From Argopecten irradians (Eukaryota > Mollusca > Bivalvia > Pectinida > Pectinidae): a stretch of 64,000 nt of DNA. A program made the translations under genes and the position numbers. The DNA is taken from the NCBI RefSeq assembly GCF_041381155.1, contig NC_091142.1, positions 36,939,604 through 37,003,603 on the forward strand, given 5' to 3'. A model generated the notes under the pieces. It made no database searches. It saw only the letters and a program-made list of their open reading frames with translations, and was not told where the DNA came from. Of this stretch, positions 1 to 64,000 are shown piece after piece (position 1 is the first letter of the stretch; each line of letters starts with the position of its first letter).

Positions 1-3000
1 TGGAAATGTTTAATTAGCTGCCACTTACCGAGTGGAATCATTGTTAAATGTTTAATTAGCTGCCACTTACCGAGTGGAATCATTGTTAAATGTTTAATTA
101 GCTGCCACTTACCGAGTGGAATCATTGTTAAATGTTTAATTAGCTGCCACTTACCGAGTGGAATCATTGTTAAATGTTTAATTAGCTGCCACTTACCGAG
201 TGGAATCATTGTTAAATGTTTAATTAGCTGCCACTTACCGAGTGGAATCATTGTTAAATGTTTAATTAGCTGCCACTTACTAAGTGGAATCATTGTTAAA
301 TGTTTAATTAGCTGCCACTTACCGAGTGGAATCATTGTTAAATGTTTAATTAGCTGCCACTTACCGAGTGGAATCATTGTTAAATGTTTAATTAGCTGCC
401 ACTTACCGAGTGGAATCATTGTTAAATGTTTAATTAGCTGCCACTTACCACCGAGTGGAATCATTGTTAAATGTTTAATTAGCTGCCACTTACCGAGTGG
501 AATCATTGTTAAATGTTTAATTAGCTGCCACTTACCAGTGGAATCATGTGGAAATCATTGTTAAATGTTTAATTAGCTGCCACTTACCGAGTGGAATCAT
601 TGTTAAATGTTTAATTAGCTGCCACTTACCGAGTGGAATCATTGTTAAATGTTTAATTAGCTGTTACCAGTGGAATCATTTAGCTGCCATAAGTTTTAAT
701 AGCTGCCACTTACCGAGTGGAATCATTGTTAAATGTTTAATTAGCTGCCACTTACCGAGTGGAATCATTGTTAAATGTTTAATTAGCTGCCACTTACCGA
801 GTGGAATCATTGTTAAATGTTTAATTAGCTGCCACTTACCGAGTGGAATCATTGTTAAATGTTTAATTAGCTGCCACTTACCGAGTGGAATCATTGTTAA
901 ATGTTTAATTAGCTGCCACTTACCGAGTGGAATCATTGTTAAATGTTAAATGTTTATTAGCTGCCACTTACCGAGTGGAATCATTGTTAAATGTTTAATT
1001 AGCTGCCACTTACCGAGTGGAATCATTGTTAAATGTTTAATTAGCTGCCACTTACCGAGTGGAATCATTGTTAAATGTTTAATTAGCTGCCACTTACCGA
1101 GTGGAATCATTGTTAAAATGTTTAGTTAGCTGCCACTTACCAAGTGGAATCATTGTTAAATGTTTAATTAGCTGCCACTTACCGAGTGGAATCATTGTTA
1201 AATGTTTAATTAGCTGCCACTTACCAAGTGGAATCATTGTTAAATGTTTAATTAGCTGCCACTTACCGAGTGGAATCATTGTTAAATGTTTAATTAGCTG
1301 CCACTTACCGAGTGGAATCATTGTTAAATGTTTAATTAGCTGCCACTTACCGAGTGGAATCATTGTTAAATGTTTAATTAGCTGCCACTTACCGAGTGGA
1401 ATCATTGTTAAATGTTTAATTAGCTGCCACTTACCGAGTGGAATCATTGTTAAATGTTTAATTAGCTGCCACTTACCAAGTGGAATCATTGTTAAATGTT
1501 TAATTAGCTGCCACTTACCGAGTGGAATCATTGTTAAATGTTTAATTAGCTGCCACTTACCGAGTGGAATCATTGTTAAATGTTTAATTAGCTGCCACTT
1601 ACCGAGTGGAATCATTGTTAAATGTTTAATTAGCTGCCACTTACCGAGTGGAATCATTGTTAAATGTTTAATTAGCTGCCACTTACCGAGTGGAATCATT
1701 GTTAAATGTTTAATTAGCTGCCACTTACCGAGTGGAATCATTGTTAAATGTTTAATTAGCTGCCACTTACCGAGTGGAATCATTGTTAAATGTTTAATTA
1801 GCTGCCACTTACCGAGTGGAATCATTGTTAAATGTTTAATTAGCTGCCACTTACCGAGTGGAATCATTGTTAAATGTTTAATTAGCTGCCACTTACCGAG
1901 TGGAATCATTGTTAAATGTTTAATTAGCTGCCACTTACCGAGTGGAATCATTGTTAAATGTTAATTAGCTGCCACTTACCGAGTGGAATCATTGTTAATG
2001 TAAATGTTTAATGTTATTAGCTGCCACTTACCGAGTGGAATCATTGTAAATAAATGTTTAATTAGCTGCCACTTACCGAGTGGAATCATTGTTAAATGTT
2101 TAATTAGCTGCCACTTACCGAGTGGAATCATTGTTAAATGTTATAGCTGCCACTTACAGTGGAATCATTGTTAAATGTTATTAGCTGCCACTTACCGAGT
2201 GGAATCATGTTAATGAAAGTTTAAATGTTAGAGCTGCCACATACCGAGTGGAATCATTGTTAAATGTTTAATTAGCTGCCACTTACAGTGGAATCATTGT
2301 TAAATGAATGTTGCCACTTACCGAGTGGAATCATTGTTAAATGTTTAATTAGCTGCCACTTACCGAGTGGAATCATTGTTAAATGTTTAGTTAGCTGCCA
2401 CTTACCGAGTGGAATCATTGTTAAATGTTTAGTTAGCTGCCACTTACCGAGTGGAATCATTGTTAAATGTTTAGTTAGCTGCCACTTACCGAGTGGAATC
2501 ATTGTTAAATGTTTAGTTAGCTGCCACTTAGAGTGAATCATTGTAAATTATTAGCTGCCACTTACCGAGTGGAATCATTGTTAAATATTTAGTTAGCTGC
2601 CACTTACCGAGTGGAATCATTGGTAAATGTTTAGTTAGCTGCCACTTACCGAGTGGAATCATTGTTAAATGTTTAGTTAGCTGCCACTTACCGAGTGGAA
2701 TCATTGTTAAATGATTAGTTAGCTGCCACTTACCAAGTGGAATCATTGGTAAATGTTTAGTTAACTGCCACTTACCAAGTGGAATCATTGTTAAATGTTT
2801 AATTAGCTGCCACTTACCAAGTGGAATCATTGTTAAATGTTTAGTTAGCTGCCACTTACCGAGTGGAATCATTGTTAAATGTTTAATTAGCTGCCACTTA
2901 CCGAGTGGAATCATTGTTAAATGTTTAGTTAGCTGCCACTTACCAAGTGGAATCATTGTTAAATTAAAATGTTTAATTAGCTGCCACTTACCGAGTGGAA

Positions 3001-3181
3001 TCATTGTTAAATGTTTAATTAGCTGCCACTTACCGAGTGGAATCATTGTTAAATGTTTAGTTAGCTGCCACTTACCAAGTGGAATCATTGTTAAATGTTT
3101 AATTAGCTGCCACTTACCAAGTGGAATCATTGTTAAATGTTTAGTTAGCTGCCACTTACTTAGTGGAATCATTGTTAAATG
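1..3181 (-). repeat. 42-bp minisatellite, about 75 copies, built from the TBL2 exon 8 / 5' splice-site junction
   Basis: Near-perfect 42-bp tandem units run from the window edge into TBL2 exon 8. Read on the minus strand, each unit is 22 nt matching the end of exon 8 (CATTTAACAATGATTCCACT + 2 nt) followed by 20 nt matching the first intron bases (GTAAGTGGCAGCTAACTAAA). Every intact copy therefore carries a consensus 5' splice site, usually CTCG|GTAAGTGG or CTTG|GTAAGTGG. Copies from about 1 to 1960 are almost identical. Those near the exon (about 2000-3180) are more varied, with deletions and G/A variants (ttagttagc against ttaattagc), as expected if the interior is homogenised by unequal exchange. 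Since 42 is a multiple of 3, long open frames (MIPLGKWQLIKHLT on minus) persist by geometry; they are not genes. The array occupies the start of a TBL2 intron whose far end lies outside the window. Confidence 0.95.
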
Positions 3182-6100
3182 AAAAGCTGTACACTCCAGC
3201 ACTGTGTCCCTTGAGTTCAAACGCCCTCTTGGTATCTATATAATCTCCACTTTTACTGAAGCCTACCTCCCATACCTTTACATCTGGTGTAAAGCCTGTT
3301 AACAACACCAGAAACACATCAGATAAATACAGTAAAACTTAAATAAATATCAAATCAATTTTGAAATATTTTCCTGGCGTTTAGATTTATTGGATTTTAG
3401 AAGAAACATGAATATAGCGAAAACAAAAACCCTGCACAAATAATTTAGTCTGCCAGAAGTTGTGAAGTAACAGTAGTTGTGATTTAGAAAATAAATTTTG
3501 CATCTGATGAAACACATTATTTCCACTTAAACAAAACAACACCATCATGAAATTTTCATCAGTAGCTCTAGACATTCGGAAATCTTGATGCAAAGTAGAA
3601 TATGCACACCATCACAACTGTTCCGTCATGACTTCTGGTTGGGTCCCAGTACAGTATACCATAGACCTTAAAGACTATTTATAGATAATGGTAAGGTTAG
3701 ATGGACAGATAAACAAACATTTTACCTGAAGAGGCGACAAATCGTCCACATGGTGAGACGCAGGCAAACGAGTTGTTCACCTGATGTGTGTCTAGTGTCT
3801 CCAGAACTTCACCTGTGAGGTAAGTAGTGAAATATTTTATTAGAATCAATTCATGTACATGTAATGAAATTAAATATATATTCCGACCTTGAATATATAG
3901 ACAGAGAATCTCTGAATTAAATATGAGTCCATATAAATTGAGTAAGAGTTTATGAATGGCAAAATAGTCAGAGAAAATCTGTATCCCAGTCTCGGTCACT
4001 AATTTAAAACATAAACTTCTGGTTAGGTTTTATCATCAAAATCTCAAATTGATTTTCAAATATTATTTTGGTACGTACATCAAATAATCAATAAATACCA
4101 AATTATCAATCATATCTTGATAAGTTGAAAATTGTAGATATTCACCTTTGATGGTCCAAATAATAATAGTCGTATCACTTCCACACGACATGACATACTT
4201 CCCGTTACTTGCTATACCTATATTTATGATATCGGCTTGGTGTTTCTGAAATGACAATGTAAACATGTTTGTACCGTAAATTCCTGGGAAAACATATGCG
4301 GAAGCATGGTGAAACTTTGATTTATGCAAACATTCAATTTAAATGCATAATGTTAATTAAAAAGAATACAAGAGGCCCATGGGCCTTAACGGTCATCTGA
4401 CTATTAGTACAATACAACATAGTCATTTAAAGATTTTAGCCTATTTGACCCCTATGACCTTGAATGAAAATCAAGGTCATTCATTTGAACAAACTTGGTA
4501 GCCCTTCATCCCAGCAAGCGACAGGCTTAATATCAGGTCTCTAGGCCTCTTAGTTATTCACAAGATTTTGTTTAAAGGATTTTAGCCTATTTGACCCCTG
4601 TGACCTTGAATGAAGGTCAAGGTCATTTATTTGAACAAACTTGCTAGCCCTTCATCCCAGCATCCTACAGGCCCAATATCAGTACCCTAGGCCTTCTGGT
4701 TCTTGAGAAGAAGTCGTTTAGAGATTTTAGCCTTTTTGACCCTTGTGACCTTGAATGAAGGTCAAGGTCATTCATTTGAACAAACTTGGTAGCCCTTCAT
4801 CCCAGCATGTCACAGGCCCAATATCAGTACCCTGGGCCTTCTGGTTCTTGAGAAGAAGTCGTTTAAAGATGTTAGCCTTTTTGACCCCTTTGACCTTGAA
4901 TGAAGGTCAAGGTCATTTATTTGAACAAACTTGGTAGCCCTTCATCCCAGCATCCTACAGGCCCAATATCAGGTCTCTAGACCTCTTAGTTATTCACAAG
5001 AAGTTGTTTAAAGGATTTTAGCCTATTTGACTCCTTTGACCTTGAATGAAGGTCAAGGTCATTCATTTGAACAAACTTGCTAGCCCTTCATCCCAGCATG
5101 TCACAGGCCCAATATCAGTACCCTGGGCCTTCTGGTTCTTGAGAAGAAGTTGTTTAAAGAATTTAGCCTTTTTGACCCCTTTGACCTTGAATGAAGATCA
5201 AGGTCATTCATTTGAACAAACTTGGTAGCCCTTCATCCCAGCATCCTACAGGCCCAATATCAGTACCCTAGGTCTTCTGGTTCTTAAGAAGTTGTTTAAA
5301 GGATTTTATCCTATTTGACCCCTGTGACCTTGAAGGAAGGTCAAGGTCATTTATTTGAACAAACTTGGTAGCCCTTCATCCCAGCATGTCACAGGCCCAA
5401 TATCAGTACCCTGGGCCTTCTGGTTATTGAGAAGAAGTCGTTTAAAGATTTTAGCCTTTTTTAACCCTTTGACCTTGAATGAAAGTCAAGGTCATTCATT
5501 TGAACAAACTTGGTAGCCCTTCATCCCAGCATGTCACAGGCCTAATATCAGTACCCTGGGCCTTCTGGTTCTTGAGAAGAAGTTGTTTAAAGAATTTAGC
5601 CTTTTTGACCCCTTTGACCTTGAATGAAGATCAAGGTCATTCATTTGAACAAACTTGGTAGCCCTTCATCCCAGCATCCTACAGGCCCAATATCAGGTCT
5701 CTAGGCCTCTTAGTTATTCACAAGAAGTTGTTTAAAGGATTTTAGCCTATTTGACCCCTGTGACCTTGAATGAAGGTCAAGGTCATTCATTTGAACAAAC
5801 TTGGTAGCCCTTCATCCAAGCAACCTACAGGCCAAATATGAGTACCCTGGGCCTTCCGGTTATTGAGAAGAAGTCGTTTGAATGAAAAGTTTACGGACGG
5901 CGGACGACGACGGACGGTGCATGATGACAATAGGTCATCCTGACCCTTTGGGTCAGATGACCTAAAAATGGAAAATTCGGTCCAACAAAAACGTTTTAAT
6001 ACTGTTAACTAACTGATTTTTGTGGTGACTTATTTTCATGTTTTCATGCACAATGCCATTTTCACAACAATTTACTTTCACAATTTACAGGTAAACGCTC

Positions 6101-9100
6101 TATGGTTTTTATAGTTGAACCTTTTTGGCAGCGAATACTTTTGGCAAATTGTACTCTCCTGCGAAATATGCGAAAACATTTTCAGGTACACACGAAAATG
6201 AGTTAGTTTAATGACATTCAACTGTTTTTGCATATTTGTAGACACAACAATCAAAAGATATGTATGTATTGTCCTCTTTTTCTGAAAATATTTGAAGCTT
6301 TAATCCAAAGTACATGTACCTTTTAATACTTATTCTAAGTATCTGTTAGCAATGCAATTAAAAACAATAGAACGTTTTCATGTAGAACATACGAACATTT
6401 CGTATCCAAGATTACAACTTTGGTCCTGAATATTGATTTTTTCTTCTCTCACTTTAAATCATCAATGATTAATGTTGCAATCCTCTTGCCTCTATAACCA
6501 GTGTAAATGTTATTGTAAATCACACTAATGATGAAGAACGCTAGATTACCTTGGGGAAGTCAAAGGCGGACGTGATATTGCCAGGAGAGCCGTCATCTTT
6601 CTTGCCTATCCTGTAGACTCGAAGGGCATTTTCATTTGCCAAGCTTACAATGAAGGCTCTGAAACAATAATTTAAGAATAGAGAAGTTTAATTTTTATGA
6701 TACAATACAATAAACTATATTCAGTTTGTTGTACACAATGTATATAAAAATTTAAAGATGCTCCACCGCCGACAGAGCATAAATGATATTCATTATTTGA
6801 ACAATAATGTAATGTAATTAGTGTATTATCGTGTATATATATGTCTAATTAACACAAACAATAATATAATTTATTTTGCCGTTGGTGCATGCGCAATCAG
6901 TACTCCATTCCATATAGGATATAGTGCAACGGATTTTTTTCGGGATGCAATTAATTTTTTTTCATATTATTAACTTGAAGTAAAATTAGAAGCTCAAACT
7001 TTTCAATGTTGGTAATGGTGAAGAGTAAGTAACTTTTGTAACTGAAGAAAATTACTAAATCGTCTACTCCTGTTTTTGATAGGGAAAAAATACCATTTAT
7101 CGGCGGTGGAGCATCTTTAAGAGATGTCTATGACACATATTAAAAATAATCTTTTCAAATTTTGGCTAAAGCTAAATAATAACCAATCCATTAAGTAGAA
7201 ATAGTTTTGAAAATCAGTCATTCAGATAAAAACAGGTATTAAAGTGTAACAAGATAAAATTAATGTTGCCTTTTTTAATTTTTATTTTTAATATATTTTC
7301 CATGAAGTTTCATAAAGCACCGTGGTAAACATACTTAGTATCTGGGCTAAATTTAACTCTTGTGCCATGATCCAGTTCTACAATTCCTTTGATAAATCTG
7401 AAATGAAAAAAGTTACCTGTGTAATAAAACAATAGTTGATAGTATAAATACAAATGAAGCACAATATGTATGATAGATCAAATTGTTTCTGTTTTTTACA
7501 AAATATACAAAAATATTTTGTAACTTTCTGTAGCTGATGATGAAAGAAAATTACTTCTTAATGGTAAATCATCTAGATTAAGTGTTGGCTGTGTAAAAAA
7601 AATGAAGATAAACAGCTAGGGAAAGTTCAACACAGGAAAGATCAACAGAAGAAATATAAACAGAGGAAAGGTAAAGAAAATTTACTGTACATACTTGTGC
7701 TCCTTCTGGTTGAAATCTTTGGTACTCCATAACATCACACAACGATCTGTTTAACAAATACCGAGACAAATGTAATGTTACAGTTGAGAAAGAAATAATA
7801 GATTAAGGTTCAAATGCAGTCAAACTTACGGCTATTTGTTGATAATTCTGGTCACAGTGGTCAACACAATTTCATTTATGATAGAATTAGCCTTATACAG
7901 CTACAGCTGTACTTCAGATTTTACCAGACATGTTGTGGACAAAATGTCTATAAAAATCAGTCAGCCATATTGAACTCTTTCTGTACTCATATAGCACATT
8001 AATTTGTCATAGTAAACATACATATGCGTTCCTTCCTTTGAGATGCATTAATTATAATATACAATTATGGCTCTCTGTGGAGGGAAATATCTAGAATTGT
8101 CTCCCTGGAAGAGTTATTGTCTCGAGGGCAAATAGAGACAATAACTCTTTCCAGGGAGATAATTCTAGATGTATCCCAATACAAAGGGACATAATTATTT
8201 TATTATACTGAACAAAATTGAAAGCAAAAACTTTTTGGTAAAAGAACTTGTGAAGATATTTCCTAACATTGCTAAATTCGTTGGGCTGCAAAATAATAAG
8301 CAACAGTGTTGCCATTGTTGGTTGACGTTGCAGATGACGTCAACTTTCGGCCACGTACGGAGCTTCCAAGGAGTTATTTCCCTTTGGGTTATTTCACTCA
8401 GGGTTTTTTCAGGGGTTATTTCCATGCGGTTATTTCCCTCGCCTTCCAATTCCAGTGAAATATCTTACTTATTCAATGCCATGTGATCAAGTTTAATCCA
8501 ATCAGTACATTCTAAATGACAGTGAAGGATAATAATATTATGTCATAATTTAGATGTAAAAGACGTAATATATGGGATACAATGCTGATTTTATCATTCA
8601 ATCCATGGGATGGGTGCGTTTACATAACTTCAACTTATTCAACAGGAGAGGGAAAGGGTATTAATTATAGCAAATATGGTATAAGTACCTGGGTAGTTTC
8701 AAAATTTGAAAATAAGATCATTACATGTATTACCTTCAGCAGTTGTGATGAGATATTTGCTGTTTGGACTAAAGTCTATGCCCAAAATGGCACTGCTGTT
8801 CCCTTTCAGAGTACTGGCATGCCAGGGGTGGTTCACTTGGACTTGTTGAGGTTTCTTTGAGCGAATATTCAGCTTGGATTTCTTTGAGCTTTTTTCTTGT
8901 TTTACAGGTTCTGTTTTGGCTTTACTTGCTTGATCTTCACCTTCATCTGAGGAGTGTAATTCAAGATTCATAATTTCATGTACATTTTGTATGTATGTAA
9001 ATGTTTAAAAAAGCAATATCTATATTAAGATAAAAATAATAATATACAAGTAATGTCCATCTATTAATTTGAAATGAAAAAAGTAGAGCTATTCAACAGT

Positions 9101-10413
9101 GTCATATAAAATTTTGACTGCTCATGAAATATCCATCCCCTTATTTTTAAATTTTACTCTCAACAGAAGAGAAGAAAATGTAGCGGCCAGACCAGGATTC
9201 AAACCTGAGACCTCCAAACTGACCAGCTGAATGCTCTACTGACTGCCTGGTCATCGATGATTGATCTAGTCAGAATCATATATACGTAGAAATTGGCAAC
9301 TCCTTCTATGTCTTTGTTGACAGGCTTTTGTTGACAGGCAGAGGGACCTCTGGTTTATAGGCATTTTCCCTTGGCTAACTACTTTTAAGTGTGTTCTTTT
9401 AAACATGATATTTTTACATCAACACAAAGTTTAAACATTATATCACGGTTTGATGTGATCAGTTTTCCTGATTGATGTTGTTTCATATGATTTTCAATAG
9501 CATGAAAATAAGCAATTTTACCTTGTTTTACGAAAATCTGACATTCAAAACTGGAAGTCCATTTTGTTTTATTAATATGTAAGTTCAAATATTATTTTTT
9601 CTATCCAAAAACATACTCAAACCATATGAAAATTACTAAACTTTTATAAGATATCAAAGATATTCTGCTGTATTTAACTATTTAAGAGTTCATCTAAAAA
9701 CCTCGAAGCACATACAGAGATTGTAATAATGGTGGAGTTGCCAATCTCTATGTATACATATGTTTCTGATCTAGTCCAATCCCGCTACATAAGGATAGAA
9801 AATTGCAAAAACTTCACTTCTTTAAAGTTCATCCAAAATATATAGACTAATAGAGGGAACCATTCCATCTGGAATGGCCCTCATTCATAGAAAACCCAGC
9901 ACAAACTGTGGGTGCATAGAAAAATAAATTTTCATGATATCCATTTCAATCAATTTGAGAACAAAATTCAATGTTTTGTGCTGTTTACATTTTGAAATTG
10001 AAATATATTCATTTTACTCAATAGGCCTAATAAACTCCCCAATTTTGTGGAAATGTTTGAATTTTGTGATTTCCTCAATGTACAGTCTGAAGTGATTTAT
10101 CAAATATCAAGGTGCATGCTGCAATAATCAGTTACATTTTGGGGAATATCTTGTCATAAACAGTTTAATTCGGGAGACGTTGCAGTTGCAACATCCACAT
10201 GTAATCCCACAACCGGTAAGTTACGCGTCTGCTTTTCCTTCTGTCAAGTAAGTATCGTAACAGTTTTTGTTAATTGATATACGCACCTTGCTTTTGTTCT
10301 TTGGTATCTTTTTTCCAAACACTGCAAAGTAGAACCAGTAACAGTACTACAGCGCCAACTGCAGCAGTTACAGCGAGAGCCGGTACAGAGGAAGGTTCAG
10401 TCATATCCGCCAT
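3160..10413 (-). CDS. TBL2: TBL2, transducin beta-like protein 2 (5' part, 8 exons, continues beyond left edge)
   Basis: ER-anchored WD40-repeat protein; vertebrate TBL2 is an ER membrane protein linked to PERK/stress signalling (family knowledge). Exons read on minus: 10413-10287, 8946-8734, 7746-7695, 7397-7335, 6658-6550, 4245-4146, 3812-3726, 3295-3160. All have GT/AG borders, and the phases chain without error (1,1,2,2,0,1,1,2). The start ATGGCGGATATG gives MADMTEPSS, then a hydrophobic anchor at about residues 9-31 (AVTAAVGAVVLLLVLLC), a Lys/Glu-rich linker, KPQQ, and the first WD blades. Diagnostic stretches are WSTKDFNQKEHK, VELDHGTRVKFSPD, SDTTIIIWTIKG, VSPCGRFVASSG, GFTPDVKVWEV and AFELKGHSAGVYSF, which match my recollection of human TBL2 in order. 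295 codons are visible of roughly 450 expected, so the last exon(s), starting near the vertebrate MASVSKDG position, lie left of base 1. Divergent neighbour: POLD4. Confidence 0.95.
4368..5963. mobile_element. Non-autonomous dispersed element with ten internal ~146-bp tandem units (TBL2 intron 5)
   Basis: The left end reads agaggcccatgggcc then ttaacGGTCATCTGAC; the right end reads GTCAGATGACC, giving a perfect 11-bp terminal inverted repeat. Between them are ten ~146-bp units, each with the block tgaccttgaatgaagg followed by tcaaggtcatt, then ttgaacaaacttggtagccc and cagcatcctacaggcc. The right tail contains a GGACGG/ACGACG-rich stretch (5894-5917). The same tail and left-end module recur in opposite orientation at 61478-62005, and the GGCCCATGGGCC end alone recurs at 11406-11437. 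Short ORFs beginning MKVKVIHLNKL are by-products of the tandem unit. No transposase is present. It lies in the intron between TBL2 exons 5 and 6. Confidence 0.8.
6756..7116. mobile_element. TTAA-flanked MITE, copy 1 (TBL2 intron 4)
   Basis: 361-bp element with long terminal inverted repeats AGATGCTCCACCGCCGACA (left) and its complement at the right end, flanked by TTAA at 6752-6755 and 7117-7120. It shares its interior with copies at 39073-39420 and 60433-60788, which are in the opposite orientation relative to it. There is no coding capacity. A TTAA target suggests mobilisation by a piggyBac-type transposase, but the TIR itself is not one I recognise. Confidence 0.88.
8090..8169. repeat. Near-perfect 34-bp inverted repeat (foldback) in TBL2 intron 2
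   Basis: The left arm at 8090-8123 (begins tctagaattgtctccctgg) pairs with the right arm at 8135-8169 (ends gggagataattctaga) around an 11-nt spacer, with one extra T in the right arm. Transcribed RNA would form a long hairpin. It may be a small foldback element; no second copy is seen in the window. Confidence 0.85.
9179..9789. mobile_element. Foldback/MITE-like element with a tRNA-like block (TBL2 intron 1)
   Basis: The ends are TGTAGCGG (9179) and CCGCTACA (to 9789). Inside, 9255-9302 is inverted at 9732-9779 (atctagtcagaatcatatat / ggagttgccaatctctatgt). Next to the left end, the minus strand reads like a tRNA gene: GTCAGTAGAGCATTCAGCTGG resembles an A box region, and GGTTTGAATCC at about 9190-9210 a B box, suggesting capture of or relation to a tRNA-derived SINE. 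The middle (9280-9600) is about 85-90% similar to 38783-39062 by eye. No protein is encoded. Confidence 0.7.
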
Positions 10414-10783
10414 GATGCTGAGGTGTACTTTATAATTTTGGGTTTCTCTGGGGTTATTCCTAGAGAGTATGAAAAGGTCCGACGCATTCCGAGTTTTACT
10501 TTCATTTTCGCAGATTTTGTAACATATATTGTGAGAAAATATAATCTCTGTCATCGAGCAAAATAATTACAATATTATTTTTATATAACTATACTAATAT
10601 AAATTATTCTGTATGTGGCTTTACTATGCACCAAGAAAAACCAAAATAGTATGTAACTTTCGTTCCGTAATAATTCATGACAGAACCCGAGTCTGAAAGA
10701 TTGCACTGTCAGCAAAAACAAAACAAGCGTCGTCTTGTAGGAATAAGTCTTGTGAGGTCCAGTGTTTCCAGTGTTTAACAGCA
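10414..10783. promoter_or_regulatory. Divergent promoter shared by TBL2 and POLD4
   Basis: 370 bp separate the two start codons (TBL2 on minus at 10413, POLD4 on plus at 10784), so both 5' leaders and core promoters must lie here unless there are unseen noncoding exons. The middle holds an AT-rich run (tatataactatactaatata, near 10583-10603). I see no convincing TATA box at a normal distance from either start. Confidence 0.6.
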
Positions 10784-13700
10784 ATGTCGAATTCAAAATT
10801 TATTTCAGATGCGTTTAAATATGTCAAGAGACCATCTGCGAATCAAGTATTAAAGCGATCGGATCATGTCAGTTATAAGGATGATGGTATGTATCCATAA
10901 AACAAACTGTCACCACCACCACCCACCACCCTCGGAAACCACTGTGTCAAACTCCACTCATCCTCGATACTCAGGGGTTGCTATCACTGACGTAATATCC
11001 ACCCTTAACTATCTCATACTAAAACTGAAGGCAGCTCATGAGAAAAACACTGACCAATCACAGGCCTGTAGAGGCTTTCTTTGAAGATTACAGAGAGTGA
11101 CATCAAACCCAGTTTCACTATCATATAAAATGTACAGTTGTTTAGCCAGTTCCTAATATGTTTCCTTATCAGTGTATAAACAGTAGTCTGACATTGGAAA
11201 GATCTTGGACAAGTTCGAAAATCAGCTTGATTCGACTCTTACTGAATTGCCCTTTGCAATAATAATTATTGAACCTTGTGAACATAATGATGTGAGTTAA
11301 TATGCACCAGTCTCAAAATGGACCTATTAGATCTACGTTACAATTTCATGAAAAAAAGACATCAGTTGTCTAGTAAATGACATAACTAATTTTTATCAAA
11401 TATCATGTGACCATTAAGGCCCATGGGCCTCTTGTTTAGGCCAAAAAAATAATATGTCTGTTTAGGGTTACCCGACCAACCCTAATTTTTTTCCAACTTT
11501 TCTACGAAAACAAAATTCAATTAAAATAGAAATGATTTTGATTTTACTTTGAATTTATTTTGGCCTTTTATTTCGGATTATTAATATACTAGCTTTATAC
11601 CGTTTTTCCTCATTATGAATTAAAATGAAGTCTGAAACATTGTAAAAAAATCTCTTATTATAGAATGTATGTACCTTGTACATAAATATGGTACAGTATA
11701 TCATTGTAGCAGAATAATTCATTTCCAAGCAAATTTTCAACGCTACAGTAAATATCAGTTCTTTGATGACAGACAGAACATTTCTGACAGGATGTATGAT
11801 ATTATTTGTTCTACTTTTATCATTTAGCAGAAACTAGATAGAAATGCATGAGTCAATGACACCATGAATCTCAACTTTATTTTCAGGGACAATCCAATAT
11901 CAATAATGACCTCTTTCTACACATTTTAAACTTAAATGATCTTGACAAGGTTCATAGCAAACTTTTTCTTGAGTTCCATTGTATACATATTTTAAGATAA
12001 TGTTTAAAATGAAATTTAATTAAGTGAGAAAATGAAGGCTGTAGTTCAGAAGGGGAAGATGGTCAGTATGCTATGACCAAGTTGTTCACCTAATCAACTT
12101 CAAACAGCTTATAAATAATGCGGCTTTTTGCATCATGGCATGAAAAGCAAAAAGAAAATTGACATTTTGCCTTTGAATTAATTGATTGATGTGATAAGAA
12201 AAGTTTGTTCTTTTTTTAAAGGTAACACCCCATCATCGAGTAAAGCAGACGTCAGACAACCAACACTGGGCCACGGAAAAAGTGAAAAAGATTTCCTTCG
12301 TGAATTTGACATGAATCTTGAATTTGGACCCTGTATTGGTAAATATTTATGCATATATCCAATAATATATACCTGCACACTTGATTTGACAGTCCTTTGT
12401 TTTTTCCTGAAACAATATCACTAATTTATATAGTTTTTCAATATATATAAATAATCAAATAATCAAAAATTTTGAAATACAAAATAACATTGAGGCTGTA
12501 CAGTTGTCTATCTAGAACTATATTGCCTGTCACACATGCGATATAATTTTACGTGAATTCCACATGAACCGGGGCAAAAAAGTGAAATTCATATGAAAAT
12601 GTAACTTCAAATAATACTGATAAAATGAGGATGAAAAAATGAACAGAAAGAAAAACATACGAGATTGCAGTCTCATCACACTACATGTGTTTTAAAGAAC
12701 AATACACTGTACATGTAATTAATGTTTTTATGAAAAAAAAATATTATGGAAATTTCATACATGATATTGGTATAAAGAAATATTGCCTGTGTACCATGAG
12801 TCTTCTTTAATTAAAGTCTATAGACACAGTGATGTAGTTATAGTCTGTAAACCAGTAACTAATGCGACTGAGGTCAGATCATGTATATCAAAATAATCAT
12901 TTGAAAAATACTACAGTACACTGCAGAGATCTGGTCCCTTCAAAAATTGTACTTATCATGAAAGAGCCAAAACTAGAAAGTTACCAGTAAATAAAAGTGT
13001 ATGATTCTTTAATTTGCCAGTCTCAGTTCTTTTGATGTGAACATTAATTTGGTTATTAATTGATGCATTAAACAGGTATTTTAATGATCACAGGTATAAC
13101 TCGCCTGGAGAGATGGGAGAGGGCACACAGACATGGCCTTGAACCACCCCCGGAGGTTAAGGAACTGGTGACCAGGCACGCTGACGACCCTAAATATACA
13201 GAATGGTATGTAAGAGCAATTACCTGGTATAATGTATACCAAAAGGTGTAATACCAGGGCCGGGTGTTAAAAGGATGAGAAGCTTCATTTAATTTCATTT
13301 ATCATTCGCTGCAAAATTTGTGATTTTATCTACAGAAAAATCAGCAAGTTGGTAAAAAGGGAGTTCTAAGAATCTTATAAAATTTTGTAAAATTTGTATT
13401 TACCAGAAATTATTTTATAAAATTTTGTAAAATTTGTATTTACCAGAAATTATTTTATCTTGATTTAAAAATTGTCATTAAACTGTGATTACCAGGTATC
13501 CTAATAATCACCTTTTGAACAACTTGGCCCACTTCATTTCATGTTTTACTGAAGTCACAACTTAGTAAGATGGTTTCATGCAGTTTGTTAGTTATTTTTG
13601 TGCCTGGGCAATTGAAATAAAGGCCTCAAAACGGGGGAGGGGCGCTTATAGGGACATGGGCGCTTATTGGGTCGAATACGGTATATATACATTATAGTTT

Positions 13701-14269
13701 AGTTGTTGATATGTTGATGAAGCCAAAGTTTGATTGTTTCAGTGGTTCTCTGGAATCCATTCTTTAGCAAAGTTCAAAATGGGTTGATCAGTTTTAATTT
13801 GAAGAAACTGATTTTTACATTGATTCTATAATTTGGATTTATATTTTATTGTCTATTGCAGTGTATGGAATGACGATATTTTATTGTCTATTGCAGTATA
13901 TGAAAAGAAGATATTTTATTGTCTATTGCAGTGTATGGAATGACAATATTTTATTGTCTATTGCAGTGTATGGAATGACGATATTTTGTTGTCTATTGCA
14001 GTATATGAAAAGAAGATATTTTATTGTCTATTGCAGTGTATGGAATGACAATATTTTATTGTCTATTGCAGTGTATGGAATGACGATATTTTATTGTCTA
14101 TTGCAGTGTATGGAAAGACGATATTTAATTGTCTATTGCAGTGTATGGAATGACGATATTTTATTGTCTATTTCAGTGTAGGGAATGATGATATTTTATT
14201 GTCTATCACAGTGTATGGAATGACGATATTCTATTGTATTGCAGTGTGTGGAATGATTATGTAATCTGA
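10784..14269 (+). CDS. POLD4: POLD4, DNA polymerase delta subunit 4 (p12), complete in 4 exons
   Basis: Smallest subunit of the replicative DNA polymerase delta; it stabilises the complex and binds PCNA in the nucleus (family knowledge). Exons: 10784-10886, 12222-12338, 13094-13205, 14245-14269, with GT/AG borders and phases 1,1,2. The product is 118 aa (human is 107). The N-terminus MSNSKFISDAFKYVKRP aligns with the PIP-box-like start of p12. Exon 2 gives FLREFDMNLEFGPCIG (human LLRQFDLAWQYGPCTG). Exon 3 gives ITRLERWERAHRHGLEPPPE, the family signature. The last exon completes a Cys codon and ends CVWNDYVI, corresponding to the vertebrate CSLW tail. Oddity: the terminal acceptor and exon are the last copy of a 12-copy 35-bp array, so alternative acceptors exist upstream; use of the first one (13861|13862) gives a different C-terminus after CVWND. 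Confidence 0.95.
11406..11437 (-). repeat. Fragment of the GGCCCATGGGCC repeat end (POLD4 intron 1)
   Basis: The sequence tgaccattaaggcccatggg plus cctcttg is the reverse complement of the left end of the element at 4368-5963. Only the terminal module is present, probably a relic or solo end. Confidence 0.6.
13374..13461. repeat. Two-copy 44-bp tandem duplication (POLD4 intron 3)
   Basis: The block beginning ttataaaattttgtaaaatt and ending with the accagaaattattt stretch occurs twice back to back. Nothing else is recognisable in this part of the intron. Confidence 0.75.
13841..14258 (+). repeat. 35-bp minisatellite, 12 copies, built from the POLD4 3' splice site and terminal exon
   Basis: The unit is about 22 nt of intron end (gatattttattgtctattgcag, a pyrimidine-rich acceptor) plus 13 nt matching the start of the last exon (TGTATGGAATGAC). 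The final, diverged copy (14239-14258, ttgcag|tgtgtggaatgatt) is the true terminal exon. Eleven further acceptor-like copies lie upstream, two with altered acceptors (tttcag, atcacag). Copies 2 and 5 share the variant gtatatgaaaagaag, so a 105-bp three-unit block was itself duplicated. Being 35 bp, the unit shifts frame each time, so each acceptor gives a different tail. The 110-aa ORF here is a by-product. Confidence 0.93.
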
Positions 14270-14726
14270 GATATCAATCGAAATGAAGGAAATGTTTACA
14301 TCCAATGACATGGGCAGATGAGCTTTGCTGAGAGATGAGTATCTAACTATGTGACCTCTCAAGAGAAACTTAATTATGTGGACAGAAGGCAGTGGGACCA
14401 GATAACGATGTCAGATATTCTTTGAAGGATGGATTGAAGTAACAAGCATGTGGAGAATACTAGACGGGAAAGGATAAATTGGAAATGCTGCAAGGGAAAT
14501 GGGGAATACTGGTGGGAATTACTACAGCTGAATTACTACAACTGCTGAAAGGGAAATTGGACATAATAATGGGAAATGCTACATGGGAAATGTGCTGCAA
14601 GGGAAATGAGAAATATTACTGGGAAATATTACAAGGAGATGGGTAATACTATATGGGACATACTTTTGCAAGTATTTATTAAAAAAAATATTTAAAAAAA
14701 AAAACAACATGAAGGAGATAGTCTAC
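14270..14726 (+). other. POLD4 3' flank/UTR with GGGAAATG-like degenerate repeats
   Basis: No ORF. The stretch holds loosely repeated phrases (ctgcaagggaaatg, gggaaatgctaca, ggggaatact) around 14480-14650, then an A-rich tract at 14677-14706. Confidence 0.5.
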
Positions 14727-15651
14727 CTGTAATCTGTGAAGTCATCATTTAGAGAATGTAATCTGTGAAGTCATCATTTAGAGAATGTAATCTGTGAAGT
14801 CATCATTTAGAGAATGTAATCTGTGAAGTCATCATTTAGAGAATGTAATCTGTGAAGTCATCATTTAGAGAATGTAATCTGTGAAGTCATCATTTAGAGA
14901 ATGTAATCTGTGAAGTCATCATTTAGAGAATGTAATCTGTGAAGTCATCATTTAGAGAATGTAATCTGTGAAGTCATCATTTAGAGAATGTAATCTGTGA
15001 AGTCATCATTTAGAGAATGTAATCTGTGAAGTCATCATTTAGAGAATGTAATCTGTGAAGTCATCATTTAGAGAATGTAATCTGTGAAGTCATCATTTAG
15101 AGAATGTAATCTGTGAAGTCATCATTTAGAGAATGTAATCTGTGAAGTCATCATTTAGAGAATGTAATCTGTGAAGTCATCATTTAGAGAATGTAATCTG
15201 TGAAGTCATCATTTAGAGAATGTAATCTGTGAAGTCATCATTTAGAGAAAATCTGTGAAGTCATCATTTAGAGAATGTAATCTGTGAAGTCATCATTTAG
15301 AGAATGTAATCTGTGAAGTCATCATTTAGAGAATGTAATCTGTGAAGTCATCATTTAGAGAATGTAATCTGTGAAGTCATCATTTAGAGAATGTAATCTG
15401 TGAAGTCATCATTTAGAGAATGTAATCTGTGAAGTCATCATTTAGAGAATGTAATCTGTGAAGTCATCATTTAGAGAATGTAATCTGTGAAGTCATCATT
15501 TAGAGAATGTAATCTGTGAAGTCATCATTTAGAGAATGTAATCTGTGAAGTCATCATTTAGAGAATGTAATCTGCGAAATCATCATTTAGAGAATGTAAT
15601 CTGTGAAGTCATCATTTAGAGAATGTAATCTGTGAAATCATCATTTAGAGA
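14727..15651 (+). repeat. 29-bp minisatellite, about 32 copies, downstream of the POLD4 stop
   Basis: The unit is atgtaatctgtgaagtcatc plus atttagaga, nearly invariant except for a deletion copy at 15241-15256 and point changes in the last copies. Its first 18 bases match the POLD4 stop-codon region (atgtaatctgagatatca at 14260) at 15 of 18 positions. It may lie in the 3' UTR; no AATAAA occurs between the stop and the array, and the first clear AATAAA-like site is near 16253. Confidence 0.95.
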
Positions 15652-17694
15652 AAATTATTTTCTGTTGTTTTAAAACTAATGTTTAATTACACTTATCATA
15701 ATCTAGCAAATATTTTAATTTAAATTCAATTTTATTTTTCATTACATGTGAATGGTCGGGCCTGTTGTTTGTTTGATATTGCTAAAAAATTGATTTCACT
15801 ATTAGAAAGAATTCAGACATTGATTAATTATGATATAATTAATTTGATATGGGATGAGAGATAGGGAGGAGTCGTTAAGATATTTGATAACTTTGAATAA
15901 GAGTTCATTTGTTGTTTTATTAAACAGTAATTTAAATTGATTTATAAAGCCTTTTTTGAGAATTTATGAAAAAAACACATTCCACTTAAGAATAAGATTT
16001 GATAAACATCTCTAGTTGTATCTAGATGTTGAAAGTCACGTTTATAAATATATTCCTCAGTATGTATTTTATCATTTTACTGTCATACACAATTTTCAAT
16101 GATAATTTATTCATTTTTATCAGATCATTATTTAATATGTCATACATTTTATAACTATTGCCTATATCATTTAGACTATATCTTATATATTTTATAAATG
16201 TAATATATGTTTGTTTTTTTATGCATGACCTGTAGCATTATTTCATTGTGTAAAATAAAAAATAAGTAGGATGGGGCTATGACTACAACTAGGATTTATT
16301 TGTCTAGAAGCAGAAACATGTATGATCATGTTTTAATGCTTGGGTTCTGGAACGAAAATAATTGATAGCCCCAAAAACAAAACACAAAAAAAACACACAC
16401 AAAAACCAACACCAGCAATAACAATAAACATAATTTAGAGGAATTAATTAAGGAATTAGTTGATTTTGTTCATGAGGCACATGTACAACACTACTATTCA
16501 ATGCTAATGATTCGGTGCTAAATATAATCTCTATTCATATATCAGTGTACATTTTGTATATGTAATTGCTACAATATCCTTTTGACGACCAAAGAATATT
16601 AATGGCTAATTAAATTTGCCCTAAGTTAAATCCTGGGTTCAAATAGAATAAATATATTGCGTAATCTTAGCAAACAATGACATATCTAGTGTTTTATGTA
16701 GTAGAATATTAACTGTAACTTATCATATACAGAGTGTCCTATAAATTATATTACACTATTTCTTTAATACAGAACGTAAAGTACCAAAATTTCATAAGCA
16801 AAAAGCCTAGTTTCGGTAGTTAATCTGAATGTATATTGGGCTCTATACATTAGATAAAAGTAACAATGTAGAACGTAGAAAACAAGTTGTTATCATAAAC
16901 ATGTACTATAAAAATGAAGTTGTACTCGAAGGTCGTGGATTAGATATTAGCTTGTAAGATTTTTGTTTTTGTGTTACTGTAAACCAGCATATTTGCGCGT
17001 ACGATACAATTTTGTGTGTGATGACACCATGAAATCATGAAAATATAGATCTCTGTGGAAAAGTTACTGGACATAAAAACTTGAAATTCAAGACGGAAAT
17101 AGTTGGGTCACAGTATTGCAACTGTACCATATCACAGCACAGAACGTTTCTAACCTGATTCACTCGGATGATTTGTTTACGCTGTCCCAGCGACAGTCAA
17201 ACTTTATGATTGATTCATTTTACCATCACTATATATTGAGAATAGAAAAATGTTTGAACATATTTGCCATTTATGTTTTGACATTTACCAATTTTCATCC
17301 GTTTTATAATGAATATTTTTTGTGTGTATTACTTGTGCAAACACTTGTTATAAATCAACAATTTTCTCCTATTATAATAATTCCCAATGTCTTGCATTGG
17401 TGTACAGTTTAAGCATTTTATAATAATCACGTTTTAGAAGTTATCAGTCTAGTGCCGAATTCAACCATCAGGTAAACTACATGTATATCTTTGTAGGATT
17501 TGTGTCTCAATGATTGTGATTGGACGGTTAAAGTACACAATGTAAATCTCCTGTTCAGGCCATACATCACACCAGTACATTTTGTTCACTCTATGATATA
17601 TAATTATATAATGACTTACAAGAATGGTTGATTTTTTGCCAGGTTTTATCATGTTGGCTATCCTCAGGCACATGGAATCATTTTAGCTGCTTTT

Positions 17695-17765
17695 GTTCTG
17701 TTTCCATGAGCCTGAAGATGGCCAATAGGCCAAAACTTTCAAAAGGTGGATTGTTACATTGATTA
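17695..17765 (+). repeat. Possible Penelope-like element 3' remnant with hammerhead-like core
   Basis: The sequence CCTGAAGATGGCCAATAGGC followed by CAAAAC has a CUGANGA core, a TGGCC/GGCCA stem with a 4-nt loop and an AAAC where hammerhead ribozymes have GAAAC. Penelope-like elements often carry this module (known). Here the invariant G is lost, so it is probably inactive. Confidence 0.3.
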
Positions 17766-17770
17766 TCCTT

Positions 17771-17841
17771 AAAGTGGACAACTGTAATTATTGATATACG
17801 ATGTAAAGTGGACAACTGTAATTATTGATATACGATGTACA
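17771..17841. repeat. Two-copy 35-bp tandem duplication
   Basis: The block aaagtggacaactgtaatta plus ttgatatacgatgt occurs twice in direct succession without mismatch. Confidence 0.85.
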
Positions 17842-18632
17842 TTGTAGCTCCCTTAGCATTTACATTTTGTAATATAGTCACTGTAATTGTCATTGTATTA
17901 CTACAAAAATGTTTAACCAAAGTTACACTAAATAAAACTATTACTCGAAATACAATACATAAATATCATTACAAAAAGAAAACTGTTACAGGCCCTCTAC
18001 CTTAATTAAAATAAAAGTTTCTTAAAACAATTATAAAACCATGAAATTTATATCGTGGCCTAAGATGAAGTAACATTCTATGTTCATCACCAAACAAATG
18101 CAATTGTCTCATGTAGTTTATATTAAGTTAAAACATTGAAGATTGATTTCGCTTCAACTAACGTGCGGTAATTAGGACGACTACGGGAAACATCAACATC
18201 TTATTTATTATACATGTAATTAAATTAGATACAGTGTACTTGTGATAAATGTAGCATTAATTGTAAACTAGTAACTTCTTTGACTCTGCAATATTATCAA
18301 TCTCGTGTTACGTTCCTATTAAAAAACATAAAAGTCGTTTCGGAAAGGTATATACATAATGGGTTTTAAAGCACATGTACACGTAGAAAGCAGTCGATAA
18401 TTTTCCTTTTATTGTTCATGTGTTCATACATTATGTATTTGTTTATTTTGTATTAAGGTGTGTTGTTTATCTTATTTACTTTTTACACATTTACTGTCGT
18501 TATATGGATATATCTTGTATTTGAAAATAAAAAAAATGGAAAACAGAAAAAGTTTCACTTCTTTGTACAATTTTATATGGTTCGTGCATGTTTCAAGACT
18601 AGAAAAACAAGGAGGTTCAAATAAATACTCAC

Positions 18633-18721
18633 CATGATTTATATGTATTAACGTCTCGAACTCTAATGATACCAAAGATTCATTAGATGGTGGATTGCCC
18701 ATGCCGTGGTGGTCATAAAAT
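18633..18721 (-). CDS. Possible orphan coding exon, unrecognised
   Basis: On minus, an acceptor-like ctttatag precedes an 89-nt open stretch that ends at ATG|GTGAGT, a strong donor. The open frame reads FYDHHGMGNPPSNESLV then SLEFETLIHINH. Codon content is less AT-rich than the flanks. I do not recognise the family and find no partner exon nearby, so this is a candidate only. It could be an exon of a gene with very long introns, or chance. Confidence 0.3.
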
Positions 18722-18973
18722 CTATAAAGTATAAAGATTTAGGTCACTTGGTTTGTTTTTATAGCTTCTCAAACTTACACCCTTCAGAAGCTGTCAAGTG
18801 TTAATAAAATGAGCATGTTATGTAAAATATTGATGAAAATCCAATCAAATGATGGTCACCGTAAAGAATACATTGATGGCATGACAAGGTCACTATAAAT
18901 TCTATTTATCTGCTACCCAGATTGCATTAATATCTCCAATAAATGCAATTTAACAATCCTATAATTGTTAAAT

Positions 18974-20275
18974 AAGGTCGGAGCAATAATTAAATGTTTT
19001 TGTTATATCACATCACTACTCCGCCTCTAACATAAAAAATGGAAAGTTTCTAAATACAATTCATTCTCCTTGCATTAGTTTGTGAGATAAATTACCCATA
19101 CGAATATGAAAAAAATATGTTAAATGTGTATAAGTGTCAAACAATTAAAGTAAGATATTAAATGTTAAAAGAACTTCCATGTGAACAGCATAATGATGAA
19201 CAAGTCATTTAAAAAAATGCAACTTGGATAAGTTTTTTTTTTTTTTAATAAGACGTTATAAATCTTTAAAAAATGTACTGTTCATATCAACTGAGTGTAT
19301 CTACCATAATTACCAAATATATTAATTCGATTAATTTGTCATAAATCTATAAAGCGGGAGCAGATATGTCTTAAGGCAGATAGCTAACCAACCATTACAA
19401 AATGTGTTTACTATAAAAAAAAACTAGTTTTAAACAACGGAAATGAATAAAGTAATTGTTTAAATTTGAAATGTCTTGATTTTTTTTAAATATAGGATGA
19501 CAACAGTTCTTAAGCATAAAAATTCAATTATAAATAGTTATTCAATCCATAAGGGAAAAAGTTATTGTTTGAATTGACGTAATTACCGTCTAAGAACAAA
19601 CCTTTACAAACGAAGTTCCATTGATGTGTATTTGTGCATGTGAACGTTTGAGAAACATACAAACTTGTGTGTGCCCGGCAATGAACTGCATCGGGTATTC
19701 CTCTCAACGTGTAATAGTATATATAAACGTAAATATGTCATTAATATCGAGACAATGGGCCTTAATGAGATAGCTCACCACCCTATTGTTCTCAAGACAT
19801 ACTTGTTGCACCAGTTTACATTTTAAGACTGCATGTTAACCATGTCAGCAGAACAAACCAGACGTTTTAAATATAGATTGTGTAAAAATGCATTTGTGTA
19901 GATATAAAAATAATTTTAAAAAGGTATGTAAAGGAACTTCCTCTGCGAATTATAAAAATGAACAGCACAAGTAACGAACATATTAATAGAAATGAAAATT
20001 AACAAAACATATTATCATATCCAAAAATTTAGAAATTCTGTAAGCTCAGGAACAAAATGAGATTAACAGTATGGTAATATCAATTACTGAAGTGTAATAG
20101 TATAAATTATATTTAGCACACTGAATTAAAAATATATTACATTACATTATTACATAACGTTTCGCTTAGAACAATTATCATCCTGTTATATGTATGTGTG
20201 CTATTTAGATGAAAGCAAATTAATATGTATGATTATATAAGCTTAGAAAACAACAAAACACTATACATTACCGAA
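18974..20275. repeat. Tandem segmental duplication, copy A (uninterrupted)
   Basis: Noncoding AT-rich segment from about tgttatatcacatcactact (18999) to the tacattaccgaaaac phrase (20275). It recurs as copy B at 20750-21203 and 26497-27535, where an LTR retrotransposon splits it. Shared landmarks are cagatagctaaccaac, gtgtgcccggca and gaacaaaatgagattaacag. Copy A provides the near-empty site for the retrotransposon. No coding content. Confidence 0.88.
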
Positions 20276-20749
20276 AACTTAAATTCCAATTTATGAAAAT
20301 ACACTAATAAAGATAAAAAAATCACAATTTTTGAAACAGATTTCAGCTCATTTTCTTTCTTCTTTCTTCAGTCTTCGTCCTGGTTGGTCTATATAAGTCG
20401 TGGTCAGTAGGGTGTGTTATATTGGTACAAGGCAATTAAATTTCATAACTATGGCCTGGTTTTGACATACAATACAAATATTTCAATAAAACACATTAAA
20501 ATAAATGTTAAGGTACATGTACAGTGTAACAGTGATGTTTGGATTTATATATGTTGATGATTTTAAATGGTATATAAATTAATGATGTTATTATTTAACA
20601 AAAACAATATAAAGAAATTCAAACTTCTGAATGACTTTTAAGGTTCATGATATGCTGTTATCAGAAGGAAAAATGAATATGAAATTGGAAGTTCTTTGCT
20701 GTTGTGTAAATAATAAATGTAATGAACTGTGCATGTTATGTTATAATAA
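20276..20749. other. Spacer between duplication copies
   Basis: AT-rich, no ORF of note. The phrase tggttggtctatataagtcg at 20381-20400 recurs at 27540 (tggttggtctatgttggtcg), so the duplication probably continued here and copy B lost about 100 bp. Confidence 0.5.
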
Positions 20750-21203
20750 GGATGAAGCAACATCAATCAAATGTATTTGTTATATCACATCACTACTCCG
20801 CCTCTAAAATAAAAATTGGAAAGCTTCTAAATACATTTGATTCTCCATGCATTAGCATGTGAGATAAACTTCCCATAAGAATATAAAAAAATATGTTAAT
20901 TGTGTATAAGTGTCAAACAATATAAGTAAGATATTAAATGTTTAAAGAACTTCCATGTGAACAGCATAATGATGAACAAGTCATTTAAAAAAATGCGACT
21001 TGGATGAGGTTTTTTTTTAAATAAAATCTTATAAAACTTTTTAAAATTTTTTACTGTTTATCTACCATAATTATCAAATATATTGATTCGATTAAATTAA
21101 TAAGATACGTGTATTATTTGACCTTGGTCACAATGTGTCATAAATCTATAGAGCGGAAGCAGATATGTCTTAAGGCAGATAGCTAACCAACTATTACAAA
21201 ATG
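20750..21203. repeat. Segmental duplication copy B, left part
   Basis: Matches copy A from about 18990 to 19410, ending at aaaatg next to the LTR. Small indels and scattered substitutions suggest an old duplication. Confidence 0.85.
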
Positions 21204-21852
21204 TGTTTACGACCAAGAAAATTAGAAATGATAAACCAGCATCTAAATTCAAAATACAATTTAATTAAATACAATATTATACAGAGATGGTTTACAATAT
21301 CTAAAGTAATTGGTGGTGGTACAAGAGTAATACGAGAATTTAAATTGTTACTTATCTGTATGCAAATGTCCTGGTATGATCCTTAACAACTCCACGAGGA
21401 AAAATGAATATCCTCAGATAATTTGTAAAGTTCCAGGCAATATGAATAAATCCACACAATGCGTTGTAACAATCCACAGATAAAGTCACAATAGCTCTCC
21501 CAATAGAATCTAAAATGGCGCTGTACAATTCTTGATATGCCTAATTACAAGTCTCATTACAGTTCTGATTAGCCTTGGGCAGTTGGAATATATATAGCTA
21601 AACCCTTATTTAAAAAATATTGGAGAACCTTCTGTTTCCAGAAATATCTAACTAAACACAGTATACAGATAAACACACAGAACTTTCTGGAAAAAGATCA
21701 TTCTAGATCCCTATTTATGTTTATACATGATATTATTCTAGAAAGTTCTATAACCTAAATTAATTATATGACCTTTATAGGATGTATATTGATAATAGAG
21801 CTATAGGAATTATCTCCCTTAATAACTACATGATTTAGTGTCATACATAACA
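21204..21852 (-). repeat. 3' LTR of the Gmr1-like element
   Basis: Aligns along its length with 25786-26496. It begins (element sense) TGTTATGTATGACAC and ends GTAAACA. The extra T in its outer end (tgtttacgacc against tgttacgacc) coincides with flanking host sequence tgtttac, leaving the exact edge ambiguous by a few bases. Confidence 0.88.
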
Positions 21853-21863
21853 CACCTCTCCTT
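21853..21863 (-). other. Polypurine tract
   Basis: On minus, AAGGAGAGGTG abuts the 3' LTR start TGTTATG, the normal position for priming plus-strand DNA synthesis. Confidence 0.7.
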
Positions 21864-21928
21864 AAAGAAAAGAAAGTTTTCTTGGAAAGGAAACTTTCTT
21901 GAAATATCAAGTGACATTAAATTCTTGA

Positions 21929-22330
21929 TCAAGCATCAGCAAGAATATTGTCTTTCCCTTTGAAATGTTTGATGTCAAGATTGTACTCTTGCAAAGTCAA
22001 ACTCCACCTGAGAATTCTATGATTTTTGGTTTTGATTTTCCCAATGAAAGTCAAAGGGTTGTGGTCGGTGAAGACCAACACAGGCACAACTGTAGTGCAG
22101 AGATACACATCAAATTGGTTCAAGGCCAAAATCGGCGCTAAACATTCTTTCTCCATGGTGGAAAAATTTCCCTGATGTATGACAAACTTTTTCGAGAAAT
22201 AACAAATTGGATGGTCAATTTGTTCTGTACCTTCTTGCATCAAAACAGCACCAACACCTACATCGCTGGCATCAACAAACAGTTAAAACTCTTTATTAAA
22301 ATTTGGAGCAGTCAGAACTGGTGAGTTTGA
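21929..22330 (-). pseudogene. RNase H region of the Gmr1-like element
   Basis: Gypsy-type RNase H. The frame contains VDASDVGVGAVL, then PICYFSKKF, STMEKECLAPILAL, VFTDHNPLTFI and LDIKHFKGKDNILADA, the standard motif series. A TAA interrupts the frame just before VDASD (near 22280), so it is disabled. It lies between RT and the 3' LTR. Confidence 0.85.
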
Positions 22331-23300
22331 TATTATGGCTTTCAATTTCTCAAAGGCAGACTTACATTCGACTGACCAGCCAAATTTAACTTTTTTCTTT
22401 AACAAAACAGTAAGTGGAGCTGCTGTAACAGAGAAATTTTAACATAATTTTCTGTAGTATCCAGCCATACCAAGAAATCTCATCAGCTCTCTCTTGCTTC
22501 CAGGAGTTGGAAAATCTATAATTGCTTCTACTTTGGCCTGAACAGGTTTAACCTGCCCCTGTCCTACAACATGGCCTAAAACTTCAACAGCTCCATGACA
22601 AAATTCACATTTCAGTCAGTTTACAGTCAATTTCATGGTAGTGAGTCTCTCGAAGAATTCGCGAATCCCGCGTAGATGGTCTTCCCACGTGTCATGGTAG
22701 TTGATGGCGTCATCGATGTATCCATCGCAGCCTTCCAGGTCTGATATCACGCTGTTCTGAAGACGTTGAAATGTTGCCGTGCCAATCTTCATATCAAATG
22801 GCATAACTTTGAACTGGTACAAACCTCGCAAGGTTACAAATACCGACACCTCTTTAGCTCTTTCTGTTAATGGCACCTGTCAATATACTTTCAACAGGTC
22901 AAACTTGCTTACATACTTGGCTTTGCCAACTTTGTCAATACACGAGTCAATCCTTGGAATCGGATAAGTGTCTGCTTTACTGGACAGAGTTTACTTTTCT
23001 GAAGTCAGTACAGAACAGAACCGGTATGTCTTGTCTGACTTTGGCACCATAACACACGGAGAGCTCCATTCATTTTTGCTTGGTTCAATAATATCATTGT
23101 CCAACATGCATTGAATTTCTTTCTTTAAATGTTCTTCTTTCAAAGGATTGACACGGTAAGGATGTTGCTTGGCAGGTGGGTCGTCCACATCCACGTCGTG
23201 ATAGATAGCATCTTTTTTGTCTGGTGTATCCGGAAACAAATGTTTAAACTCAAGTATCAGCTCTTTCAGTTCATTTTGCTCCTTTTCCCATAGATGACAT
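22331..23300 (-). pseudogene. Reverse transcriptase region of the Gmr1-like element
   Basis: The frame around 23220-22995 carries HPYRVNPLKEEHLKKEI, IIEPSKNEWSSPCVMVPK, typical of the gypsy RT N-terminus. After a frame change, 22876-22616 has GLYQFKVMPFDMKIGTATFQ and the catalytic GYIDDAI. The thumb region (22600-22340) is split by stops. RT copies RNA into cDNA in the particle. It starts directly after the integrase C-terminal region, confirming IN-RT order. Confidence 0.88.
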
Positions 23301-23388
23301 AGTTTCTTGTCCAAGTTCGCGAGCACATCTGAGTTCCGTAACTTAACACCACAGTCTAAACCTACATCTTGTACACCCCCATCTAAGT

Positions 23389-24420
23389 CTAATTTACAAT
23401 TATCAGCTGTACTCTCACTGTGTGATGGTACAGAGACCAAAGCAGCAATAGGTGGAGAGGTCTTGCTCTCTTCTTTACATATTTCGTAAGCATTAATTGA
23501 GTTTTCTTGCGCCTCCCTGGAGTTTGTACAATGTAGTTTACATCATCGACCTTTTTGTCACCAACATAAGGTCCGAAATATCTAGCTTGCAAAGGCTGAC
23601 CTGGTATTGGTAATAGAGCCAAAATTTTGTCATCTGGATCAAAACTTCTTACACGGGCATCTGTAGAAACGGCAAGATTTTCCTTTGCCAACTCACATGC
23701 CCTTGTCAATCTTTGCTTAAAGTTAGACACATACTCTAAGAGATTCACTTTAGAATCTTCGTCCAAAATTTTGTCTTTCAAAATTTTCAAAGGACCACGT
23801 ACAGTGTGTCCAAACACAAGTTCGAAAGGATTGAAACCAAGAAATTCTTATACAGATTCTCTAACGCCAAACAACAACATGTGTATACCTTCGTCCAAGT
23901 CTCTTTTTTTTTCAAAACAATAAAATCTCATCATATTCTTCAATGTCTGATGAAAACGTTCTAAAGCACCTTGAGACTCTGGATGATAAGCACTAGACTT
24001 ATACTGCTTGATCTGGAGCTGGTACATGACTTGTTGAAAAATACCAGACATGAAATTCGAACCTTGGTCCGATTGGACAGCTTTTGGAAGACCAACCAGT
24101 GTAAAGAATTTAACCAAAGCCTTGACAATATTAGGGGCCTTAATATTCCTGAGTGGAATGGCTTCAGGGAAGCGTGTGGAAGCACATATAATGGTTAAAA
24201 GATACTCATTCCCAGACTTAGTTTTGGGTAGAGGACCTACACAGTCTATAATGACTCTACTAAATGGTTCCTCAAATGCTGGAATGGGGTGCAAAGGTGC
24301 CATAGGGATTTTCTGATTAGGTTTCCCTACCATCTGACAAGTATGACAAGACCTACAAAAATGAGCCACATCCCGTTTCAACTTGTGCCAAAAGAAGTGA
24401 TCTAAGATTCTGTTAAGTCT
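23389..24420 (-). pseudogene. Integrase with GPY/F-like C-terminus of the Gmr1-like element
   Basis: The zinc-binding end is CRSCHTCQMVGKPNQ; the core has the triad in VIIDCVGPLP, VQSDQGSNF and SSAYHPESQGALERFHQ (DD35E intact). The segment at 23817-23500 contains ARYFGPYVGDKKVDDVNYIV, a GPY/F-like module. A frame break near 23820-23848 separates core and C-terminus. It inserts cDNA into host DNA. Being upstream of RT is unusual for Ty3/gypsy proteins. Confidence 0.9.
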
Positions 24421-24711
24421 TTGTCACACCTAGATGCCCTGCCATGAGTACGTCATGAGACAAACTCAGAATATCTTGCCTATACCTCGGTGGGACAACT
24501 ATTTGATTGACAACCTTCCAGTCTTCTTCGGGAGACACATCAGGAGGCGCTACTTACGTATCAACACACCTGACCTACGAAAGTAGCAAACTGCTAACCT
24601 AACCCTGGACTATAATGATCCAGAACTACTGCAACATCAGAAACCTTCTTACTCATTGAACGTGTTACAGCACAAGATCGGGAATATACCAGGAAATTCG
24701 TGTTGAATAGT

Positions 24712-24939
24712 CTAAGCACCACCTGTTTTATCAGGGATACTGGACACTAATGGATCCACCCTAACTTTCTCTCGAGCCAAGTCATTGCCTAAAATGAGCC
24801 ACACGCCCTCTACGGGAAGTTCTGATCTAATACCAATGGTGACAGGCCCAGTTACCAAGTCAGACTCTGGGCTTTTAATCTCAACAGACACTTTAGAATC
24901 TTCCACAATATCACTAGCTAACACAGGAAAGAATAACAT
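24712..24939 (-). pseudogene. Protease-like region of the Gmr1-like element
   Basis: The open stretch contains EGVWLILGNDLAREKV followed by DPLVS, resembling the C-terminal part of retroelement aspartic proteases (LLGNDLAGGKV-type). The catalytic DSG part is not visible in the same frame. It sits one frame off the CCHC knuckle, either by mutation or by a frameshift signal. Confidence 0.6.
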
Positions 24940-24977
24940 TCAGGCATAGCATGTCCTACTTTCTTGCAGTAATTACA
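24936..24977 (-). other. Gag CCHC zinc knuckle
   Basis: On minus it encodes CNYCKKVGHAMPEC, a perfect CX2CX4HX4C nucleocapsid knuckle. The frame ends in TAG five codons later. Confidence 0.85.
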
Positions 24978-24999
24978 AACAGGATCAGAAGGAGACCCA

Positions 25000-25760
25000 A
25001 CACCTGCCATACGATCTGTTTAAGAATCAGACTTTTTCTTATCACCTAATTTAGGTTTGTCGTTAGAAGGGCTCTAGCTTTACCAATCAAGACACTCTGA
25101 AGAAGCATTGTAAGCTTATCTTCAGGCCATTTCATACAGTCAGCTTTTTTCTCAAAATGCAGAAATTACTTGTCAACTACTTTCTCTCGAAAAGGAGGAA
25201 CTAACCCAATGTTTCTACTAACATCAAAACCTCTGTTTCATTGTAAACCCCTAAAAGTTGGAGTACTTGAACCGTCTTGAAAAGCTAGTTCTAATTCTTT
25301 AATTCTAAGTTCTGTTTCATCTTCAATTTTCTGCTTCTCTATTTCTAACATATGATCTCTCTCGATCTTTTTTCTTTCAATTCTCTTTCGATTTCTTTTT
25401 CTCTTAACTCTCTTTCTTTGTCTTTTTCTTTTTCTCTTAACTCCATCTCTTTCGTTCCCTTCTTTTTTCTAATTTGAATTTCTGAACGGACTGTTTCCTC
25501 TATACTATCTAATGCACTAAAGTCAAATTTGCCATTGTCAACAAAATATCTTATAATTAAATTCCTAATTCAAGCTTTCCTCAAATTAGTTTTTAAAGTT
25601 AGGCCTTAATGTTTACCCAATAAAAGTAAATCCTTCTTACTAACTTACAAACTGTTCTACCTGCATAGTAGTCATGTTTATCTAGCTGTTGGTTTCAAAT
25701 GTACACAAATTTTGAAAATTTCGTAATTAATTTTTCGAAGTTAGATTTCACAAATTGAAT
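25000..25760 (-). pseudogene. Gag remnant with charged coiled-coil
   Basis: On minus, 25490-25290 encodes a Lys/Arg/Glu-rich helix (IERKKIERDHMLEIEKQKIE then DETELRIKELEL), as in Gmr1-like and related Gags. Stops and frame changes occur throughout. I see no intact start. Confidence 0.6.
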
Positions 25761-25764
25761 ATCG

Positions 25765-25782
25765 ATCCCGGACGAGTCCCAA
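25765..25782 (-). other. Primer binding site, tRNA-Pro type
   Basis: On minus TTGGGACTCGTCCGGGAT lies 3 nt inside the 5' LTR. It matches the well-known tRNA-Pro primer site TGGGGGCTCGTCCGGGAT at 16 of 18 positions. Confidence 0.75.
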
Positions 25783-25785
25783 ATC

Positions 25786-26496
25786 TGTTACGACCGAGAA
25801 TAACAGAAATGAGAAACCAGCAGCTAAATTTAAATTACAATTTAATTAAATACGATATTATACAGTAATGGTTTACAATATCCAAAGTAATTGGTGGTGG
25901 TACAAGAGTAATACGATGATTTAAAGTGTTACTTATCTGTATGTAAATGTTCTGGTATAATCCTTAATCCTTCCAGGTTCCTAATTAACAATGTTCACAA
26001 CTTCACGAGGAAAATCAATGTCCACTGATAATTTGTAAAGTTCCATGCAATATGAATAAATCCACACAATGCGTTGTAACAATCCACAGATAAAGTCACA
26101 ATAGCTCCCCCAAAAGAATCTAATATGGCGCTGTACAATTCTTGAAATGTCTAATTACAGTTCTCATTACAGTTCTGATTAGCCTTGGGCAGCTGGAGTA
26201 TATATAGCTAAACCCTTATTTCAAGAATATTGGAGGACCTTCTTTTTCCAGAAATATCTAACTAAACACAGTAAACAAATAAACACACAGAACGTTCTGG
26301 AAAAAGATCATTCTAGATCCCTACTTATAATCAACATGTTTACAAATTAAACATGTATGTTTATACATGATAACATTCTAAAAAGTTCTATAACCTAAAT
26401 TAATTATATGACCTTTATAGGATGTGTATTGATAATATAGCTATAGGAGTTATACTCTTATTTAATAACTACATGTATTTAGTGTCATACATAACA
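25786..26496 (-). repeat. 5' LTR of the Gmr1-like element
   Basis: 711 bp, aligned with the 3' LTR; it includes stretches absent from the latter (for example 26320-26355). The outer end, tacataaca, meets copy B sequence ctacaagaaaaactag. Confidence 0.88.
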
Positions 26497-27535
26497 GCTA
26501 CAAGAAAAACTAGTTTTAAACAACGGAAATGTATAAAGTAATTATTTAAAATTGAAATGTCTTGATTTTGTAAAATATAGGATGATAACAGTTCGTAAGC
26601 ATAAAAATTTCAATTATAAATAGTTATTCAGTCCATAAGGAGGAAAAAATAAATTATCCAGAACTAGTACTGTGCAATACTTGTGCTGTAAAAATGAAGT
26701 TAATGAGAAAAAATTGTTTGAATTGAGGTATACCGTCTTAAAACAAACCGATGATGAAATATCGTTTTCCAATTAAAGCTGATATATTAAAAATGCAATG
26801 AAAATCATTTTACAAAAAAGTTCCATTTTTGGGTATTTGTGTATGTAAACTTTGAGAGAAACATAAAAAACTTGTGTGTGCCCGGCATTAAACTGCATCG
26901 TATATTCTTTCAACGTGAAATGATATATATAAACGTAAATATGTCATTATTATCGATATAATGGGCCTTAATGAGATAGCTCACCACCCCATTGTTCTCA
27001 AAACACTCTGGTTTTTCCCAATTCACATTTTAAGACTGCATGTTAACCATGTCAGCAGAACAAATCAGACGTTTTAAATATATATTGTTTGATAAATGTA
27101 TTTGTGTAGATATAAAATAATTTTAAAAAAATGTTAAGGAACTTCCTCTGCGAATGATAAAATGAACAGCACAAGTAATGAACATATAAATAGAAATGAA
27201 ATTAACACAAAATTATCATATCCAAAAATTTAGAAATTCTGTAAGCTCAGGAACAAAATGAGATTAACAGTATGGTAATATCAATTACTGAAGTGTAATA
27301 GTATAAATTATATTTAGCACACTGAATTTTAAAAAAAATGTATATATTACATTACCACAGAACGTTTCGCTTAGAACAATTATCATCCTGTTAATGTGTG
27401 AACGTTTTACCTTAGATTTGTAGGAAAAGTTAACTTCAAACTGAAAAAATGTGATATTTAGATGAAAGCAAATTAAAGAAAAGATGTATAATTATATTAG
27501 CTTAGAAAACGATAAAACACTATACATTATCGAAA
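26497..27535. repeat. Segmental duplication copy B, right part
   Basis: Continues copy A homology from aaaaactagttttaaacaac (26505; copy A 19421) to the tatacattatcgaaaac phrase. It contains an insertion relative to A near 27395-27450. Confidence 0.85.
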
Positions 27536-27589
27536 ACTGGTTGGTCTATGTTGGTCGTGGTCAAAAAAAGGAAAAACTACTTCACTGTC

Positions 27590-28737
27590 GACTCCAAGAT
27601 TGGCTACTACTAGCTCAAAAGAAACTTTGTACACAAAAACAAGGGTTTCAAAAAAAAAACACAAAAAAAACCCAAAAAACTGTGAAACTGTAGCCTTCAA
27701 CCTTAGAGAATGCATTCAATACAACATCGAAAAACAGAGCATTGTCTTCGCCGCGTTTCTGGACACTCGCAAAGAGTTTGGTACGGTATGGCATGCGGGT
27801 ATGCTGAAGAAAATACATAACTTTGGTATAAGAGGCCACAAATTTGAAGTAATTCCTATACAGACATATCAAGTGCCGTAATGACCCATGGAACTCGATC
27901 TCTGAGGTTCGCAGTACGATCCGGAATCCGGCAAGGAGGAATGACGTCAACATTTTTTATCTCGTATACATCAATGACCTTTTGACGGAATTAGAATCAA
28001 CAAAAGCTGGAGCGAAAATATCTGAGATCAAATGTGGCAATCCAGCGTTGGCAGAGGACCTCGCCCTATTGGCTACAAGCCCTGCGTCATTACAAGTACT
28101 TTTAAATGTATGTGATCAGTACTCGAAAACATGGAAGTTCGAATACAATGCAAGCAAGAGCGCAATTCTAATTTTTGGAAAACCAAATATCAACCCAAAC
28201 GCATATAACACGATATGTAACCAAAATATTAACTTATACTACAACATGGAATGAGGAAGTATGTAAAAACTGCGAGGAACTGTATATAGATCCATTTCTC
28301 CATTTCACATCTAAGTGCCATTTTACAAAAGGGGGCAGAATTAATTTTATTATAAAGGTTCTTGCGACATATGGACCCGAATTATGTACGTATAGAGATA
28401 ATCTTTCACATGAACATTTTTTTGAGAATACTACTTGGAATGGATTGTGAATCATTCAAGAATAAGCTACAGTCACAGGAAGAATACGAAATTTTCTTAA
28501 ATGACAGCGCAGAATTTTTGGAAATCACATCTAGGAAGTTTAACAGCCACAAAAAGGGATTCTCTAGAACAAACTCTAATTAGAGAATACCAGTACCAAA
28601 CTACCAGATAAATATAATTAACATGTAATGTAAGATACAAGCATTGTAAAATGTTTTGAAATTTCTTTTGTTTTGTAAATCATTATATTCATCTTTGAGG
28701 AATAAAAGAATTGATTGATGATTGATTGATTGAATTA
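27590..28737 (+). pseudogene. Non-LTR retrotransposon (CR1/jockey-like), truncated and inactive
   Basis: Reverse-transcriptase fragments occur in several frames: FAAFLDTRKEFGTVWHAGML (27750-27810; the usual motif is DxxKAFDxVWH), RSGIRQGG-type near 27910-27940, then NPALAEDLALLATSP at 28040-28085, where the catalytic A/F-A-D-D has become AED. Later segments resemble the LINE C-terminal region. The 3' end is a (ATTG)n-like tail at 28711-28737, typical for CR1-group elements. The active-site change, stops and 5' truncation make it dead. It lies just downstream of the first glycosyltransferase gene, on the opposite strand. Confidence 0.85.
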
Positions 28738-28907
28738 GAGCTTCGCTCTTCCCATGCCATTCATGATCAATAATAAATAAAAAGTTTATATTTAGAACTG
28801 GGCTCTGCCCTCTCAGATATCTGTATTTGAAGGCATGTCTCAACGACACACTGGGACAGTGAAAGCACATTCTTCGAGGGTAAAACAGTGGAATATCAAA
28901 CCACAAA

Positions 28908-29897
28908 TTAAATTTTACAAAAGAAAGGTACTCTTCTTCTTTTTTCGAGGTGTGTGGTAGCACCTCTTTGTATGGTATAATAATCACTACATGGAACCAC
29001 ACCTTTGATAAGCTTACTTTTGGTATTGTTGATGTAACTGTAGTTATTGTCCCAATAAGGGTTAGCTTTAGCTTTAGGCGCGTCTTGGTGGACTGCCAGA
29101 AGACTTTTTGTCGCGTCAATAACTACGCATCCATTTCGTCGAGCGTCATAAACTATCCAGTTATCGTAATAATATCGGCCGATTTGAACTTCCGGTACAT
29201 TTCTCCAGTGGTAGTTAGGCGTGGTGATGAAGTAGTCTATTCCATAGGTAGGCGGCATCAGCGTCCCTCGTTTCCCTGCCTTAGTTATACTTGGCCATGA
29301 CCTTGCTTCTTCACTCGTGATCTTAGTTTTATCCATTCGACGGCCAACTACCATGTACGTCTTATTGACCAGTGAGGATGACTTTGTTATAGCTTGTAGC
29401 GTGTCAATAAACGAACCAGTAAAAAGTAAATCTCCGTTCGAGAATCCAAAGAGCCTTGAATTCGGATATAACTCCATTGCTTCCAAGAACATATACTTCA
29501 AAACGGCACCGCCTTTTATTGGTCGTTTGAGCGGTAGCACGGTCCAACCTAACTGTTGATACTCATCTTGAATTGTATCATTGGTAAACAATACGATGTT
29601 TGCATAGGGTCGTAGACTCGGCCAGTTACGTAACGTGTTGTTATAGACGCCGTACCTTTCTGGAAATGTTTTCCAGGATGTAAACAATGTGATCAGAGGA
29701 GTTTTTGATGTAGTGTGTTTTCGGGTTTCTTCTTTTGGTGTAGTAATTTGTCGCGTTTCTACTTTTGGTGCAGTAACTTGACGGACTACTTTTGTTGTCC
29801 AAGGATTGTGAGAAACAATATGTGAGGTTAGAAAAATCAAAATGAAACACGTGCAAATTCCAACCAGGTATTTCTTCCTTGATCCGCAGAGTGTCAT
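28908..29897 (-). CDS. Type II membrane glycosyltransferase-like protein, copy 1 (329 aa)
   Basis: Single coding exon. N-terminal anchor at about residues 11-28 (YLVGICTCFILIFLTSHIV), then a Thr/Lys/Glu-rich stem with three 10-residue repeats (VRQVTAPKVE, TRQITTPKEE, TRKHTTSKTP), then a GT-A-like catalytic domain: LITLFTSWKTFPERY, NIVLFTNDT, the FSNGDLLFTGSF motif in the place of a DXD-type metal site, YGIDYFITT and YYYDNWIVYDARRNG, ending VIDATKSLLAVHQD. These last motifs recur in an uncharacterised nucleotide-sugar-transferase-like family. The expected site of action is the Golgi lumen. An acceptor (TATTTCCAG) at 29913 on minus suggests a 5' UTR intron 14 nt upstream of the ATG. Paralog at 41697-42725. 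Donor and acceptor sugars cannot be stated. Confidence 0.85.
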   Translation of the reverse strand: MTLCGSRKKYLVGICTCFILIFLTSHIVSHNPWTTKVVRQVTAPKVETRQITTPKEETRKHTTSKTPLITLFTSWKTFPERYGVYNNTLRNWPSLRPYANIVLFTNDTIQDEYQQLGWTVLPLKRPIKGGAVLKYMFLEAMELYPNSRLFGFSNGDLLFTGSFIDTLQAITKSSSLVNKTYMVVGRRMDKTKITSEEARSWPSITKAGKRGTLMPPTYGIDYFITTPNYHWRNVPEVQIGRYYYDNWIVYDARRNGCVVIDATKSLLAVHQDAPKAKANPYWDNNYSYINNTKSKLIKGVVPCSDYYTIQRGATTHLEKRRRVPFFCKI

Positions 29898-30115
29898 TGT
29901 TTTTCGTGACTCCTGGAAATATAAATAGAAACCACATAAATATATTTTACTTCTTATTAGTGTATATTATTTTCTTTTGTGAGCACGAATGTATCAAATG
30001 AGGTCACATAATTAAAGACGCCATTATACCCAGAAAAGACTATTTCTTTTCTACGACCCTAAGGTATGTTTATGCACAAAAGTAAGCTTATCATCGAGAA
30101 ACAACAAAACTATTA
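29898..30115 (-). promoter_or_regulatory. Upstream region of glycosyltransferase copy 1, shared with copy 2
   Basis: The upstream sequence with cgaccctaaggtat and aaaagtaagcttat recurs at 42726-42915 before the paralog, so the duplication included the leader and probable promoter. Confidence 0.55.
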
Positions 30116-30139
30116 AAAATTACGAAAGCCGATTGGGCT

Positions 30140-30665
30140 CATTTTGGCAGAAGGAAAAAATTCACGTAATTTCGCGAAACTTTTGTGTTAAATTATTACA
30201 CGAAATTTTCGGGTTATTACGCAAAAGTTTTGGCATTATTACGTGAAACTTATGGCATAATTACGCAAAACTATCGCGTTATTACGCGAACCTATCGCGT
30301 TATTTTTGGCTGAAATACGCGAAACTTTTGGCTTTATTACGTTCAGCTTTGGCGTTATTACGCAAAACTTTGGCGTTATTACATGACACTTTGGTGTTAT
30401 TAGGCGGAAGCTTTGGTTTTATTACGCGAAACCTTTGGCGTTAATACGCGTAACTATCACATAACTTTTGACGTTATTACGCGAAATTTTTGGCGTTTTT
30501 TTACGCAAAACTTTCGCGCTATTACGCAAAACTATAGCGTTATTTTTGGCGTTATTACGTGAAACTTTTGGCTTTATTACGCAAAACTTTCGTGCTATTA
30601 TGCGAAATCATCGTTTTACTTTAGGCGTTATAACACGAAACGTTGGCGTTATTACGCGAAACTTT
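30140..30665. repeat. CpG-rich degenerate repeat, ~22-bp unit
   Basis: Loose tandem copies of ttattacgcgaaacttttgg plus cg (variants with tatcgcg, ttcgcg). CpG is frequent here although the surroundings are AT-rich and CpG-poor. An inverted fragment of the same unit lies at 31262-31345. Confidence 0.8.
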
Positions 30666-33600
30666 TAAACAATTAATATTTTGTTTTATGATATTAGACC
30701 ACCTAGATTGACATAATCGAATGTCTTTCTTTTATACTTTTACAGGGGCAGTATAACACTATATGCATATTTAGCGGATCAAATGCCTTTAATTCGCATT
30801 AGTTAAAAATTTTCTCTGGAAAATATCAATATGATTATTTGAGGTACTTTTGAGTAAGAAAAAGGATGGCCATTAGACACTAGCTACCCTGATGAACTCA
30901 ATGTTTTGGATAGTGGAATTTAAAAGTCCAATATCGATGCGACTATGAGGTCACAACACTAATATTAAATTGATGTTTCGAAAAATAATCCGAGTCCATA
31001 TGCTATACATCGACCTCCGTGTGACCATGGGATAAGTGGAAATTTTATTTGTCTTTATACATTTGGATTTCCAACAATAAAATGTCAGTAGCAGTAACGC
31101 GAACGTTTAAATAAAATTCACTCTACATGTACATCAATGGATCAAACTGTTTTCAGATTAAAAGATGTTTCAAAATTTATTTTGAGTGAACTTCAGCATT
31201 CCGGACAACTTCATGTATATAGATGACAAAGTTTTAGCTCGTCCATATTTAATGTGGCTTCCGCGTAATAACGATATAGTTTCGCGTAAGAACTCCAAAA
31301 GTTTCGCGCACTAACGCCAACATTTTCGCGTGATAACGCGTATATAACGAATATTTATATTCTGGTCATACACTGTATTAGCCTTAGGGTCTGTCGGTCA
31401 CATCAAGGTCATGTAGTCCTGTAACCCATGAAATATCCGCATATCATTGATTTTGATTAACTAGAAATTATATCCGATTATGACATGTCTGTGTACTTTG
31501 CTATAAAACCCCACTCGATCTATGTACTTGGGGACTCGTGTGCTACTCAGTATAGAGTTCTACACAACACCACACCGAAACTACGACTTACGAACAAAAT
31601 AAACAACAGTACAACTAAATGGTGACATGGGACCGGTTTTTTTTACCTTTAACAAAAAACACCTGGCAGTTTTTATCTATACCGTCATAACTTCACAAGA
31701 TCAATGCCTGGTCGAAGCGTAGACGATATTCATCGGATGCGATCAGTATATATGGTATTCTATAAATCTAAAATAGTAGTGAAGTGAATGGTTTGGGCAA
31801 ATGTGGAAAGACCGTGGAAATCCTAACGGGAACAAATTAAGAACATAAAGAAACTTATAAAGTACACAAGACCAGAATATTATATGGAAACGTACATGTC
31901 TTGAGTTCACTGCAGTGCTCTAACCAAACAATTTATCAAAATGAAAGATCTTTTTTATCAAAATAAAATAGAAAATGAAGTGTTTTCTTTGTGCCTGTCC
32001 CACCAATAGTGACTAGTGAATAAATCTGTTTCTTCCAATGAGTAACTGTGATACCGCGATACCTGTCAAAAAACTGTAATAGCGAATTTTATTTATTAAT
32101 TGATAATCCTGATATTTAGTATTTGTTAGCCAAGCCAGTTGTTTATTAACTAATGTCACTGATATTTTCTGAATACTATGTAATGCATTTGTATTTAACG
32201 ATAAAAATGTTCATGAAGATATACAATTTTAACTGTCACTTAATATCTTAAACTTTTGTAGGACACACAATATTATCAATATGTTTGTAGTGCTTCAATA
32301 ATTTTAATGTAATCTACTTTCTTATCTTTTTCCATGAATAGGGATTTTGAGAATTATCGGTAGGGATTGTCCGAACCAATTACAACTTTTTCTGCCAATG
32401 TATTACAACTGTTTAATATACACTTTGTAGCGTGATTATTTATCGTGATGAAATATAAATGTTTGTATTTTTTGATAGAATTAGTTTTGTGCTTAATGTG
32501 TCTTGTAAGCATTATAAGGCTGGATGTTGATATTAGTTTGATGTCATTGTATTTCACATCTAAAGACTTACAGGGCAGGGGTAACATATACTGCTATTCC
32601 GAAGGAAAAATGTTGACTGTGTGATATTATAATTTCCTTAACAAAAACATTGTTGTGTTTAATTATGGAAATATCTATTCTTATCAGACAACGAATTAGA
32701 AAAAATTCGCTTAAGTGTGTGATGTATGCTATGCATTGTCCATGTCCACGAATGTGCATGTAATTAAAGGGATTACATCATGTAAATACCATATAATAAA
32801 ACAGATATTAGCCTGTTTTCAGGTGGATACTGTGATTTATTGATGCCTAGCCAACTATCACAACACTGACAGTCCAGGTAACCATAACAAAGAAATTATT
32901 TTCTAGCAGAGATTTAGATAGTACATGTATACTACATGTATATTAATCTCTGATATTGTTGAACGAAATATTTATTTTCTAGTAGTTAAAAAAGAATATT
33001 ACAAAAAAATCCAATCTGTTATTTTTTATAGTTGATATGGCAATCGTTATTCTGACATTTAGGAGGTAGTGACTTCGAAGGTTTTTTCCTCTACATTTTT
33101 GTTTAGATACACTCATATATAGCATAGTTTATACGTATGATCATGATTTACCCTACACCCAAATCTACTTTCATTTTTCACACCAGACAACAATTTCTTC
33201 CATTTTCCTTTTCATATTGATACCATGCATATAATATACAATTATCAACATTAAAAAAACCTTTAACCAGTACCTAAAGCTCTATTATGTTTGATAATAT
33301 TTTTGATTTTTGAAAGCAGCTCTTTTTGTTTACATCAATAGATTATTCCATTAAATGTGATCTCTCTATGTATAATTAGTAGATTCTATGACATCACAAT
33401 TGTAAATACACATATTTTTAAATATATTAATTTATTAGCAAAATGTACATTAATGAGACAAACAAGAGAAAAATCAAATCAACCAAATACAATTGCATGT
33501 TATTATATTTCCATAAGAGCCTTTAGGTAATTGTAATTTGTCTTGATAATGTATTGCTTATTAACGTTTTGGAACATAATTAATTACCTGAAAACAGGAA

Positions 33601-34716
33601 AGTTGGCCAGACTGAAATGGTGTTCACTAAGGAGGATGGCTAGACTGGAATGAACTGATTTAGCAACCCTTGAAAATGATATATATACATGTAAAGTAAC
33701 CCTCGGCCTTAAACCTCGGATACTATCACTTCCTTATTTTGATAAATCATCGTATTCACTTGACAACAGGTCGATATTTGTATTAAGTTTTGAACACAAA
33801 ACACAACACACTCAGACCTTATAGATATATCTAATGGGTTTATTTTTAATAACGATAGAACATAAATTGGTCACAAGTAGTAAAACGATAGAGTAATGAT
33901 AGGTTCATGTACAGATAGTTTGAGGATTTGGTTAAGAGGTGAGTAAATAGGTCAGGACTAATTATGAGTTACCTGTCTACTGAACATGCCCGTGGGTAAT
34001 CCTGCTGGTTGTCTATATGTCGCATGCCATGTGGTACCTGTTCTCATACGTCAAGTTATACTGGTTTAGTTTACATACAACTTTTATTATAACCAAATGC
34101 GTTACAGCATATAGGCAGCAATATACATAATTATATAAAATCAAAATTCACATATAATACACAAGATGGCGGAGGACAATCCCATACACATAGATATATA
34201 AAGAATCCATTGATGTGTAAGTTCGTTAAAAAATCTTAATGAAGGAAGAACAATACAAAAAAGAATGGATACATTTGTGACGTCACCACATACGTGACGT
34301 CATGAAATAATAAAATCTTGATTTCCATTGAGCTAAGGCGGATTGCAGCGACATAGAGCGTCATTAAAGTTACTAAATCATTAGATTTACATAGATTTCT
34401 TAGGGTTTTTGACATCCTACAAACGTTCTTATACCTGAAATTAGAAAGTTTTCAAAATTACAACATTTAATTTGAACTATTGGCAATGTTTATCAACGTT
34501 AAAATATCGCCAAACACAACAAGAAATTGTATCTGTCGGCATAGAATGTTTACAACGGAAAGAACCGTGTGCATCTTTGAGTTCGGAATCGAGGTCGCTG
34601 AAAATCTCATCCGGCTAATGGATATAGATGTAATAACACCACTAAGAGGCAACTTATATTTTATCGGTTACATTGGCCTGATTAAGCGTAATAGCCGATA
34701 CATTTACAGCGTATCT
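30666..34716. other. Gene-less stretch
   Basis: No exon recognisable. It contains the inverted CpG-rich fragment at 31262-31345 (gcgtaataacg, agtttcgcg, cgtgataacgcg) and otherwise unique-looking AT-rich DNA. The short ORFs at 32354-32759 (minus) match nothing I know. Confidence 0.5.
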
Positions 34717-34861
34717 CAGTGGCGTAGAAAGAAACGTAATATGGGGGGGGGGCAACAAGAAATATTTGCCCTTGTCCAGGGAAACGGGGAGGCAATTGCC
34801 CCCCCCCCTGACCCCCTCCAACCCCGACCCCCATCTCCCACACCCGCTTCCTACGCCCCTG
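34717..34861. mobile_element. 145-bp hAT-like MITE
   Basis: The ends CAGTGGCGTAGAAAG and CTTCCTACGCCCCTG are imperfect 15-bp inverted repeats of the CAGNGGCG type used by hAT-group elements. TATCT flanks both sides (34712-34716, 34862-34866). The interior has a G10 run and a C11 run. It is noncoding; the 136-aa ORF spanning it is chance. Confidence 0.75.
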
Positions 34862-35154
34862 TATCTACATTGCCAAGTAAAACAGCATAGTTCTATGAAG
34901 CTTTAGAGTATTTGATGGAAATATGACAAGAAGTGAGAGGTATTTTCACCCGTTAATTATGTATATATTATACATGAATACAGGTGTACATGTACATTAT
35001 TAAGCAAACATATACAATGTACATAGGTCTACAATGTATATGTAAGGTATATTTTTGCTTTGAATACATAAAAGTACACATAAAATTTAGATATATAGTT
35101 AGGCTGATTTTTTTTAAAGTAAATCAGATGGAAAAAAGTTATATAACTAGTGAC

Positions 35155-35395
35155 ATATAGGGGAATGTCCATTAGACGGAGAGAGACTATAACTAGGTAT
35201 ATATAAGGAATGTCCATTAGACGGATAGGCACTATAACTAAGGATATATAGGGAATTTCCATTAGACGGATATATATTATAGCTAGGGCTATATAAGGAA
35301 AGTCCATTAGACGGATAAAGACTATAACTAGAGATATATAGGGAATGCCCATTAGACGGATAGACATTATAACTAAGGATATACAATGTATACGG
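35155..35395. repeat. 45-bp minisatellite, five copies
   Basis: The unit contains ggaatgtccattagacggat, then gactataactaggatatata. Copies start near 35162, 35207, 35252, 35297 and 35342. A lone half-unit (tgtccattagacagatgag) is at 35788. The 124-aa and 79-aa minus ORFs exist because 45 is a multiple of 3. Confidence 0.9.
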
Positions 35396-36700
35396 AATGT
35401 CAAATATTGATATAATGATAAAAGAAATACACGTTCTTACTTAGTCCGCTAAACATGCCTATATTATTAGTTTTTCCCCATTTTTTCCTTATTATAAAAG
35501 TCTATATATTAGGCCATTTTTTTTAAAGCCAATAATATTTGCAGGTTTAGCGGAATAGTACATAATATCATGACAAATGAAAATAAAATAATGGTAGAAG
35601 CAAGTATAAAACCATATAATATAATGAAAACCCTTCTTTATGGTTACAAAAACCTGTACAGTATAGGATTATTCACACTTAGAAACTCTTCACAAAACTT
35701 TAGCATACGTTTCAACGTTTATTAGATTAGCACAGTAATCAGGAACCTGTAGTCGATAAATTTGTGTTTTCAGTCGATAGTAGATATGTCCATTAGACAG
35801 ATGAGATTTCCTTCGATCGGATGTTTGGAATGTTCACGCGTCGCGCATGCACATAGGGGTTGTTTACACTCGCCGAAAGATAATAATATGAAATAGTGAC
35901 TAGGTCGGTCCTATTTATTTTCAGTTTTTCTCCATTTTGAACAAAATTGTTATACAAACTTTTAAATATTGTTATTAACACAAAGTACACAACTTATACA
36001 ATTAATTTTAGTCCTATAATTCTTTTTATCTTTTATTACATGATTTTTTTAGCGATTTAGTCCCTTTAAGTACACTTCAAAAAATAAGTAAATAATCATT
36101 CATCAATGATTAAATAGCTAAGTGTGAAATAAATATACAGTTAATAATTAAGTCAATTTTCGTTAAAACGTTACGCAGAGAGGAGATTTTTCCTTATTTC
36201 CAAAGCATGAAACAAATATTTACTCAATTTATTTAAAGTTTTAACACTTTTACATGAAAACAATCCTATAAGTTTGTAAACACTTGGATGTCCGTAATAA
36301 CACTGCTTGAAATAAGTTCTTCTTAAATCAGAATATACAGTAAAAAGTAAAATAAGATGGACCTCGTCCTCAACATTATTCTTATCACAAACTGGTCATA
36401 CAGTGTATACCTTATTAAGGGAAGTTTATTTACCGATACAGGATCTAAATAGAGATCCTCTCATCCAAACTCAAAACAATGGCAATATTATATTAAATAA
36501 TACAACGAACATGAAAATGACGTTTCTAAATTAAATTTTTAACTTATTTCATATCTATGATTATAAAGCAGTTCTTGAATCTCCAAGGAAAGAAACAAAA
36601 TGTTCACGTGTTATATAAGAGTTAGAATTCATCTCGCTATGTCAATGGAGGATTACGAGTACTTTGTTAGTTTCAGCTAGAAAATGGTTTGTGACGTTCA
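35396..36700. other. Gene-less AT-rich stretch
   Basis: No supported exon or RNA gene. Only the isolated half-repeat at 35788 and A/T-rich unique sequence. Confidence 0.45.
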
Positions 36701-36704
36701 GTTG

Positions 36705-37080
36705 AAAAAAGGGTCACGGAAGGTCACATAGGTCACGATAGGTCACAGTAGGTTACGGTAGATCACGATAGGTCACTTTTTGCCATATTAGGTCATGATA
36801 GGTCACAATAGGTCACGGTAGGTCACAATATGTCACGATAGGTCAAGATAGGTGACATTAGGTCACGAGTGGTCACAGTAGGTCGCTGTAGGTCACATTA
36901 GGTTACAGTAGGTCAAAGTAGGTCATATTAGGTTACAGTAGGTCACAGTAGGTCACATTAGGTTACAGTAGGTCACAGTAGGCCACAATAGATTACAGTA
37001 GGTCATGATTGGTCACAATAGGTTACAGTAGGTCACATTAGGTTACAGTAGGTCACAGTAGGTCACATTAAGTTACAGAA
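36705..37080. repeat. 10-bp array of AGGTCA half-sites (DR4 spacing)
   Basis: About 35 degenerate copies of ggtcacagta/ggtcacatta. Because the unit is 10 bp, neighbours read AGGTCA-NNNN-AGGTCA (for example 36940-36955). A two-unit remnant with the same following sequence (agaatgtatagc) is at 56080-56105. Whether any receptor binds is unknown. Confidence 0.85.
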
Positions 37081-37329
37081 TGTATAGCATTATTCATTTG
37101 TTCACGTATGAAAACCCGAAATCACGAATGGAGAATATAGCCTCTATGGAAAAATTAAATTGAAATATGCACATGAAAATTTACATATCATCATAATGCT
37201 CATGGAATCCGTATAAACGAATTTCAAATTCACTATGGCGATTCTAAAAATCATGATAACAATTACAAAATCTGCAATATCGAATTTGAAATTAAAACTT
37301 ATGATTCTTACGTATGCAATTCAAGACGT

Positions 37330-37810
37330 TGTTGTTTTACATATATACTTACACTTTGCGAAGGCCTTTGATGCAATTGAGTGAGCATTCATCAAAAGTT
37401 TAGAAATGTTTAGTTTCGAGGTATTTTCATTAAGTGAATGAAAACGTTATAATGATATCAAGTGAATTGTAAAAACAATTGGCTTACCAGAAATAACAAG
37501 ATATCTAAGTGGTGCAGGGCAAGGCTTCATTTGTCTTGTCTACTTTTTGTTAAATCCACAGAACTCCTCCCTTGTATATTACGTAGCGAAAAATATTTAC
37601 GTGGTGTCAAAGTTAATATTATAAAAGAATCTCAATAAGCTGATGATACGACGTTGTTCGTGGAATATTGTGATATTAAAACGGCGTTTGAGTTTGAGGC
37701 TTGAATTTGAAGATTTCTTTTAATTGGAAGAAACAAAAATAAATATGAAAGTCATCCATGTATCAAATGGGTCACTATGCTTAAATCTTCAAATATGTGT
37801 TGAAAAGACA
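37330..37810 (+). pseudogene. LINE reverse transcriptase remnant (L1/Tx1-like)
   Basis: Broken frames give FAKAFDAIE at 37356-37382, IKSLEMFSFEVF, then LRGVKVNIIKESQ followed by a stop and ADDTTLFVE at 37640-37665, the RT palm motifs in order and about the right spacing. Multiple stops. A more decayed relative of its beginning is at 56213-56300. Confidence 0.75.
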
Positions 37811-38429
37811 AAATTAAGTAGTGTCAACCTTCTACTAAAGAATTTTAAGAACAGAGACCTTCCTTTGTACAGTTTTAGATGATATGGTATGAAAAACCCG
37901 ATAAGATTTAGATTGAAATAGGTTGGCGTGTTTCTGTTTTGTTATAGTTGATTAGCGAGCTTCTACTTTTGATGTTATACGATAGTGAAGATCAAGTGAA
38001 GACATATTATAAAGTTCTACAAAAATATAGGAAAAACAACACAAACAGATCTGAAGACAATCACAAATAACCTTCGTTTACAGATGTTTATCAAATAGAT
38101 CTATATCATGTAAATAGCTGTGATCTGATCATGAAGAGGTATCGAATGAGAAAACGTAACGTTGGTTTACCAAAAAGATTATTTGTATGAAGTGAGTATA
38201 TGTACTGTACGCACACGTCTACATTATATCATTGATTCTTATTTTAAGCATTTTGCAGTTATTTCGTTTTTTGTTTTTAGGATGATCTTTAGGTTTTGAT
38301 CTATATATCGAAAGACCAAATATTTATCTCATTTCAATCCTTCATTATCATTAAAACAGAAGTTTTATTTATAGCTATTATTAAAGTTACATGTATCGGA
38401 CTTTATGTGAGGAAGAAGCGCAACTCTTC

Positions 38430-38782
38430 TAAATAAGCCATTTTCATTTTGTATTATATGACGTAATGTTGTAGTGCATGTACACTCAAAATAGGATGTG
38501 AATACACATGGAATGTCGTGAACACTCAGAAAGAATGTTGGTAGCTTGAAATTGATTGTTGTATGAAAATTACGGCCAATTAAGAATTGAACAAACGCTG
38601 TTTAAATATATTTCAAATAGTTTCAACAATTTTGTAAAGAGTGTTTGTGAATTCAAACATATTGCCAACCTAACCTAGCTATTAATTGACAAAATATGCC
38701 ATAAACTATTCAGAATACTATTGTTATATTCAATTCAGGGAAACTATAGCATTATGAAAAGTAAACAATATCAAATACATCA
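38430..38782. repeat. Segment of a three-copy dispersed duplication (block a/b)
   Basis: Phrases cgtgaacactcag, gtatgaaaattacggccaat and atatgccataaact recur in the same order at 57130-57345 and 58655-58850. Further blocks of the same duplication are at 40199-40270 and 41338-41480. Confidence 0.75.
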
Positions 38783-39509
38783 GAAACATATATACATAGA
38801 AATTGGAAACTCCTTCTTTGTCTTTGTTGACAGGCAGAGGGACCTCCGGTTTATAGGCATTTTCCTTCAGCTAACTACTTTTAAGAGTATTCTTTTAAAC
38901 ATTATATTTTTGCATCAACACAAAGTTTAAACATTATATCATGGTTTGATGTGATCAGTTTTCCCAATTGATGTTATTTAATATGATTTTTGAAAGTATG
39001 ATACAAAAGCAATTTTACCTGGTTTTTCGAAAATTAGGCATTCAAAACCGGAAATGCATTTTGTTTTATTAAAGATGCTCCACTGTTGACAAATGGTATT
39101 TTTTCACTATCCAAAACAGGAGCAGACGATTTAATTTTTTTTTCAGTTACAGAATTTAATTACTTTACACCATTACCACCATTGAAAAGTTTGAGCTTCT
39201 AATTTTACTTCAAGTTAAATATATGAAAAATAATTAATTGCTTCCCGAAAAAATTCCGTGGTACTATATCTTTTATAGAATGAAGTAATGATCGCACATG
39301 CACTAAAGGCGAAAAAAATTTATTTTGTGTGTTAATTAGGCATATATATATACACGATTAAACACCAATTATTGTTCAAATGATGAATATCATTTATGCT
39401 CTGTCGGCGATGCAGCATCTTTAATATATAAGTTAAAATATTATATTAGTTTTTCTTTCCAAAATCGTACTCAAACCATCTGAAAATTACTTAACTTTTA
39501 TAACATATC
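38783..39509. mobile_element. Second copy of the 9179-9789 element, split by a MITE
   Basis: Matches 9282-9660 (agaaattggaaactccttct; acaggcagagggacctccgg). It is interrupted precisely at TTAA by the MITE at 39073-39420. Confidence 0.85.
39073..39420. mobile_element. TTAA-flanked MITE, copy 2
   Basis: 348 bp, TIR AGATGCTCCACTGTTGAC, with TTAA at 39069-39072 and 39421-39424. The undisturbed sequence at 9571 (ttattaatatgtaag) is its empty site. Confidence 0.92.
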
Positions 39510-40274
39510 ATTTGGTTACAATGCAGATATAATGGAGTGAAATGAGTACACACGGTCAGACCATGCATGCAGTTATATTCTGGACGCATATAAGTACATG
39601 TTTGTCTATTGTGTATAGGAATACAAGCTACGAATTTGTGAGCAAAAGTTCAGCTGAAGACAATTAGCTGATACCGAACTTTATATATTAGTGTTTTATA
39701 TGTAGTTATCATGGTTATACATGTATGATAAAATTCCCCACTTTGGTGCCCCATGTATGCATTTCACTATTAACACATTAACATTTCTTGATAATTATAC
39801 GTTTATGTATTAGCTGTAAATGAAGCATAATAAACATTTGAAGAGCCACAGTCGATATATGTGGAGGAAACTGAGTGTCAAACATTAAAACTACCCTAGC
39901 TCATGGCCACGCTTGTTTTGTTTACCATCTGGGTGTCGAACATATAGGTGTTCACGAGGTATTTGTATGTATTATTATGGGAATCAACCCGTTCTATTTT
40001 AAGAATACTTTACTAACTGATTATTAACGTAATTATCCTCATTAAAAAGAAACCAAATGAAGTACGTTTAATAAGGAATCTTAATGTTCATCTTAGCAGA
40101 GTTTTGTAAAAGCATAATGGGACTTTAACCCTGCGTAGGAAGTAATTAAACTTCCCCAAAATGAACCTGCTAATATAAAAAAGAACAACAGAATATGATG
40201 CACTGAGAAAGGATACCCAGGCTTTCTTTAATCATTTTAGTGGCGTTTATTGTCATATGTGTAAAACCATTTCG
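39510..40274. other. Gene-less stretch with duplicated block
   Basis: No coding signal. 40190-40270 (gcactgagaaaggatac, gcgtttattgtcatatgtg) matches 57990-58050 and 59165-59230, part of the three-copy duplication. Confidence 0.5.
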
Positions 40275-40630
40275 GATGCAGGGGTTTCCCGGCCAATCAT
40301 TATGGAGAGCCCTACGCCTATTAGGGGTAACCGGAGTAGACCGGAGGAACCTGATAGCAGCAGTTAGCAGGCAGGCAGAAGTTGCTTTCAGTTGGATCTG
40401 GAGGAAGGGAAGGAGAAGTGGATTGGTCACCAGCAACAGTGCGAGCCACAAGGTGACGAATGGCAGAAATCGCTGCCCGTGGCGATGAACAGGCAGAAAT
40501 AAGACAACTACCCACAATAACACCAGGCGGATGCGATAGCCGACCGGTCCTTGGTTGGGCCTGATTAACCCAGGCGGCGCACCTCTGGAGGACCGACCAG
40601 CATTGGTGTCATCCGATGTATTTAAGGTAT
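40275..40630 (-). other. GC-rich island with open frame, unrecognised
   Basis: About 350 bp are clearly richer in G+C than the surroundings. On minus, a frame from about 40610 down to 40329 is open and ends with TAA, reading RLSHPPGVIVGSCLIS, then LVARTVAGDQSTSPSLPPDP and a Cys-containing tail VYSGYP. It may be an exon or a fragment of an unknown mobile element. It is absent from the paralogous positions at 58050 and 59235, so it looks like an insertion. Confidence 0.35.
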
Positions 40631-41116
40631 GTACACTTTGTGCAGACTTAGTACAGTAAAAACGTGATTGACTTTTTTTTACTTTAATTATATTTTATTG
40701 TCATAAAAAGTACAAATGGATTATTTCAACTTAAGAAGCCTTCTCCAATCAACATAAAATGTTTACAGGTGATGACATACATACAATGGGTATAAATAAT
40801 AATTCAATTTATCAGAGTATAAGATATACTATATATTATAATGTTATATAATTATATAATGTTCAAAATATTATGCTGGACTATATAAATGATTGCACAA
40901 GTTCAAATACATGACAATTTACTTCTAAAGTCAAGTTTTCATTTCCGTAATGTAATAAATTTAAATTTACTTTTACATTTAGATAATTTAAAACTTGGAG
41001 CATATCTGTACGAGCAGAAATATAATTTTGACATTCAAAAAAGAAAAAGATATATATATATATCAAATTACCTTTTTAGGAATGCCCTGACGTACAAGTA
41101 TGAACATCCCTCTGTA

Positions 41117-41287
41117 TTTGCATATTACAGAGTTATCTATCCTTATGGGTAGGTATTGATTGTGACGTCATGTGTTTTCGATAGTAACTTCATACTTCTT
41201 GGAGAAAACGACGTAAATTGCGCTCACAAAATAATGACGTAACAATCGATACCTACCCGCAAGGGAGCTAACTCTGTAATATGGAAA
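41117..41287. mobile_element. ~170-bp foldback MITE, copy 1
   Basis: The left arm tttgcatattacagagttat...gggtaggtattgattgtgacg is inverted at the right end (acgtaacaatcgatacctac ... ctctgtaatatg). Second copy at 43380-43536. The arms carry TGACGTCA/TGACGTAA. No coding content. Confidence 0.88.
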
Positions 41288-41337
41288 GATTGAATTGATA
41301 CAAGTATAAGAGACGCGGGTCGGTCATTTGAAGAATT

Positions 41338-41480
41338 GATTGGTCGGTATCATATACCTTAAAAGTAGAAATCTTGCAATGGCTATTTGGAGAAAAGAAT
41401 GCTTACTGGAATTTGTTTGTTGTATTCAGCGGTACCAGTTTGAGATTTAAAATATTACATCTCTTGTGTTGATATTGCAT
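41338..41480 (+). repeat. Copy of the leader/first-exon block found upstream of the RHIM gene
   Basis: The sequence catttgaagaattgattggt ... aaagtagaaatcttgc ... gtattcagcggtaccagttt parallels 58222-58370 and 59390-59560. Here the CAG|GTATG donor is missing, so it is a decayed copy. Confidence 0.65.
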
Positions 41481-41696
41481 GCTGGATCATTTATATCAAC
41501 ACACAAACGGAGGCTGGTGGTCTAGGTCGTATAGTATATTATTATTTATTAAAGATGGGTTCCCGCATAAGTTGCGCTCAAATTCAGTTATCGAAAAACA
41601 AAAAATTGGAAAGTATAAGTAATTAAAATATATATTGATGTCTTTGATCTATTTGTAACCCATTGCTTCCAAGAACATATACCGTCAAACGGAAAA

Positions 41697-42725
41697 TTAA
41701 ATTTGACAAAAACGGGGTAATGTTTTACTTGTTTCGAGGTGTGTGGTAGCACCTCTTTGTATGGTATAATAACCACTACATGGAACCACACCTTTCATAA
41801 GCTTACTTTTGGTATTGTTGATATAACTGTAGTTATTGTCCAAATAAAGGATACCTTTAGCTTTAGGCGCGTCTTGATGGACTGCCAGAAGACTTTTTGT
41901 CGCGTCAATAACTACGCATCCATTTCGTCGCGCGTCATAAACTATCCAGTTGTCGTAATAATATCGGCCGATTTGAACTTCCGGTACATTTCTCCAGTGG
42001 TAGTTAGGCGTGGTGATAAAGTAGTCGATTCCATATGTAGGCGGCATCAGCGTCCCTCGTTTCCCTGCCTTAGTTATACTTGGCCATGACCTTGCTTCTT
42101 CACTCGTGATCTTAGTTTTATCCATTCGACGGCCAACTACCATGTACGTCTTATTGACCAATGAGGATGACTTTGTTATAGCTTGTAGCGTGTCAATAAA
42201 CGAGCCAGTAAAAAGTAAATCTCCGTTCGAGAATCCAAAGAGCTTTGAATTCGGGTATAACTCCATTGCTTCCATGAACATATACTTCAAAACGGCACCG
42301 CCTTTGATCGATCGTTTGAGCGGTAGCACGGTCCAACCTAACTGTTGATACTCATCTTGAATTGTATCATTGGTAAACAATACGATATTAGCATAGGGTC
42401 GTAGACTCGGCCAGTTACGTAACGTATTGTTATAGACACCGTACCTTTCTGGGAATGTTTTCCAGGATGTAAACAATGTGATCAGTGGAGATTTTGTTGA
42501 AGTGTGTTTTTGGGTTTCTTCTTTTGCTGCAGTTACTTGATGAGTTTCTGCATATGTTGTTGAAGGTTGACGGACTTCTGCTTTTGTTGTAGTAGGTTGA
42601 CGGACGTTTGCTTTTGTTGTCCAAGGATTTTGAGGAACATTATGTGATGTTAGGAAAATGAAAATGAAAATGAAACACGTGCAAATTCCAACAAGGAATT
42701 TCTTACTTGATCTGCAGATTTTCAT
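41697..42725 (-). CDS. Type II membrane glycosyltransferase-like protein, copy 2 (342 aa)
   Basis: Paralog of 28908-29897. The catalytic part (from LITLFTSWKTFPERY to LLAVHQDAPKAK) differs at only a few residues, whereas the stem and C-terminal tail differ much more. The anchor is at about residues 10-28 (FLVGICTCFIFIFIFLTSH). The stem has four 10-residue repeats (VRQPTTTKAE, VRQPSTTYAE, THQVTAAKEE, TQKHTSTKSP) against three in copy 1. The NGDLLF metal-site-like motif and YYYDNWIVYDARRNG are kept, so it is probably functional. The tail after LAVHQD reads GILYLDNNYSYI in place of ANPYWDNNYSYI. A pyrimidine-rich acceptor (TTTTTTTCCCAG) at 42744-42742 on minus suggests a 5' UTR intron. Function as for copy 1: Golgi sugar transfer, substrate unknown. 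Confidence 0.85.
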   Translation of the reverse strand: MKICRSSKKFLVGICTCFIFIFIFLTSHNVPQNPWTTKANVRQPTTTKAEVRQPSTTYAETHQVTAAKEETQKHTSTKSPLITLFTSWKTFPERYGVYNNTLRNWPSLRPYANIVLFTNDTIQDEYQQLGWTVLPLKRSIKGGAVLKYMFMEAMELYPNSKLFGFSNGDLLFTGSFIDTLQAITKSSSLVNKTYMVVGRRMDKTKITSEEARSWPSITKAGKRGTLMPPTYGIDYFITTPNYHWRNVPEVQIGRYYYDNWIVYDARRNGCVVIDATKSLLAVHQDAPKAKGILYLDNNYSYINNTKSKLMKGVVPCSGYYTIQRGATTHLETSKTLPRFCQI

Positions 42726-42915
42726 CGTTTTGTCTTGACTCCTGGGAAAAAAATCAAATAAGTATGAATATATATTTTTTTTCTATTAATAAGTGTACAC
42801 TATTTTCTCTAGGGAGCACGAATATATCGAATAAGGTCGACGCTATTATACACGACCCTAAGGTATTTTTTACGCATAAAAGTAAGCTTATACACGAGAA
42901 ACTACAAAACGATCC
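42726..42915 (-). promoter_or_regulatory. Upstream region of glycosyltransferase copy 2
   Basis: Shares cgaccctaaggtat, aaaagtaagcttat and gagaaac blocks with 29898-30115, the probable leader/promoter carried by the duplication. Confidence 0.5.
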
Positions 42916-43164
42916 AAAATGATATTCCGCCATTAGAGAATTTAGAGTGAAATATCGATAGCTTCAATATTAAGCAAAATGCATATTGCACAGAGATTTT
43001 TTTTGTCTTTAATCGTTATGATATTAAGTCCAAAAAGTATGCGTAATTGTTGGATTGAGGTTGGCTGCGTAAATTCAACAGTGTGTAACGTTCAGTGTAA
43101 GAAATAAAATCTGCATTACTGAGTAAGATGTATTCAGTTATGATATTGCAAAGGTCAGATAAAC

Positions 43165-43192
43165 AAAAAAAAAAAAAAAAAAAAAAAAAAAA
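43165..43192. repeat. A28 homopolymer
   Basis: Uninterrupted run of 28 A after aaac. No retrocopied gene is seen immediately upstream. Confidence 0.95.
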
Positions 43193-43379
43193 CATTGCAC
43201 TTATTCAAAGCCATTTGGATTATGCCTGCTCTTCGCCATCTATGAATCGCAGAAAGTAGATATGCTCAATGTGAAAAAGAGAGTATGTCAACTTAGCTTA
43301 AATTGTGATTTCAATATTTTCCGTGACAAATGTCCTCAGTGTATTCCAAACAAAACACGGCAAGGCTCACAATTCCGAA

Positions 43380-43536
43380 TTTGCATATTACGGAGTTATC
43401 TGCTATTGCGGGTAGGTATTGATTGTGACGTCATGTGTTTGCGAGCATGTTTTCGGAGAAATCGACCTGAACTCACAAAATAGTGACGTAACAATCGATA
43501 CCTACCCGCAAGGGAACTAACTCTGTAATATGCAAA
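43380..43536. mobile_element. Foldback MITE, copy 2
   Basis: Same family as 41117-41287; inverted arms tttgcatattacggagttat and ctctgtaatatgcaaa, with the inner gggtaggtattgattgtgac / acaatcgatacctacccg pairs intact. Confidence 0.9.
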
Positions 43537-46129
43537 GACGGAATACCAGACCTAACCTCTATTTCTCGAAATTAAAAAGACGACTTAAGTCATCTAAGTT
43601 ATATCTATTATGCAATCAATGTTAATACTTTTTGACTTACGTTTGTTTTTGACTAAGTTTGTTAAGACTTATGTATTGCTATAAAATATATCCTCTCATT
43701 ATTGATTGATTGATCGATTAAATAATTAGTCGGGTGATTTGGTGGTTGTTTAAGCGATCGATTGATTGATTGATGAGTTGTTTAAATCTTTGATTCATTT
43801 TATAGATGTGTATTTTGATATTAATTAATTTATTAATATTTTGTTTTTAATATGTATCCATTTATTTGTTTATTCATATTTATTTACTTTTTTTAACTGG
43901 TTTATTGATTGATTAAGTCATCGACTGATTTTATTTATTAATTAGTTAATTAGTTTACCTTTTTATTTAGTTGAATATTTAATTATTGATCTTTTTGTTT
44001 TTATTCATATGTTTAGTCAATTTATTAATTTATCTATCACATTGTAGTTGATGGCTGAATTTATTTTCTTTATAAACACATTTATTTTTACATGAAATAT
44101 GTTTGTTCAATATGTTCTTTGGTCAGTAGCTATAGGAATTTCCCCATCCACCGGTGTATATGGACTTAAAAATGATCACTGGGATCAACTATTGTTATTC
44201 CAGTCTTTTAGAGTATCATTTTATAGATATATTTCAATGCCTATATACAAAATATGATATTTATGTTTTTAAACAAAGATTGGAAACAAGATTCAGTCCA
44301 ACTTTTATGGGGATATCCAAGGTAAAGCCAAACACTATTGGAAGTTTTAAATGTATTCCGGTGATACAAATCAAACTTAATCTGTAATATGTATGTTAAA
44401 TGGACAATTTAATCAAATAAAATTTTCACATATATCGGAGACAAACAAGTTCAAATAGAAGTTGGAGTAGTTGGTATCACTGTTGTCACAATGTGTGAAA
44501 TGTTAAAATCGTTCACTGTCCGCCATTTTACAATAGAAATCCGATTTCTTGAATGCCGATTCCTGGCCCACGCCAATGGAGTAAAGCAACTTTTGTCTAA
44601 AACTACTGAAATTACCATTACAGTAGTGTGTTTACATAAATAGGTGCATGATCTTGTATGAAAAGTCGATTCCTTGGTGGTTATTTATTCATTTGTTACG
44701 TGACAACGGCTCGGATATGGACATAGTGTACGTATTGCATAATCGTATAGCTACACTATTTGGAATTTCAACGACATGAATTGAAATAAATAAAATTCTC
44801 GTGGAATTTGTTAATATTGTTCGATATATGTTTGACAAGAAATATAGAACAAGAACGATACATTTATGCTATGTATTTATCCGTTGTTAAATACCATAAA
44901 TAGCCTCACTCCAACCACATATATTTTAAATTGTGCTCTACCTGAATCATAAGTATCTGTCTAAATCTACTCGTCCTGAAACACATTATCGTTCAGGCGT
45001 GGTGAGTGCGGAACACCGGTACCTAATTTATATAGTGGTGATTTGACCTGGGGGGTTGGAACATTTAAGTGATTTTCAACGAAACTCGTTTATATATATA
45101 TGGAAGGGTAGAGTTTTTCCTTATTGTTAATGGCTGAATAACATATAAATATCATAAACAGTCACCTATATACAAACGAAAAATATCATGTTTACAAAAC
45201 ATAATATAAACAGGGATATCAGGTGGGTTGAACAAATGTCCTTATTGATGCACAGGTCATAACCACACACATTGATCAAGCATAAACTTAGTTATGTATA
45301 AATATAAATAATTACTAATTACATAATCTAGTTATACATATATTTGTCTATATATGTTCTAAGCAGTTGGTATATTTTTATTTCGGAATATTTCATTGTC
45401 TGATGTTAAAGACAATTGGAATTGGGCAACAGGCAACATGACTATACACGCCTCTCCGTTAGTATGGTAATTTTGTGTAAAGAATCACAAATTAAATAAA
45501 TTAAAAATTGGTTTAATATAAATTATTATACTGTATACGGCATTAAGTGGTAATATTTATCCTATGTACAAAGGCCTTTTATATTCATAAAGGTTAAATG
45601 ATTTAGACACTCCAATGAAGTGATGTACATCATTAATCATTTGTCATACAATTGTCATATCCATATCATAGCTTGTCAATATTAATGTAATTACTTGTTC
45701 ATTATTTTACTTGTAGATGGATATTCTGGAAACTAATGAGACACTGTTCTAACGAATCAGACCAACTGCAGAAGTGACACCTTCTATACATGTATACTGT
45801 GTATATCATTTTATATAATATCATATCATATATTTATATCACAATAGGACTTAAATAATGTATTAAGATTTGCTATTTCCTTTTTAACAAAGTTATACGT
45901 ACCCAATATGTAGAAGAAATCCGTAATTTAGTGTTTATGTAAGTCGCCTGTTCGTTTTAAAAATCCATCTACACTGTGGTTCAGCACTTTGAAACTTTAT
46001 AATTATATCCTAACTTTGTTAAGTGCGTTTTTTAAATGCAAACATCAATTGGGCCCAAGGAGTAAAAGGTAAAGAAATAATTTGAGGATATTTGTGAGTA
46101 AGTAGGAGATATGACATTTCATGTCGTTA
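43537..46129. other. Gene-less stretch with GATT-rich low-complexity DNA
   Basis: 43690-44060 is a degenerate ttgattgattgat / ttatttatt-like tract. The rest is AT-rich with no exon I can support; the 77-aa ORF at 44154-44387 matches nothing known. Confidence 0.5.
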
Positions 46130-49100
46130 TTCATATGTAACTTGCATGAGAGTTACCTGTACTAGACCCTGTATGTTGTATTCCATATGTTACTTGTATG
46201 AGAGTTACTGTACTAGACCCTGTATGTTGTATTCCATATGTTACTTGTATGAGAGTTACCTGTACTAGACCCTGTATGTTGTATTCCATATGTTACTTGT
46301 ATGAGAGTTCCTGTACTAGACCCTGTATGTTGTATTCCATATGTTACTTGTATGAGAGTTATCTGTACTAGACCCTGTATGTTGTATTCCATATGTAACT
46401 TGTATGAGAGTTACCTGTACTAGACCCTGTATGTTGTATTCCATATGTTACTTGTATGAGAGAGTTACCTGTACTAGACCCTGTATGTTGTATTCCATAT
46501 GTTACTTGTATGAGAGTTATCTGTACTAGACCCTGTATGTTGTATTCCATATGTTACTTGTATGAGAGTTATCTGTACTAGACCCTGTATGTTGTATTCC
46601 ATATGTTACTTGTATGAGAGTTATCTGTACTAGACCCTGTATGTTGTATTCCATATGTTACTTGTATGAGAGTTACCTGTACTAGACCCTGTATGTTGTA
46701 TTCCATATGTTACTTGTATGAAAGTTACCTGTACTAGACCCTGTATGTTGTATTCCATATGTTACTTGTATGAGAGTTACCTGTACTAGACCCTGTATGT
46801 TGTATTCCATATGTTACTTGTATGAGAGTTATCTGTACTAGACCCTGTATGTTGTATTCCATATGTTACCTGTACTAGACCCTGTATGTTGTATTCCATA
46901 TGTTACTTGTATGAGAGTTATCTGTACGAGACCCTGTATGTTGTATTCCATATGTAACTTGTATGAGAGTTATCTGTACGAGACCCTGTATGTTGTATTC
47001 CATATGTAACTTGTATGAGAGTTACCTGTACTAGACCCTGTATGTTGTATTCCATATGTTATTGTATGAGAGTTACCTGTACTAGACCCTGTATGTTGTA
47101 TTCCATATGTTACTTGTATGAGAGTTATCTGTACTAGACCCTGTATGTTGTATACCATATGTAACTTGTATGAGAGTTACCTGTACTAGACCCTGTTTGT
47201 TGTATTCCATATGTTACTTGTATGAGAGTTACCTGTACTAGACCCTGTATGTTGTATTCCATATGTAACTTGTATGAGAGTTACCTGTACTAGACCCTGT
47301 ATGTTGTATTCCATATGTTACTTGTATGAGAGTTACCTGTACTAGACCCTGTATGTTGTATTCCATATGTTACTTGTATGAGAGTTACCTGTACTAGACC
47401 CTGTATGTTGTATTACCATATGTTACTTGTATGAGAGTTACCTGTACTAGACCCTGTATGTTGTATTCCATATGTTACTTGTATGAGAGTTACCTGTACT
47501 AGACCCTGTATGTTGTATTCCATATTTATAGTTACCTGTACTAGACCCTGTAGTGTATTCCATATGTTACTTGTATGAGAGTTACCTGTACTAGACCCTG
47601 TATGTTGTATACCATATGTTACTTGTATGAGAGTTACCTGTACTAGACCCTGTATGTTGTATACCATATGTTACTTGTATGAGAGTTACCTGTCCTAGAC
47701 CCTGTATGTTGTATACCATATGTTACTTGTATGAGAGTTACCTGTACTAACTGAATGTATGTACTGTACTAGACCCTGTATGTTGTATTCCATATGTTAC
47801 TTGTATGAGAGTTACCTGTACTAGACCCTGTATGTTGTATTCCATATGTTACTTGTATGAGAGTTACCTGTACTAGACCCTGTATGTTGTATTCCATATG
47901 TTACTTGTATGAGAGTTACCTGTACTAGACCCTGTATGTTGTATTCCATATGTTACTTGTATGAGAGTTACCTGTACTAGACCCTGTATGTTGTATTCCA
48001 TATGTTACTTGTATGAGAGTTACCTGTACTAGACCCTGTATGTTGTATTCCATATGTTACTTGTATGAGAGTTACCTGTACTAGACCCTGTATGTTGTAT
48101 TCCATATGTTACTTGTATGAGAGTTACCTGTACTAGACCCTGTATGTTGTATTCCATATGTTACTTGTATGAGAGTTACCTGTACTAGACCCTGTATGTT
48201 GTATTCCATATGTAACTTGTATGAGAGTTACCTGTACTAGACCCTGTATGTTGTATTCCATATGTTACTTGTATGAGAGTTACCTGTACTAGACCCTGTA
48301 TGTTGTATTCCATATGTTACTTGTATGAGAGTTACCTGTACTAGACCCTGTATGTTGTATTCCATATGTTACTTGTATGAGAGTTACCTGTACTAGACCC
48401 TGTATGTTGTATTCCATATGTTACTTGTATGAGAGTTACCTGTACTAGACCCTGTATGTTGTATTCCATATGTTACTTGTATGGAGAGTTACCTGTACTA
48501 GACCCTGTATGTTGTATTCCATATGTTACTTGTATGAGAGTTACCTGTACTAGACCCTGTATGTTGTATTCCATATGTTACTTGTATGAGAGTTACCTGT
48601 ACTAGACCCTGTATGTTGTATTCCATATGTTACTTGTATGAGAGTTACCTGTACTAGACCCTGTATGTTGTATTCCATATGTTACTTGTATGAGAGTTAC
48701 CTGTACTAGACCCTGTATGTTGTATTCCATATGTTACTTGTATGAGAGTTACCTGTACTAGACCCTGTATGTTGTTATTCCATATGTTACTTGTATGAGA
48801 GTTACCTGTACTAGACCCTGTATGTTGTATTCCATATGTTACTTGTATGAGAGTTACCTGTACTAGACCCTGTATGTTGTATTCCATATGTTACTTGTAT
48901 GAGAGTTACCTGTACTAGACCCTGTATGTTGTATTCCATATGTTACTTGTATGAGAGTTACCTGTACTAGACCCTGTATGTTGTATTCCATATGTTACTT
49001 GTATGAGAGTTATCTGTACTAGACCCTGTATGTTGTATTCCATATGTTACTTGTATGAGAGTTACCTGTACTAGACCCTGTATGTTGTATTCCATATGTT

Positions 49101-52100
49101 ACTTGTATGAGAGTTACCTGTCCTAGACCCTGTATGTTGTATTCCATATGTTACTTGTATGAAAGTTACCTGTACTAGACCCTGTATGTTGTATTCCATA
49201 TGTTACCTGTACTAGACCCTGTATGTTGTATTCCATATGTTACCTGTATGAGAGTTACCTGTACTAGACCCTGTATGTTGTATTCCATATGTTACTTGTA
49301 TGCAAATTACCTGTACTAGACCCTGTATATTGTATTCCATATGTTACCATATGTTACTTGTATGAGAGTTACCTGTACTAGACCCTGTATGTTGTATACC
49401 ATATGTTACTTGTATGAGAGTTACCTGTTCTAGACCCTGTATGTTGTATTCCATATGTTACTTGTATGAGAGTTACCTGTACTAGACCCTGTATGTTGTA
49501 TTCCATATGTTACTTGTATGAGAGTTACCTGTACTAGACCCTGTATGTTGTATTCCATATGTTACTTGTATGAGAGTTACCTGTACTAGACCCTGTATGT
49601 TGTATTCCATATGTTACTTGTATGAGAGTTACCTGTACTAGACCCTGTATGTTGTATACCATATGTTACTTGTATGAGAGTTACCTGTACTAGACCCTGT
49701 ATGTTGTATTCCATATGTTACTTGTATGAGAGTTACCTGTACTAGACCCTGTATGTTGTATCCATATGTTACTTGTATGAGAGTTACCTGTACTAGACCC
49801 TGTATGTTGTATTCCATATGTTACTTGTATGAGAGTTACCTGTACTAGACCCTGTATGTTGTATTCCATATTTTACTTGTATGAGAGTTACCTGTACTAG
49901 ACCCTGTATGTTGTATTCCATATGTTACTTGTATGAGAGTTATCTGTACTAGACCCTGTATGTTGTATTCCATATGTTACTTGTATGAGAGTTACCTGTA
50001 CTAGACCCTGTATGTTGTATTCCATATGTTACTTGTATGAGAGTTACCTGTACTAGACCCTGTATGTTGTATACCATATGTTACTTGTATGAGAGTTACC
50101 TGTACTAGACCCTGTATGTTGTATTCCATATGTTACTTGTATGAGAGTTACCTGTACTAGACCCTGTATGTTGTATTCCATATGTTACTTGTATGAGAGT
50201 TACCTGTACTAGACCCTGTATGTTGTATTCCATATGTTACTTGTATGAGAGTTACCTGTACTAGACCCTGTATGTTGTATTCCATATGTTACTTGTATGA
50301 GAGTTACCTGTACTAGACCCTGTATGTTGTATTCCATATGTTACTTGTATGAGAGTTATCTGTACTAGACCCTGTATGTTGTATTCCATATGTTACTTGT
50401 ATGAGAGTTACCTGTACTAGACCCTGTATGTTGTATTCCATATGTTACTTGTATGAGAGTTACCTGTACTAGACCCTGTATGTTGTATTCCATATGTTAC
50501 TTGTATGAGAGTTACCTGTACTAGACCCTGTATGTTGTATTCCATATGTTACTTGTATGAGAGTTACCTGTACTAGACCCTGTATGTTGTATTCCATATG
50601 TTACTTGTATGAGAGTTATCTGTACTAGACCCTGTATGTTGTATTCCATATGTTACTTGTATGAGAGTTACCTGTACTAGACCCTGTATGTTGTATTCCA
50701 TATGTTACTTGTATGAGAGTTACCTGTACTAGACCCTGTATGTTGTATTCCATATGTTACTTGTATGAGAGTTACCTGTACTAGACCCTGTATGTTGTAT
50801 TCCATATGTTACTTGTATGAGAGTTATCTGTACTAGACCCTGTATGTTGTATTCCATATGTTACTTGTATGAGAGTTACCTGTACTAGACCCTGTATGTT
50901 GTATTCCATATGTTACTTGTATGAGAGTTACCTGTACTAGACCCTGTATGTTGTATTCCATATGTTACTTGTATGAGAGTTACCTGTACTAGACCCTGTA
51001 TGTTGTATTCCATATGTTACTTGTATGAGAGTTACCTGTACTAGACCCTGTATGTTGTATTCCATATGTTACTTGTATGAGAGTTACCTGTACTAGACCC
51101 TGTATGTTGTATTCCATATTACTTGTATGAGAGTTACCTGTACTAGACCCTGTATGTTGTATTCCATATGTTACTTGTATGAGAGTTACCTGTACTAGAC
51201 CCTGTATGTTGTATTCCATATGTTACTTGTATGAGAGTTACCTGTACTAGACCCTGTATGTTGTATTCCATATGTTACTTGTATGAGAGTTACCTGTACT
51301 AGACCCTGTATGTTGTATCCATATGTTTTTTAGTTACTGTACTAGACCTGTATGTATTCATATGTACTTGTATGAGAGTTACCTGTACTAGACCCTGTAT
51401 GTTGTATTCCATATGTTACTGTTGAAGTTACTGTACTAGACCCTGTATGTTGTATTCCATATGTTACCTGTACTAGACCCTGTATGTTGTATTCCATATG
51501 TTACTTGTATGAGAGTTACCTGTACTAGACCCTGTATGTTGTATTCCATATGTTACTTGTATGAGAGTTACCTGTACTAGACCCTGTATGTTGTATACCA
51601 TATGTTACTTGTATGAGAGTTACCTGTACTAGACCCTGTATGTTGTATTCCATATGTTACTTGTATGAGAGTTACCTGTACTAGACCCTGTATGTTGTAT
51701 TCCATATGTTACTTGTATGAGAGTTACCTGTACTAGACCCTGTATGTTGTATTCCATATGTTACTTGTATGAGAGTTACCTGTACTAGACCCTGTATGTT
51801 GTATTCCATATGTTACTTGTATGAGAGTTACCTGTACTAGACCCTGTATGTTGTATACCATATGTTACTTGTATGAGAGTTACCTGTACTAGACCCTGTA
51901 TGTTGTATTCCATATGTTACTTGTATGAGAGTTACCTGTACTAGACCCTGTATGTTGTATTCCATATTTTACTTGTATGAGAGTTACCTGTACTAGACCC
52001 TGTATGTTGTATTCCATATGTTACTTGTATGAGAGTTACCTGTACTAGACCCTGTATGTTGTATTCCATATGTTACTTGTATGAGAGTTACCTGTACTAG

Positions 52101-55100
52101 ACCCTGTATGTTGTATTCCATATGTTACTTGTATGAGAGTTACCTGTACTAGACCCTGTATGTTGTATTCCATATGTTACTTGTATGAGAGTTACCTGTA
52201 CTAGACCCTGTATGTTGTATTCCATATGTTACTTGTATGAGAGTTACCTGTACTAGACCCTGTATGTTGTATTCCATATGTTACTTGTATGAGAGTTACT
52301 GTACTTACTAGACCCTGTATGTTGTATTCCATATGTTACTTGTATGAGAGTTACCTGTACTAGACCCTGTATGTTGTATTCCATATGTTACTTGTATGAG
52401 AGTTACCTGTACTAGACCCTGTATGTTGTATTCCATATGTTACTTGTATGAGATTACCTGTACTAGACCCTGTATGTTGTATTCCATATGTTACTTGTAT
52501 GAGAGTTACCTGTACTAGACCCTGTATGTTGTATTCCATATGTTACTTGTATGAGAGTTACCTGTACTAGACCCTGTATGTTGTATTCCATATGTTACTT
52601 GTATGAGAGTTACCTGTACTAGACCCTGTATGTTGTATTCCATATGTTACTTGTATGAGAGTTACCTGTACTAGACCCTGTATGTTGTATTCCATATGTT
52701 ACTTGTATGAGAGTTACCTGTACTAGACCCTGTATGTTGTATTCCATATGTTACTTGTATGAGAGTTACCTGTACTAGACCCTGTATGTTGTATTCCATA
52801 TGTTACTTGTATGAGAGTTACCTGTACTAGACCCTGTATGTTGTATTCCATATGTTACTTGTATGAGAGTTACCTGTACTAGACCCTGTATGTTGTATTA
52901 CCATATGTTATGTTTATGAGAGTTACCTGTACTAGACCCTGTATGTTGTATTCCATATGTTACTTGTATGAGAGTTACCTGTACTAGACCCTGTATGTTG
53001 TATTCCATATGTTACTTGTATGAGAGTTACCTGTACTAGACCCTGTATGTTGTATTCCATATGTTACTTGTATGAGAGTTACCTGTACTAGACCCTGTAT
53101 GTTGTATTCCATATGTTACTTGTATGAGAGTTACCTGTACTAGACCCTGTATGTTGTATTCCATATGTTACTTGTATGAGAGTTACCTGTACTAGACCCT
53201 GTATGTTGTATTCCATATGTTACTTGTATGAGAGTTACCTGTACTAGACCCTGTATGTTGTATTCCATATGTTACTTGTATGAGAGTTACCTGTACTAGA
53301 CCCTGTATGTTGTATTCCATATGTTACTTGTATGAGAGTTACCTGTACTAGACCCTGTATGTTGTATTCCATATGTTACTTGTATGAGAGTTACCTGTAC
53401 TAGACCCTGTATGTTGTATTCCATATGTTACTTGTATGAGAGTTACCTGTACTAGACCCTGTATGTTGTATACCATATGTTACTTGTATGAGAGTTACCT
53501 GTACTAGACCCTGTATGTTGTATACCATATGTTACTTGTATGAGAGTTACCTGTACTAGACCCTGTATGTTGTATTACCATATGTTACTTGTATGAGAGT
53601 TACCTGTACTAGACCCTGTATGTTGTATTCCATATGTTACTTGTATGAGAGTTACCTGTACTAGACCCTGTATGTTGTATTCCATATGTTACTTGTATGA
53701 GAGTTACCTGTACTAGACCCTGTATGTTGTATTCCATATGTTACTTGTATGAGAGTTACCTGTACTAGACCCTGTATGTTGTATTCCATATGTTACTTGT
53801 ATGAGAGTTACCTGTACTAGACCCTGTATGTTGTATTCCATATGTTATTGTATACAGTTACCTACTAGACCCTGTAGTGTATGTTACTTGTGAAGTTACT
53901 AGACCCTGTATGTTGTATTCCATATGTTACTTGTATGAGAGTTACCTGTACTAGACCCTGTATGTTGTATTCCATATGTTACTTGTATGAGAGTTACCTG
54001 TACTAGACCCTGTATGTTGTATTCCATATGTTACTTGTATGAGAGTTACCTGTACTAGACCCTGTATGTTGTATTCCATATGTTACTTGTATGAGAGTTA
54101 TCTGTACTAGACCCTGTATGTTGTATTCCATATGTTACTTGTATGAGAGTTACCTGTACTAGACCCTGTATGTTGTATACCATATGTTTACTTGTATAGA
54201 GTTACCTGTACTAGACCCTGTATGTTGTATTCCATATGTTACTTGTATGAGAGTTACCTGTACTAGACCCTGTATGTTGTATACCATATGTTACTTGTAT
54301 GAGAGTTACCTGTACTAGACCCTGTATGTTGTATACCATATGTAACTTGTATGAGAGTTATCTGTACTAGACCCTGTTGTTGTATTCCATATGTTACTTG
54401 TATAAGAGTTACCTGTACTAGACCCTGTATGTTGTATTCCATATGTTACTTGTATGAGAGTTACCTGTACTAGACCCTGTATGTTGTATTCCATATGTTA
54501 CTTGTGTATGAGAGTTACCTGTCCTAGACCCTGTATGTTGTATTCCATATGTTACTTGTATGAGAGTTACCTGTACTAGACCCTGTATGTTGTATTCCAT
54601 ATGTTACTTGTATGAGAGTTACCTGTACTAGACCCTGTATGTTGTATTCCATATGTTACTTGTATGAGAGTTACCTGTACTAGACCCTGTATGTTGTATT
54701 CCATATGTTACTTGTATGAGAGTTACCTGTCCTAGACCCTGTATGTTGTATTCCATATGTTACTTGTATGAGAGTTACCTGTACTAGACCCTGTATGTTG
54801 TATTCCATATGTTACTTGTATGAGAGTTATCTGTACTAGACCCTGTATGTTGTATTCCATATGTTACTTGTATAAGAGTTACCTGTACTAGACCCTGTAT
54901 GTTGTATACCATTGTAACTTGTATGAGAGTTACCTGTACTAGACCCTGTATGTTGTATTCCATATGTTACTTGTATGAGAGTTACCTGTACTAGACCCTG
55001 TATGTTGTATTCCATATGTTACTTGTATGAGAGTTACCTGTACTAGACCCTGTATGTTGTATTCCATATGTTACTTGTATGAGAGTTACCTGTACTAGAC

Positions 55101-55694
55101 CCTGTATGTTGTATTCCATATGTTACTTGTATGAGAGTTACCTGTACTAGACCCTGTATGTTGTATTCCATATGTTACTTGTATGAGAGTTACCTGTACT
55201 AGACCCTGTATGTTGTATTCCATATGTTACTTGTATGAGAGTTACCTGTCCTAGACCCTGTATGTGTTTGTATACCATATGTTACTTGTATGTATGAGAG
55301 TTACCTGTACTAGACCCTGTATGTTGTATTCCATATGTTACTTGTATGAGAGTTACCTGTCCTAGACCCTGTATGTTGTATACCATATGTTACTTGTATG
55401 AGAGTTACCTGTCCTAGACCCTGTATGTTGTATACCATATGTTACTTGTATAAGAGTTACCTGTCCTAGACCCTGTATGTTGTATACCATATGTTACTTG
55501 TATAAGAGTTTCCTGTCCTAGACCCTGTATGTTGTATACCATATGTTACTTGTATGAGAGTTACCTGTACTAGACCCTGTATGTTGTATACCATATGTTA
55601 CTTGTATGAGAGTTACCTGTCCTAGACCCTGTATGTTGTATACCATATGTTACTTGTATGAGAGTTACCTGTACTAGACCCTGTATGTTGTATT
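46130..55694. repeat. 52-bp minisatellite, about 184 copies (9.6 kb)
   Basis: The unit is ttacctgtactagaccctgt, atgttgtattccatatgtta, cttgtatgagag. Most copies are identical or differ by one base (ttatctgt, ttgtatacc, tcctagac variants). Short or scrambled copies lie at 47520-47560, 47745-47775, 49195-49360, 51310-51480 and 53845-53910. Each unit has two 16-mers that match at 12 of 16 positions (gttacttgtatgagag / gttacctgtactagac), so it probably grew from a shorter duplication. On minus, ACAG|GTAACT is splice-donor-like. No linked exon is seen. ORFs inside are by-products. Confidence 0.97.
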
Positions 55695-55752
55695 CAATAA
55701 TGTGAATAAATTTCACATTACATAGTCATTTATATAAGGTCCTCTATATATC

Positions 55753-55960
55753 CTATTTCAGATCTATAGTTAAAAAGGATTCGTGATTTTGCCAATGGTT
55801 ATCCAGTCTGTTTTTAAACGTTTCTATATTTGGTTCTAAAACAGTGATTTCTGGAGGCTTGTGTCATATTTTTACAATTCTTCCAGATGTGTACACACTT
55901 TAAATGGATGTCCCCTAACTCCATGTTTGTGTGATTAATTTGTCTATATCAATGTGTGTT
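55753..55960 (-). pseudogene. LINE (CR1/jockey-like) reverse transcriptase C-terminal fragment
   Basis: On minus, PPEITVLEPNIETFKNRLDN then HWQNHESFLTIDLK and a stop resembles the conserved LINE tail (FKNRLDK.W). Upstream, after a frameshift, LRGHPFKVCTHLEEL resembles the TRGHSLKL segment that normally precedes it. Confidence 0.6.
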
Positions 55961-56900
55961 ACACAGTTATCATATACAATGCATATTGATTGTTCCATAC
56001 TTATTTTGTTCTTTGTTTTTGTTCTAAATCTGGCTTTCTGATTGACCGAATCATTTTTTTTTCAAACCACTATGTAGGTTACAGTAGGTCACAGTAGAAT
56101 GTATAGCCTTTCTCATTAAAATGTGTTCACATATTCCGTAATAACGAATTTTAAATTAAAAAAGTGTTATTCATAAAATAAAATATGTTATTCAAGATGT
56201 ATTTGATTTGCATATGCTTACACTTTTCGAAGGCCTTTAAATTGATACGAGTCAGTGGGAATTCAGTTTAGAAACGTTTAGTTTCGAGGTGTTTGTAATC
56301 AAATGAGTTATAATACTGAATCTTGCTTTCCAATATTTTTTTGCATACACTATGAAAACAAATTCCAGGAAGGCGCGAAACTCCGACATTATCGTGACCT
56401 TACAATAGAGACATTGACGGTGCGTATTAATGCGGAAAAAGAATCCCTTGAAAAATCACTAGAATGGTACATTTAAGCATACTTCATATTATCAAATAGT
56501 TTAAAGAATTCATTATAAGCATATATGTCAGTATATTTTTATTATTTCAACGGGATATGAGAATATTCTATATTCTTACGTTCTAAACATCAGAAATCAT
56601 ATTTCATGAATATTATAGAGTCAGGGTTTGAAACATAGTGAACAGTTTTATCAAAAATTGATTATTATGACTGATCTTCCGAAACAATAATATCAGTGCT
56701 CACATTCCTTATTTGATAAAAAAAATACAAATTCTTATGACAGAGGCTGGTATGTCGTTATAAGCAAATTATTTAAAGAATATTCAAGCGTTTATACAAT
56801 TACAATGATAATCAGGAACCATGCTATTAGTATCACTTGTTATGATTTTTTAATTAGATAATAAGTTTAGCAAATAAACATATATCGAACTTCATTTGAG
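55961..56900. other. Decayed relatives of the 36.9-37.5 kb region
   Basis: 56080-56105 has two AGGTCA units followed by agaatgtatagc, as at 37066-37090. 56213-56300 (cttacacttttcgaaggcct, gaaacgtttagtttcgaggt) parallels the LINE fragment at 37346-37425. The rest is unidentified AT-rich DNA. Confidence 0.55.
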
Positions 56901-56979
56901 GAGGAAGTAAAATAAGCCATTTTAGATACAACAGGATATCACGTAATTTTGTAGATAGAGTGCAAAACAATATTGTATT

Positions 56980-58570
56980 ATGAGTAAACATGTACACTCT
57001 AAATAGGATGTGAATAAATTTCTTCCTGTGAATCCCCTGACGTCATAGCACATAGTCAATATTGTGTTTACAGTACTCACGATCCAGTTCATAGGTATAC
57101 CTAAAACGTAGTTTATACACAACAGAGTGGCGTGAACACTCAGAGAGACGGTTGGTAGATTGAAATTGTATAAAAATAACAGCCAACTAATTCAACAAAC
57201 ACTGTTTAGATATATTCCAAATAGATTCAGAAACTTTCAGATCTTGTAGCGTAATTTTTATAATATGTTGCTATTTCAAAATTATTGACAATCTAACCTA
57301 GCTATAAGCTGAAAAAATATGCCATAAACTTGTTTAAATAATTCAAAATCGTATAGTTTTCTTCAATTTAGGGAAACTAAAACACTTTGAAAAGTCAGCA
57401 ATATTGAATTTATATTTACATATAGGAGAGAGGGGGCAAATACTACATTTAATATAACAAAAATATCACAGCTCATTTGATAAGAAAATGTTATGCATGT
57501 ATATGCCGTAATTATCATACCGGGTACTAACGAACCTTTGATAAGGTTTTCATACCACCACCACCAATTCAGAATTACAATACTTACAATGCATAGGGTT
57601 TAATTTTACGCCAAAATATCATCATGTTTTCGTGTATAATGGAGAGGAATGAGTACATACCATTAAAGTGATTTAAACAACAAACCTGTAAATGTTTTTA
57701 ATAAAGTCTGAAGAAAAAATAAAACGTAAAACTTTTCGTCCAGTTTTGACATATTTAATTTGTATACGTCCGATATGATTTTCATTCATTAGAACAATCA
57801 GGAAACATACATTATCTGTTATATTACATATATTATCTGTTATATTACATATATTATCTGTTATATTTCGTTTTTTACATATATTATCTGTTATATTTCC
57901 GTTTTTTACGAAGTAGGCACCCCTGCATAGGAAGTAATTAATTAAACTATATGCATGTATCACAAGGAACAACAAAATATGATGTAATTTTGCACTGAGA
58001 AAGGATACACAGTTTTTCTTTTATTACTTTGATGGGGTATTGTCATATATGCAAACCCTTAAGAACTGGAATAAATAATCATAAACGATTTTATACTATA
58101 CTTAGTACAGTAAAATAGTTAATGTGTGTATATGGAAAAAATACCTTGTGGGGAATCCCCTGACGTCATATATTTATACCAAATATAGGCTACACCCCAG
58201 TATTTCGATAATGTACAGTGTCATTTGAAGCATTGATTTGACGGGAGTGTATACCTAAAGAGTAGAAATCTTACGACGGCTTTTCGGAGACAAGACTTTT
58301 TACTTAAAAATGAAAGAATTGTGATAAGTCAGGTATGTATTCAGCGGTACCAATTTGAGATTTTAAACATCAATTCTCGTCTGTCGACAATGCATACAGT
58401 CAAATATTTCCACTCCCTACTGATAGAAAAGTTGTATCTATTCTTTTTATTTCATTTTTGTCGTCAATTTTGTGAGTATCTGCAACGAATTGTGGCATTT
58501 ATAAGCTTTTCTAGACTGATAAATTTAACCGTCAATTAATAGCCTGATAAATTCAATAGTCCATTCTGGA
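56980..58570 (+). repeat. Three-copy duplication, second copy with leader block
   Basis: The order of blocks (cgtgaacactcag; atatgccataaact; gcactgagaaaggatac; gaatcccctgacgtcat; catttgaag; gtattcagcggtaccaattt) is the same as at 58640-59790 and, with insertions, at 38430-41480. It ends with AGTCAG|GTATGT at 58332, a splice donor. Confidence 0.75.
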
Positions 58571-58639
58571 ACAGTCTAAATTTAGCTTTGGAAGTTTTTG
58601 CATTCTTGACCTACATTTATGTCAATACATCGATGTAGG

Positions 58640-59790
58640 CGAGCTATTGTAGCTTGAAATTAATTGTTGTATGAAAATTACGGCCAATTAATTGAACAAA
58701 CACTGTTTAAAAATATGTCTAATAGTTTCAGAAACATTCATTTCTCGTTGTGAAATTTTATATAGAGTGTTTGTGATTTCAAAAATATTGCCAACATTAC
58801 GTAGCTATATATTAGCTGAAAAAGATATGCCATGAACTTGTACATTTTATTCAGAATAGTTAAGTTTTCTTCAATTCAGGGACACTAAAGCACTCTGAAA
58901 AATAAACATTTATAAAATATGTATTTATAGAAACACAAATGTCACAGCTCAATGACTCATTTCCGCAGGGTTGTTGACATACATGATTTAATGCATAAAA
59001 TACATAAAACAAGAATTTTAGAACAATCAGTAAACTTACTTAGCACAGTATATTATTTATTATATTTCCATTTATTACGAAATAGTTACCACGAGTTAGG
59101 AAGTAATGAAACTTCCGGAATTGAATCTGCTATCACAAGGAACAACAGAATACGATGTAATTTTGCACTGAGAAAGGATACATAGTTTTTCTTTTGTCAC
59201 TTTGATGGCGTATTGTCATATACGCAAAACCTTTAAAAAATTGAAAAAATAATCAAAAACGATTTTATACTATACTTAGTACAGTAAAATAGTAAATGTG
59301 TGTATATGGAAAAATACGTTGTGGGGAATCCCCTGGCGTCATAGATATGTACCCAATATACATCCCAGCATTTCGATAATGTACAGTGTCATTTGAAGTA
59401 TTGATTGATCGGGAGTGTAGAACTAAAGAGTAGGAATCTTACGCCGACACTTACACTTTTCGGAGACAAGAACTTTGTACTTGAACTTGTTCGATACACA
59501 TGTTTAAAGTCAGGTATGTATTCAACGATGCCTATTAGAGGTTTTAACCATTAAATCTCGTGTGTCGATATCGCATACAGTCAAATATTGTCACTCCCTT
59601 CTGATATAAAAGTTGTGTCAAAAGTTTTATTTCATTTTTGTCGTCAATTTTGTGATTATAATATTCAACGAATTTGGCATTTATAAGCTATTCTCGACTG
59701 CCAGATTTAACCGTCAATTAATAGTCTGATGAATTCAATAGTCCATTCTGGAACAGTCTAGATATAGTGTTGGAAAGTCTCGTCATGGGT
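58640..59790 (+). repeat. Three-copy duplication, third copy with leader block
   Basis: Same block order as 56980-58570. Nearest copy to the RHIM gene, with donor AAGTCAG|GTATGT at 59513. A gaatcccctggcgtcat element sits about 180 bp before the donor. Confidence 0.75.
59390..59513 (+). other. Candidate noncoding first exon of the RHIM gene
   Basis: The block ends at CAG|GTATGT, and the next acceptor on plus is ctctacag|gaaaactccg (60014|60015), the start of the exon containing the ATG. The two upstream duplicates at about 58222-58332 and 41338-41420 could be alternative or dead promoters. The transcription start is unknown. Confidence 0.4.
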
Positions 59791-60014
59791 GACCTACATT
59801 TATGTTAACACACCCATGTAGGTGAGCTATTGTATGTTATGCATTTATGGCCCCGATGACAGTGAGACGTGAAGATTTATTTACCTGAAGGTTTTTCCTA
59901 TTTCCTAAGCCCTATTTCCCAAGGGCTTGCCCGATAGAATTATTACATCTGCTTGCAGATCACATTGATATGTGAATTTAATAATCCACTAATCTGTCAT
60001 ATTTTCCTCTACAG

Positions 60015-60092
60015 GAAAACTCCGTGGAATATGAGGAGACAAATCTACTAAACTTTTTACATGATTCATTGCTATAGTTTATTTGTTGAAAC
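60015..60092 (+). promoter_or_regulatory. 5' leader with two upstream ATGs
   Basis: Between acceptor and main ATG lie a 6-codon uORF (60031-60051) and an ATG at 60061 that is out of frame and overlaps the main start. Both would reduce translation of the main frame. Confidence 0.55.
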
Positions 60093-63000
60093 ATGGCAAC
60101 TTCAAATTCCAAAAAAGGTAAGCATTTCTAGCACACGGGCTATTAACTAAACCAAATGCATAAAAACATCTTAGCAAATATGTATATCATAATTTCATGT
60201 TTATCAAAATTATTGGAAAATGTTTTAGAACAAAAATAAAAGATTTATAAGTATGTAATCAAAACTGGCCAGGCGCATGTTAAGAAATGAACAGATAAAA
60301 AATGAAATGTTCTATCAATGTGTCATTTAACCATGAAGAGACGGTCAGTAAAATAATAAAGGAGTACATGACTCAAAATCACATTGTATTTTGAAATTTA
60401 GGAAGAAGCTTATCTTAGAAATTAGAGTTTAAAGATGCTCCACCGCTGACAAATGGTATTTTTTCACTATCAAAAACAGGAGCTGACGATTTAGTATTTT
60501 TCTTCAGTTACAAACGTTACGTACTTTACACCATTACCACCATCGAAAAGTTTGAGCTTCTAATTTTACTTCAAGTTGAAAATATAAGAAATAATTAATT
60601 GCATCCCGAAAACAATCCGTGGCACTATATCCTATATGAAATGAAGTACTGATTGCGCATGCACAAAAGGCAAAATAAATTATCTTATATATTTTTTTGT
60701 GTTAATTAGACATAAATATTCAAGATTAAACATCAATTATTTTTCTAATGATGAATGCCATTTATGCTCCGTCGGCGGTGGAGCATCTTTAATAAAATAA
60801 AAATTACAAATAATGTTAATTTAAAAGTGGACACAAATGAGATATGCATTTGTTTTTTTGTACGGAATAATGCTTTAAGTTTTCTATTAGGAGGAGTGGT
60901 TTTCAATATCACAAACTATGGTCAGCAGGGAATTCAAATAGGAGACTCCAACACTATGCAGATATCTGAACTATTATCAGAACAAGCAGGTTTGTACTGA
61001 CCATTGCATAAGTGAGTGGTTTATTGTCTACATGAGATATCCGAACTGTTATCAGAACAAGCAGATTTTTACTGACCACTGACCAGTATATTAGTTAATG
61101 GTTTATCGCCTGCATAGATATCAGAACTGTTATCAGAACAAGCAGATTTTTACTGACCACTGACCAGTATATTAGTTAATGGTTTATCGCCTGCATAGAT
61201 ATCAGAATCGTTATCAGAACAAGCAGGTTTGTACTGACCATTGCAATAGTTATTGGTTTATCGTCTACATGAAATATCTGAAATGTTAACAGAACAAGCA
61301 GATTTTTACTGACCAGTAAATTAGTTAACGGTTTATCGCCTACATGAGATATCTGAATTGTTATCAGAACAAGCAGGTTTGTACTGACCATTACATTAGT
61401 TAGTGGTTTATCGCCCACATGAGATATCTGAACTGTTATCAGAATAAGCAGGTATGTACTGTTAGTGGTTTATCGCCGAAGTGTCAGGATGACATATAGT
61501 CATAATGTTTATTCGTTGTCGTCCGCCGTGCGCCGACCGTAAACTTTCAAACTTTTCAATCTTCTTCTAAGTTCTACCAGTACGATTCGGCTGAAACATG
61601 GTCCCATCAAAGGGTTGTTATTTTTCGGGTAGATCCGAAATCCAAGATGGTCGCCACAGCCGTCATCTTGAAATCACATTTTGAACTTCTTCTCAAGTTC
61701 TACCTGTGCGATTTGGCTGAAACCTGCCTGAAATGATCCTAAAATTGTCTCAAGATTTTTGAGTCGATCCGAAATCTAAGATGGCCGCCACAGCTGCCAT
61801 CTTGAAAACACTTTTTGAACTTCTCCTCAAGTTCTACCTGTGCGATTTGGCTGAAACCTGCCTGAAATGATCCTGACATGATCCAGACAAAGTGTTGCTA
61901 TTTTTCGGGTCGATTCAAAGTCCAAGAAGGCCGCCACAATTAATTATCTGTACGACTATTGCCAAGGTAGTCAGATGACCGTTAAGGCCCTTGAGCATCT
62001 TGTTCCCGTTTCGAATCTTCTTTGTCAGTGTTTAATCATATCATTTCTTCATCAGTAATAATCTGCATAAGACAATACCTCGCTTCCTTAAGGTAGCAGG
62101 CTTCCTTATAAGAATTTTGAGCGATGGCGAGTCGTTGATATTGATGTGTTTTTATAAAGCTTTTGATACATATATTTCAGGGAAAACATTGAGTTTTTAC
62201 AGATAAGCGTAGATTCATTTCCTTTATACAATTGATGTTGATAGATTGATTCTGCTCTGGATTTATTGAGTAAAGTCTGAAGGATTCTCCATTTTATTAC
62301 TTACGTTAATCTCCTCTGTTCCGTGTTTCGTATTTATAGTTGGATGGAACAGCTGTCCGATATATCGCAGGTTACTCTCTATACGATGTATAAAGTCACA
62401 TTGATTACTAGTATGATATTTATAGGTTGATAAATTTACATTTTCCAGATGTCAAAAAGGGAGGATTAGAGAAAGATGGAATTCTCAAGGGTGCACTCGG
62501 CATTATTCTAAATCCGAGACATACTCAGGCTCTGAACCCAATGCCATTGAAAATGTTAGAACAGAAATTTACAGAAACATTTGGAAACCATCTAACCGAC
62601 GGGAAGAAAACATTTACGGATGCATCTGGCTTGTCCCTGTTGTCATTCCTACAAAACAATACTGACACGTACGAAATATTCACAACAGCAAAGGGGAGAG
62701 TTATGGTGAAGCAAAAACTAATTCGACCTGAGACAGACTGCATGCAAGGTCGCAGTTCCGAACCACAGACAAACGCCTCTGATGGTCAGAGCAGGGACAC
62801 GCGCTGCAGCAATAAACAGAGGAGAAAGGTAACCGAAACAAATGAGAGAAAACCCAAGTCACCTATAGAGCATACACGTCAAGACGACAATGGTTCTGAT
62901 GAGTGGACGGTTGTGTGTAGAGGCAAGAATAAAAAGACGAAAACAGTCAAAGAACAAAAGAGTGAAAATACTCAGGCTGATGAAAGGACAAGCCTCAGAA

Positions 63001-64000
63001 CGCAGAAAAGCGGAAATGAAAATGAGGATGCAACATTTATAAGCACTCTTGTAAAGAGCAGAAACAGGCATGACTTAAAATGCTTGCAATCTGAATTGGT
63101 TTATGTAGGGAATTATCTGCTGTTTACCATAGATATCGTAAGTATGTGGAATACGCCGAAAGAGGCCTCTTCATTCATACTTCTTGGGGCGGTTGACAGC
63201 GGGACAGACAATTTACCTTCTATAACAGGAATAAAGAAAAGTTACACGCCTGCACACTTTAAAGGGTTCTTTCTTACCGAATGTGTAGTTGGCAGTATCC
63301 CAGACTTTTCGTACTCTGAAGTCACTGTAGGGTCTGATTTAGTGGGTGTGATTGAGATATTCAGATGCCAAGGTAATACATCGCCATCTGTTTTCAAATG
63401 CAACCGAGCAAACAGCACCATTGCAACACGTGAAGGAGATATGTGGATTCGAAAAGATAATGTGCCTGTCGTTTGCAAACCAACCGATGACAGATTTGCA
63501 GAAGTGTATAGTTGGTTTGCGAAAGATTATGGAGAAGATAACTGTCATGAACCGAACTCTGAAGCGAAGCAGTGCACAAGGCAAGGTATTTCTCTTCCAC
63601 AACACCAAGAGCCTATTTTGAAGACGAAACGAAATGAAGCGACAGTATGCACAACCGTGAATCAAATGTTAGATGCGGTAAACTACTTTCGAAAGGGTCA
63701 TTTCATTCTATTGGCAGGTGATGTACCAAGTGTGTCCACAAATATTGGGGCAATCGCATCTGTACCCTGGTTGACCGTCTTTGACTTTGATCCTTACAGC
63801 AGAGATTGTGGACTTCTAGACTCTAATGAAGAACTGATGTCCAAATCGACATCACTTCACATCACAACATGGAAGACTATCGATAAACCGGTATCGGAAT
63901 ACGGAACAAACTGGTGTTTCATATGCGGATCTAGGGATGATCCTGAAAGTCGGCCATGTACAGAAATTACAGAAGATGTGCGAAGTTGGAACCGAAAAAT
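60093..64000 (+). CDS. RHIM - LOTUS-like - AlbA_2-like - SIR2-like protein (SAMD9-type), 5' part
   Basis: Exons 60093-60117, 60891-60989, 62449-beyond 64000; phases 1,1 match and at least 558 codons are open. Domains: RHIM at residues 22-33 (GIQIGDSNTMQI, fitting the (I/V)Q(I/L)GxxNxM amyloid core of RIPK1/RIPK3/ZBP1/TRIF). A LOTUS/OST-HTH-like winged helix lies at about 50-130 (LEQKFTETFGNHL, SGLSLLSFLQNN, IFTTAKGRVMV). A basic, polar linker spans about 134-235. An AlbA_2-like domain is at about 245-385 (NTPKEASSFILLGAV, LVGVIEIF, MWIRKDNVPVV). Then comes a region resembling the SAMD9/SAMD9L SIR2-like part at about 440-558 (NIGAIASVPWLTVFDFDPYS, WCFICGSRDDPESRP). In SAMD9 the AlbA-type domain is a tRNA nuclease and a STAND NTPase follows (known); the latter would lie beyond the window. 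No SAM domain is seen; RHIM takes the N-terminal place. Probable cytosolic immune or cell-death sensor (inference). Confidence 0.82.
60433..60788. mobile_element. TTAA-flanked MITE, copy 3 (RHIM gene intron 1)
   Basis: 356 bp, TIR AGATGCTCCACCGCTGAC, flanked by TTAA at 60429-60432 and 60789-60792; inserted about 100 bp upstream of the RHIM exon acceptor. Confidence 0.9.
60957..61478 (+). repeat. ~75-84-bp minisatellite, 7 copies, built from the RHIM exon 5' splice-site junction
   Basis: The first copy is the end of the RHIM exon (agatatctgaactattatca, gaacaagcag) plus its donor gtttgtactgacc and about 45 nt of intron ending ggtttatcgtctacatg. Six further copies follow in the intron. Copies 4 and 6 keep GCAG|GTTTGT, copies 2, 3 and 5 have GCAG|ATTTTT (donor lost) and the last has GCAG|GTATGT, a stronger donor than the exon's own. 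Confidence 0.92.
61478..62005 (-). mobile_element. Second member of the GGTCATCTGAC family, with different internal repeats
   Basis: Reverse orientation relative to 4368-5963: starts with gtcaggatgacatatagtca and the cgtcgtccgccgt tail, ends with gtcagatgaccgttaaggcc. In between are three ~137-bp units (gttctacctgtgcgatttgg, ctgaaacctgcctgaaatga; aagatggccgccaca), unrelated to the internal unit of the first element. Lies in intron 2 of the RHIM gene. Confidence 0.78.

Follow-up and report, generated by a model that had tools for sequence, protein, structure and literature searches.

The window analysed here, a stretch of 64,000 nucleotides of Argopecten irradians DNA, holds at positions 60093 to 64000 the 5' portion of a SAMD9-family gene that appears to be intact (Table 1). 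Rebuilding of the splicing confirmed the frame reported in a preliminary description of this DNA, including its RHIM core and its LOTUS-like, AlbA_2 and SIR2-like regions; three exons are joined in phase 1 at both joins through GT-AG sites, stops in frame occur immediately 5' of the ATG, and the joined product of exons 1 to 3 comprises 558 residues with an open C-terminal end. The SIR2-like region is cut by the end of the window and the remainder of the gene lies beyond position 64000. A chance open reading frame was ruled out as an explanation of exon 3 by the probability that its 517 codons would be free of stops (9.7e-16 under its own composition and 8.7e-18 under that of the flanks). No second copy of the gene was found within the 64,000-nt window.

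Table 1. Features of the SAMD9-family gene and their positions in the window.
Feature	Position	Strand	Remarks
Exon 1	60093..60117	+	MATSNSKK plus one base; donor GTAAGC
Exon 2, RHIM cassette	60891..60989	+	99 bp, 33 codons, phase 1-1 symmetric; homologous stretch in relative P0002
RHIM core I-Q-I-G-D-S-N-T-M	60932..60958	+	Residues 23-31 of the spliced protein
Minisatellite, units of 75-81 bp	60960..61461	+	Units duplicate the 3' end of exon 2 and the donor region into intron 2
Exon 3	62449..64000, open at window end	+	LOTUS-like domain, linker, AlbA_2, start of SIR2-like region
LOTUS-like winged helix	62469..62726	+	Exon-3 residues 7-92
Charged linker, low-confidence, probably disordered	62727..63017	+	Exon-3 residues 93-189; pLDDT <50
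SLFN/AlbA_2 domain	63009..63542	+	Exon-3 residues 187-364; nuclease signature not intact
SAMD9-type SIR2-like region, N-terminal part	63660..63998	+	Exon-3 residues 404-516; 42.5 bits against bacterial profile

Relatives and the SAMD9-family core

With the 558-residue spliced piece as query, no relative was found in the protein database, most likely because full-length relatives exceed the length range of that search; a search that admitted full-length proteins found nine at E <=1. The relatives include a Mizuhopecten yessoensis protein named 'Sterile alpha motif domain-containing protein 9-like', which aligns along 100% of the exon with 52% identity (E 7e-161), proteins from Pecten maximus (56% identity), Ylistrum balloti (48%) and the chiton Liolophura sinensis (29%), four proteins with 28-33% identity (P0004-P0006 and P0008), and, at E 0.02, a bacterial-looking protein (P0009) that is 94% identical to bacterial locus L001. 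Searching again with a profile built from eight of these proteins added the unionids Sinanodonta woodiana and Potamilus streckersoni as well as the oyster Saccostrea cucullata. Eleven proteins (P0001-P0008 and P0010-P0012) are referred to here as mollusc-type relatives. The 12 bacterial loci obtained in a genome scan belong to Pseudomonadales, Chlorobium, Streptomyces, Planctomycetota and other groups, and no relative was found in the viral contigs searched.

When compared with the PDB, the profile of eight relatives matched six distinct SAMD9 sequences (E 4e-29 to 2e-20), with the best stretch of alignment beginning in the SIR2-like region and extending into the P-loop; apart from these, E <=1 was reached only by two ribosomal proteins (E 0.08 and 0.84). 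The P-loop reads HxPGxGGTT in all 11 mollusc-type relatives (the window gene's own P-loop position lies beyond 64000), in agreement with the unusual STAND-like P-loop published for the SAMD9 family, where GGT/S replaces GKT/S (PMC5445408, first half of the main text). Catalytic activity may be lacking in both the SIR2-like part and the P-loop.

A profile made from 10 of the 12 bacterial loci (L008 and L012, which are partial matches, were excluded) scored 92.7 bits on the window exon (E 1.2e-27), compared to 6.2 bits for the best of 1000 shuffles. A lack of AlbA and SIR2 similarity in profile searches had been named beforehand as a finding that would speak against the gene's assignment; such similarity was found, as the AlbA_2 and SIR2-like parts alone scored 50.0 and 42.5 bits, respectively. 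The full-length bacterial profile scored 408-485 bits on each of the 11 mollusc-type relatives, the highest score among 550 shuffles being 1.8 bits, and the C-terminal part of these relatives scored 72-125 bits against the bacterial C-terminal profile, again in all 11, with shuffles reaching at most 5.1 bits. In relative P0010, the full-length profile covers residues 315-1691 of 1731, so that what the molluscan proteins add is the N-terminus plus a short tail rich in cysteine; weak Pfam zinc-ribbon matches to this tail (E 0.006-0.26) were obtained in P0005, P0010, and P0011. The bacterial AlbA_2-SIR2-nSTAND5 proteins (L001-L007 and L009-L011) are thus homologous to the mollusc-type core over almost its full length, but begin at AlbA_2, without a RHIM/LOTUS N-terminus.

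Pfam AlbA_2 and nSTAND_NTPase5 were each called in five of the 11 mollusc-type relatives (E 8e-5 to 0.11 and E 3e-5 to 0.11, respectively), all below the curated cut-offs, and a scan of five bacterial proteins gave SLFN_AlbA_2 at E 5e-10 to 3e-15 and nSTAND_NTPase5 at E 0.012 to 1e-10, with weak TPR calls in three of the five. The window protein itself had no Pfam match for RHIM, LOTUS, AlbA_2 or SIR2-like domains; phmmer against the PDB gave nothing relevant, and NCBIfam and PADLOC scans gave nothing useful (PADLOC PDC-S50 reached E 0.029 on the AlbA_2 core). A SAM domain was matched neither in the window protein nor in the 11 mollusc-type relatives. The published architecture of the family includes TPR and OB domains, and the preliminary description had proposed a search for STAND, TPR and OB domains past position 64000; the full-length relatives contain a STAND-type P-loop, and their C-terminal halves share homology with those of the bacterial members, but neither TPR nor OB was called by Pfam in the 11 mollusc-type relatives.

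With regard to the LOTUS-like domain, structure comparison gave fold matches to LOTUS and to SAMD9; the domain has the winged-helix fold of LOTUS, and a winged helix of no particular kind was rejected on the basis of these matches. Foldseek alone gave no match at E <=0.001, and a single-sequence AlphaFold2 model, with a mean pLDDT of 31, was of no use. As Pfam OST-HTH does not match the domain in the window, we refer to it as LOTUS-like; a weak Pfam WH_Egal match (E 0.074) was found in P0007. The LOTUS/OST-HTH proteins TDRD5, TDRD7, MARF1, and Oskar are germline RNA-granule proteins and, unlike the window protein, are not known to have a SAMD9-type core.

In the window protein, an AlbA_2 domain is followed by a variant SIR2-like domain, the order by which SAMD9-family proteins are recognized. 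We conclude with high confidence that it is a member of this family that consists, from its N-terminus, of a RHIM, a LOTUS-like domain, a linker, an AlbA_2 domain, and a SIR2-like region; relatives, PDB profile matches, the bacterial profile and the fold matches all support the architecture and the family membership as originally proposed.

The AlbA_2 domain as nuclease or binding module

All 11 bacterial proteins (P0009 and those of 10 loci; L001 and P0009 are near-duplicates) carry the strict AlbA_2 nuclease signature, E..[DE][FY]K, as compared to none of the 11 mollusc-type proteins that have the domain (the window protein, P0001-P0008, P0010, and P0011). Remnants outside the strict pattern were seen as E-x5-D-L-K in P0001 and P0002 and as E-x2-D-L without the K in the unionids, and the window protein retains D-L-K with a K at the place of the leading E. 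The printed segments of the chiton protein, P0004-P0006, and P0008 hold no remnant, and the oyster relative has no AlbA_2 domain. In human SAMD9, tRNA cleavage and binding depend on acidic and basic residues of AlbA_2 (excerpts of PMC12331169). A binding role is therefore likelier than tRNase activity for the molluscan AlbA_2, with the signature serving only as a proxy for the human residues. A profile of the AlbA_2 parts (A6) gave no sequence alignment to SAMD9. The same profile matched CbCash at E 2e-6.

These observations bear on the suggestion in the preliminary description that the gene encodes a tRNA-cutting effector, which they render doubtful. They bear equally on a related explanation, under which the RHIM would be an oligomerisation handle only, comparable to the SAM domain that polymerises in vertebrate SAMD9, and the effector would be a tRNA-cutting AlbA_2, as in human SAMD9. 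Given the absence of the strict signature throughout the mollusc-type proteins, the K at the place of the leading E in the window protein, the relatives in which no remnant is seen and the oyster protein that has no such domain, we consider this explanation rather unlikely. The reading that we prefer as most likely is a STAND-type sensor with RHIM assembly as its predicted output.

The N-terminal RHIM

The core tetrad of the RHIM, V/I-Q-V/I-G, is present as IQIG in the window protein and as IQVG in Ylistrum and both unionids (P0002, P0010, and P0011), and the RHIM-like tetrads of the chiton (FQIG) and the oyster (IAIG) are off-consensus forms. Seven of the 11 mollusc-type models extend upstream of LOTUS (P0006 begins at LOTUS, P0003 and P0008 begin later, and the P0001 model begins at a methionine within the RHIM exon), and five of these seven carry a RHIM-like core upstream of the LOTUS-like domain; by a relaxed pattern, the core occurs once per protein. 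P0004 and P0005 have sequence upstream of LOTUS in which a RHIM was not found. The comparison of the N-terminus with RHIM models gave a divided outcome, as the window protein did not match Pfam RHIM (PF12721), but the two unionid proteins matched it just under the 20-bit cut-off (E 0.0018 and 0.0028; 18.2 and 17.6 bits). The oyster relative also showed a weak match to a Death domain (E 0.0076, below cut-off) ahead of its RHIM-like motif.

Exon 2 could be a skippable cassette, such that only some transcripts would encode the RHIM and the gene would give rise to signalling and silent isoforms. Removal of this phase-symmetric exon of 99 bp keeps the reading frame, its 3' end and donor region lie inside a minisatellite with additional donor-like copies, and the motif is missing from the models of some relatives; exons absent from gene models often reflect annotation error, however, and we regard this reading as quite unlikely.

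That the RHIM represents a chance or relict match, in a SAMD9-like gene that is otherwise ordinary and has an unstructured N-terminus, is very unlikely: while the missing Pfam match in the window, the off-consensus oyster and chiton forms and the two relatives without a RHIM would be compatible with it, the motif lies at the same location in most of the relatives that can be compared, the unionids approach the Pfam model, 24 of 34 aligned positions are identical between the window and Ylistrum stretches, none of 12000 shuffled proteins carried the strict pattern within its first 150 residues, and chance as such was ruled out by a single occurrence of [VI]Q[VILC]GxxNx[ML] in the window, where 0.025 were expected (200 Markov sequences), and by the first rank of the window frame among 2014 open reading frames (17.9 bits; next, 6.3 bits) with an HMM built from four non-scallop RHIMs, two of which are near-identical. 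The bare tetrad is not notable by itself (3 seen and 2.2 expected in the window).

Predicted signalling and its meaning for the SAMD9 family

The window protein shares the core tetrad with RIPK1, RIPK3, ZBP1, TRIF, and the bivalve RIPK1-like and CARD-RHIM proteins. In those proteins the motif is coupled to a kinase, Z-alpha, TIR, Death or CARD domain; none of them, as covered in excerpts of PMC12119088 and PMC12452177, is known to have its RHIM joined to a SAMD9 core, as the window protein does. It also differs from vertebrate SAMD9 and SAMD9L, as the SAM domain was not found and a RHIM and a LOTUS-like domain form the N-terminus instead; in addition, the nuclease signature of the mollusc type is not intact and the tail of the relatives is cysteine-rich and zinc-ribbon-like. 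The N-terminal homotypic-interaction domains of the SAMD9 family are known to vary (SAM, CARD, Death, and Pyrin, with FIIND also named), and the eponymous SAM domain is limited to vertebrates; RHIM and LOTUS are not among the N-terminal swaps named by Mekhedov 2017 (PMC5445408) in the first half of its main text. Invertebrate family members with Death-superfamily N-termini share the plan of the same core with an N-terminal homotypic-interaction module. The idea that a RHIM has replaced the SAM domain is therefore consistent with the published swaps, but a RHIM in the mollusc lineage is probably no substitute for SAM, as SAM is limited to vertebrates. Among open-licence PMC papers that contain both terms, none reported, by title and start of abstract, a RHIM on a SAMD9-family protein; no open-licence PMC paper combined OST-HTH with SAMD9, and related queries of the open-licence PMC literature gave nothing of the kind among the matches listed. 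What appears to be new is a RHIM, together with a LOTUS-like domain, at the N-terminus of a SAMD9-family protein, the family's exchange of N-terminal domains being known already.

Under the preferred reading of a STAND-type sensor, the LOTUS-like, AlbA_2 and OB-type modules, along with a TPR-type region, would detect nucleic acid that is foreign or out of place; oligomerisation of the STAND domain would then gather the N-terminal RHIMs, which, once clustered, could seed an amyloid-like assembly. This assembly might recruit mollusc RHIM adaptors, such as the zebra mussel RIPK1-like protein and CARD-RHIM proteins, which in turn would lead to NF-kappaB activation or cell death. According to excerpts of PMC12119088, the C-terminus of zebra mussel RIPK1 switches on NF-kappaB in human cells, with maximal activity requiring the RHIM, and bivalve CARD-RHIM sequences are similar to an iridovirus gene that is itself a candidate for horizontal transfer (excerpts of PMC12452177); the existence of these proteins makes RHIM partners plausible. 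We consider the odds of this chain of sensing, oligomerisation, RHIM seeding and recruitment to be even when taken by itself, and assign a probability of roughly 0.65 to the explanation as a whole, i.e., a SAMD9-family gene with a sensor, STAND and RHIM-seeding role. A broader proposal, which is tentative and on balance improbable, is that the mollusc branch of the family signals by amyloid, its AlbA_2 nuclease having decayed to a nucleic-acid-binding sensor and its output having shifted to an N-terminal RHIM on a phase-symmetric exon whose inclusion or skipping could switch the protein between an armed and a disarmed state.

Published abstracts indicate that SAMD9 and SAMD9L act as restriction factors against poxviruses and lentiviruses and are a cause of disease in humans; the trigger of the family and the role of its N-terminal module are standing questions in the field. 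A RHIM at the place where SAM or Death domains sit elsewhere predicts that the N-terminus is a polymerising signalling seed, and it would assign RHIM signalling to a STAND-type protein in molluscs, where RIPK1-like and CARD-RHIM partners exist. If true, the trigger of a RHIM pathway would be a STAND sensor instead of a kinase or a Z-alpha protein, and SAMD9-type translation control would be linked to necroptosis-type signalling. As a bivalve iridovirus carries a CARD-RHIM gene and mollusc RHIM partners exist, host-virus conflict over the RHIM becomes open to study outside vertebrates. The combination of a RHIM with a SAMD9-type core in several molluscs suggests that this antiviral family may signal via amyloid seeds.

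Repeats and other features of the window

The minisatellite beside the RHIM exon (exon 2) of the SAMD9-family gene is built from copies of that exon's 3' end together with its splice donor region, and these donor-region copies vary, GCAG|GT being retained in some units and GCAGAT standing in others. Upstream of the gene, the repeated segments listed below share 78-92% identity, and two more segment pairs have a spacing of 1.50 kb. The two long intronless ORFs form a closely similar duplicate pair (sequence TSWKTFPERYGVYNNTLRNWPSLRPYAN...) for which a Pfam search gave no match at E 0.01, and the retrotransposon remains retain an integrase core and an RNase H domain.

Repeats, ORFs and retrotransposon remains in the window
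Feature	Position	Strand	Details
Tandem array, long	1-3235		KCLISCHLPSGIIV units; reads through as repetitive ORF
Retrotransposon remains	21929-24423	-	Pfam RT_RNaseH, rve
Long intronless ORF	28908-29966	-	352 codons
Long intronless ORF	41697-42782	-	361 codons
Tandem array, long	about 54200-55020		HMEYNIQGLVQVTLIQVTYGIQ units; reads through as repetitive ORF
Repeated segments, ~0.8 kb	57880-58651 and 59049-59834		upstream of gene; 1.17-1.18 kb spacing
Minisatellite	60960-61461		unit 75-81 bp; intron 2

Mollusc relatives

In the annotated Ylistrum balloti relative (P0002), residues 1-295, N-terminal to the RHIM, contain Tc5-type transposase DNA-binding and DDE domains; either the gene has captured a transposon or the gene model fuses separate genes. 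The Saccostrea cucullata relative (P0012) combines an RHIM-like motif, a LOTUS-like region and a weak Death-domain match and is without AlbA_2; this arrangement is another architecture within the SAMD9 family.

Bacterial SAMD9-like proteins

The genome scan identified SAMD9-like AlbA_2-SIR2-nSTAND proteins at 12 loci (L001-L012) from diverse bacteria, including Dehalococcoidia, Planctomycetota, Chlorobium and Pseudomonadales, a bacterial spread that is broader than the actinomycete emphasis in the abstract of the 2017 study of the family by Mekhedov and colleagues (PMC5445408).
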